Assembly: GCF_009711525.1 (NCBI RefSeq)
Contig: NZ_SMLV01000417.1
Coordinates: forward strand, 1 to 41,935
Reading direction: 5' to 3'
Origin: Fulvivirga lutimaris
GTDB taxonomy: Bacteria > Bacteroidota > Bacteroidia > Cytophagales > Cyclobacteriaceae
DNA length: 41,935 nucleotides
The first letter of the stretch is position 1. Every line of letters begins with the position of its first letter. Under the pieces are notes generated by a model that did no database searches, had not been told where the DNA came from, and saw only the letters and a list, made by a program, of their open reading frames with translations. Shown piece after piece: positions 1 through 41,935 of this stretch. The translations under genes were made by a program, and so were the position numbers.

Positions 1-207
1 ATATACTATTTCTTTGCAAATTCAGTTATTAGCTTAAAATCTGTTATTATTACAACTGATTTTTTAGTGTAGGAATGTAAAATTTCATTATTTGTGTAAA
101 ACTTATCAAATAGAAATGTTATTTTGCTCCCTAATAAACTTGTCAAACGTTAATATATATCGCTATATTAGTGTTTGCATTTAAATTTTTTGAATAATTA
201 AACAAGT

Positions 208-1461
208 ATGAAAAGAACTGCAGGCTTATTAAAAAGTGCTTTGTTGGTTGTTGGTGGTTCCATGATGTTAACTTCTTGTTTCCTTGGTGGAGGTGGTGGA
301 AGGCCGACAAGTTCTCACCCAGGTGCACTTAGTACCGCAACGGGACTGGCTTATAATGACGAAGACAACAACGGTTTTGAGGTAAAGCCTTATGCCGGTC
401 AACCAGAAGGACCTAATCTTGTTTTTATTGAAGGTGGTAGATCTATCGTAGGTTCCTTTGAGGAAGATATACTAAATAGAAGAGATAATATTGAAAGAAC
501 TGTTTCAGTAGCTTCATTCTACATGGACGAAACTGAAATTGCCAATATTCACTGGTTAGAGTATTTACATTATTTAAATGTATCTGACTCTTCAAGAGAG
601 GTTTATATAGCTGCACTTCCTGATACTACAGTATGGGAAGCGCGTTTAGCATATAATGACCCTTATGTTGATCATTATTTGAGATACCCTGGGTTCAGAT
701 ACTTCCCTGTTGTTGGAGTTAGCTGGGTTCAGGCTAGTAACTACGGTGATTGGAGAACAACAGCTGTTAACCAAAAATTATATGAAGATTCTGGTGAAGA
801 ACTTCCTGAAACTTCTGGTGGTAGAATTCCTCTAGAATCAGGTATTGTACTTCCTAACTATAGATTACCTTCTGAAGCTGAGTGGGAATATGCTGCAACG
901 GCACTTATTGGTACTCAGTGGTTAGACGAAAATCAAACTCACCAAAGATTATATCCATGGGATGGTCACGCATTAAGAAATCCTTACGGTAAAGAGATGG
1001 GTTACTTCTTAGCTAACTTCAAAAGAGGTAGAGGTGACTACGCTGGTATAGCAGGTAAACTAAATGACGGTGCTTTGATCACATCTTACATTTATGAGTT
1101 CCCTCCAAACGACTTTGGTCTTTATAACATGGCCGGTAATGTTAGTGAGTGGGTGCTTGATGTTTACCGTCCTATGTCATTCCAGGATTTTGATGACCTT
1201 AACCCTATCAGAAGAGATGGTTATATGGATGAAACTAAAAATGAATTTACTGGCGAGCAGTATTATAACTCAGATTCTGAAAACAACCCTGAAGGCTTTA
1301 CTTCATTAATTACTGATGAAGCAAGAGTTTACAAAGGTGGTTCTTGGAAAGATGTTGCCTACTGGATGTCACCAGGTACAAGAAGATACTTAGATCAGGA
1401 TTCATCAACTGCAACAATTGGTTTCCGTTGTGCAATGATTAGAGCTGGTTCTAACTACTAA
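208..1461 (+). CDS. gldJ: GldJ, gliding motility / type IX secretion lipoprotein
   Basis: A 417-residue lipoprotein of the formylglycine-generating-enzyme-like (SUMF1/FGE) fold. Residues 1-24 are a lipoprotein signal ending in the lipobox LTSC with the lipidated Cys at 24, followed by a Gly-rich linker. The stretch STATGLAYND, then GPNLVFIEGG, SFYMDETEI and FPVVGVSWVQA matches what I remember of Flavobacterium GldJ in the same order, and the C-terminus holds the FGE core motifs YRLPSEAEWEYAA, GNVSEWVLDVYR, YKGGSWKD and IGFRCAM. GldJ sits in the outer membrane facing the periplasm and is needed for gliding and stability of the GldK/type IX secretion complex. It is shorter than the flavobacterial protein (about 560 residues). 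FGE catalytic activity is not expected in GldJ. The ATG is the first one before the signal peptide. It is a single-gene unit closed by a strong terminator. GldK is the main alternative; the N-terminal block favours GldJ. Confidence 0.88.
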   Translation: MKRTAGLLKSALLVVGGSMMLTSCFLGGGGGRPTSSHPGALSTATGLAYNDEDNNGFEVKPYAGQPEGPNLVFIEGGRSIVGSFEEDILNRRDNIERTVSVASFYMDETEIANIHWLEYLHYLNVSDSSREVYIAALPDTTVWEARLAYNDPYVDHYLRYPGFRYFPVVGVSWVQASNYGDWRTTAVNQKLYEDSGEELPETSGGRIPLESGIVLPNYRLPSEAEWEYAATALIGTQWLDENQTHQRLYPWDGHALRNPYGKEMGYFLANFKRGRGDYAGIAGKLNDGALITSYIYEFPPNDFGLYNMAGNVSEWVLDVYRPMSFQDFDDLNPIRRDGYMDETKNEFTGEQYYNSDSENNPEGFTSLITDEARVYKGGSWKDVAYWMSPGTRRYLDQDSSTATIGFRCAMIRAGSNY

Positions 1462-1481
1462 TAAAAAAAGCTTTAAAGAAG

Positions 1482-1511
1482 CCCCGGTCAATGAAATTTG
1501 ATCGGGGTTTT
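1482..1511 (+). terminator. Rho-independent terminator after gldJ
   Basis: Ten-base stem CCCCGGTCAA (1482-1491) pairs with TTGATCGGGG (1498-1507) with one G-T pair and a 6-base loop, followed by TTTT. It starts 20 bases after the gldJ stop. Confidence 0.85.
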
Positions 1512-1561
1512 ATATTTGGGGTTGTGTTACTTTTGACTTCCTAAAAGAGGTCTGCTTTTCA

Positions 1562-2134
1562 TTAGTATTTATATTTCAGTGACTTATTATATCCTTTTAA
1601 ATTAATTGAAATTGAATTCACATCAACATGTCTTAAAGAGGTTAGATCAAACCTCACCGTTCTTGTCACCATTGCACGTCTTGCATCAGAATTATTAAAG
1701 GAAATAATAAGGTCAACCTCCATTTCTCCTTTAGCATTAACTCTATACTCTGAATCCCATATCAAATTACAAATAGACCGATCGCTTATGGGATAACCCC
1801 CACCATGTCTAATTGGTATGAACATAAAATTATTTATGATTTCAACATTGCTAAAGTTTCCCGAAGAGGCAATCTGTTTGCCTGCCTTCAAAGTACCATA
1901 TTGAGGTATTTGAAAATGAGATTCTGTTAATTCTGTCTCAGAATTTAAAACTTGATAGAATCTATCTTTACTTATGATCAGTTCCTTTTGATCTTCCAAG
2001 CGTACATTCTCACTAGCACGATCTACATCCGTTACAGTGCTAACTGCTACACAATTTGTAAAAAGGATGGCCATTAGACATAAACCAGCATGCCTCTTTA
2101 ATACGTTAGGGTTTAACTTCATTATAGTTTTCAT
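1562..2134 (-). CDS. Hypothetical lipoprotein
   Basis: A 190-residue protein that I do not recognise. Residues 1-28 look like a lipoprotein signal: Lys/Arg-rich start, hydrophobic GLCLMAILF, then LFTNC with Cys 28 as the probable lipidated residue (Asn at -1 is less usual). The mature part has no catalytic motif I can name. It has beta-rich character with a GGGYPISDRSICN segment and a C-terminus ending in alternating Lys/Tyr. It starts 9 bases after the comF stop on the same strand, so it is probably co-transcribed with comF. A second in-frame Met at residue 5 is an alternative start. Function unknown; a cell-envelope role is inferred only from the signal. Confidence 0.65.
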   Translation of the reverse strand: MKTIMKLNPNVLKRHAGLCLMAILFTNCVAVSTVTDVDRASENVRLEDQKELIISKDRFYQVLNSETELTESHFQIPQYGTLKAGKQIASSGNFSNVEIINNFMFIPIRHGGGYPISDRSICNLIWDSEYRVNAKGEMEVDLIISFNNSDARRAMVTRTVRFDLTSLRHVDVNSISINLKGYNKSLKYKY

Positions 2135-2143
2135 ATGACGAAT

Positions 2144-2827
2144 TTACTTCGCGGCAGCAATAGCCGCAACAGAGAGTGTTTTCGCTCCACCTTCTAAAAG
2201 AGCAGCTGCGCATGCTTCAATAGTTGAGCCCGTTGTAATTACATCATCAACTAACAAAATATGTTGGTCTAACACCGAATCATCTTTTATTGTAAATATG
2301 CTTTCAACATTCTTCCATCTTTCAATTCTGGTTTTAGAAGTTTGAGTAGTAGTAAATATCTTTCTTTCAAGGGCCATCGCTTTGACAGGAATATTCCATC
2401 TTGATGCCAGCCCATCGGCAAACATCTCACTTTGGTTATAACCTCTAATCTTTCTTTTCTTAAAATGGAGCGGTACAGGTATAATCAGGTCAAATGGTAT
2501 AGGTTCAAATCTCTTACTAAGTTCAATGGCATACCTTTCACCTAACTCAAAAGCCAACTGCGGCTGATTGTTATATTTTATTTGATGCAGCAGCTTTTGA
2601 ACTATTCCTTCTTGCTGGAATGTGAAAAACGCCAAAGCATGATCAAATTTTATTTTTCCATAGAATTTTTGAGCAACAAAATTAGTTTCCTCTTCATGGC
2701 TCTTAGTCTTCGGAATGTTGGTCAAACAATGAATACAAACCTGTTGTTCATCTTTTGCTAATGATCCAGAACACCCAAGGCAATATCTTGGGAAGAAGAG
2801 CGAAACGAAATCATCAATCATTGTCAT
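2144..2827 (-). CDS. comF: ComF family phosphoribosyltransferase-like protein
   Basis: A 227-residue ComF/GntX family protein. The N-terminus carries a four-Cys zinc-binding knuckle (C16, C19, C31, C34), and the C-terminal half is a type I phosphoribosyltransferase fold with the PRPP-binding motif ILLVDDVITTGST. The motif PVPLHFKKRKIRGYNQSE is also typical of the family. ComF proteins are required for late steps of natural DNA uptake in competent bacteria, where they act in the cytoplasm with the ComFA helicase, but many non-competent species also have one. Met 3 is a possible alternative start. It is divergent from the AhpD-like gene with only 39 bases between the starts, and a lipoprotein gene follows closely. 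Confidence 0.88.
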   Translation of the reverse strand: MTMIDDFVSLFFPRYCLGCSGSLAKDEQQVCIHCLTNIPKTKSHEEETNFVAQKFYGKIKFDHALAFFTFQQEGIVQKLLHQIKYNNQPQLAFELGERYAIELSKRFEPIPFDLIIPVPLHFKKRKIRGYNQSEMFADGLASRWNIPVKAMALERKIFTTTQTSKTRIERWKNVESIFTIKDDSVLDQHILLVDDVITTGSTIEACAAALLEGGAKTLSVAAIAAAK

Positions 2828-2835
2828 TGATTAGA

Positions 2836-2843
2836 TATATTTG
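2836..2843 (+). promoter_or_regulatory. Candidate -7 promoter element
   Basis: TATATTTG matches the Bacteroidota -7 consensus TAnnTTTG and lies 23 bases before the start of the AhpD-like gene in the short divergent gap with comF. No good TTTG-type -33 element is seen at the usual spacing, so this is weak. Confidence 0.3.
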
Positions 2844-2866
2844 TTGAATGTCTTAATATATAAAAT

Positions 2867-3211
2867 ATGAGTGCTGTTTCCGAATTTAATGATTATCGCG
2901 CCAAAATGAATGAGCGCATTTTAAATGCTGATAATAAAGTAATTAAAAGGATTTATAACCTTGATACAAACGCATTTGCCGAAGGAGCACTTGACGTAAA
3001 AACTAAGGAACTTCTAGGCCTGTCGTGCTCTATGGTCCTGCGGTGCGATGACTGTGTTAGATACCACTTGGGTAAATGCCATGAACTAGGGCTGAGTGAA
3101 AAAGAAGTTTTCGAGGCCTTTGCTATTGCAAACCTTATTGGCGGTACTATTGTTATTCCACATCTAAGAAGAGCTACCGAATACTGGGATAGCCTTAATG
3201 AAGCTAAATGA
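2867..3211 (+). CDS. Carboxymuconolactone decarboxylase / AhpD-like protein
   Basis: A 114-residue, all-helical protein of the carboxymuconolactone decarboxylase (CMD)/AhpD superfamily. The redox motif CDDC with a following His is at C60, C63 and H67 (C-x2-C-x3-H), as in AhpD-type alkylhydroperoxidases, which suggests a thiol peroxidase or disulfide-exchange role rather than the decarboxylase reaction. The C-terminal block IGGTIVIPHLRRA is typical of the subfamily. It has no signal peptide, so it is cytoplasmic. It overlaps the next gene by 4 bases (ATGA), implying translational coupling. Its true substrate cannot be read from the sequence. Confidence 0.8.
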   Translation: MSAVSEFNDYRAKMNERILNADNKVIKRIYNLDTNAFAEGALDVKTKELLGLSCSMVLRCDDCVRYHLGKCHELGLSEKEVFEAFAIANLIGGTIVIPHLRRATEYWDSLNEAK

Positions 3212-3573
3212 TAAAAAAAGATCTTGATTTAGAACGTAAGTGGCAGGCATTGAGGCTTTCATTACAAAAAGTAATAGGCAAAAGGCCAAAAGACCTCAAT
3301 GCTATCCTTTTTCTAATTGGTGTGCAAGAATTGGGTAAGGGCAAGCATTCTTTTGACAAAGAAGAAAAGCAAGATCTTATGCACATCGCTATTTGTAAGG
3401 TGCTCAGTCTTTCTGGTTTTTATGAGTTAGAGGGATTAGATGAAGAAGGTTGGCCACATTGGAAATTAGTAAAAACATTGCCTCATTTTGATCTTCTAGA
3501 ACAGGAAAAGTTATTAAAGATGCATGTTATTGAATATTTTCAGACGGAAATGCCACTAATGGAAGATTCATAG
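3208..3573 (+). CDS. Conserved hypothetical protein
   Basis: A 121-residue soluble protein with no signal peptide or membrane segment. It has the look of a small conserved Bacteroidota protein (RPKDLNAILFLIGVQELG and KEEKQDLMHIAICKVLS blocks, then EGWPHWKLV), but I cannot assign a named family or function. Predicted mostly helical. It begins in the ATGA overlap with the AhpD-like gene, so the two are almost certainly made from one message. A 59-base gap separates it from the DUF4175 gene. Confidence 0.75.
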   Translation: MIKKDLDLERKWQALRLSLQKVIGKRPKDLNAILFLIGVQELGKGKHSFDKEEKQDLMHIAICKVLSLSGFYELEGLDEEGWPHWKLVKTLPHFDLLEQEKLLKMHVIEYFQTEMPLMEDS

Positions 3574-3632
3574 GATAGCAACATAAACTTGAGTATCATC
3601 AACTACGTAATAGCTGTATCAGAGACTACTGA

Positions 3633-6600
3633 ATGAGTGACAAGGAAAAAATATTATTCAAACAGCTAAGTGCCTACAAGCGTAAGTACTTTTTAAACCT
3701 TTTGCTTAAGGGTTTAATAATTAGTACTGCAATACTGCTTGGATTATTTTTAATCTTTAACTATCTGGAGTACACATTTCAGTTTGGCATTAATATCAGG
3801 TCCTTTCTATTCTTTTCATTTGTAATCACATCTATCTATCTACTTGGTAGGTTTGTTATAATACCAGGCTATAAAGTTGCGAACATCGACAAGGCAATGA
3901 ATAACGAAATTGCTGCTCGACAGATTGGCAATTATTTTCCAGAAATAAAAGATAAGCTTCTCAATATCATACAGTTAAAAAGTAAATCCGGTGATTCTTA
4001 CTTTGTTAACGCAGGTATAAATCAGAAAATGGAGGCTCTTCCACCCATCAGTTATGATCAGGCCATAGAACTAAAGGCAAACAACAAATTCTTGCCATGG
4101 CTGCTGGTACCTCTTGCATTAATTGCTGCTATAATACTTTTTAATCCTAAAATGATATTGACGAGTACTTCAAGAATAACTCAGTTCAATAAAGATTTTA
4201 TTCCCCAAGCTCCATTTGATTTTAATTTTCTCAACGAATCAAAAAAGGCCTTTAAAAACGAAGACTTTACCATAAGCCTTAAAATAGAAGGCACTTCCTT
4301 GCCAGATAATGTATATATAAATAATGATGGCCGAAAGTTTAAAATGGCATCCGTGAGCAATGACTTGTTTACCTATACATTCAACAAAATTCAGAATACT
4401 AAATCTATAAAGTTTGAGGCTTCAGGCTTCCAATCAGCAACCTATAAAGTCAACGTCTTCCAAAGGCCTGATTTAAGAAACTTCAATCTATATTTCGAAT
4501 ACCCGAAATATCTAAATAAAAAAACAGAGCGAATCTCTAATATTGGCAATGCAATAGTACCAGAAGGGACAAATATCAAATGGCAGTTAAATACACTTGA
4601 AGCCAAGCAGGCATTTATACAGTTTGATTCAAAGAGTTCTGAAGAAATACCAATGGAACTATCTGACAATCAAATATTTGAGTATGATAAAATCATGAAG
4701 TCATCTGATAAATATCAGTTGAAACTTTCTAATGATCATAGCCTTAACAAAGATCCTATTATCTACAATATTGATGTTATAAAAGACGAGTTCCCCAAGA
4801 TCATTAGCGAAGTCTATCCTGACACTACACTATATAGTCAAATTAGCTTCGCAGGTAATGTTCTTGATGACTATGGCCTGACACAGCTAAAGTTATTTTA
4901 TAGTTTTGATAATGAAAACTACCAATCCATCAACATTCCAATATTAAATGGTCAAACAAGTCAGCGCTATTTTTACAACTGGGTTTTAGACTCTCTGCTC
5001 ACTGATACCGGCAAGTTGAGCTATTATCTTCAGGTATGGGACAATGATGGTGTCAATGGACGAAAATCAACCAAGACTGCCACCTACAAGTTTGAGTTAC
5101 CTAATAAAAAGGAAATTAAGGACAACATTGACAAAGTCGCCCAACAAACTGAAAGCAAAATTGATAAGACCCTACAAGATGCTAAAGAATTAAAAGAGCA
5201 GCTCGAGGAAGCCGAAAAAAGAATTAAAGGGAAAAAGGAACTCAACTGGCAGGACGATAAGCAAATCAAAGATTTGTTAAAGCAGCGCGAAGCTCTGAAC
5301 GAAGCTATCGAAGAACTCAAAGAGCAGAATAGAAATAATAGCATCAAAAGAGAAAAGTTCTCCCAGCAGGATGAAAAAATAAAAGAGCGTGTCCAAAAGT
5401 TGCAAGAATTAATGGACGAGCTGTTAGATGATGAAACCAAAAAACTTTATGAAGAACTGAAACAGCTTCTTGAGCAAAATCAAGATGTAGAAGACATCCA
5501 GGAGTTACTGGATAAAATCAATAATAAAGAAACCAACCTTGAGCAAGAGTTGGAAAGAACTTTGGAATTATTCAAAAGAATGAAATTTGAGTTCGAGTTG
5601 AACGAAGCACTCAACGAACTTAAGGAACAAATCACTGATCAGGAACGCCTTATACGTGAAACAGACAAGCAGAAGGGTGAGGGAACTGAAAAATCCAGCA
5701 CTCTCGAGGAACAAGAAGAAAAAAATCAATATGAAGAAAATAATTTAAAAAGTAAGGATTCTGATGTATTGAAAGAAAATCAGGAAGAATTGCAAGAAGA
5801 ATTTAAAGAATTGCAAGAGGATTTGGAAAAGCTAAATGAGCATAATCAATCGCTGAAAAATCCAGAATCTTTACCAAATACACAAGAAGAACAAGAATCT
5901 GTTGAAGAAAACCAACAAGAGAGCAAAGAGAATCTTGAAAACAATCAAAGACAAAAATCTAAAGAAAGTCAGAAAAAAGCTCGAGATGCCATGAAGCAAA
6001 TGGAGCAGAAATTATCTCAAATGCAAAGCAGTATGGAGATGGATGCCATGCAAGAAAACCTGGATGACCTGAGAGCAATTGTTTACAACCTCTTAAGACT
6101 TTCTTTCGAGCAGGAGAATCTGATGAATGAATTTACAGGTGTTAAGCAAAGTGATCCTCGATTCATTGAACTTTCCCAAAAGCAGTTGAAGCTAAAAGAC
6201 GATTCGCAAATTGTTCAGGACAGTTTGCTTGCATTGGCTAATCGTGTGTTTCAAATCGCTTCTTTTGTAACTCGTGAGGTAACATCCATGAATGAGCACA
6301 TGGATAAATCTGTAGAGGCTATTAAGGAACGAAAGAAACCTATAGCTGTATCAGAGCAACAGTTTGCCATGACATCCATTAATAATTTGGCGCTTTTGCT
6401 TGATGATGTCCTACAGCAAATGCAATCTGCTATGGCCGATGCTATGGGGAAACCTCAGAAAAAGAAGGGAAACCAAAAGACACCGAGCCTGAGTGAACTA
6501 CAACATCAGCTTAATGGCAAGATTGAAGAGCTTAAAGAAAGTGGTAAATCAGGAAGAGAACTCTCTGAAGAGCTTGCAAAATTGGCTGCTGAACAGGAAA

Positions 6601-7004
6601 GAATAAGACAAGCACTAAAAGAAGCACAAGATAAAGCCGGACAGAATGATAACGGTAAAATGCCTGGACAAGGTCTTCCTAAGAAAATGGAAGAAACTGA
6701 AAGTGATTTAGTAAATAAGCGACTGACAACCGAGACAATTCTGCGACAGAAAGAGATATTGACCAGGCTTCTTGAAGCTGAAGATGCCTTAAGAGAAAGA
6801 GATCTGGACGAAGAAAGAAAAGCTGAAACGGCCAAAGATTATGAGAAAGCAGTGCCTCGTGCTTTCGAAGAATATTTTAAACTTAAGGAGCAAGAAATAG
6901 AGCTATTAAAAACTATTCCACCAAAACTATATCCTTATTACAAAAACGAAATTAATGAGTATTTTAGGCGAATCGGTGAATTGAATAACAAGCAATCAGA
7001 ATGA
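3633..7004 (+). CDS. DUF4175-family membrane-anchored coiled-coil protein
   Basis: A 1123-residue protein typical of the large Bacteroidota DUF4175 family. It has three hydrophobic segments near the N-terminus (about 24-43, 56-78 and 153-170). These are followed by a beta-rich probably periplasmic domain (about 190-490), then a very long Glu/Lys/Gln-rich coiled coil (about 495-850) and another helical, charged region with KPQKKKGNQK (about 930-1050). No enzymatic motif is visible. The function of the family is unknown to me; the architecture suggests a structural or scaffolding role in the envelope. It ends in an ATGA overlap with the RsbW-like gene, so the two products may act together. The composition is low-complexity but the reading frame is clean throughout. 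Confidence 0.8.
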   Translation: MSDKEKILFKQLSAYKRKYFLNLLLKGLIISTAILLGLFLIFNYLEYTFQFGINIRSFLFFSFVITSIYLLGRFVIIPGYKVANIDKAMNNEIAARQIGNYFPEIKDKLLNIIQLKSKSGDSYFVNAGINQKMEALPPISYDQAIELKANNKFLPWLLVPLALIAAIILFNPKMILTSTSRITQFNKDFIPQAPFDFNFLNESKKAFKNEDFTISLKIEGTSLPDNVYINNDGRKFKMASVSNDLFTYTFNKIQNTKSIKFEASGFQSATYKVNVFQRPDLRNFNLYFEYPKYLNKKTERISNIGNAIVPEGTNIKWQLNTLEAKQAFIQFDSKSSEEIPMELSDNQIFEYDKIMKSSDKYQLKLSNDHSLNKDPIIYNIDVIKDEFPKIISEVYPDTTLYSQISFAGNVLDDYGLTQLKLFYSFDNENYQSINIPILNGQTSQRYFYNWVLDSLLTDTGKLSYYLQVWDNDGVNGRKSTKTATYKFELPNKKEIKDNIDKVAQQTESKIDKTLQDAKELKEQLEEAEKRIKGKKELNWQDDKQIKDLLKQREALNEAIEELKEQNRNNSIKREKFSQQDEKIKERVQKLQELMDELLDDETKKLYEELKQLLEQNQDVEDIQELLDKINNKETNLEQELERTLELFKRMKFEFELNEALNELKEQITDQERLIRETDKQKGEGTEKSSTLEEQEEKNQYEENNLKSKDSDVLKENQEELQEEFKELQEDLEKLNEHNQSLKNPESLPNTQEEQESVEENQQESKENLENNQRQKSKESQKKARDAMKQMEQKLSQMQSSMEMDAMQENLDDLRAIVYNLLRLSFEQENLMNEFTGVKQSDPRFIELSQKQLKLKDDSQIVQDSLLALANRVFQIASFVTREVTSMNEHMDKSVEAIKERKKPIAVSEQQFAMTSINNLALLLDDVLQQMQSAMADAMGKPQKKKGNQKTPSLSELQHQLNGKIEELKESGKSGRELSEELAKLAAEQERIRQALKEAQDKAGQNDNGKMPGQGLPKKMEETESDLVNKRLTTETILRQKEILTRLLEAEDALRERDLDEERKAETAKDYEKAVPRAFEEYFKLKEQEIELLKTIPPKLYPYYKNEINEYFRRIGELNNKQSE

Positions 7005-7402
7005 AAAGTATCAAAATAGAAATTCCATCACTTACGGAGAATATCCGAATGATCGAAAGCTTTATAGATAATGCCAAAGAAAAGTTTCAGCTTGATGATG
7101 ACATTTATGGCAATATTATGATTGCTGTTACGGAGGCAGTAAACAATGCCATCAAGCATGGTAACAAAGGCGACAAGGATAAAAATGTGAAATTATCTCT
7201 TGGTTTAGAGGACAGTATGATCACCTTTCTTATCCAGGATGAGGGCAATGGCTTTGATTTTCAAAATTTGCCAGACCCCACAGCTCCTGAAAATCTTGAG
7301 AAGCCAGGAGGAAGAGGAATCTTTTTAATGAAGCATTTGTCTGATGAAGTTTCATTTCTTGATGAAGGAAAAACTGTTTCCTTAAATTTCTACATAAATT
7401 AA
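7001..7402 (+). CDS. RsbW/SpoIIAB-like anti-sigma ATPase (HATPase_c)
   Basis: A 133-residue single GHKL ATPase domain of the serine-kinase anti-sigma type. The N box is AVTEAVNNAIKHG with Glu 45 and Asn 49; the G1 box is QDEGNGFDF around Asp 80; the G2 box is GGRGIFLMKHL at about 103-113. In Firmicutes such proteins bind a sigma factor and phosphorylate an anti-anti-sigma STAS protein. In Bacteroidota the gene is often found alone next to ybeY and mnmG, without an obvious sigma partner, and no STAS protein or sigma factor is present in this window. It overlaps both neighbours (ATGA upstream, TAATG downstream), so it is translationally coupled to the DUF4175 gene and ybeY. Confidence 0.85.
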   Translation: MKSIKIEIPSLTENIRMIESFIDNAKEKFQLDDDIYGNIMIAVTEAVNNAIKHGNKGDKDKNVKLSLGLEDSMITFLIQDEGNGFDFQNLPDPTAPENLEKPGGRGIFLMKHLSDEVSFLDEGKTVSLNFYIN

Positions 7403-7830
7403 TGAGTCACATTCACTTCTTTGAAGAGGACATTGACTTTAAACCAGAGCACTCTTCTCAAATAACAAAGTGGTTAAATGATGTCATTACTGTTGAGAAT
7501 CACACCTTAGTTGAATTAAACTATATCTTTTGTTCTGATGAGTATCTGTATCAAATGAATGTAGATTATCTTGATCATGATACCTACACAGATATTATAA
7601 CCTTCGACAATTCAGAAAGTGAAGAGGAAATAGAAGGAGATATATTCATCAGTATCGATCGAATTAAAGAGAATTCTCAATCAATGGCCATTAGTTTCCA
7701 GGAAGAGTTGCACAGAGTAATAGCTCATGGGTTATTACATCTCCTTGGCTATAATGACAAAACAGAAGAGGAAAAGGCCATGATGCGAAAAAAAGAAGAA
7801 GCTTGTTTATCTTTGCTCCCCAAACTTTAA
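7402..7830 (+). CDS. ybeY: YbeY, endoribonuclease / rRNA maturation factor
   Basis: A 142-residue UPF0054 protein. The zinc site motif reads HGLLHLLGYND (residues 109-119), with His 109 and His 113 intact, but the usual third His of H-x3-H-x5-H is Asp 119. As far as I recall a Lys/Asn-Asp form here is normal in Bacteroidota, so this is a lineage variant and not damage. YbeY is a single-strand endoribonuclease needed for 16S rRNA 3' end maturation and ribosome quality control. The central block TYTDIITFDN is the conserved family core. It starts within the stop codon of the anti-sigma gene. The stretch between it and mnmG carries two parS sites. Confidence 0.9.
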   Translation: MSHIHFFEEDIDFKPEHSSQITKWLNDVITVENHTLVELNYIFCSDEYLYQMNVDYLDHDTYTDIITFDNSESEEEIEGDIFISIDRIKENSQSMAISFQEELHRVIAHGLLHLLGYNDKTEEEKAMMRKKEEACLSLLPKL

Positions 7831-7837
7831 AAGAAAC

Positions 7838-7853
7838 TGTTCCACGTGGAACA
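7838..7853. promoter_or_regulatory. parS centromere site 1 (ParB binding)
   Basis: TGTTCCACGTGGAACA is a perfect 16-base palindrome. It differs by one base from the ParB binding site TGTTCCACGTGAAACA known from Bacillus subtilis Spo0J. It lies 8 bases after the ybeY stop. No parA or parB gene is in the window. Confidence 0.88.
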
Positions 7854-7875
7854 CAAGTTTTATAAGAACTGTTAA

Positions 7876-7891
7876 TGTTCCACGTGAAACA
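7876..7891. promoter_or_regulatory. parS centromere site 2 (ParB binding)
   Basis: TGTTCCACGTGAAACA is identical to the classical parS sequence of Bacillus subtilis. It sits 38 bases centre-to-centre from site 1 and 12 bases before the mnmG start codon. ParB spreading from here could also affect mnmG transcription; that part is inference. Confidence 0.92.
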
Positions 7892-7903
7892 CTTAAGAAA
7901 ATA

Positions 7904-9766
7904 ATGTTTTCAGAATACGATGTGATAGTAGTAGGAGCAGGACATGCCGGATGTGAAGCCGCTCATGCCGCTGCTAAAATGGGTTCAAAAGTTCTATTGG
8001 TAACAATGAACATGAACACCATTGCCCAAATGTCCTGCAATCCAGCTATGGGTGGAATTGCCAAAGGGCAAATTGTAAGAGAAATAGATGCATTGGGAGG
8101 TATGTCTGGAATAATCTCAGATTTATCCATGATACAGTTTCGCATGCTTAATATGTCAAAAGGGCCTGCCATGTGGAGTCCCCGTACACAAAATGACAGA
8201 ATGAAGTTTGCCGAAGAGTGGAGATTAGCTCTTGAAAGAACACCTAATGTAGACTTTTGGCAAGAAATGGCTACTGGAATACTTGTTGAAAACAATAAGG
8301 TTGTAGGTATTACTACTTCTTTAGGCCTGGAAATAAAGGCAAAGTCAGTTGTTCTAACTAATGGAACATTCCTAAACGGAATCATTCATATAGGTGAAAA
8401 GCAATTTGGAGGTGGTAGAACAGGCGAAAGAGCGGCAAAGGGAATTACTGAACAGTTGACTAAACTAGGCTTTGAAGCAGGAAGAATGAAGACAGGAACT
8501 CCTCCAAGAGTAGACAGCAGAAGCCTGGATTATACCAAAATGGAAGAACAGAAAGGTGACGAGAAACCAGGTAAATTCTCCTATACAGATACCAAACCAT
8601 TATCTGAGCAGAGGAGTTGTTATATAACCTATACCAATAATGAAGTACATGAAACACTTCAAACTGGTTTTGACAAGTCGCCAATGTTTAATGGCAGGAT
8701 TCAGGGAATAGGCCCAAGGTATTGCCCTTCTATTGAAGATAAAATAAACAGGTTTGCTGAAAGAGAACGTCATCAGATTTTCGTTGAGCCTGAAGGCTGG
8801 AACACCGTAGAGATATATGTCAATGGCTTTTCTACCTCTTTACCTGAAGATGTACAATACGAATCATTGAAAAAGATACCCGGCTTTGAGAATGTTAAGA
8901 TGTTCAGACCTGGCTATGCTATTGAATACGACTACTTTCCACCGACACAACTAAGCCTGACTTTAGAAACCAAGTTGATTGAAAACCTGTACTTTGCTGG
9001 ACAAATCAATGGTACCACAGGTTATGAAGAAGCCGCATGTCAAGGTCTAATGGCCGGCATTAATGCTCATAATAAAGTGCATGGCAAAGAACCATTTACT
9101 CTTAAAAGATCTGAGGCATATATAGGTGTACTAATAGATGACCTAATTAACAAAGGTACAGATGAACCTTACAGAATGTTTACGTCAAGAGCTGAGTTCA
9201 GAATACTATTAAGGCAGGATAATGCCGATATCAGATTAACAGAAAAAGGGCACAGTCTCGGTCTTGCTGATGATAACAGACTGAACAATGTATTCGATAA
9301 AAAGAATGCACTAGATGCTCTTCTAAATGACCTCCACCAAAAGCGCGTAGAACCCTCCGTTTCTAATGACGTATTGCAAGATTTAAATACCGCCACATTA
9401 AAGCAGAGGGTTCCCGTAATTAATATTTTAAAACGACCTGAAGTTAATATTCAACACCTTAAAGAGCTCAACCCAGAACTCAACTCTTACTTATCTAAGT
9501 ATGATAATGACATCTTACAACAAGCAGAGATAGCTGTTAAGTACGAAACCTACATTGAAAAGGAACGCCTACTTGCAGAAAAGATGGAGTCATTGGAGGA
9601 CAAAAAGATCAGAAACAACTTTGACTATAACGAAATCAAAGCGCTTTCATCGGAAGGCAGACAGAAGCTTATACACATTAAACCCAGTACAATCGGACAA
9701 GCCAGTAGAATCAGCGGTGTATCACCATCTGATATTTCTATTCTAATGGTATATTTATCAAAATAA
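7904..9766 (+). CDS. mnmG: MnmG, tRNA U34 carboxymethylaminomethyl-modifying enzyme
   Basis: A 620-residue FAD protein, full length for the family. The N-terminus has the dinucleotide-binding motif VVGAGHAGCEAA (GxGxxG at 11-16). The family signatures CNPAMGGIAKG, RMKTGTPPRVD and a second FAD contact around YFAGQINGTTGYEEA are present, and the C-terminal helical domain that binds MnmE/tRNA ends in ISGVSPSDISILMVYL. With MnmE it installs the cmnm5 group at U34 of several tRNAs, in the cytoplasm. mnmG (gidA) lies next to the replication origin in many bacteria, in keeping with the parS pair just before it and the origin 2.6 kb after it. Unusually, it is transcribed towards that origin. The methyltransferase gene follows after 2 bases. 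Confidence 0.97.
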   Translation: MFSEYDVIVVGAGHAGCEAAHAAAKMGSKVLLVTMNMNTIAQMSCNPAMGGIAKGQIVREIDALGGMSGIISDLSMIQFRMLNMSKGPAMWSPRTQNDRMKFAEEWRLALERTPNVDFWQEMATGILVENNKVVGITTSLGLEIKAKSVVLTNGTFLNGIIHIGEKQFGGGRTGERAAKGITEQLTKLGFEAGRMKTGTPPRVDSRSLDYTKMEEQKGDEKPGKFSYTDTKPLSEQRSCYITYTNNEVHETLQTGFDKSPMFNGRIQGIGPRYCPSIEDKINRFAERERHQIFVEPEGWNTVEIYVNGFSTSLPEDVQYESLKKIPGFENVKMFRPGYAIEYDYFPPTQLSLTLETKLIENLYFAGQINGTTGYEEAACQGLMAGINAHNKVHGKEPFTLKRSEAYIGVLIDDLINKGTDEPYRMFTSRAEFRILLRQDNADIRLTEKGHSLGLADDNRLNNVFDKKNALDALLNDLHQKRVEPSVSNDVLQDLNTATLKQRVPVINILKRPEVNIQHLKELNPELNSYLSKYDNDILQQAEIAVKYETYIEKERLLAEKMESLEDKKIRNNFDYNEIKALSSEGRQKLIHIKPSTIGQASRISGVSPSDISILMVYLSK

Positions 9767-9768
9767 AA

Positions 9769-10653
9769 ATGCTAGAAACTCTTGAAAGCTGCCCATCATG
9801 TGGGCATCAATCATACCACTCATACATAAAGTGTAAAGATTTCACTGTAACTCAAGAGGAATTTGAAATAGTAATGTGTGACAATTGCACCTTGCTATTT
9901 ACGAATCCAAGACCAACAGCTAAACACCTTGGTAGATATTATGAGTCAGAAGAGTACATTTCTCATACTAACACAGCCACCAATATTATAGGCATCATTT
10001 ATAAAGCTGTAAGATCAATTGCCCTTAAGTCAAAAGTTAAGCTCATTAATAAAGCTAGTACCAAAGGAACGCTACTTGACTATGGCTGTGGAACGGGGCA
10101 TTTCCTGACTCAGGCAAACAAAGCTGGCTGGCAAATAACAGGGATCGAACCCAGTGAATCAGCCAGAGCCAATCTCGATGAAAATATAAAGAGTAATGTT
10201 TATACTGACATTAATCAATTAAAAAAAGATGTAAAGTACAATGTCATCACCTTGTGGCACGTACTGGAACACATATCGGATTTAAAACATACCTTAAATC
10301 TACTTGTCGCTAAACTAGCAGATAATGGTAAGTTGATCGTTGCTGTTCCAAACCCTGACAGCTATGACGCCAAAGTGTATGAAAGCTATTGGGCCGCTTA
10401 TGATGTGCCAAGACACTTGTATCATTTCACACAAAAAAGTCTAGCACAATTATTGGAAAGTATGAGTCTTAAAATTGATTATACCCTACCAATGAAGTTT
10501 GACGCTTTCTATGTTTCTTTGCTTAGCGAAAAGTATAAAAGAGGTAGGTCAAATTACTTTAATTCATTCATAAATGGCTATAAATCAAATAGTTACGCTA
10601 AAGCAAATGATAATAATTACTCGAGCTTGATCTACATTATTAGCAAAAAATGA
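9769..10653 (+). CDS. Class I SAM-dependent methyltransferase with N-terminal zinc ribbon
   Basis: A 294-residue protein. The N-terminus has two Cys pairs (C8/C11 and C37/C40), a likely zinc ribbon, followed by LLFTNPRP, a combination common in Bacteroidota methyltransferases of the Methyltransf_23 type. The SAM-binding motif LLDYGCGTGHFL is at about 102-114, with VITLWHVLEHISD as the post-motif region. The substrate is not apparent. These proteins are often linked to cell-envelope or O-antigen sugars, but here the neighbours are mnmG and an Ig-like lipoprotein, giving no clear lead. It begins 2 bases after the mnmG stop and overlaps the next gene by 4 bases (ATGA), so it is part of the same transcript. 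Confidence 0.85.
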   Translation: MLETLESCPSCGHQSYHSYIKCKDFTVTQEEFEIVMCDNCTLLFTNPRPTAKHLGRYYESEEYISHTNTATNIIGIIYKAVRSIALKSKVKLINKASTKGTLLDYGCGTGHFLTQANKAGWQITGIEPSESARANLDENIKSNVYTDINQLKKDVKYNVITLWHVLEHISDLKHTLNLLVAKLADNGKLIVAVPNPDSYDAKVYESYWAAYDVPRHLYHFTQKSLAQLLESMSLKIDYTLPMKFDAFYVSLLSEKYKRGRSNYFNSFINGYKSNSYAKANDNNYSSLIYIISKK

Positions 10654-12386
10654 GAAGAATATTAAAGCAAGCATTTTACGTAGGCCTATTTATAACCTCT
10701 ATACAGTGTGCCAACCAAACTGCACCGACTGGAGGACCCAGAGATGAAGACCCACCTGAACTCGTAACTTCAAATCCTTCCAATGAAGAACTTAACGTTT
10801 CAACCCAATCAATCACTTTCGAGTTTAATGAATATATTAAGCCCAACACAGCCAAAGAGCAAATCATAATTACTCCAAGATTAACGCAGGAGTACGAAGT
10901 CAATGTTAAAAAAGACAGGCTCATCATTGAACTTTCTGAACCTCTCTCGGAAAACACCACATATACAATTAATATAAGAGAAGCTGTGCAAGATATTACA
11001 GAAAGCAATCCACCTGATAATTTAAAAATAGCTTTTAGTACAGGTGCTTTTCTGGATTCGCTTAGTATAACAGGTGTTATCAATAATCAACTTACCAACC
11101 AATTTGTAGATGACTATAGTATTTACCTTTACGATGCCTCTGATACTCTTGACATCTTTAACGGTCCCCCATTATACGTAACAAAGACAAATGAAATAGG
11201 TGAGTACCTTTTAGAAAATCTAAAATCAGCCACTTACAACCTATTTGCCCTTAAGGATAAAAACAAAAATTTTATCGCTGATGTAAAATCAGAATCCTAT
11301 GGTTTCTATTCTAGTCCTATAGTTTTAGATAGTAGCAACAATAATGTGGACTTTACAATTCAAAAATTAGATGTCAGGCCAATAGAACAAATCAGTGCAC
11401 GACAAAATGGAACTACATACGAAATCAAATACAATAAAAATCTTAAATCGTATAATCTAGAGTTTTTAGACTCAGTCGAAATATTCAGCTCTTTCACTGA
11501 TGAATACCAGAGCACCTTAAGAATTTACAACCCTCAGAACATTCAGGACAGTCTATTGACATTTATCCATATTACTGATTCTGTCAACAACAGTTCTATC
11601 GACACTGTTTTTGTGAGATTTGAGGAGACCTCACGAAGTCCTTTAGACTTTATAGCCAATTCAACGTTAGAAAAGGTATTTGTTAATGAACCTATTATTA
11701 AATCCTCACTTACATTCAGTAAACCTATTGCAACATTGAACACGGATTCATTATATGTATATATAGATTCATTGACTATCATTAGACCAGACTCTAGTCA
11801 TCTACAATGGAACTATTCAAAAGATAAACTAGAGATAAACATGCCATTAGATCCTAGTCTCTTTTCGTCATCCTCAGAAACCGCCAAACCGCCTACTTCT
11901 GCACCCAAACAGAAGCTAGTTAAACCTGACAGTTTATTAACGAGCGATAGCACAAAACAAGAGCCTCCCAAACCAGATCTAAAACCTCATCTATACTTTG
12001 GTTTTGGAACGTTCATTAGTCCTGAAGCAGACACTGCGAAAATCATGAAGAAAGAATTAAGTTTTACAAAGCCCGATGCTTATGGAATAATGCTTGTCGA
12101 AGTAGAAACCTCTAAGACCTCCTATATTGTTCAACTGCTGAATAAAAACAACGAGGTAGTAGACAGTAAGAAAAATCTTAAAAAATTTTCGTTTATCAAC
12201 GTGCCACCAGGAGATTATAAACTCAGAGTTCTTATTGACAGCAATCATAATGGTGAATGGGATCCTGGAAATATTTTAGAAAAACGCGACCCAGAACCAG
12301 TTATCTTTTATCTTAATTCAGAAGAAAAAGATCTCCTAACCATAAGAGCTAACTGGGAACTTGGTCCTAACATAATTAAATTTTAG
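10650..12386 (+). CDS. Ig-like (SbsA-type) domain lipoprotein
   Basis: A 578-residue surface lipoprotein. The signal ends at SIQC with Cys 20, and the mature protein begins with ANQTAPTGGPRDEDPPELV, a start shared by a family of Bacteroidota Ig-like-domain proteins. Residues about 35-125 form the SbsA Ig-like domain (ITFEFNEYIKP, YTINI), followed by a carboxypeptidase-regulatory-like beta domain (GEYLLENLKSATYNLFALKD). A Pro/Lys-rich linker lies at about 410-450. A second short beta domain near the C-terminus (INVPPGDYKLRVLIDSNHNGEWDPG) resembles a calcium-binding loop. The function is unknown; envelope location is inferred. Its stop codon directly abuts the first DnaA box of the putative origin. 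It is the last gene of the 2.9-12.4 kb run. Confidence 0.82.
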   Translation: MRRILKQAFYVGLFITSIQCANQTAPTGGPRDEDPPELVTSNPSNEELNVSTQSITFEFNEYIKPNTAKEQIIITPRLTQEYEVNVKKDRLIIELSEPLSENTTYTINIREAVQDITESNPPDNLKIAFSTGAFLDSLSITGVINNQLTNQFVDDYSIYLYDASDTLDIFNGPPLYVTKTNEIGEYLLENLKSATYNLFALKDKNKNFIADVKSESYGFYSSPIVLDSSNNNVDFTIQKLDVRPIEQISARQNGTTYEIKYNKNLKSYNLEFLDSVEIFSSFTDEYQSTLRIYNPQNIQDSLLTFIHITDSVNNSSIDTVFVRFEETSRSPLDFIANSTLEKVFVNEPIIKSSLTFSKPIATLNTDSLYVYIDSLTIIRPDSSHLQWNYSKDKLEINMPLDPSLFSSSSETAKPPTSAPKQKLVKPDSLLTSDSTKQEPPKPDLKPHLYFGFGTFISPEADTAKIMKKELSFTKPDAYGIMLVEVETSKTSYIVQLLNKNNEVVDSKKNLKKFSFINVPPGDYKLRVLIDSNHNGEWDPGNILEKRDPEPVIFYLNSEEKDLLTIRANWELGPNIIKF

Positions 12387-12395
12387 TGTGGATAA
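12387..12395 (-). promoter_or_regulatory. DnaA box, perfect
   Basis: TGTGGATAA, the exact complement of TTATCCACA, beginning on the first base after the stop codon of the Ig-like lipoprotein gene. Confidence 0.85.
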
Positions 12396-12535
12396 GTAGC
12401 TAGTAACTTGTTGGTAAATTCAAACTTCTTCACACTTACACCGTTATCACTCTATAACAATTAAGGACTGAACATGTAACTTCTATGAACTAACAAGTTA
12501 ACACCAACTTATAAACAATATTAAACGAAATAATA

Positions 12536-12544
12536 TTATCCACA
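12536..12544 (+). promoter_or_regulatory. DnaA box, perfect
   Basis: TTATCCACA, an exact match to the consensus in the middle of the origin region. Confidence 0.87.
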
Positions 12545-12611
12545 AATTTCCAAAGTTATCACCAACTAAACTATAAACATCTATTTATGAGTCACTTATA
12601 TAATTTAATAA

Positions 12612-12620
12612 TGTGGATAA
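12612..12620 (-). promoter_or_regulatory. DnaA box, perfect
   Basis: TGTGGATAA, the exact complement of the consensus, 68 bases from the preceding box and in the opposite orientation to it. Confidence 0.85.
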
Positions 12621-12687
12621 AGAGTAAATAAAGTATACACTTTTCTACACCCATCAAATGCAAACTAATTTTAAATTTCTTTTCCAC

Positions 12688-12696
12688 GTATCCACA
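12688..12696 (+). promoter_or_regulatory. DnaA box, one mismatch, next to unwinding element
   Basis: GTATCCACA differs from the consensus only at the first base. It is the last box before the A/T tract and so the likely loading site for strand opening. Confidence 0.65.
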
Positions 12697-12697
12697 T

Positions 12698-12740
12698 GCT
12701 AATAATTAATAATAATTTATTTAATTAATATATATATTAA
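12698..12740. other. A/T-rich DNA unwinding element candidate
   Basis: After the bases GC at 12698-12699 the rest of this 43-base stretch is A/T only, with TAAT-type triplet periodicity (TAATAATTAATAATAAT) followed by TATATATATT. The triplet pattern beside a DnaA box is reminiscent of DnaA-trio elements, but the match is loose. Confidence 0.6.
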
Positions 12741-12758
12741 AACTACTGTGTAGACATC

Positions 12759-14597
12759 GTGAATAACTCAAGATATCTGATATTAATAATCACCTTATTT
12801 TTGCTTGCCTTACCGGCTTATTCACAGCAAAGTAATGAAGTGCAACTGGCCAATGAATATTATGGCCAGGGTGATTATGTTAAAGCAAAAAAATTATATG
12901 ATGAGCTGGCCAAAGATTTTAGAAACATTCCATTAATCCACAACAATTATTATTTTCTACTCATAGAGTCGCAGGATTTTAATGATGCCAGTAAGTACAT
13001 AAAACGGCTCATAAAAAAGTTTCCAGATAACCTCTACTATAGACTTGACTATGGATTGCTCTTACTGGCTTCTGAAGGTGAGGATAGAGCAAGTGACTAC
13101 TTTGATAATATCATAAGCGATATAAAATTCGACTCTTATCTCACCAGTATTACGGCTGACTATTTTGTCAATAAAAAATTAACGCAGTTTGCAATTAAGA
13201 CTTTTCAGGAGTCTCGAAAGGCATTAAAAAGCCCGTATTCCTTTTCTTTGGAAATGGCCAATATTTACAGGATAATGAATTCGAAAGACTTGATGGTAGA
13301 GGAGTATTTGAACTATGTAAGTCAAAACCCTTCAAATCTGAATTATGTAAAAAATACCCTCCAAAGTTTACTTGCCAAACCAGATGAATTAGAAAGCCTT
13401 GAAAAGCTGCTTTATGATAAAATTCAGCAAAATCCGGAAAGCGAAATTTATGGTGAACTTCTAATATGGGTAAATCTTCAGCAGAAAAATTTTTATGGAG
13501 CTTTTGTTCAGGCCAGGGCCATTGATCGCAGACTAAAATCTGAAGGATCCAGAACTTTGAATATTGGATTGATCGCACTTGATAATGACGACTATAATAA
13601 TGCGATAAAAATATTTACGTATTTAATCAAGACATATCCGGGCTCGCATAATTACATTTTGTCAAAAATGTATTTGATCAGATCTTATGAAAAGAGAGTT
13701 AGGAACACCTATCCAATTGATGAGAGAGAAATTAGAAATCTGATAAATGATTATAACCAATTCATTGCCGAATTGGGCATTACAAGAAATACATTGGAAG
13801 CCCTGCGTAATAAGGCGTTGTTACATGCATTTTATTTAGATGAGAAAGATTCTGCGATAAATATTCTGCAAAAAATTATTGAAACGCCCAGAGCAAGCCC
13901 TGATATTAAGGCTCAATCTAAACTTGATCTTGGAGATATCTATCTTTTGATTGGTGAACCATGGGAATCTACATTGCTCTATTCCCAAGTTGAAAAATCT
14001 AACAAAGACGAAAACCTGGGATATACTGCAAAGCTTAAAAATGCAAAGCTCTCATACTATAAAGGAGATTTTCAACTGGCTGAAGAACATCTTGATATTT
14101 TGAAAGAAGCGACAACAAGAGAAATTGCTAATGACGCTATGTCGCTAAGTTTATTAATAAAAGACAACACCGCGCTTGATACTGCAGAAATTGCTATGAG
14201 ACGCTATTCAGAAATAGAACTTCTACTTTTTCAGAATAAAACCGAGCAAGCAACAGCAGCCATCGATAGCATGATGAAAGAATATGATCACCATTCCTTG
14301 ACCGATGAATTGATATGGTTAAAAGCAGATATTGAAACTAAGCTTGGTCATTTTGATGAATCAATTTCACTGCTCGATAGAATAATTGATAATCACGGCA
14401 CCGACATACTTGGAGATGATGCTTTTTTCGAAAAAGCTGATATTATTGACCGGCAGCTTCACAAAAAGGAGGAAGCTATGGATTTGTATCGCACCTTTCT
14501 AACCAAATATCCTGGAAGTGTCTTTGTGGCTGAAGCCCGTAAAAGATTTAGAGAACTTCGTGGAGATTTTGACAAGCAAGAACAGCTTGTAAACTAA
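12759..14597 (+). CDS. Exported tetratricopeptide-repeat protein
   Basis: A 612-residue protein. Residues 1-22 are a signal peptide (hydrophobic LILIITLFLLALPAYS then Gln). The rest is helical repeats of TPR type: clear units include EVQLANEYYGQGDYVKAKKLYDEL-like (about 27-50), TLNIGLIALDNDDYNNAIKIF, KLDLGDIYLLIGEPWESTLLYSQV and a C-terminal KEEAMDLYRTFLTKYPGS unit resembling YbgF/outer-membrane-assembly TPRs. Probably a periplasmic scaffold; partner unknown. The start is GTG: the frame is closed by a stop 21 bases upstream, no ATG is close, and the signal peptide begins right after it. It is the first gene to the right of the origin and is transcribed away from it, co-directional with replication. 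Confidence 0.82.
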   Translation: MNNSRYLILIITLFLLALPAYSQQSNEVQLANEYYGQGDYVKAKKLYDELAKDFRNIPLIHNNYYFLLIESQDFNDASKYIKRLIKKFPDNLYYRLDYGLLLLASEGEDRASDYFDNIISDIKFDSYLTSITADYFVNKKLTQFAIKTFQESRKALKSPYSFSLEMANIYRIMNSKDLMVEEYLNYVSQNPSNLNYVKNTLQSLLAKPDELESLEKLLYDKIQQNPESEIYGELLIWVNLQQKNFYGAFVQARAIDRRLKSEGSRTLNIGLIALDNDDYNNAIKIFTYLIKTYPGSHNYILSKMYLIRSYEKRVRNTYPIDEREIRNLINDYNQFIAELGITRNTLEALRNKALLHAFYLDEKDSAINILQKIIETPRASPDIKAQSKLDLGDIYLLIGEPWESTLLYSQVEKSNKDENLGYTAKLKNAKLSYYKGDFQLAEEHLDILKEATTREIANDAMSLSLLIKDNTALDTAEIAMRRYSEIELLLFQNKTEQATAAIDSMMKEYDHHSLTDELIWLKADIETKLGHFDESISLLDRIIDNHGTDILGDDAFFEKADIIDRQLHKKEEAMDLYRTFLTKYPGSVFVAEARKRFRELRGDFDKQEQLVN

Positions 14598-14653
14598 AAA
14601 ATAACGTTTGCTAACAGTAATTTTCTTAAATTAACCTCTTTAACTTTTTAGTT

Positions 14654-16417
14654 ATGGAGATGACTCGCTTATTCGAATGTCTTGACTTTCAATTAAAGAA
14701 TGATTCTGTTGAAGATGCTTTCGCTGCAAAGCACAATGGACAATGGAAAAAATATAGCACTCAACAAGTCAAAGATATTGTTAATAGTCTAAGCTCCGGA
14801 CTTTTGGATAGGGGCATTAAAAAGAATGACAAAGTAGGCATTGTTTCTTTTAACAAGCCAGAATGGGTATTTGCTGATTTAGCACTAAGTCAAATAGGTG
14901 CGATCTCTGTGCCTATGTATCCAAACTCAACTTCAGAGGATTATGCATTTATAATAAATGATGCTGAAGTAAAACTCACTTTTTGCGGAGATAAGGAGCT
15001 TTATGATAAACTAGAAATTACTAAAAAATCTATTGATCAGGACTTCAGTATTTATTGCTTCGAAAATATTGGCAATATATTCTGGGAGACTTTGCTGGTT
15101 AAGCCAAGTGACGAACACCTTAAGCAAATAGATAATCTTAGAAATGAAATTGCAAATGAAGACCTTGCAACAATAATTTATACATCAGGAACAACCGGAA
15201 CTCCAAAAGGTGTGATGCTTTCGCACAAAAATATTTTATCCAATTCGATGGCTGTGGCAAGTATCTTTCCAATAAGTGGCAGCGGTTACAGAACATTAAG
15301 TTTTTTACCACTCTGCCATATTTTTGAAAGAACAGCATCTTATGCTTATATGCAAATGGGTATATCGATATACTATGCCGAAAGCATGGATACCATTGGC
15401 GATAACCTTAAGGAAGTAAAGCCTCACTTTTTTGCAACGGTGCCTCGTTTGCTCGAGAAAGTATATGACAAAATTGTGGCCAAGGGTTATGAACTTACAG
15501 GAATAAAAAAGAACCTTTTCTTTTGGGCGTTGAAACTGGGAGATAAATTTGAACCTAATCAGAATTATGGCCTGGGCTACAAGCTACAATTAGCACTAGC
15601 CAATAAAATAATTTTCAGCAAATGGCGTGAGGCATTAGGTGGTAATGTCCAATTTATAGTTTCAGGAGCTGCGGCTCTGCAACCACGTTTAGCACGCGTT
15701 TTTTGGGCAGCGCAAATTCATATACTAGAAGCATATGGTTTAACAGAAACATCTCCGGGAATTAGTTTTACTAGAGATGATGCTCAAGATGTCAGAATCG
15801 GATGCGTTGGGCCCATGCTACCAGAAGTGGAAGTTAAAATAGCCGATGATGGAGAAATTTTGGCCAAAGGGCCGAATATAATGATGGGTTATTACAAACG
15901 GCCAGACGCAACGGCCGAAGCCATTGATAAAGATGGCTGGTTTCATACAGGCGATATCGGTGAAATTGTTGAGGGTAGGTATTTGAAAATTACTGACAGG
16001 AAAAAGGAAATGTTTAAAACATCAGGTGGTAAATACATCGCGCCTCAGCCTGTAGAAAATAAATTCAAAGAATCAGTGCTTATCGAACAGGTCATGGTTG
16101 TTGGAGAAAGTGAAAAATTTCCAGCTGCGCTGGTGGTTCCAGCTTTTGATGCGCTAAAAGATTGGTGCAATAAAAAGGGCATTACTTATACCACGGACAA
16201 AGAGATAATTCTTAATGAAAAAGTGCTTGCAAAATTTGAGCGTGAGAAGGATCGCTATAATTCAGATTTTGCGCAATACGAAAAAATTAAGAAGCTAAAA
16301 TTATTGCCTGAAATATGGACAATTGAAGGAGGTGAACTTACTCCAACGCTTAAACTAAAGCGAAAAAACATCATGTCTAAATACAGCAAAGAAGTATCAG
16401 AAATTTATAGCGAATGA
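14654..16417 (+). CDS. Long-chain acyl-CoA synthetase (AMP-forming)
   Basis: A 587-residue member of the ANL adenylating superfamily, full length, of the FadD15-like long-chain group. The ATP-binding P-loop motif IIYTSGTTGTPKGVMLSH lies at 174-191, the A5 motif is EAYGLTETSPGISF, the adenylate contact is GWFHTGDIGEI, and the hinge DRKKEMFKTSGGKYIAPQ is intact. It activates long-chain fatty acids to acyl-CoA at the membrane using ATP and CoA. It may feed the beta-oxidation operon at 23-29 kb, although it is not in that operon. It overlaps the small kinase gene by 4 bases (ATGA), indicating one transcript. Either ATG of MEM could be the start. Confidence 0.9.
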   Translation: MEMTRLFECLDFQLKNDSVEDAFAAKHNGQWKKYSTQQVKDIVNSLSSGLLDRGIKKNDKVGIVSFNKPEWVFADLALSQIGAISVPMYPNSTSEDYAFIINDAEVKLTFCGDKELYDKLEITKKSIDQDFSIYCFENIGNIFWETLLVKPSDEHLKQIDNLRNEIANEDLATIIYTSGTTGTPKGVMLSHKNILSNSMAVASIFPISGSGYRTLSFLPLCHIFERTASYAYMQMGISIYYAESMDTIGDNLKEVKPHFFATVPRLLEKVYDKIVAKGYELTGIKKNLFFWALKLGDKFEPNQNYGLGYKLQLALANKIIFSKWREALGGNVQFIVSGAAALQPRLARVFWAAQIHILEAYGLTETSPGISFTRDDAQDVRIGCVGPMLPEVEVKIADDGEILAKGPNIMMGYYKRPDATAEAIDKDGWFHTGDIGEIVEGRYLKITDRKKEMFKTSGGKYIAPQPVENKFKESVLIEQVMVVGESEKFPAALVVPAFDALKDWCNKKGITYTTDKEIILNEKVLAKFEREKDRYNSDFAQYEKIKKLKLLPEIWTIEGGELTPTLKLKRKNIMSKYSKEVSEIYSE

Positions 16418-16905
16418 TCATAGGAATTGCAGGTGTTAGCAGATCTGGCAAAACGACTTTAGCAATTTCTTTAAAAGAAAAACTAGGTAATGCGGAAATC
16501 ATCAGTCTTGATGACTATCCTGCCAAAATCGAAAATTTCAAATACATCAAGGATGTCATTGACTGGGAGCATCCATCATCTCTAGATTTCGTAAAAATTA
16601 TTGATGTTGTTCGTGAAGCTGCAACGAAAAACGAGATCATAATAGTTGAGGGGATTTTCCTCTTTCATCATGAAACCTTGAAATCGCTTATTGATAAATT
16701 CATTTATCTAGATCTCGAAAAGGAAGATTTTTTAAAGAGAAAATTGCATGATAATCGTTGGGGTCATATTCCGAATTGGTACCGAGAACATATTTGGCAA
16801 AGTCATTTACTATTTGGGGTTAAGCCCGTTGGTGTTGAAGCCTTTGAGATAAATGCTAATTCAGGCTTTAGCTTTTCAGAACTGCAAGACTATCTGGAAA
16901 AGTAA
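16414..16905 (+). CDS. Uridine-kinase-like P-loop NTPase
   Basis: A 163-residue P-loop kinase with Walker A GVSRSGKT at residues 7-14, ISLDDYPAKI as the region holding the base-accepting Asp, VDWEHPSS-like IDWEHPSSLDF as in uridine/nicotinamide riboside kinases, and EIIIVEGIFLFH as the Walker B-like strand. The size and motifs fit the uridine kinase/NRK superfamily, but the exact substrate cannot be read; a nicotinamide riboside kinase or other small-molecule kinase is possible. Cytoplasmic. Its start overlaps the acyl-CoA synthetase stop, and a bidirectional terminator follows. Confidence 0.72.
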   Translation: MIIGIAGVSRSGKTTLAISLKEKLGNAEIISLDDYPAKIENFKYIKDVIDWEHPSSLDFVKIIDVVREAATKNEIIIVEGIFLFHHETLKSLIDKFIYLDLEKEDFLKRKLHDNRWGHIPNWYREHIWQSHLLFGVKPVGVEAFEINANSGFSFSELQDYLEK

Positions 16906-16916
16906 CAATGAAAATT

Positions 16917-16952
16917 AAAATCCCGATGAAGCTTAATGCGCATCGGGATTTT
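16917..16952. terminator. Bidirectional rho-independent terminator
   Basis: AAAATCCCGATG pairs perfectly with CATCGGGATTTT across a 12-base loop. The A-run on one side and T-run on the other let it serve both the rightward kinase gene and the leftward permease gene that converge here. Confidence 0.85.
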
Positions 16953-16958
16953 AAAAAG

Positions 16959-19649
16959 CTATTCGTTTTTCAGTGAATCGACAGGATTACTGATGGCAGC
17001 TTTTATTGACTGATAACCAACGGTAATTAATGCCACAATAATTGCTGATAGTCCTGCGATCAAAAAAACTTCGAATCCCAAAGTGATTCTATACACATAT
17101 CCATCTAACCAAGAATTGATAGCCCACCATGAAATTGGTACGGCAAGGATAAAAGCTAAAAGCACAAGTTTTGTAAATTGTTTTGATAACATTAATACAA
17201 TTTCATTTACTGAAGCGCCAAGTACTTTTCTAATTCCAATTTCTTTAATGCGTTGTTCAGCCATAAAAGCAGCAAGAGCAAATAAGCCAAGGCAACCAAT
17301 AAAGATTGCTAAGCCTGAAAATATTGTAAATAACTCTCCAAGCTTGGTTTCAGACTTATACATTTTGTTAAACTGATCGTCAAGAAAAGTATAGTTAAAG
17401 GGAAGGCCATTGGCAAAATCATTCCATTTGTCTTCAATCATTTTTAAAGACGCCTGGTAATCATCTGTATTAATTCGCACAGAAAGTACACCTGTGCTTC
17501 TACCCATTCGAAGCGCAACAGGCCCAATATTTTCTTTCATTGATTCGAAATGAAAATTTTCTACAACACCGATGATCTTATAATTTACAAACTCATCATT
17601 TATAACACTTCCAGATGTTTGGTCGAAGGCATAGGTCTGGATCCATTGATCATCAATTTTTTCGAAACCAAACTTTCGCATTGCTTCCTCATTAAAAATA
17701 AGGGCAACCGAATCAGAAGCGCGATCGCGATCAAAATTGCGACCTTCAATAATTTCCATTCCGAAAGTCTGAATATAATCTTCATCAACATCCCACATCT
17801 GAAGACTTATCGTGTTATCCTGCGAAGGACTAACACCTTTTTCCCAGTAGGTATTATCATTTCTGTTGTATCCATTAACAGGAATAAAACCACTATAGGC
17901 ACAAGATACAACAGGCGTCAGCTTTTCAACTTCTTCCTTAAATGACTGTCGTTTATCACCAAGCATGTATGGGTCATTGATCATCAGCAAATGATCTTTG
18001 TTGAAACCCAGTTTTTTATTTTGAATAAAGTCCAGTTGCTTTTGAATAGCTAGTGTACCAATGATTAATATAATGCTAATAAAGAATTGAAAAATCACCA
18101 GCCCACTTCTTATAGCTGAGCCACCAGCTCCGGTGCTCAGCTTACCCTTGAGAGTATTGATTGGCCTGAACGAACTCAAAAAGAAAGCAGGGTATACGCC
18201 CGCCAACACGCCTATTAAAAGCGCAAATAAGAAAATGCCTATATAAAAAATAGGACTGCCGGGAAATGTTAATTGTTTTTCTGCGAGATGATTGAACAAT
18301 GGCAATAATACCGAAGCGGCAACACAACCTATAATTATCGAAATAATACTAATGATAATAGACTCTAATAAAAACTGTCTGATCAAATGACCTCTTACTG
18401 AACCAAGAGCTTTTCTAATACCTACTTCTTTTGATCTGTTAGCAGAGCGAGCAGTTGATAAGTTCATAAAGTTGATACAAGCCAGACCGATAATAAATGC
18501 CGCGATGATAGTAAAGAGCAAAATAGTATGCTCATTACCCATTGTACCGATATCAAAAATAAAATTGGATGTGAGATAGATATCTTCCATTGGCTGAAGT
18601 CTGAGCTTTACATAATTACCATTGGCCTTAAACTGTTCCATGGTCGAGCCAATATACTGAATCAGTTCAGGTTCGGCTTTTCTTTCGTAAAAGGACTGTA
18701 TTTTCTTCTGTAGTGCACTCAGGTTTACGCCTTCTTTGACCCTGAAGTAGGTGAAAAAGTTATTGCTCAGCCATTGTTCGTTTTGAGCATCGGGTCTTGT
18801 TGCCAGTGATATTAACATTCTGAATTGCAAGTGTGAGTTTTTTGGTGCATCCTGATAAACAGCTGTGACTTCATACAAATCTTCTCCGTCAAGCTCGAGT
18901 GATTTACCAATAGGTGAAGTGCCTTTGAAATATTTCTCGGCTATAGATTTACTAATTGCAATAGTGTTTGGTCTGGTCAGTGCTGTTTTCGGATCTCCTT
19001 CAAGCACCGGAAAAGAAAAGAGATCAAAGAATGTTGAATCAGTATAATGAACCTGCGACTCCTTAAAACTTTCTTTCATTTCCGGAGTCTTCACCAGCCA
19101 GGTGCCGTAAGATCTAAATCTTACAGCGGTTTCTACTTCTGGTATTTCAGTCATCAATCCATTTGCAAATGGTGCTGGTGAAACAGGATAGCTAAATTCA
19201 TTTTCACCAAACCGACCTTCACGAACTACACGATATATTCTGTCTCCATCTTTATGGAACTTATCATAGCTCATCTCATTAGCTACAAAAAGATAAATTA
19301 GCAAACTGCACGCTACCCCTGCTGCCAACCCTGCGATATTGATGGCTGAGTAAAACTTGTGTTTTACCAGGTTTCTAAATGCTATTTTGAAATAATTCTT
19401 GATCATGATTTTAGTGTTGTTGTTTGAGAATTCAATAGTGTTTTTTTGCAGCTTATTTAACTTCTTGTCGTTACCAAAGTCTTTAATAGTTTCATCATAG
19501 GCTTCAATAAACCTTTGGCCAGCTTCCATTTTGGACTCAACTATTGTACAGATGTGATCAACCAGTTCGTCACCCAAGTCATCATCTACAATACCTCGAT
19601 AGGTTATGTCCTTTATGATATAGTTGATATGTTCATCAGACAGAGTCAT
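16959..19649 (-). CDS. FtsX/MacB-type ABC transporter permease with N-terminal prefix domain
   Basis: An 896-residue membrane protein. Residues 1-80 form a soluble helical prefix (EHINYIIKDITYRG...DELVDHICT) seen in Bacteroidota permeases controlled by PadR regulators. A first membrane segment follows at about 99-122 (INIAGLAAGVACSLLIYLFV). After it come a periplasmic MacB-PCD-like domain (EMSYDKFHKDGDRIYRVV), three membrane segments with ARSANRSKEVGIRKALG, a second periplasmic domain (DEDYIQTFGMEIIEGRNFD) and a final three-helix FtsX domain with RIKEIGIRKVLGASVNEIV. Such proteins pair with a MacB-like ATPase, but none is encoded in this window. Substrate unknown; peptide or lipoprotein export or stress sensing is typical of the family. 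Its start overlaps the PadR gene by 4 bases. Confidence 0.88.
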   Translation of the reverse strand: MTLSDEHINYIIKDITYRGIVDDDLGDELVDHICTIVESKMEAGQRFIEAYDETIKDFGNDKKLNKLQKNTIEFSNNNTKIMIKNYFKIAFRNLVKHKFYSAINIAGLAAGVACSLLIYLFVANEMSYDKFHKDGDRIYRVVREGRFGENEFSYPVSPAPFANGLMTEIPEVETAVRFRSYGTWLVKTPEMKESFKESQVHYTDSTFFDLFSFPVLEGDPKTALTRPNTIAISKSIAEKYFKGTSPIGKSLELDGEDLYEVTAVYQDAPKNSHLQFRMLISLATRPDAQNEQWLSNNFFTYFRVKEGVNLSALQKKIQSFYERKAEPELIQYIGSTMEQFKANGNYVKLRLQPMEDIYLTSNFIFDIGTMGNEHTILLFTIIAAFIIGLACINFMNLSTARSANRSKEVGIRKALGSVRGHLIRQFLLESIIISIISIIIGCVAASVLLPLFNHLAEKQLTFPGSPIFYIGIFLFALLIGVLAGVYPAFFLSSFRPINTLKGKLSTGAGGSAIRSGLVIFQFFISIILIIGTLAIQKQLDFIQNKKLGFNKDHLLMINDPYMLGDKRQSFKEEVEKLTPVVSCAYSGFIPVNGYNRNDNTYWEKGVSPSQDNTISLQMWDVDEDYIQTFGMEIIEGRNFDRDRASDSVALIFNEEAMRKFGFEKIDDQWIQTYAFDQTSGSVINDEFVNYKIIGVVENFHFESMKENIGPVALRMGRSTGVLSVRINTDDYQASLKMIEDKWNDFANGLPFNYTFLDDQFNKMYKSETKLGELFTIFSGLAIFIGCLGLFALAAFMAEQRIKEIGIRKVLGASVNEIVLMLSKQFTKLVLLAFILAVPISWWAINSWLDGYVYRITLGFEVFLIAGLSAIIVALITVGYQSIKAAISNPVDSLKNE

Positions 19650-19984
19650 CCAAACTGTGGATTGATTTGCAAAACTTTAAACATGGTAATTATAAAAGCC
19701 TCAAAGTCTTCGATTTTTTGGGCGGCAGTGTTATTACCGCTCGGTGTAAGCAGGTAATACTTTCGAACCCGCTTGCCCATGCTGATTTTTTCAGTTGATA
19801 AAAAACCTTCAGCCTCTAGTTTATGAAGTGTAGGATAGAGGGCACCTTCTGTCAGCGTAAGCATTCCACCAGACAATTCTTTAACGCGCTGAGTAATTTC
19901 ATAACCATACATTTTACCATTATCCGCCAATAGTTTCAGTATAATAGTCTGTAGGGTACCTTTCAATAATTCGGGTGAATGCAT
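19646..19984 (-). CDS. PadR family transcriptional regulator
   Basis: A 112-residue winged-helix regulator. The PadR signatures are clear: ELLKGTLQTIILKLLAD, MYGYEITQRVKELSGG, LTEGALYPTLHKLEAEGFL and KRVRKYYLLTPSG. It has the short C-terminus of PadR-s2 proteins, with one dimerisation helix. PadR proteins usually repress the transporter gene beside them until a ligand or stress relieves binding. The 4-base overlap with the permease gene shows the two are co-translated, so it very likely controls its own operon. A candidate operator lies 26 bases upstream of its start. The ligand is unknown. Confidence 0.92.
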   Translation of the reverse strand: MHSPELLKGTLQTIILKLLADNGKMYGYEITQRVKELSGGMLTLTEGALYPTLHKLEAEGFLSTEKISMGKRVRKYYLLTPSGNNTAAQKIEDFEAFIITMFKVLQINPQFG

Positions 19985-20010
19985 AATTCTTTAATACATT
20001 AGAGTCTTAG

Positions 20011-20025
20011 GTAATACGATAATAC
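20011..20025. promoter_or_regulatory. Candidate PadR operator
   Basis: GTAATACGATAATAC is an imperfect palindrome (10 of 15 positions symmetric) in the 96-base divergent gap between padR and the small lipoprotein gene. PadR proteins commonly bind such sites to repress their own operon. The assignment is inferred from position and symmetry. Confidence 0.4.
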
Positions 20026-20080
20026 TTTGTTTTGGTTTCAGTTCCGAAAATTTTTAACTTATGTGATTAAACCTATAACC

Positions 20081-20296
20081 ATGAAAAAATTTACTATTCC
20101 AATTCTATTGTTGGCAACAATGTTTATGTCTTGTGGCCCATCGGCCGAAGAGAAAAAAGCAGCTGAAGAAAAAGTTGCGGCTGAAATTAAAGCGGTTGAA
20201 GAAACTACGGAAGAAATTGCAGAGGATACGAAAGAACTGCAAATGGAAGTAGACGAGGCAACCAGTGAAATTGACAGTTTATTAGAAGACATTTAA
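20081..20296 (+). CDS. Small Glu/Lys-rich lipoprotein
   Basis: A 71-residue protein. The signal ends in MFMSC with Cys 18 as the lipidated residue; a longer TTG-started frame from 20027 exists, but the ATG at 20081 puts the signal peptide at the N-terminus. The mature part is about 53 residues of Glu/Lys/Ala-rich helix with heptad-like spacing (PSAEEKKAAEEKVAAEIKAV, then acidic EDTKELQMEVDEATSEIDSL), consistent with a short coiled coil on the membrane, reminiscent in form only of Lpp-type proteins. Eleven bases separate it from the next gene, which is also Lys/Glu-rich, so the two are likely co-transcribed. Function unknown. Confidence 0.7.
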   Translation: MKKFTIPILLLATMFMSCGPSAEEKKAAEEKVAAEIKAVEETTEEIAEDTKELQMEVDEATSEIDSLLEDI

Positions 20297-20307
20297 AACT
20301 TAGAATT

Positions 20308-20925
20308 ATGAAAAGGATATTACAACTAGTACTGGTGACTGTTTTAACAGTTGGACTTAGTAATGTTTATGCGCAGGGTAATTCTGAAGAGGCTAAAAAG
20401 AAAAAGGAAGAGAAGGCTCAGCAGGATAAAGAGAAGAAAAAGGATAAAGACGAAAAGGAGAAAAAGGACAAACCTGAGAAATCCGAAAAGGATAATGACC
20501 AGGCGGACAAGGAAGTAAAAGAAGAGAAAAAGGATAAAGAGGAGAAGGAAGAAAAGGAAAACGAAGGCAATGCTTATGGCAAGAATAAAGGGGAGCTTGA
20601 AGGAAAGGAATTTGGTCAACAGCGTGCAGCTGAAGCAAAGGCAAAACGCGATGAGCAAATTGCAGAATCTGAACGAGCGATCTCTGAGGGTGAATCTTCA
20701 ATAGCTGAATCAAAGGAAAAAATTGAAAAAGCGAAAGAGAAAGTGGCGAAGGAAAAGGAAGAAAAGTCGGTATCAGAAGAAGTGATAAAAACTAAGGAGG
20801 AAAAGATATCACAGGCTGAACAGAAGGTTAAGGAACTTGAGGAGAAGGTAAAAGCCGAAAAGGCAAGGCTCAAAAAGAAGATGGAGGAAATAGAAAAGGT
20901 AGCCAAGGAAGAAATAGAGCAATAA
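20308..20925 (+). CDS. Exported Lys/Glu-rich coiled-coil protein
   Basis: A 205-residue protein with a signal peptide (about 1-22, VYA before the cleavage site), then an extremely charged region of Lys/Glu/Asp repeats (about 27-88). A short non-charged island NAYGKNKGELEGKEFGQQRA follows (about 88-107), then a regular coiled coil to the end (about 110-205). No known enzymatic motif. The Gly/Tyr-containing island is the only part that looks family-specific and may be the useful handle for searches. Encoded 11 bases after the small lipoprotein gene; both could form a periplasmic helical assembly, which is inference. A strong terminator follows the stop codon. Confidence 0.7.
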   Translation: MKRILQLVLVTVLTVGLSNVYAQGNSEEAKKKKEEKAQQDKEKKKDKDEKEKKDKPEKSEKDNDQADKEVKEEKKDKEEKEEKENEGNAYGKNKGELEGKEFGQQRAAEAKAKRDEQIAESERAISEGESSIAESKEKIEKAKEKVAKEKEEKSVSEEVIKTKEEKISQAEQKVKELEEKVKAEKARLKKKMEEIEKVAKEEIEQ

Positions 20926-20928
20926 ATG

Positions 20929-20955
20929 AAAAAGCGACTTCAAGTCGCTTTTTTT
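20929..20955. terminator. Terminator between convergent genes
   Basis: AGCGAC, loop TTCAA, GTCGCT with flanking A-run and T-run. It serves the coiled-coil gene and overlaps the stop codon region of the glycogen synthase gene coming from the other side. Confidence 0.8.
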
Positions 20956-22783
20956 ATATGGCCTGGGTATAGGCAGTATTATAATGTGCTTCTAACCTAG
21001 ACCAATCAAAATTTTCTGCCAGGTCTTCAGCTTTGTTTCGTATTGAAATTCTTTGCTTTCTTGATGATTGGGTAAACTGATACATCATTTCGGCAAGTTC
21101 TTTTACTACAAGTTCTGGCTTCAATTTGTGTCTTCTCAGTAAATAAGCTCCGGACTGCTCATGACCAGAAAAATTTTGACCCAGATAATTTCCAAAACCG
21201 GTAAGGTCAGAAGTAATAGCTGAAACTCCTTGAGCAAGGCATTCCAGCGGAGTATAACCCCAAGGCTCATAGTAACTAGGAAATATTCCTAAATGGCAAC
21301 CCCTAATAAACTCATTATAATCAATTCCGAATAAAGGACTTGAAGAATCTATGAAATCAGGGTGATACACAATTTTTACTTTGTCCAACGGGTTATTGAC
21401 TAAAGGTGCTTTTCTCAAATACTGAATGATTTCGTCATCATCATCATTTTTTAAATTATGCGTTACCACTATTGGCCATTGGTCAGATTTCCATGATTGT
21501 AAAACTCTTCGGTATCTCAACTTCCAGTAATCATCTACAAAATCGTTCAAAGCAGGCATTCGAAAATCCTCTTCTTCCTGGGCTGCATCATAAAATAATC
21601 GTTCACCAATTTGATCCTGTATAGCATGACATACTTTTCTGAACTCTTCAAGAACGCCCTGCTGCTCCATCACTACTGGGTTGATAGACCAACTTGGCCT
21701 TTTGGTGATAAAAAACATCACCACATTTTTATCAGACTTTTCCTTTTTCAGCCTTTTGTTTAAAAGTGAAAGTGCCTCTAAAGTAATGTCGTACCCTTTA
21801 TTCCTAAATTCATATCGTCCAGAGGTAAAAAAGTATAAGGTATTGTCAAGGTCAAAAGGAGTTGAATGGAAGAAATGGCCTATCACAAATTCATTAATAT
21901 CTTCTTTATACTCTTGATGCAGATTCTGTACTTCATGGTACGCCACAAAACGTTCAATGTTGAGGCCATTAGGTGTGATGACATCAGGTTTTCTGTTATA
22001 AAAGGCCTGGCATTCACTTGCCGTAACGTCACTTACAGTTGTAAAAACTGTGGATTCATTGGCGCACTGTCTTTCAATTTGAGCAATGGGTAAAATATTA
22101 TATTTCTGTGCTTCAAGGCTCCAGTCGTATTGCTCTAGCTTATTATAAAAATCCTGATCATTCATGGCAAGGTATCGACCCAGAGCCGTTGCGTGTGTGG
22201 TGAAAACTGTTTTAACGGCAACCTTATTTTTTGCAAGTTTTAAAATAGGTATTGACGACATCCATTCATGGAAATGGCCAATTAATTTTGTTTTGCCTAA
22301 TGCTTCTGACAAATAGGTATAGAATACCGATGTAATGTGAGCAAAGGCCAAAACCTTTTCTTGAAGCTCATCATTTGCTATTTCAATTTGATGTGATTTT
22401 TGAAAATCACTTTTTATAGAGGCAATGTCCTTAAGCGTAGATAAAACATCAATAAGTACAACTTTTGGTCGGCCGCTAACCAGCCAGGTACCATAAACCA
22501 CTTCAACACCATCATCCTTCAATTTTTTAACAGCCTTACCCAAAGGGCCTGTGTGATTAGTGATAACATCAACTTCTGCATTTACCTGTTGGCCCACTAA
22601 TGGTCCAACCAGGCAATAGCGATCTCCCCACTGACTAGATACCTCTGGCACTTTAGATCTGATAACCGTATATATCCCTCCGAGTTGATTACAAACCTCC
22701 CACGCGCATTCGGCAAGAAATGAATTATTGAGTTCTTGTGGTTGCTCGCTACCTTTAGTTTTCTTTTGAATTTCTGACCGCAT
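20954..22783 (-). CDS. Glycogen synthase, GT3 family (eukaryote-like)
   Basis: A 609-residue glycosyltransferase of family GT3, the group that includes yeast and animal glycogen synthase, not the bacterial GT5 GlgA. The N-terminal motif FLAECAWEVCNQLGGIYTVI and the active-site block PSYYEPWGYTPLECLAQGV followed by TSDLTGFG are GT3 signatures; the two Glu of that block are the expected catalytic/UDP-glucose-binding pair. GHFHEWMSS lies in the N-terminal Rossmann domain. It would elongate alpha-1,4-glucan from UDP-glucose in the cytoplasm. The C-terminal RKQRISIRNKAEDL keeps part of the Arg cluster that mediates glucose-6-phosphate control in eukaryotes. GT3 enzymes are known in Bacteroidota. 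It is monocistronic, with its own promoter region shared with the marR operon. Confidence 0.9.
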   Translation of the reverse strand: MRSEIQKKTKGSEQPQELNNSFLAECAWEVCNQLGGIYTVIRSKVPEVSSQWGDRYCLVGPLVGQQVNAEVDVITNHTGPLGKAVKKLKDDGVEVVYGTWLVSGRPKVVLIDVLSTLKDIASIKSDFQKSHQIEIANDELQEKVLAFAHITSVFYTYLSEALGKTKLIGHFHEWMSSIPILKLAKNKVAVKTVFTTHATALGRYLAMNDQDFYNKLEQYDWSLEAQKYNILPIAQIERQCANESTVFTTVSDVTASECQAFYNRKPDVITPNGLNIERFVAYHEVQNLHQEYKEDINEFVIGHFFHSTPFDLDNTLYFFTSGRYEFRNKGYDITLEALSLLNKRLKKEKSDKNVVMFFITKRPSWSINPVVMEQQGVLEEFRKVCHAIQDQIGERLFYDAAQEEEDFRMPALNDFVDDYWKLRYRRVLQSWKSDQWPIVVTHNLKNDDDDEIIQYLRKAPLVNNPLDKVKIVYHPDFIDSSSPLFGIDYNEFIRGCHLGIFPSYYEPWGYTPLECLAQGVSAITSDLTGFGNYLGQNFSGHEQSGAYLLRRHKLKPELVVKELAEMMYQFTQSSRKQRISIRNKAEDLAENFDWSRLEAHYNTAYTQAI

Positions 22784-22932
22784 GAAGTGCTGTATTTAGT
22801 ATGTGAGGTTCTAACTAGCTTTTTGAAAGCTTTACAGTTAAAACGATTGCTTAAATTAAAATCGCTGTTTTGATAAGTTTTAACTAACTTCTAATCTTTT
22901 TCCATAGGCTTTCATAAATAATTTTAAATTAG

Positions 22933-22963
22933 TATGCATGCATAACATATTTTGCTATATTTG
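22933..22963 (+). promoter_or_regulatory. Predicted promoter of the marR-fad operon
   Basis: TATATTTG at 22956-22963 fits the Bacteroidota -7 consensus TAnnTTTG exactly, and TATG at 22933-22936 matches three of four bases of the -33 TTTG at the standard 19-base spacing. The 12-base perfect palindrome TATGCATGCATA (22933-22944) overlaps the -33 position. The start of transcription would be near 22970, 40 bases before the marR start codon. Confidence 0.55.
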
Positions 22964-22973
22964 TTATCCTTCA

Positions 22974-22991
22974 AAATAGGGAATCCTATTT
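22974..22991. promoter_or_regulatory. Candidate MarR operator
   Basis: AAATAGG and its exact complement CCTATTT are separated by 4 bases, giving an 18-base palindrome right at the predicted transcription start and 19 bases before the marR start codon. Size, symmetry and place fit a repressor site bound by the adjacent MarR protein. Confidence 0.5.
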
Positions 22992-23010
22992 AAAGTTATA
23001 CAACATACTA

Positions 23011-23466
23011 ATGAAAAGAGAAGAAACAATTGATCATAATATTAAAACTGCTTGGCATGCTATCTCTCGCATGTACAATCAGCAAGCAGTTAAACAGGAT
23101 ATTACTACATCAATAGGTTTTGTCTTGTTAAATATTAGTTCAAAGGATGGAACTCCTGCCACTAAGATTGCACCGCTTATGGGGCTTGAGTCTCGCAGCC
23201 TGACAAGAGTTCTAAAAAATATGGAAGAAAAGGGGCTTATATATAGAAAACCCGATGCAACGGATGGTAGATCTGTCCGAATATTTTTAACGGATCTGGG
23301 AAAGCAAAAGAAGGAGGTTTCCAGAGAGACTGTACTTACTTTCAATACCAAAGTGAGAGAGGTAGTACCACAATCAAAACTTGAAGTTTTTTTTGATGTC
23401 ATCAACGACATTAATAAAATCATTGATAATAATAAAACCTACGAAAACGCAAATAATCAAAACTAA
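23011..23466 (+). CDS. MarR family transcriptional regulator of fatty acid oxidation
   Basis: A 151-residue winged-helix protein of the MarR family. The helix-turn-helix region is PATKIAPLMGLESRSLTRVLKNMEEKG-like (about 50-78), followed by the wing RKPDATDGRSVRIFLTDLGK with its conserved Asp-x-Arg-Ser. N- and C-terminal helices make the dimer interface. It overlaps the start of fadN by one base (TAATG) and heads the beta-oxidation operon, so it most likely represses it and is relieved by acyl-CoA, in the way TetR-type FadR does in Bacillus; the ligand is inferred. A matching palindrome lies at the predicted transcription start. Confidence 0.9.
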   Translation: MKREETIDHNIKTAWHAISRMYNQQAVKQDITTSIGFVLLNISSKDGTPATKIAPLMGLESRSLTRVLKNMEEKGLIYRKPDATDGRSVRIFLTDLGKQKKEVSRETVLTFNTKVREVVPQSKLEVFFDVINDINKIIDNNKTYENANNQN

Positions 23467-25868
23467 TGACAAGACGTATAAAAAAAGTAGCAGTATTAGG
23501 ATCGGGAATCATGGGTTCCCGTATTGCATGTCACTTTGCCAATATTGGTGTAAACGTTCTTTTATTGGACATTGCTCCTAAAGAGCTGAATGACGATGAA
23601 AAAGCTAAGGGACTTACTTTAGAAAGTAAGGTCGTTAGAAATAGGATAGTAAATAGTGCTTTTACTTCTGCAGTTAAATCGAACCCGGCACCACTTTATG
23701 ACAAAAGCTTTGCCAGCAGAATTTCTTTAGGAAATTTTGAAGATGACATGCCCAAAATCAAAGATTATGATTGGGTAATAGAAGTAGTTGTAGAAAATCT
23801 GGATATTAAAAAGGTTGTATTTGAACAAGTAGAAAAATACAGAACCCCAGGCACACTCATTACATCTAACACCTCTGGTATTCCTATTCATTTAATGCTT
23901 GATGGTAGGAGTGATGATTTCCAAAAGCATTTTTGTGGAACACACTTTTTTAACCCTCCAAGGTATCTGAAGTTGTTGGAGATTATTCCAACACCGAAGA
24001 CAGATCCAGAAATCACAGATTTCTTAATGCATTATGGCGATCTGTACCTTGGTAAGACAACAGTATTGGCTAAGGATACTCCTGCATTTATTGCAAACAG
24101 GGTTGGTATCTATGCCATTCTGAAAGTAATAGAGTCTATGAAAAAGTTGGGCTTAAATGTAGATCAAGTAGACAAACTTACTGGTCCGGTAATAGGCCGT
24201 CCCAAGTCGGCTACATTTAGAACATCTGATGTGGTTGGTTTAGATACATTGGTAAAAGTCGCGAATGGGCTTTATGCTGGTCTTCCAGATGATGAGGGCC
24301 GTGACACATTTAAATTGCCAGATGTTGTAGGCAAGTTAATGGAAAACAACTGGCTTGGCGATAAAACCGGCCAAGGCTTCTATAAGAAGACTAAAGATAC
24401 CAAAGGCAAAACAGAGATACTGACCTTAAATCTGGAAACATTAGAATACGAGCCAAAGCAAAAGGCATCTTTTGGTACTCTTGAGGCTACCAAGCCAATT
24501 GACAACTTAAAAGAAAGATTTAAGCCATTGTTTAGTGGCAAAGATAAAGCTGGAGAATTCTACAGAGATTCTTTCTATGCTTTGTTCAAATATGTATCGA
24601 ATAGAATTCCAGAAATAGCGGATGAACTTTACAAAATCGATGATGCATTATGTGCAGGTTTTGGTTGGGAAGTGGGACCATTTGAAACATGGGATTCTGT
24701 TGACGTTGAAAAGACCGTAGCTAAAATGGAAGAGATGGGTTATAAACCTAATGATTGGGTTTATGACATGCTGAAAGCAGGCATCAAATCTTTTTATATG
24801 GCCAAAGATGGTATCAGACATTATTACGATATCACTTCAAAATCATATAAGCCAGTTCCTGGGGCTGAGTCTTATATTATCCTTGATAATATTAGAAAGA
24901 GCAATGTGGTCTGGAGCAATACAGGATCAACCATATTCGATCTAGGAGATGGTGTGTTGAATGTTGAGTTCCATACTAAGATGAATACCCTTGGTGGAGA
25001 AGTAGTTGAAGGAATTAACAAAGCCATTGATCTGGCAGAGAAGGATTATCGTGGTTTGGTTATTGGTAACCAAGGTGCTCAGTTTTCTGCCGGAGCAAAT
25101 TTGGGTATGGTATTTATGTATGCCATAGAACAAGAATTTGATGAGGTTGATTTTATGATCCGTCATTTCCAAAACACCATGATGCGTGTTCGATACTCTT
25201 CCGTTCCAGTTGTTGTTGCACCTCATGGGCTCACACTTGGTGGCGGTTGTGAAATGTCGCTTCACGCAGATATGATTCAAGCTGCTGCTGAAACTTATAT
25301 CGGTTTGGTAGAAGTTGGTGTTGGTCTGATTCCAGGTGGAGGAGGTACCAAGGAACTTACAAAAAGAGTTTCTGACGCCATTGAGACTGGTGATGTAGAA
25401 CTTAATGCTTTGCAAAATGCGTTTATGAATATAGCTACTGCTAAAGTGGCAACTTCTGCAGAGGAGGCAAGGGGCATGCATATTATGAGACCTCAGGATA
25501 GAATTAGTGTTAACAAAGATCGTCAGATAGCAGATGCTAAATCTGGGGTAATCGAATTGGCTGATGCTGGTTACACTATGCCAATACAAGCAAACAACAT
25601 CAAAGTTCAGGGTAAAACAGGAATGGCACTTTTCATGGCAGGGGTTAACGGAATGAAAATGGGTAACTATATCTCAGAGCATGACCTTAAAATTGCTAAC
25701 AAAATCGCATATGTGATGTGTGGTGGAGATTTGTCATACCCTCAGGAAGTTACGGAGCAGTATCTGCTTGATTTGGAAAGAGAAGCATTCTTGTCGTTGA
25801 CAGGTGAAAAGAAAACGCTTGAAAGAATCCAAAGCATTTTGACTTCAGGTAAGCCATTAAGAAACTAG
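23466..25868 (+). CDS. fadN: 3-hydroxyacyl-CoA dehydrogenase / enoyl-CoA hydratase (FadN type)
   Basis: An 800-residue bifunctional beta-oxidation enzyme with the dehydrogenase first: NAD-binding motif VAVLGSGIMGSRIA (G12-G17), the catalytic His region GTHFFNPPRYLKLLEIIP (about 158-175), and two C-terminal 3HCDH domains. A crotonase (enoyl-CoA hydratase) domain follows at about 490-690 with the oxyanion-hole motif GLTLGGGCEMSLHAD and IGLVEVGVGLIPGGGGT. This domain order is that of Bacillus FadN, the reverse of E. coli FadB/FadJ. It carries out hydration and NAD-dependent oxidation in the fatty acid cycle in the cytoplasm. With fadA and fadE downstream it reproduces the Bacillus fadNAE order, apart from an inserted four-helix-bundle gene. 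Confidence 0.93.
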   Translation: MTRRIKKVAVLGSGIMGSRIACHFANIGVNVLLLDIAPKELNDDEKAKGLTLESKVVRNRIVNSAFTSAVKSNPAPLYDKSFASRISLGNFEDDMPKIKDYDWVIEVVVENLDIKKVVFEQVEKYRTPGTLITSNTSGIPIHLMLDGRSDDFQKHFCGTHFFNPPRYLKLLEIIPTPKTDPEITDFLMHYGDLYLGKTTVLAKDTPAFIANRVGIYAILKVIESMKKLGLNVDQVDKLTGPVIGRPKSATFRTSDVVGLDTLVKVANGLYAGLPDDEGRDTFKLPDVVGKLMENNWLGDKTGQGFYKKTKDTKGKTEILTLNLETLEYEPKQKASFGTLEATKPIDNLKERFKPLFSGKDKAGEFYRDSFYALFKYVSNRIPEIADELYKIDDALCAGFGWEVGPFETWDSVDVEKTVAKMEEMGYKPNDWVYDMLKAGIKSFYMAKDGIRHYYDITSKSYKPVPGAESYIILDNIRKSNVVWSNTGSTIFDLGDGVLNVEFHTKMNTLGGEVVEGINKAIDLAEKDYRGLVIGNQGAQFSAGANLGMVFMYAIEQEFDEVDFMIRHFQNTMMRVRYSSVPVVVAPHGLTLGGGCEMSLHADMIQAAAETYIGLVEVGVGLIPGGGGTKELTKRVSDAIETGDVELNALQNAFMNIATAKVATSAEEARGMHIMRPQDRISVNKDRQIADAKSGVIELADAGYTMPIQANNIKVQGKTGMALFMAGVNGMKMGNYISEHDLKIANKIAYVMCGGDLSYPQEVTEQYLLDLEREAFLSLTGEKKTLERIQSILTSGKPLRN

Positions 25869-25907
25869 CTTTTTAAGTATAGAGTAGTTAGACAATAGTA
25901 ATTAGAA

Positions 25908-26267
25908 ATGCACAATTATAAGGAGCTTAAAGTTTGGAATAAGGCAGTTGATTTAGCAACTGATGTTTATTCATTAACCAAACTTTTTCCTTCTGATGAG
26001 CGATTTGGTTTGATTTCTCAGATGCAAAGAAGTGCCGTTTCTATTTCTTCAAACATAGCCGAAGGTGCAGGAAGAGGCACAGCCTCTCAATTTGCTCACT
26101 TTTTAGCAGTAGCCTACGGTTCTTGTTTTGAATTAGCTACTCAATTAACAATAGCTAAAAATTTGAATTTTACTGATAAAGACAATTTTCAAATGATTGA
26201 TGACAAAATATCAGAAGTTCAAAAAATGATATATCGTTTAAAAGAAACAGTTGATTCTAAAGTCTGA
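25908..26267 (+). CDS. Four-helix-bundle protein (23S rRNA intervening-sequence type)
   Basis: A 119-residue protein of the S23/IVP family. Signatures are YKELKVWNKAVDLATDVYSL, LISQMQRSAVSISSNIAEGAGR and FLAVAYGSCFELATQL. These proteins were first found encoded in intervening sequences of 23S rRNA genes, but many Bacteroidota carry free-standing copies at scattered sites. Structures show a pentameric four-helix bundle; the function is unknown, nucleic-acid binding being only suspected. Here it sits between fadN (39 bases) and fadA (40 bases) in the same direction, where it has no metabolic sense, so it looks inserted. Its last codons overlap a 14-base tandem repeat that includes the stop codon. 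Confidence 0.9.
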   Translation: MHNYKELKVWNKAVDLATDVYSLTKLFPSDERFGLISQMQRSAVSISSNIAEGAGRGTASQFAHFLAVAYGSCFELATQLTIAKNLNFTDKDNFQMIDDKISEVQKMIYRLKETVDSKV

Positions 26268-26285
26268 CTACTAAAGTCTGACTAC
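26258..26285. repeat. Two tandem copies of a 14-base repeat
   Basis: TAAAGTCTGACTAC occurs twice in a row and continues with TAAA. The first copy overlaps the last two sense codons of the four-helix-bundle gene and contains its TGA stop; the second copy lies in the gap before fadA. It may mark the edge of the inserted unit. Confidence 0.85.
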
Positions 26286-26307
26286 TAAATACTAAACAAA
26301 TAAAAAG

Positions 26308-27483
26308 ATGAATGCATATATAGTTAAAGGATTTAGAACAGCGGTTGGTAAAGCTGGAAGAGGTGGGTTTAGATTCACCAGACCAGATAACCTTGCTGCT
26401 GATGTAATTAAACACTTGGTCAATTCAATTGATGGCTTCGATGCTAAACGTGTTGATGACTTAATAGTTGGCAACGCTGTACAGGAAGCAGAACAGGGAA
26501 TGCAAATGGGGAGAATAATTGCCCTTTTGTCATTGCCAATTGAAGTTCCGGGTATGGTGATCAACAGATATTGCGGTTCTGGTTTAGAAGCTATTAACAT
26601 TGCTGCTGCCAGAATTCATGCTGGACAAGCTGAATGCATTATTGCTGGAGGAACTGAGTCAATGTCTATGGTCCCTGTTATGGGCTACAAAACGGCATTA
26701 AATTATGAAATCACTTCAAAAAACCCAGATTACTATACAAGCATGGGTTTAACTGCCGAGCAAGTGGCGGGTCAGTTTAACATTTCCAGAGAGGCACAGG
26801 ATGAATTTTCTTACCAATCGCATGTTAAAGCAACAGCCGCGCTTAAGGATGGTAAGTTCAAAGATCAGATTGTTCCTATAACAGTTAAGGAGACCTATCT
26901 GGACGACAATATGAAAAAGCAAACACGTGAGTTTGTGGTAGATACAGATGAAGGCGTTAGACCAAACACTACAGTAGAGGCTCTGAGTAAACTGAGACCG
27001 GTATTTGCCCAAGGCGGATCAGTAACAGCAGGTAACTCAAGCCAGACTTCAGATGGAGCTGCATTTGTAATGGTCATGTCTGAGAAAATGGTGAAAGAGT
27101 TAAAGCTTGAGCCGATTGCCAGAATGGTAAGTTATGCTGCTGCTGGAGTTGAGCCAAGAATTATGGGTATTGGACCAGTTGCCGCTATTCCAAAAGCATT
27201 GAAAATTGCTGGACTTAAGTTAGATGATATTGACCAGATAGAGTTGAATGAAGCTTTTGCTGCTCAATCGCTGGCCGTTATTCAAGAGCTTGGTTTAGAT
27301 AAAGATAAACTAAACCCTAATGGAGGAGCCATTGCATTGGGTCACCCGCTGGGTTGCTCAGGAGCAAAACTATCTATACAGCTTTTTGATGAAATGAGAA
27401 GAAGAAAGCAAAAATATGGAATGGTCACGGCTTGTGTTGGTGGAGGACAAGGTGTAGCCGGAGTTTATGAATTATTGAATTAA
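26308..27483 (+). CDS. fadA: Acetyl-CoA acyltransferase (3-ketoacyl-CoA thiolase)
   Basis: A 391-residue thiolase, full length. The nucleophilic Cys is C89 in [11 protein letters not shown], the base pair is His 346 in [15 protein letters not shown] and Cys 376 in TACVGGGQG, all in the expected places. It cleaves 3-ketoacyl-CoA with CoA to give acetyl-CoA and a shortened acyl-CoA, the last step of beta-oxidation. The operon with FadN and an acyl-CoA dehydrogenase supports a degradative thiolase and not a biosynthetic acetoacetyl-CoA thiolase. It lies 33 bases before fadE. Confidence 0.95.
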
Positions 27484-27516
27484 GACGTTTAGATTAAAAA
27501 ATTAGAGGATATTAAA

Positions 27517-29316
27517 ATGGAAACTACTGCAACTAAAACCAGCATCAAAGGCGGAGAATTTCTTATCAAAGAAACTCCGGCAAATGATATTTTCATTCCT
27601 GAAGAATGGAGTGAAGAGCAAAAAATGATTGCTCAAACTTGTCATGATTTTATTGAACAAGAAATTCATCCAAAGCTTGATGAAATTGATTCAATGAAAA
27701 ATCCGGACCTTATGCCATCATTGCTAGATAAGGCAGGCGAACTTGGCCTTCTTGGAACAAGTGTACCTGAAGCTTATGAAGGTTTTGGTATGAACTTCAA
27801 TACTTCCATGCTTGTCGCAGAGGTGTTTGGTGCAGCACACTCTTTTGCTGTAGCTATTTCTGCTCACACTGGTATTGGTACATTGCCAATATTGTATTAT
27901 GGTAATGAAGATCAAAAGAAAAAGTATTTACCAAACCTTGCAACAGGAAAATGGAAAGCTGCTTATTGTTTGACAGAACCAGATTCAGGTTCTGACGCCA
28001 ACTCAGGTAAGACCAAGGCAGTATTATCTGATGACAAAAAACACTATGTCATCAATGGACAAAAAATGTGGATAACCAACGGAGGTTTTGCAGATATATA
28101 TGTGGTTTTTGCAAAAATTGATGACGATAAAAACCTTTCAGCTTTTATTGTAGAAAAATCATTCGGTGGTATCACTATGAATGAAGAAGAAAAGAAAATG
28201 GGTATCAAGGGATCTTCTACCCGTCAGATTTTCTTCAATGATTGTAAAGTGCCGGTGGAAAACTTACTCTCTGATAGAGAAAATGGATTTAAGATTGCAG
28301 TTAACATCTTAAACATCGGAAGAATAAAATTAGGTGTTGCTGCAGTAGGGGGAAGTAAAGGAATTATCAGCAATGCGGTTAATTATGCCAACGAGCGTAA
28401 GCAGTTTGGCACGTCTATTTCAAACTTTGGTGCAATTAAATACAAGATTGCCCAAATGACCACTAAGGTATTTGCTTCTGAATCTGCTCATTATAGAGCT
28501 GGCCAAAACATTGATGATGCTTACGACACATTAGTTGCAGGCGGAATGGACAATGCACAAGCCAGACTAAAATCAGTTGAAGAATTTGCTATCGAATGTG
28601 CCATCCTTAAAGTGCACGGTTCTGAAGTGCTTGACTATTGTGCTGATGAAGGAGTACAGATTTATGGAGGTATGGGTTTCTCTGCTGAAAGTCCAATGGA
28701 CAGAGCTTACAGAGATGCGCGTATCAACAGAATTTTTGAAGGTACAAATGAGATCAACAGAATGCTTTGCATTGACATGTTGATGAAAAGAGCCATGAAA
28801 GGAACCATTGATTTAATGTCTCCGGCTATGGCAGTTCAAAAAGAGTTGATGTCTATTCCTGACTTTGGTGCTTCTGATGGTGATGAGCTATTTGCTAAGG
28901 AGAAAAAAGCACTAGTAAACCTGAAGAAAGCAGGCTTAATGGTAGCCGGAGCTGCGGTTCAGAAGTTTATGCAGAAACTTGGTGAAGAGCAGGAGATATT
29001 AATGAATATGGCTGACATGCTTATAGAAGGATATGTAGCAGAATCCTGCTTGTTGAGAGTTGAAAAATTAGTTGCTCAGAAAGGTGAAGAAGCACTGGCT
29101 CCTCAAATTGATATGATGAGAGTTTATTTGCATGAAGCTATCGAAAAAGCCGCTTCATCGGGTAGAGAAGCTATTAACTCATTTGCCACTGGTGATGAGC
29201 AGCGCATGATGTTAATGGGATTGAAGCGATTTACAAAAATTGAGCCTATGAACCTTAAAGATGCCAGACGTAGAATTGCAGATTATGTAATTGCTAAAAA
29301 TGAATACCCTTTTTAA
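27517..29316 (+). CDS. fadE: Acyl-CoA dehydrogenase, FadE type with C-terminal extension
   Basis: A 599-residue FAD acyl-CoA dehydrogenase. The core covers about 25-410: CLTEPDSGSDANS and MWITNGGFAD are FAD/substrate contacts, ILNIGRIKLGVAAVG and NYANERKQFG belong to the C-terminal helical domain of the core, and YGGMGFSAESPMDRAYRD leads to the catalytic Glu in RIFEGTNEINR. About 180 further residues form a helical extension as in very-long-chain dehydrogenases and Bacillus FadE (about 594 residues). It makes trans-2-enoyl-CoA and passes electrons to an electron-transfer flavoprotein, not encoded in the window. It is the last gene of the operon and is followed by a strong terminator. Confidence 0.94.
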   Translation: METTATKTSIKGGEFLIKETPANDIFIPEEWSEEQKMIAQTCHDFIEQEIHPKLDEIDSMKNPDLMPSLLDKAGELGLLGTSVPEAYEGFGMNFNTSMLVAEVFGAAHSFAVAISAHTGIGTLPILYYGNEDQKKKYLPNLATGKWKAAYCLTEPDSGSDANSGKTKAVLSDDKKHYVINGQKMWITNGGFADIYVVFAKIDDDKNLSAFIVEKSFGGITMNEEEKKMGIKGSSTRQIFFNDCKVPVENLLSDRENGFKIAVNILNIGRIKLGVAAVGGSKGIISNAVNYANERKQFGTSISNFGAIKYKIAQMTTKVFASESAHYRAGQNIDDAYDTLVAGGMDNAQARLKSVEEFAIECAILKVHGSEVLDYCADEGVQIYGGMGFSAESPMDRAYRDARINRIFEGTNEINRMLCIDMLMKRAMKGTIDLMSPAMAVQKELMSIPDFGASDGDELFAKEKKALVNLKKAGLMVAGAAVQKFMQKLGEEQEILMNMADMLIEGYVAESCLLRVEKLVAQKGEEALAPQIDMMRVYLHEAIEKAASSGREAINSFATGDEQRMMLMGLKRFTKIEPMNLKDARRRIADYVIAKNEYPF

Positions 29317-29339
29317 TTAATATACTAGTTTAATCTGAG

Positions 29340-29374
29340 GCCCGGTATTGGTTTATTCCAATCCGGGCTTTTTT
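29340..29374 (+). terminator. Rho-independent terminator of the fad operon
   Basis: GCCCGG...TTGG pairs with CCAA...CCGGGC around a TTTATT loop, followed by six T. It lies 23 bases after the fadE stop. Confidence 0.88.
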
Positions 29375-29378
29375 AGTT

Positions 29379-29564
29379 TTATGCTAGATTTTTCTTATTG
29401 TAAAACCTTTCTGGCCTGCGCATGCGTTCGATAGTTATGCGTAAATAAGTTTCGTCTACACTTACTTCCAAATTGCTAGTTGACGTGGATGTATGATTAG
29501 GCTTTTCAAGATTTGATAAACTGAAAATGGATACGAGGCTTAGAAACACTATTAAATTTTTCAT
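29379..29564 (-). CDS. Small exported protein, hypothetical
   Basis: A 61-residue frame starting MKNLIVFLSLVSIFSLSNLEK, which is a convincing signal peptide (positive start, hydrophobic core), followed by a Thr/Ser-rich stretch and a basic C-terminus RMRRPERFYNKK. AGAAG lies just before the start. It ends next to the fad terminator and diverges from a lipoprotein gene by 65 bases. I do not recognise it. Its signal-like N-terminus and independent promoter space argue for a real gene, but the length leaves doubt. Confidence 0.42.
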   Translation of the reverse strand: MKNLIVFLSLVSIFSLSNLEKPNHTSTSTSNLEVSVDETYLRITIERMRRPERFYNKKNLA

Positions 29565-29629
29565 AACTTCTGCTATTTAAATAAACCGAGGTTTATTGTC
29601 GTTAAACAATAGTCAGTAAAACAACTGCC

Positions 29630-30316
29630 GTGCCAAAACTTAAAAAAATATATCAACTCATTGTAAACCAGATATTTATATACTCTTCTTTTTTGCTTGC
29701 AGGTATTATTATTTACGGGTGTAATACTAAAAGTGTTCAGGACAAGCTACCTGAGAATCAAAATGAAATTTTAAGTAAAGTTGGGATTAGGCAAAGTGAT
29801 GTTGATTTTACACTTGTACTAGAATCGGATACAATGTCTCGTAGTCTCGCTTTTTATAAGCATAAGGACTCTTCTAGGTATCATCATATGAATTATCAGT
29901 TCTACTCTGAAAAGGAAATATGGCTGAAAGATGAACTGGCTCTAGTAAATGAACTTTGGTCTATAGCCGAAGATAGTATCGAATTAAATTTAAAATCATT
30001 AATGCTTGGCTACCCATTGGAGTATAAAGATGTTTTGCAAAATCAAATAATAGCTTTTAGAGACAACCCTGAATGGAATGATATAAACCAGGAGGAGACA
30101 TTTCAAAACTATAAGTTGATGCGAGACATCATGAAAACCAAGAGCGTCTATTATCCTTTAGACAGCTTATTAGAAACCAAAGGCATGGCCATACAAGAAT
30201 TCTCTACTGAGAAGCATGGTTACGTCCCAAGAGAAGAACTCAAGAAGTTAGGCTTTGATGAAACATTAAAAATACCGGTACCTTTTATGGTATGGATTGG
30301 TTTAAAAAAGAATTGA
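29630..30316 (+). CDS. Hypothetical lipoprotein
   Basis: A 228-residue protein with a lipoprotein signal ending in IIIYGC, Cys 31 being the lipidated residue. The start is GTG; no ATG lies close enough to keep the signal peptide. The mature part is acidic and helical with short beta stretches (VDFTLVLESDTMSRSLAFYK, GYVPREELKKLGFDE) and no motif I recognise. It stands alone, divergent from the small exported protein and convergent with the next minus-strand gene, 8 bases apart. Envelope location is the only supported statement. Confidence 0.6.
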   Translation: MPKLKKIYQLIVNQIFIYSSFLLAGIIIYGCNTKSVQDKLPENQNEILSKVGIRQSDVDFTLVLESDTMSRSLAFYKHKDSSRYHHMNYQFYSEKEIWLKDELALVNELWSIAEDSIELNLKSLMLGYPLEYKDVLQNQIIAFRDNPEWNDINQEETFQNYKLMRDIMKTKSVYYPLDSLLETKGMAIQEFSTEKHGYVPREELKKLGFDETLKIPVPFMVWIGLKKN

Positions 30317-30324
30317 ATTCCTGC

Positions 30325-31341
30325 TTAATTCCTCACCAACTCATGACGCATATTAAAAATGTAGTTCTTCAAAGCGTCTTGCCAACTTTTCGCGGGATCC
30401 CACTTTTTACCAATGAAAACATTTTGAGAATAGATATGCTTTACATAAAACTTGTAGACGTTGGTGTTTAAAGTATGTGTGGTAACTTGGGTCTGTCCAT
30501 TTTCAATTACCTCGCTGACATAAGCTGACTGGTTTTCCCCAAGAGGATACTCGAGGAGGCTGCGAACACTTTCTACTGTGGAGTGACAATAATAGAGTAC
30601 GTATTGTAAACCTTGTGACCGTAGTTCCTTTTCATCTGAGCCCAGCGGAACAATTTTCCATTTATAAGGATAATCGACCATCACCTTTGCAATTTCGCTA
30701 CTATCTGCAAATTGAGGTATGGCTAATGTTTCTGACGCAAAGTTTAAATCATAAAAATCCGATCTACGCTTTTTTATCACGTGCACCATCTCACCAAACT
30801 CAGGGGTTTCTATTATGAGAAGGTTTGTACTTTCAAGTTTTGAGTTTGCTGCCTTTCGATATACATCTTCCATCATGGCAGCTAAATCCTTACCATCTAT
30901 TTTCCAGGCGTTTTGATTTTGCTCGATTAAAAACTGACGGTCAGTGAGTTTTAAAAGGATTAACCTATAAAAGGCACCATCTGTCAACAGAAAGGCAGCA
31001 TGCTTAACATCACGCTCATCGAATTCATCCAAAAACGCATGGTAGGATTCATATCCACTAAGCAAATCATCAAAATGATAATAGGCCACAGCATCAATGC
31101 CAGATTTTACCATACCTTTTTGAACAACTGATGCCACACTTTTCCATTCTGGTCGAATGCCTGATTGCTGATTGTTTAGAGTTTTAACAATAACAACCGT
31201 TTTGGTAGATAGTATCTCTTCTGGTAGTTGGTCTATGAAATTAAGTGATTCAATCCGCTCATTTATAACAGCTTCCTGAGCAACTGTAACAGTGTACAAG
31301 CCGAAATAAAACAAAAGAAGAAATGATTTGATTTTATTCAT
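30325..31341 (-). CDS. Exported protein of unknown function
   Basis: A 338-residue protein when started at the ATG at 31341, which puts the signal peptide MNKIKSFLLLFYFGLYTVTVAQ at the N-terminus. The open frame continues 34 codons further upstream, but that part would overlap the VOC gene and bury the signal. The mature protein has alternating strands and helices (KTVVIVKTLNNQQSGIRPEW, DAVAYYHFDDLLSGYESYHA, KHAAFLLTDGAFYRLILLKL), giving it the look of a Rossmann-like or sugar-binding fold, but I know no family name. It is the last gene of a Rieske-VOC-exported protein run on the minus strand, 43 bases after the VOC gene. Confidence 0.68.
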   Translation of the reverse strand: MNKIKSFLLLFYFGLYTVTVAQEAVINERIESLNFIDQLPEEILSTKTVVIVKTLNNQQSGIRPEWKSVASVVQKGMVKSGIDAVAYYHFDDLLSGYESYHAFLDEFDERDVKHAAFLLTDGAFYRLILLKLTDRQFLIEQNQNAWKIDGKDLAAMMEDVYRKAANSKLESTNLLIIETPEFGEMVHVIKKRRSDFYDLNFASETLAIPQFADSSEIAKVMVDYPYKWKIVPLGSDEKELRSQGLQYVLYYCHSTVESVRSLLEYPLGENQSAYVSEVIENGQTQVTTHTLNTNVYKFYVKHIYSQNVFIGKKWDPAKSWQDALKNYIFNMRHELVRN

Positions 31342-31384
31342 GAAAGATGAACGTACAAAGGAGCACTTAATTATGATCATTAAT

Positions 31385-31801
31385 CTAAACAGCAAAAATC
31401 TGACTTTTGTCCTTAAATGCTTTAAACTCAAGGGCATTTCCACAAGGGTCTAAAAAAAACATGGTTGCTTGTTCACCAGAAAGACCTTTAAAACGTATAT
31501 GTGGCTCGATAATAAATTTAATTCCTTTATCTATGAGTTTTTTACTTAGTGCTTCCCATTGATCCATTTCTAAAATAACACCGAAATGTTTTACAGGCAC
31601 TGCATCACCATCCACTTTATTGGTTGCAGCTATACCGACTTCATTAGGAGCTAAATGCGCAACCACCTGATGGCCAAAAAAATCAAAATCGATCCATTGA
31701 TCGGAGCTTCTTCCTGTTTTGCAGCCAATCACATTTACATAAAAATCTCTGGCGGCCTCAAGGTTATCAACAGGAAAGGCAAGGTGGAAAGGTTGTATCA
31801 T
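31385..31801 (-). CDS. VOC family (glyoxalase/dioxygenase-like) protein
   Basis: A 138-residue protein of the vicinal oxygen chelate superfamily, two beta-alpha-beta-beta-beta modules. Family marks are the start [21 protein letters not shown], the central [18 protein letters not shown], and [15 protein letters not shown] near the end. Metal ligands are likely His 6, His 72 or so and the Glu in ALEFK. Members include glyoxalases, extradiol dioxygenases and resistance proteins, so the reaction is not determined. It lies 12 bases after the Rieske gene on the same strand; together they could be part of an aromatic or small-molecule oxidation step, which is inference. Confidence 0.85.
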
Positions 31802-31813
31802 CTGTTATTTGTG

Positions 31814-32140
31814 TTAATCGGATATTCCTACGAATATACCATCTTCTCTTATCTCTACCGAATAGGTAGTTAAATCATGTGTTCTATTTTCACATTCGGA
31901 TCCGTGTTTTAGGCTAAACCTATAATTATGCCATGGGCAGATTATTTCGCCAAGGTAGTTGACCTTACCTTTACTCAGAGACTCTCCGTTATGTGGGCAT
32001 TTGTCATCAGTTACAAAATAGCTATCGTTATGCCGGCCCATGCATAGCCTTTTATCTCCTATTTGAAGCAATATGGCACTTTGAGGCTGAATGGCCTGAT
32101 CTGCTGCTGCCTCCGAATCAAAGACTTTATACCATTTCAT
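31814..32140 (-). CDS. Rieske [2Fe-2S] ferredoxin-like protein
   Basis: A 108-residue single-domain Rieske protein. The two cluster motifs are C48-x-H50 (CPHNGESL) and C68-x2-H71 (CPWHNYRF), 17 residues apart as expected. The frame opens 32 codons further upstream, but the ATG at 32140 (MKWYKVFDSE) matches the normal start of the domain, and the upstream part looks like random sequence. It would work as a soluble electron carrier, as in the ferredoxin part of a dioxygenase or NirD-type nitrite reductase subunit; no oxygenase or reductase partner is next to it. The VOC gene follows on the same transcript. Confidence 0.9.
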   Translation of the reverse strand: MKWYKVFDSEAAADQAIQPQSAILLQIGDKRLCMGRHNDSYFVTDDKCPHNGESLSKGKVNYLGEIICPWHNYRFSLKHGSECENRTHDLTTYSVEIREDGIFVGISD

Positions 32141-32316
32141 AATTTTTAAATTACTGGTCAAGAGTGAAATTATCAATTCTTGAATGCAAACAATATGATA
32201 GCCACTGGTATTTGATTGCAAAAGAATTCTATTCATCTAAACATACTATCGATGTAATAGATTAAAAAATACAGGAAAAGGAGCTATATTCAAATTTGAC
32301 CAGACCTAAATTAATT

Positions 32317-33618
32317 ATGAAAAAGACGATAACCCTATTGCTTTGTGTATTTGCTTATAGTGCATTTTCACAAAGTGCCTTAAACAAGAAAACCGATAAG
32401 CTGGCAGCGGAAGTAGAGCAAAAGATGATAGAGTGGAGGCGAGATTTCCATGAGCATCCAGAACTTTCCAACCGAGAATTTGAAACTGCAAAAAAAATAG
32501 CAGCACATCTGAAGTCTTTGGGCATAGAAGTTCAAACCGGGGTGGCTAAAACCGGAGTGGTGGGCATATTGAAGGGAGGTAAGCCTGGCCCGGTTGTCGG
32601 TTTGAGAGCAGATATTGATGCCCTTCCTGTTACTGAAAGGGTACCTATTCCATTTGCCTCTAAAGTAAAATCAACCTACAATGATATTGAAACAGGAGTT
32701 ATGCATGCTTGTGGGCATGATACACATATTGCAATCCTCATGGCTACTGCTGAGGTATTATCCAAAATGAAGGCAGATTTAAAAGGGACTGTTAAGTTTA
32801 TCTTTCAGCCTGCTGAAGAAGGTGCCCCTGAAGGAGAAGAAGGTGGAGCAAAATTAATGGTGAAAGAGGGTGTGCTTAAAAATCCGGATGTAGAGGTCAT
32901 GTTCGGTCTTCATATTGATGCAGATACACATGCTGGAAAAATTTCTTACAAGCCTGGGGGTACGATGGCTGCATCTGATCGTTTTATAATCAAGGTAAAA
33001 GGAAAACAATCTCATGGATCTGCACCATGGAATGCAGTAGATCCAATAGTAACATCTGCCCAAATTATTAATGGTCTACAAACTGTGGTGAGTAGACAAA
33101 CCGAACTTACAAAGGAGGCTGCAGTAGTGTCAGTAGGTATGATTCGTGGTGGTGTCAGAAACAATATTATTCCTGAGGAAGTGGAGATGATAGGGACAAT
33201 AAGAACACTCGATCCAGAAATGCAGAAAAAAGTACATGCTAATATTATTCGTACGGCTACAAAAATTGCAGAAAGCCAGGGAGCTACAGCAGAAGTTGAT
33301 ATCAAAATAGGTTATCCAATAACCTATAATGACCCATCATTAACCAATAAAATGTTACCTTCTTTGACTAAGGCTGCAGGTGAGAATAATGTTTTGCTGG
33401 TAAATGCCGTAACTGGCGCGGAGGACTTTTCATTTTTTCAAAAGGAAGTGCCAGGGCTTTATTTCTTTGTGGGTTGTAGACCTCTTGATGATAAGGGTCC
33501 AGGAGAAAGGCTTGGTGATCATCACACTCCAGATTTTTATGTAGATGAGTCAGGTATGTTGACAGGCTTAAAAGCAATGCTTAACGTTACAGTTGATTAC
33601 ATGGAAATGAATAAATAA
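32317..33618 (+). CDS. Exported M20-family amidohydrolase
   Basis: A 433-residue M20D metallopeptidase (hippurate hydrolase / N-acyl amino acid hydrolase type). The ATG at 32317 gives a signal peptide (MKKTITLLLCVFAYSAFSQ), which is preferred to a TTG 21 bases further upstream. The metal-binding motifs are HACGHDTHIAIL, PAEEGAPEGEEGG with the catalytic Glu pair, GLHID, and a closing H in DHHTPDF. The dimerisation domain lies at about 205-330. It would cleave N-acyl or similar amide bonds of amino acid derivatives outside the cytoplasm. It abuts the next gene without a gap (TAA then ATG), so the two are co-translated. Confidence 0.92.
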   Translation: MKKTITLLLCVFAYSAFSQSALNKKTDKLAAEVEQKMIEWRRDFHEHPELSNREFETAKKIAAHLKSLGIEVQTGVAKTGVVGILKGGKPGPVVGLRADIDALPVTERVPIPFASKVKSTYNDIETGVMHACGHDTHIAILMATAEVLSKMKADLKGTVKFIFQPAEEGAPEGEEGGAKLMVKEGVLKNPDVEVMFGLHIDADTHAGKISYKPGGTMAASDRFIIKVKGKQSHGSAPWNAVDPIVTSAQIINGLQTVVSRQTELTKEAAVVSVGMIRGGVRNNIIPEEVEMIGTIRTLDPEMQKKVHANIIRTATKIAESQGATAEVDIKIGYPITYNDPSLTNKMLPSLTKAAGENNVLLVNAVTGAEDFSFFQKEVPGLYFFVGCRPLDDKGPGERLGDHHTPDFYVDESGMLTGLKAMLNVTVDYMEMNK

Positions 33619-34512
33619 ATGTTGACAATATACAAGGAGCCCTTTATCCAGGAAATTCAAGAAGAACTTTTTAAGGATAAAGGGCTTCGTGTTTTTATCA
33701 AGCGAGAAGACCAAATCCATCCTACTGTTTCTGGTAATAAGTGGAGGAAACTTAAGTACAACTTGCAGGAGGCCAAAAACCAGGGCCATGATACTCTTCT
33801 AACTTTTGGTGGAGCTTATTCAAATCACATTTATGCTACGGCAGCAGCTGCCAAGGAAGGTGGTTTTAAATCTATTGGTATCATTAGAGGAGATGAACTA
33901 GCAGACAAACCTTTGAATAAAACCCTTTCATTTGCCAGAGAGCAAGGCATGCAATTGGTTTTTGTCGATAGGCAGACTTACGGGCAAAAGGAGGATGAAT
34001 CTTTTCTTGAATCATTGGAGCTTAAGCATGGGGAGTTTTACATGCTGCCAGAAGGAGGAACAAACAACCTGGCCATTAAAGGGTGTGAGGAAATTTTAAA
34101 TGATGAGGATAAACAATATGATGTTGTGTGCTGCTCTGTAGGCACAGGAGGCACGATTTCAGGCATAATTGCATCTACTAATTCAACTCAGCAGATATTA
34201 GGATTCTCTGCCCTTAAAGGAGATTTCCTGAAAAATGAAGTTCAAAAACTATTAGAAAATTATTCGTCAGAGGAATTCACAAACTGGTCTATTAATATTG
34301 ATTATCATTTTGGAGGATATGCTAAGACCAACTCAGAGTTATTAACCTTTATAAATGATTTTGAAAGAAGACATCAGATACCATTAGACCAGGTTTACAC
34401 TGGTAAAATGATGTACGGAATTTATGATTTGGTTAGGAAGGATCTGTTCAAACCAGGCTTAAATATTCTTGCTATTCATACAGGAGGGCTTCAAGGAAAG
34501 TTAAATTCTTAA
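33619..34512 (+). CDS. PLP-dependent ACC deaminase / D-cysteine desulfhydrase family protein
   Basis: A 297-residue fold type II PLP enzyme. The Schiff-base Lys is K41 in HPTVSGNKWRKLKYNL, the glycine-rich phosphate-binding loop is CSVGTGGTISGI, and TFGGAYSNHIYATAAAAKE is the conserved substrate loop. This group covers 1-aminocyclopropane-1-carboxylate deaminase and D-cysteine desulfhydrase; most bacterial members remote from true AcdS act as desulfhydrases on D-cysteine, so that is the better guess. It starts directly after the M20 stop, and its own stop abuts that of the converging UPF0316 gene with no bases between. Confidence 0.88.
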   Translation: MLTIYKEPFIQEIQEELFKDKGLRVFIKREDQIHPTVSGNKWRKLKYNLQEAKNQGHDTLLTFGGAYSNHIYATAAAAKEGGFKSIGIIRGDELADKPLNKTLSFAREQGMQLVFVDRQTYGQKEDESFLESLELKHGEFYMLPEGGTNNLAIKGCEEILNDEDKQYDVVCCSVGTGGTISGIIASTNSTQQILGFSALKGDFLKNEVQKLLENYSSEEFTNWSINIDYHFGGYAKTNSELLTFINDFERRHQIPLDQVYTGKMMYGIYDLVRKDLFKPGLNILAIHTGGLQGKLNS

Positions 34513-35120
34513 CTACTTTCTTTTTATAGAAGTCAACCATGCTCCAATTCCTCTTCTGCTAGGCTTATCTATTAACAACCCTGCTTCACTCGCACTTTTC
34601 ACAGATTCTATAGTGTAGAATGCTTTTGGGAGATTGTTTTTGATTTCATTTAACATTTCTGGAACATGATCTCTTTTAAGTACTGCGAACAACAGCTGCT
34701 CGTGGCCCTCATTACTGGTGGCTTCTACTATAGAATATCTAAAATCCTTGGCTTTGAGAAAGTCAGTAACCTTTGTTAGATCTTCAGCAGTTATTATTCT
34801 TATGATCACTTTGCCAAGCGCTATTTTCTCTTCTATGAGCATGCCTACCCAAATACCTCCTGCAAAGCCAGCCGGGTAAGCTATATAGCAATACACATTG
34901 TCCATATGCTTAAAGATCTGACCGATGGCAAGCAGCCAAATGAGAGACTCCAAAAACCCTAGGATAGTGGCAATGTATTTTTTGCCGCCCATCACGAAAA
35001 TAATTCTTACAGTATTGATGGATACATCTAATATCCTGGCAAAAAAAAAATAAGAATAGGAACAACAACTAATCCAAATGTAGCGCTATCAATGCCTAAT
35101 GAACCAAAAAACTCTTCCAT
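34513..35120 (-). CDS. UPF0316 (DUF5698/DUF2179) membrane protein, split by a frameshift
   Basis: The natural start is the ATG at 35120. From it the frame reads MEEFFGSLGIDSATFGLVVV up to a run of ten T (35041-35050 on the minus strand), where it shifts and meets TAG. One extra T would join it to FFARILDVSINTVRIIFVMG and on to the downstream open frame, giving a normal 202-residue UPF0316 protein. As written, only the distal 160 residues (34995 to 34513, GTG start) are continuous; they keep two of three membrane helices (ILGFLESLIWLLAIGQIF, CYIAYPAGFAGGIWVGML) and the C-terminal DUF2179 domain. The function of the family is unknown. It follows radA after 6 bases and is co-transcribed. The cause may be sequencing error, slippage-based phase variation or a real null. 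Confidence 0.82.
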
Positions 35121-35126
35121 AATATG

Positions 35127-36494
35127 TCAACCAAAAAGGTCAGTAAAAACGTCATTTATTTTTGAGAAAGAAAGTATTTTCAGTTTGTATTTTGAAGTAT
35201 CCAGTCCTTTCAATCCATATTTCGATATATAGATAGTTTCAAAACCTAATTTCTCAGCCTCTGCAATTCTATTATCCAACCTGTTGACCGTTCTTAGCTC
35301 TCCACCAAGACCAACCTCTGCAGCAAAGCAGGCCTTATCAGATATTGAGATTTCTTCTAATGAAGAAATAATAGAGCAGCAAACGGAAAGATCCATAGCC
35401 GGGTCCTCTACCTTGATGCCACCAGCCATATTTAAAAATACATCTTGCAAGCCTAATCTAAAACCACAGCGTTTCTCTAATACAGCAAGTAGCATATTGA
35501 GTCTTTTAGAGTCAAAACCCGTGGAGCTTCGTTGTGGTGTTCCATAAGCTGCAGTGCTTACCAAAGACTGAATTTCGATCATCAAAGGCCTGTTACCTTC
35601 TATGGTTGCACCTATGGTTACACCGGTCAAATCACCTTCTTTTTGAGAAATCAAAATTTCAGACGGATTGCTGACTTGGCGCAATCCAGTACCTATCATC
35701 TCATAAATACCTAATTCAGAAGTTGACCCGAAACGGTTTTTAGTAGTTCTTAATATTCTATAAGTCAAATGCCTGTCACCTTCAAACTGAAGCACTGTAT
35801 CTACCATATGCTCTAATACTTTGGGGCCTGCAATGGCACCATCTTTAGTAATATGGCCTACTAAAAATATGGGTGTTGCTGTTTCTTTGGCATATCGAAT
35901 CAGTTCAGCCGTGCATTGCCTCACCTGTGAAACACTGCCAGCAGATGACTCTGCCTGATCAGAATGTAATGTCTGGATTGAATCCACAATCATTAAATCT
36001 GGCGCAAGCTGTTCGGCTTGTGTAAATATTTTTTGTGTTGAGGTTTCTGACAAAATGAAACAATCACCTTTAATATTATCTGTCATACGATCAGCACGCA
36101 TTTTTATTTGCTGTTCACTCTCCTCACCAGACACATAAAGGATTTTGCAGTTTAAGGTGAGTCCTATCTGAAGCATTAAGGTTGACTTACCAATACCGGG
36201 TTCTCCTGCAATTAGAATTACAGAACCTGGTACTATACCGCCACCCAAAACCCTGTTCAATTCAGTATCAAGCGTATCTATGCGACTGATTTTCTCAGAG
36301 GTAATTGATTTAATGGGTTTAGGCGTATTGCTCTTTTTTGATGTTCCCGAGGTTTGCCAGTCATTTTTAGATGGCTTTTGAACGACCTCTTCAACAAAGC
36401 TATTCCAGGCTTCGCAAGAAGGGCATTTGCCCAACCATTTTGCAGATTCGTACCCGCAACTTTGACAGAAATATGTGGATTTAACTTTAGCCAA
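35127..36494 (-). CDS. radA: RadA, DNA repair/recombination ATPase
   Basis: A 455-residue RadA (Sms), full length. The N-terminal C4 zinc finger uses C10, C13, C24 and C27. Walker A is GEPGIGKST at about 97-105, Walker B is LMIVDSIQTL, and the RadA-specific motif KNRFGSTSELGIYEM is present. The C-terminal Lon-like domain has AAEVGLGGELRTVNRLDNRI. RadA is a RecA-like helicase that promotes branch migration in recombinational repair and, with ComF and other competence proteins, in natural transformation. It diverges from gpmI with 123 bases between starts, and is followed by the UPF0316 gene. Confidence 0.96.
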   Translation of the reverse strand: MAKVKSTYFCQSCGYESAKWLGKCPSCEAWNSFVEEVVQKPSKNDWQTSGTSKKSNTPKPIKSITSEKISRIDTLDTELNRVLGGGIVPGSVILIAGEPGIGKSTLMLQIGLTLNCKILYVSGEESEQQIKMRADRMTDNIKGDCFILSETSTQKIFTQAEQLAPDLMIVDSIQTLHSDQAESSAGSVSQVRQCTAELIRYAKETATPIFLVGHITKDGAIAGPKVLEHMVDTVLQFEGDRHLTYRILRTTKNRFGSTSELGIYEMIGTGLRQVSNPSEILISQKEGDLTGVTIGATIEGNRPLMIEIQSLVSTAAYGTPQRSSTGFDSKRLNMLLAVLEKRCGFRLGLQDVFLNMAGGIKVEDPAMDLSVCCSIISSLEEISISDKACFAAEVGLGGELRTVNRLDNRIAEAEKLGFETIYISKYGLKGLDTSKYKLKILSFSKINDVFTDLFG

Positions 36495-36617
36495 TGATGT
36501 TTAGATTTTGAATCAAAATTGATGATTTAATTCATCGAATGAAATAATATCTCAAAAGATTGGGGATTTCATTTACTGAAGTTGTTGCCCTAGTTAAAAT
36601 TCACGTTTTTTGTCGCT

Positions 36618-38138
36618 ATGAGCAAGAAAGTACTTTTAATGATATTAGATGGCTGGGGCCTTGGAACTAATCCTGAGATTTCTGCCATTGCGAAAGCAAA
36701 CACACCATTTGTAGATTCTTTATATTCTAAATATTCACATAGCAAATTAGAGGCTTCAGGTCTGGCAGTCGGTTTGCCTGATGGGCAGATGGGTAACTCT
36801 GAAGTTGGCCACATGAATATAGGAGCTGGTCGTGTAGTTTATCAGGATCTGGTAAAAGTCAATCTAGCCTTTGAAGAAAAGACAATTGATGATAACGCAG
36901 TTATCACAGAAGCATTTGACTACGCAAAATCTAATGATAAGAAAATCCACTTAATGGGACTTCTCTCTGATGGAGGGGTTCACTCACATATAGATCATCT
37001 CAAAGGCCTTTGCACATTAGCTGCAGAAAAAGGCTTGCAGGATGTATTCGTACATGCCTTCATGGACGGACGCGATACTGACCCTAAAGGAGGTGAAGGG
37101 TATATCAATGACCTGGAAGCTCACATGGGTAGAACCTCTGGTAAAATTGCCTCTGTTATAGGAAGGTATTACGCCATGGATCGAGACAATCGTTGGGAGC
37201 GGGTGAAACTTGCCTATGATTTAATGGTGAAAGGTGAAGGTGAAAAAGTAAATACAGCAATTCGAGGATTGTTGATGGCCTATCAAAATGGAGAAACCGA
37301 TGAGTTTATAAAACCTTTGGTGGTAACTAATGGAACAGATGAGCCTATCGCAACAATAGAAGAAGGAGATGTTGTTTTGTGCTTTAATTTTAGAACTGAT
37401 AGAGGTCGTGAAATTACTCAAGCATTGACGCAACAGGATTTTCCTGAGCAAGGTATGAAGAAGCTGGATCTTCATTATGTTACTATGACCAACTATGACA
37501 ATACATTCAAAAATGTAAAAGTTGTTTTTGATAAAGATAATTTGGTTAACACAATAGGAGAGGTACTTGAAAAAGCAGGCAAAACTCAGGTTAGAATAGC
37601 GGAAACAGAAAAGTACCCACATGTTACATTCTTCTTTTCTGGTGGAAGAGAGGAGCCTTTTGAAGGTGAGAAAAGATTGTTATGTCCTTCTCCAAAGGTA
37701 GCCACTTATGATTTACAGCCTGAAATGAGTGCCAATGATATCAAGGATAAGATTATTGAAGAGCTAAATACTAACAAACCAGATTTTGTGTGCTTAAACT
37801 TTGCTAATCCAGATATGGTGGGACACACGGGAGTATTTGAGGCAGCGGTAAAAGCCTGTGAAACTGTGGATAACTGTACCGAAGCAGTTGTTAGTACAGC
37901 GCTTGATAATGATTACATGACCATTATCATTGCTGATCATGGAAACTCTGACATTATGATTAACGCTGATGGTTCACCTAACACTGCACATACTACAAAC
38001 CTGGTTCCGTGCATATTTGTTGATAAGCAATTTAAAGGCGATGCCGCGGATGGAAAATTAGGTGATTTGGCTCCAACTATTTTGAAAGTCATGGGTGTGG
38101 AAGCTCCTAAAGAAATGAATGGCAACATTTTGATCTGA
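36618..38138 (+). CDS. gpmI: Phosphoglycerate mutase, cofactor-independent
   Basis: A 506-residue iPGM of the alkaline phosphatase superfamily. The N-terminus VLLMILDGWGLG holds the metal ligand Asp 11, and the phosphoserine is Ser 61 in QMGNSEVGHMNIG. Motifs VFVHAFMDGRDTDP and SVIGRYYAMDRDNRWERV mark the phosphotransferase domain, and IIADHGNSD and AHTTNLVP supply the remaining manganese ligands. It interconverts 3- and 2-phosphoglycerate in glycolysis and gluconeogenesis. The start of the next lipoprotein gene overlaps its stop (TGATG). Confidence 0.97.
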   Translation: MSKKVLLMILDGWGLGTNPEISAIAKANTPFVDSLYSKYSHSKLEASGLAVGLPDGQMGNSEVGHMNIGAGRVVYQDLVKVNLAFEEKTIDDNAVITEAFDYAKSNDKKIHLMGLLSDGGVHSHIDHLKGLCTLAAEKGLQDVFVHAFMDGRDTDPKGGEGYINDLEAHMGRTSGKIASVIGRYYAMDRDNRWERVKLAYDLMVKGEGEKVNTAIRGLLMAYQNGETDEFIKPLVVTNGTDEPIATIEEGDVVLCFNFRTDRGREITQALTQQDFPEQGMKKLDLHYVTMTNYDNTFKNVKVVFDKDNLVNTIGEVLEKAGKTQVRIAETEKYPHVTFFFSGGREEPFEGEKRLLCPSPKVATYDLQPEMSANDIKDKIIEELNTNKPDFVCLNFANPDMVGHTGVFEAAVKACETVDNCTEAVVSTALDNDYMTIIIADHGNSDIMINADGSPNTAHTTNLVPCIFVDKQFKGDAADGKLGDLAPTILKVMGVEAPKEMNGNILI

Positions 38139-38713
38139 TGAGGTCGGCAATATTCATTTTATTGGCAGTTGTTTCATTGTCCTGTGGTGATCTTAAGCCT
38201 AAGGAAGTAGATCTGTATTATAATATTCAATCCTTAATGGTAGAGCAGGCAGCTGCTTTGACAGCGGATAAAGTTGAACTTCAAAAGTTTGCTATAGTAA
38301 ATGGTGATTCATCAACTAGTGCCTTTGTACCTGATAGTCTTGGGTGGGCAGATGAATTTCAAATTATCATGGATGCAGATATTAACAAACCTGCATTGCG
38401 AGGACAATACTCCATTTCTGAAGGGGATGATGAGAATAGTAATTTGAAAATTTTAGCCTATACCGCCAATAGTGAAACTCTGCCTATTCAATCTTTTAAA
38501 GTATTTTATCTGGATAAGGTTGAAAACCTTAAAAGAATCGAGGTTAGAATGAAGGAGTCAAATTCTATTTTTCAGGCGTCAAAAAATATCATTTTAGATT
38601 TAGATGATATTAAGAATCAAAATAGAATTACTCATTATAGTATTAAAGGCTTTCAAAAAATGCTACTTCAGGATCGCGTTGACTTTAATGTCAGGTGCAG
38701 CCTTAAGTATTAA
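38138..38713 (+). CDS. Hypothetical lipoprotein
   Basis: A 191-residue protein with a lipoprotein signal ending in SLSC (Cys 16). The mature part is beta-rich with an acidic loop (EGDDENSN), and resembles small Bacteroidota lipoproteins encoded after gpmI, but I cannot give a family name. No active-site motif seen. Its ATG shares a base with the gpmI stop, so it is translationally coupled to it. Its last four bases overlap the end of the convergent universal stress gene. Confidence 0.68.
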   Translation: MRSAIFILLAVVSLSCGDLKPKEVDLYYNIQSLMVEQAAALTADKVELQKFAIVNGDSSTSAFVPDSLGWADEFQIIMDADINKPALRGQYSISEGDDENSNLKILAYTANSETLPIQSFKVFYLDKVENLKRIEVRMKESNSIFQASKNIILDLDDIKNQNRITHYSIKGFQKMLLQDRVDFNVRCSLKY

Positions 38714-39627
38714 AGTCTAAGTAAGGCATCAAGGAAACCTAGATTATGCTTCTTGTTCTTAATTATTAAAACAGGAATATTTCCTTTCATACTCAAGACT
38801 TTATCAGCTACGCTTCCAAGGAGAACACTAGCTAGGCCGGTTCTACCTTTCGAAGTCATGATAATTAAGTCGCAACTAAACTTTTGAGCATCTTCATTTA
38901 TTTTGTCGGCCGGCTGTTCATCATTGTCTAGTGTAATGATTAACTCTGTGTCGGCTTCGTTAAGTTCTGTTTCCTTCACAAATTCCAGTGCATGACTTTT
39001 AGCATGACCCCGCATAATCTCCGAAAATTCTTCAAAGGTCTTCCCGATTCTGTGATAGCCCGAAGGTACAGTATAAGTATTTTGTAATGCTATTTTGGCG
39101 CCAGTCTTTTCAGAGAATAGCTGAGCTTCTTTAATGGCCTCTTTGCTTGATCTTGAAAAATCAACCGGAACCATTATTTTGGAAATTTTGGTGCTGGCCT
39201 TCTCTGGCACCATTAATATTGAACAATGAGCTAGCTTGGCAAGTCGTCCTGGCAATAGTCCGCTTCCTTTCAAGCCATCTTTACGACCAGTTATTATAAG
39301 GTCAATTTCTTTAATATCAGACCATTTCAAAATTTTATCTTCAGCATTACCCTCTCTTATCTCGATTTTTATCTGAGTGCCTTCCGGGCATTTTAGGTGC
39401 TGATCTAGCTTATCCTGAATAATCTTTTCTAAAGACTCATCAGCCGGGGCAAGCAGCGCAGGGAACTCTTTTAGGACTGCATCCGGTATTTCTAAACTAG
39501 GTGCTACATGATAGAAGTAGATGGCGTCTATATCTAAAATTTTTGTCAAATACGATGTATAGGCAATTAACTGATCATCCATGTCAGTTAAATCAAGGCC
39601 AACCAATACTCTTTTTATAGGGAACAT
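38710..39627 (-). CDS. Universal stress protein, two UspA domains in tandem
   Basis: A 305-residue protein made of two Usp domains, about 1-142 (FPIKRVLVGLDLTDMDDQLI; ITGRKDGLKGSGLLPGRLAK) and about 148-295 (ISKIMVPVDFSRSSKEAIKE; TSKGRTGLASVLLGSVADKV). The Gly-rich SKGRTG...LLGSVADKV loop of the second domain is the ATP-binding motif; the first domain has a weaker version, so perhaps only one site binds nucleotide. Tandem Usp proteins are common in Bacteroidota and serve in stress and stationary-phase survival in the cytoplasm. It is monocistronic, convergent with the gpmI operon with a 4-base overlap of stops. Confidence 0.92.
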   Translation of the reverse strand: MFPIKRVLVGLDLTDMDDQLIAYTSYLTKILDIDAIYFYHVAPSLEIPDAVLKEFPALLAPADESLEKIIQDKLDQHLKCPEGTQIKIEIREGNAEDKILKWSDIKEIDLIITGRKDGLKGSGLLPGRLAKLAHCSILMVPEKASTKISKIMVPVDFSRSSKEAIKEAQLFSEKTGAKIALQNTYTVPSGYHRIGKTFEEFSEIMRGHAKSHALEFVKETELNEADTELIITLDNDEQPADKINEDAQKFSCDLIIMTSKGRTGLASVLLGSVADKVLSMKGNIPVLIIKNKKHNLGFLDALLRL

Positions 39628-39739
39628 AGCTTATTCTAGTTTGTCGTTGCCTAAAGTTAAATCAAATTTTGGGAATGACTAAACCAATTATGTAATCTCA
39701 GTTTTTAATTTATAATTAGTCAAACCCATCTAAACTAGA

Positions 39740-39747
39740 TAAATTTG
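39740..39747 (+). promoter_or_regulatory. Candidate -7 promoter element of the ABC transporter gene
   Basis: TAAATTTG matches TAnnTTTG and lies 23 bases before the start codon. The -33 position has no good TTTG. Confidence 0.35.
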
Positions 39748-39770
39748 CAGCCTCATTTTGTAACTACTTC

Positions 39771-41567
39771 ATGGCTAAGAGAAGAGGAAAAGACCCCCTT
39801 AAAGAAGAAGATAAAAGATCCCTTAACAAAAGTAACTTTAAAAAGCTGTTGGGTGTGTTCCAATACATCACCCCATATAAGACTACTTTTATACTGGGGA
39901 TGATATGTCTGGTATTTAGCAGCACTACATTATTGGTGTTCCCATACCTGGCAGGAAAGCTTATGGATGTAGCATCAGGCAAACCCTGGATAGTTAATTC
40001 TATAACGCAAATAACCCTTGGCTTAATTGCAGTATTGTTTTTTCAAAGCATCTTCTCATTCTTCAGAGTTTATCTATTTGCTCAGGTTAGTGAGCGATCT
40101 ATGGCTGATGTTAGAAAGGCCGTATTTAGCCAAATGGTGATGTTGCCTACAACCTTTTTTGACAGCAGAAGAATTGGAGAATTAATAAGCCGAATTACAT
40201 CTGATGTTTCAATGTTGCAAGAAACATTTTCAACAACCCTTGCCGAGCTGTTCAGACAAATCGCCACTTTGATTATTGGTGTGGGAATCATTTTCTATAT
40301 AGCTCCAAAGTTGACGCTTTTTATGCTGGCAACCTTTCCGGTACTTGTATTGAGTGCTCTTGTTTTTGGTAAATCAATAAGGAAGCTGTCAAAAGCCACA
40401 CAGGATAAATTGGCCGAGGCCAATACGGTAGTTGAAGAGACGTTGCAGGCCATAAATGTTGTAAAGGCATTTACCAACGAGATATTTGAGAAGAAGCGCT
40501 ATTCAAAAAGTCTTGATGAAGTTGTAAACATAGCATTGAAAACAGCAACCTATCGGGGAGCGTTTATTTCGTTTGTCATCTTTGCGCTTTTTGGAGGTAT
40601 TGTAGCCGTGATGTGGTATGGTGCCACTTTAGTGGAGTCAGGAGCTATGTCTGTTGGCGATCTGCTTTCATTTGTTTTGTATACTACTTTTATAGGAGGT
40701 TCAATTGCCGGACTCGGTGATATTTATGGTCAGGTTCAAAGAGCGATTGGCGCTTCAGAAAGAGTCTTGGAGATTATAGATGAACACAAGGAGGATATCA
40801 ATGAACTTGCACATAAGTCTAAGCTTAAAGGAGAAATAAGTTTCAACAATGTAATCTTTTCATACCCAACCAGAAAGGAAATCACAGTGTTGAAAAATAT
40901 CAATTTCAAGATTGAAGCAGGGCAAAAAGTGGCTCTGGTCGGGCAGAGTGGAGCTGGTAAATCAACTATCATCCAATTGCTTTCCAGGTTTTATGATGTA
41001 AGTGAGGGTGAGATTCAGATGGATGGAAAAGCGCTCGCAGATTATGATCTGAGTTTGCTGAGGCAAAATATAGGTATGGTACCTCAGGAGGTTATGCTCT
41101 TCGGGGGAACTATCAAAGAAAATATAGCATATGGTAAACCCAATGCGACTGATGAAGAAATTAATGAAGCAGCAAGAAAGGCAAACGCATTTGAGTTCAT
41201 TGAAAAATTTCCAGAGAAGATGGAAACTATTGTTGGTGAAAGAGGGGTTAAACTATCAGGAGGACAAAGACAGCGCGTGGCGATTGCCAGAGCGATCTTA
41301 AAAGACCCTGCTATATTGGTATTAGATGAAGCTACCAGTAGTTTGGATGCTGAATCAGAACATCTGGTGCAGCAGGCACTTGATCAGCTGATGACAGGAA
41401 GAACAACAATTATGATTGCTCATAGACTGGCTACAATACGCAAGGCAGATAAAATATTTGTTTTAAAAGAAGGCGAAATTGTGGAGCAGGGGAGTCATGA
41501 AGAATTATCTTCAGATACTACAGGAATTTATAGTTACTTGTCTCGCCTACAGTTTCAATTGAATTAG
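39771..41567 (+). CDS. ABC exporter half-transporter, MsbA/BmrA-like
   Basis: A 598-residue fusion of a six-helix type 1 exporter domain (about 40-325) and a C-terminal ATPase (about 350-590). The ATPase has Walker A VGQSGAGKST, the Q-loop at GMVPQEVMLFGG, the signature KLSGGQRQR, Walker B ILVLDEATSSLD and the switch His in IMIAHRLATI. Such half-transporters dimerise in the inner membrane; family members flip lipid A precursors or export drugs, and the sequence alone does not decide between these. A Fur-family gene starts 12 bases after the stop, likely on the same message. Confidence 0.93.
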   Translation: MAKRRGKDPLKEEDKRSLNKSNFKKLLGVFQYITPYKTTFILGMICLVFSSTTLLVFPYLAGKLMDVASGKPWIVNSITQITLGLIAVLFFQSIFSFFRVYLFAQVSERSMADVRKAVFSQMVMLPTTFFDSRRIGELISRITSDVSMLQETFSTTLAELFRQIATLIIGVGIIFYIAPKLTLFMLATFPVLVLSALVFGKSIRKLSKATQDKLAEANTVVEETLQAINVVKAFTNEIFEKKRYSKSLDEVVNIALKTATYRGAFISFVIFALFGGIVAVMWYGATLVESGAMSVGDLLSFVLYTTFIGGSIAGLGDIYGQVQRAIGASERVLEIIDEHKEDINELAHKSKLKGEISFNNVIFSYPTRKEITVLKNINFKIEAGQKVALVGQSGAGKSTIIQLLSRFYDVSEGEIQMDGKALADYDLSLLRQNIGMVPQEVMLFGGTIKENIAYGKPNATDEEINEAARKANAFEFIEKFPEKMETIVGERGVKLSGGQRQRVAIARAILKDPAILVLDEATSSLDAESEHLVQQALDQLMTGRTTIMIAHRLATIRKADKIFVLKEGEIVEQGSHEELSSDTTGIYSYLSRLQFQLN

Positions 41568-41579
41568 TAACTTTAAGCA

Positions 41580-41935
41580 ATGCGTGTTAAAGAAATTTTG
41601 AGCGACTACGACCTAAAGTCTACTTCATGTAGAAATGAAGTATTGTCAATGTTTCTGAATGCCAATCAGGCTCTTGGCCAATCTGATATTGAGAAGGAGG
41701 TTGACCCTTCTCATGACAGGGTAACGGTCTACCGAACTTTAAAGACTTTTTTGGATAAGGGGCTGGTGCACAAAGTCCTTGATGATGCAGGCGTCACTAA
41801 GTATGCGTTATGTAATGAATGTGCAGAAAATGCTCATAATCACGAACATGTGCATTTCAAATGCGAAATTTGTGGACAAACATCATGTCTTGAAAAAATC
41901 GCAATACCAGCAGTAAATTTGCCAAAAGGATATAA
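41580..41935 (+). CDS. Fur family transcriptional regulator, 3' part cut off by window end
   Basis: The ATG at 41580 opens a frame that runs to the end of the window (118 codons seen, no stop). The winged-helix part includes FLNANQALGQSDIEKEV and DRVTVYRTLKTFLDKGLVHKV, the Fur-family signature. The metal-binding part begins with HNHEHVHFKCEICGQTSCLE, holding the regulatory His residues and the first structural-zinc C-x2-C pair. About 20-30 residues should be missing. Fur, Zur or PerR roles cannot be told apart; in Bacteroidota Zur-like members are common. Encoded 12 bases after the ABC transporter, which it may control. Confidence 0.9.
   Translation, partial: MRVKEILSDYDLKSTSCRNEVLSMFLNANQALGQSDIEKEVDPSHDRVTVYRTLKTFLDKGLVHKVLDDAGVTKYALCNECAENAHNHEHVHFKCEICGQTSCLEKIAIPAVNLPKGY

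Follow-up and report, generated by a model that had tools for sequence, protein, structure and literature searches.

A probable chromosomal replication origin of Fulvivirga lutimaris close to mnmG and parS but not to dnaA

Replication origins of the Bacteroidetes are commonly situated far from dnaA, as stated with reference to DoriC for Prevotella intermedia OMA14, itself an example (PMC4755523). Origins beside mnmG have been predicted with GC-skew support in two Flavobacteriaceae, Mariniflexile litorale (PMC11278836) and Algorimicrobium (PMC12843772), and the dnaA position of M. litorale was at odds with the skew (PMC11278836). The text of that paper places oriC at mnmG and the terminus at leuB, and its figure legend gives the opposite. 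Among twelve gut strains, including two Bacteroidetes, the origin indicated by parS, skew, and coverage did not always coincide with dnaA (PMC10197239). An origin near mnmG and parS, rather than at dnaA, is therefore expected (PMC4755523, PMC11278836, PMC12843772, PMC10197239), and the original prediction of an origin without dnaA in F. lutimaris was supported, but is no surprise.

Other described origins include that of Blattabacterium, which lacks dnaA and in which the origin was assigned by skew only (PMC2768785), and that of Melioribacter, placed between dnaA and dnaN (PMC3534657); neither has a bearing on the origin core described below. Plasmids marked oriC have been tabulated (PMC5288383). 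Replicative oriC plasmids have been published for Cytophaga hutchinsonii (Xu et al., 2012; reference entry in PMC5891637), and the remark in the original prediction that Cytophagales origins are little studied by experiment is thus only partly right. DciA has been described as an ancestral helicase operator, with the Bacteroidetes among the phyla having it (PMC5109545). The literature searched, in which subscription journals were thinly covered, yielded no description of the core anatomy of Bacteroidetes origins, no marker-frequency work on Flavobacterium or other Bacteroidetes, and no report of the DnaA-trio in this phylum.

The window analyzed here is a whole contig of 41,935 nucleotides from the F. 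lutimaris draft genome. Positions 12387-12758 and the first bases of the next gene very probably form the oriC of the chromosome, judging from the composition and conservation of the DNA. According to the ORF list, this intergenic gap of 372 bases is bounded by an ORF ending at 12386 and another starting with GTG at 12759. The upstream neighbor (10650-12386, plus strand) encodes an Ig-like (Big_5) domain protein (E 6.5e-19) and the downstream neighbor (12759-14597, plus strand) a TPR-repeat protein matching TPR families. Three perfect DnaA boxes, defined as TTATCCACA, were found at 12387-12395 (minus strand), 12536-12544 (plus strand), and 12612-12620 (minus strand), and the single-mismatch box GTATCCACA at 12688-12696 (plus strand), reproducing the box counts first reported for the gap. 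The last of these is the second member of an overlapping tandem pair, sharing one base with the weak box TTTTCCACG at 12680-12688 (plus strand). As noted originally, the first perfect box starts on the base after the stop codon of the Ig-like gene (12384-12386), and a perfect box lies directly 3' of a stop codon in all six genus members compared (the window, G219, G171, G267, L001, and L002). The number of perfect boxes per gap varies within the genus, with three in the window, one in G219, four in G171, three in G267, three in L001, and two in L002.

Past the tandem pair lies an A/T-rich element at 12697-12745 that begins with TGCTAATAATTAATAATAA, consists of 94% A/T, and is presumed to be the site of unwinding. 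The near-pure A/T tract noticed originally after the last box corresponds to an A/T-only run of 43 bases from position 12700, the next longest run in the window being 18. Computed duplex stability reaches its lowest values in the window in the 30-bp stretch from 12709 and in the 50-bp stretch from 12699, which would make the DNA adjoining the boxes easy to melt. A weak DnaA box that faces inward, CGTGAATAA, matching 7 of 9 bases, was located at 12758-12766 (minus strand), where it overlaps the GTG start of the TPR gene; both edges of the gap are thus packed against coding sequence.

The clustering of the boxes, not their number across the window, is the unusual feature. The combined total of perfect and one-mismatch boxes in the whole window was unremarkable, since its value of 19 was reached by 8 of 100 shuffles. 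In contrast, draws from a first-order Markov model of the gap contained at least two perfect boxes at a frequency of 5e-5, and none of 20,000 contained three or more. The draft genome (436 contigs; 4,855,472 bases, 4.86 Mb) has 54 perfect boxes in all, and inspection of the list by eye showed three within 500 bases solely at the gap, in a check that covered perfect boxes and would let a cluster split by a contig end escape. An equal or denser cluster, which the original prediction had named as evidence against the gap, was thus absent among these 54 boxes. In the related genome G171, three perfect boxes of the same orientation occur within 105 bases at 4347250-4347354 (4.347 Mb), near the inferred terminus.

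The neighborhood of the gap fits a ParABS origin domain. The mnmG (gidA) gene at 7904-9766 (plus strand; TIGR00136, 851.5 bits against a cut-off of 524.85) ends 2.6 kb before the gap and is followed by a SAM-dependent methyltransferase-like gene at 9769-10653 (plus strand; Methyltransf_23, E 1.1e-27). Directly before mnmG lie two parS-like sites, GTTCCACGTGGAAC at 7839-7852 and GTTCCACGTGAAAC at 7877-7890, each an exact match to GTTNCACGTGNAAC, placing mnmG and two parS sites within 5 kb of the boxes as had been claimed. These are the only two exact parS matches in the genome, 4.5 kb to the left of the gap; a ParB gene was identified on contig C150, so that both parS near the candidate origin and parB in the genome are present. 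A DciA gene (PF05258, E 6e-15) is encoded on a contig other than that of the gap. The whole dnaA gene is on another contig (C254), and the gap does not adjoin it. In three related genomes, dnaA lies approximately 0.90 Mb (G171), 1.3 Mb (G267), and 1.0 Mb (G111) away. In the window, positions 3633-7004 hold an ORF of 1123 amino acids with no Pfam match at E 0.001.

Because the genome is a draft and the window one of its contigs, the boxes might belong to a plasmid or secondary replicon instead of the chromosome; this is extremely improbable, given that the genes from 3207 to 16902, mnmG and ybeY among them, are matched by a collinear set flanking the orthologous gap of G267, on the only contig of that genome.

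Strand composition was analyzed in relatives, since the draft contigs of F. lutimaris cannot be ordered. The samples comprised 20 places of 20 kb per single-contig genome, and plain GC skew and GC skew at third codon positions (GC3) were both computed for three genomes of the genus (G219, G171, and G267). GC3 is given first because the genes on the mnmG side run toward the gap. In all three genomes, GC3 skew was below zero at coordinates lower than the orthologous gap and above zero at higher ones, returning to negative near the antipode, between +2037 and +2287 kb in G219 (of 4138), +3161 and +3661 kb in G171 (of 6524), and +3221 and +3721 kb in G267 (of 6393). The sign was that expected for a single origin at the gap in 60 of 60 samples (20/20 in each genome), including values close to zero in G171 (+0.004) and G219 (-0.003 and -0.010). 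Plain GC skew fitted in 50 of the 60 samples (16, 16, and 18 of 20, respectively) and remained negative in G171 as far as +80 kb. In the window itself, GC3 skew was -0.086 to the left and +0.089 to the right of the gap, while plain GC skew showed no change of sign (+0.024 and +0.074).

The switch bears on a second reading, in which the boxes would be a DnaA-regulated promoter or a DnaA-titration site in front of the TPR gene and replication would start elsewhere, for example at dnaA. The cluster does lie upstream of the TPR gene, and DnaA boxes occur at other places too, some of them inside genes. However, the skew switches at the gap, the samples flanking dnaA share one GC3 sign in both G171 and G267, the 4377 bases around the F. 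lutimaris dnaA contain no perfect DnaA box, and both exact parS sites of the genome are near the gap, making this reading very unlikely. An origin at dnaA, a promoter-only site, and a plasmid origin were accordingly rejected on the skew, parS, and synteny evidence.

Local analysis was less sharp. The best GC3 change point of the window fell exactly at the gap, with a strength equaled by 7% of gene-order permutations, and in the relatives the best change point was at +4.5 kb in G219 (gap second), -14.5 kb in G171 (gap fourth), and -11.7 kb in G267 (gap outside the top four). This scatter is partly due to a long ORF, at approximately -8.8 to -5.4 kb, with positive skew in all four genomes. The ORFs in question match 3633-7004 of the window in place and size and show positive third-position skew on an otherwise negative side. 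When 5-kb bins of the four genomes were pooled, GC3 skew was negative in seven of eight bins left of the gap and positive in eight of eight to the right. The range of change points in the relatives, -14.5 to +4.5 kb, would suit a wider origin region with the true start in another gap within approximately 15 kb, such as beside parS or mnmG. That placement is also very improbable, as the densest box cluster (in the window and in most mnmG loci), the tandem pair, and the A/T tract all fall in the gap at 12387-12758, which remains our preferred oriC.

Outside the genus the skew evidence was mixed, compared with its strength within it. In G111, from another family, the minimum of the cumulative plain GC skew fell in the interval bounded by the 2.50- and 2.79-Mb samples, adjacent to mnmG at 2.80 Mb; plain GC signs fitted in 18 of 20 samples and GC3 signs, more mixed, in approximately 14 of 20. 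Another ten single-contig genomes were sampled at four places each; one belongs to the genus, six more to the family, and three to other families. Means had the predicted direction in 8 of 10 genomes for GC3 and 6 of 10 for plain GC, and single, noisy samples fitted in 26 of 40 and 27 of 40, respectively. G204 showed no real skew change at the locus. In G038, a single-contig genome of the order, the sign was reversed on both sides of the mnmG locus for both GC3 and plain GC. The original prediction had proposed a skew minimum as a check. In the genus a GC3 switch was observed at the locus, and in G111 the plain cumulative minimum fell next to it; the plain skew of the genus fitted in 50 of 60 samples and the ten other genomes were mixed. 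Overall, an intergenic box cluster, an easily melted element beside it, and a strand-composition switch coincide at the gap, the switch being seen in G219, G171, G267, and the window by GC3. The predicted chromosomal oriC without dnaA is supported by the unique cluster, the skew of relatives, the dnaA gene on C254, and the conserved tandem pair described next.

Conservation was assessed in the best 80 of 585 confirmed mnmG loci, in which the best named mnmG matches were to F. marina (81%) and F. imtechensis (83%); the loci are not independent, as many come from close relatives such as Algoriphagus. In most of these 80 loci the densest box cluster was approximately 2.5-2.7 kb past mnmG. The parS sites were also retained, with one or more sites in the 300 bp preceding mnmG in 74 of 79 loci and at least two in 69 of 79. 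Of the 75 loci with enough sequence for the test (five of the 80 were too short), 70 contained the tandem pair TTATCCACNTATCCACA at a score of at least 13/16, compared with 10 of 413 control segments. A TAA[TC] motif followed 2-5 bases beyond the pair in 63 of the 70 loci with a pair vs. none of the 10 control segments with one. These TAA[TC] figures come from a scan without a TAA bonus, whereas the earlier choice of modules in 84 loci favored TAA and its TAA count was circular. Nine of those 84 loci lacked a module, and a few of the 75 modules (L058, L062, and L069) appeared misplaced.

A one-mismatch reverse box occurred 40-100 bases past the pair in 45 of the 75 modules (none perfect), compared with a forward box in 1 of 75, and the mean best match in this interval was 7.48 for reverse, 5.45 for forward, and 5.81 for shuffled sequence. 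The DnaA-trio was tested as a box within 16 bases of at least three trios (3'-NAN-5') according to the basal unwinding system (BUS); on the strand whose 5' end is distal to the boxes, runs of at least three trios were present in 47 of 75 modules vs. 43.4 expected from shuffles. A stricter core pattern was found in 45 of 195 family genomes, exactly once in each, and its reversed control in none. This strict form was absent from the other 150 of the 195, including 4 of 11 genomes of the genus. In 13 genomes compared by eye, the strict core was on the same contig as parS at a distance of 4.7-4.9 kb. The overlapping boxes, the TAATA element, the A/T tract, and the inward-facing box make up a compact core, which recurs in the majority of the relatives studied and is less expected than the location of the origin.

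Perfect boxes were also unevenly distributed around the origin region. In G267, the 90 kb on the right side of the gap contained 12 perfect boxes and the 90 kb on the left side one, excluding the gap. The same right-hand stretch gave a mean of 1.07 and no count above 9 for 1,679 letter permutations of the box. Ten of the 12 boxes were inside ORFs, as predicted from 89% coding sequence, and the box-rich stretch spanned 1778-1869 kb (L149, L150, L166, L167, and L151). Contig C195 of F. lutimaris (L162 and L163), picked for having the most boxes, contained six in its first 40 kb, a count reached by no permutation. Ten of its ORFs (>60% identity) had G267 matches lying from -101 to +135 kb relative to the gap, in a comparison that covered -180 to +260 kb of G267 plus fourteen other 20-kb samples. 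The window minus the gap had two perfect boxes, a number reached by 10% of permutations. Counts near the gap (120 kb, gap included) vs. far from it (280 kb) were 8 vs. 3 in G171, 2 vs. 0 in G219, and 16 vs. 3 in G267. DnaA titration near the origin is known in other bacteria. The enrichment would fit such titration.

From these features we infer DnaA binding, melting, helicase loading, and segregation at the origin. DnaA, encoded elsewhere, would bind the three strong boxes as well as the overlapping weak pair (12680-12696), oligomerize toward the A/T tract at 12697-12745, melt it, and hold one strand. The helicase loader, probably DciA, would then place DnaB for two forks, and ParB at the two parS sites 4.5 kb away would separate the new origins. 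A more speculative and rather unlikely reading is that the Cytophagales share a core close to a mirror image. A forward overlapping pair with TAATA would form its left side and a reverse box, pointing inward, its right side, separated by approximately 50 bases of A/T. DnaA filaments might then enter the A/T tract from both sides with one helicase for each, so that the two forks would be loaded symmetrically.

If the assignment is correct, it narrows the chromosome origin of the clade around Fulvivirga to a few hundred bases. The short core would then serve as an origin landmark in some of the order at least, where dnaA is a misleading guide. Its uses would include genome orientation, estimation of growth rates from metagenome coverage, and the building of oriC plasmids, and with boxes flanking the A/T tract, symmetric loading of helicases can be tested directly.

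Compared with described systems, the F. lutimaris locus resembles that of P. intermedia OMA14 in that its DnaA boxes coincide with a skew transition while dnaA is elsewhere (PMC4755523); however, P. intermedia belongs to another order, and the excerpted text mentions neither an mnmG/gidA neighbor nor a core anatomy. The two Flavobacteriaceae (PMC11278836, PMC12843772) are likewise of another order. In F. lutimaris, the gap follows mnmG at a distance of 2.6 kb, with two more genes between. The likeness to C. hutchinsonii, a Cytophagales origin carried on plasmids, is drawn from a reference entry and not from sequence (PMC5891637). The E. coli-type oriC, between gidA (mnmG) and mioC (PMC10225481), uses the same box sequence and likewise has an A/T-rich element close to mnmG, but its neighbor genes differ, and the loader here is probably DciA. 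In Thermotoga maritima, boxes are combined with trinucleotide (TAG) repeats in the unwinding element (PMC10316083), while the element beside the pair here is TAATAA or TAATAG, known from sequence alone. The BUS of Bacillus subtilis and others similarly places tandem DnaA boxes next to its unwinding region (PMC8287927), but the boxes here overlap by one base and DnaA-trio runs are no commoner than in shuffles; the possible mirror-image core would be two-sided, in contrast to the one-sided BUS.
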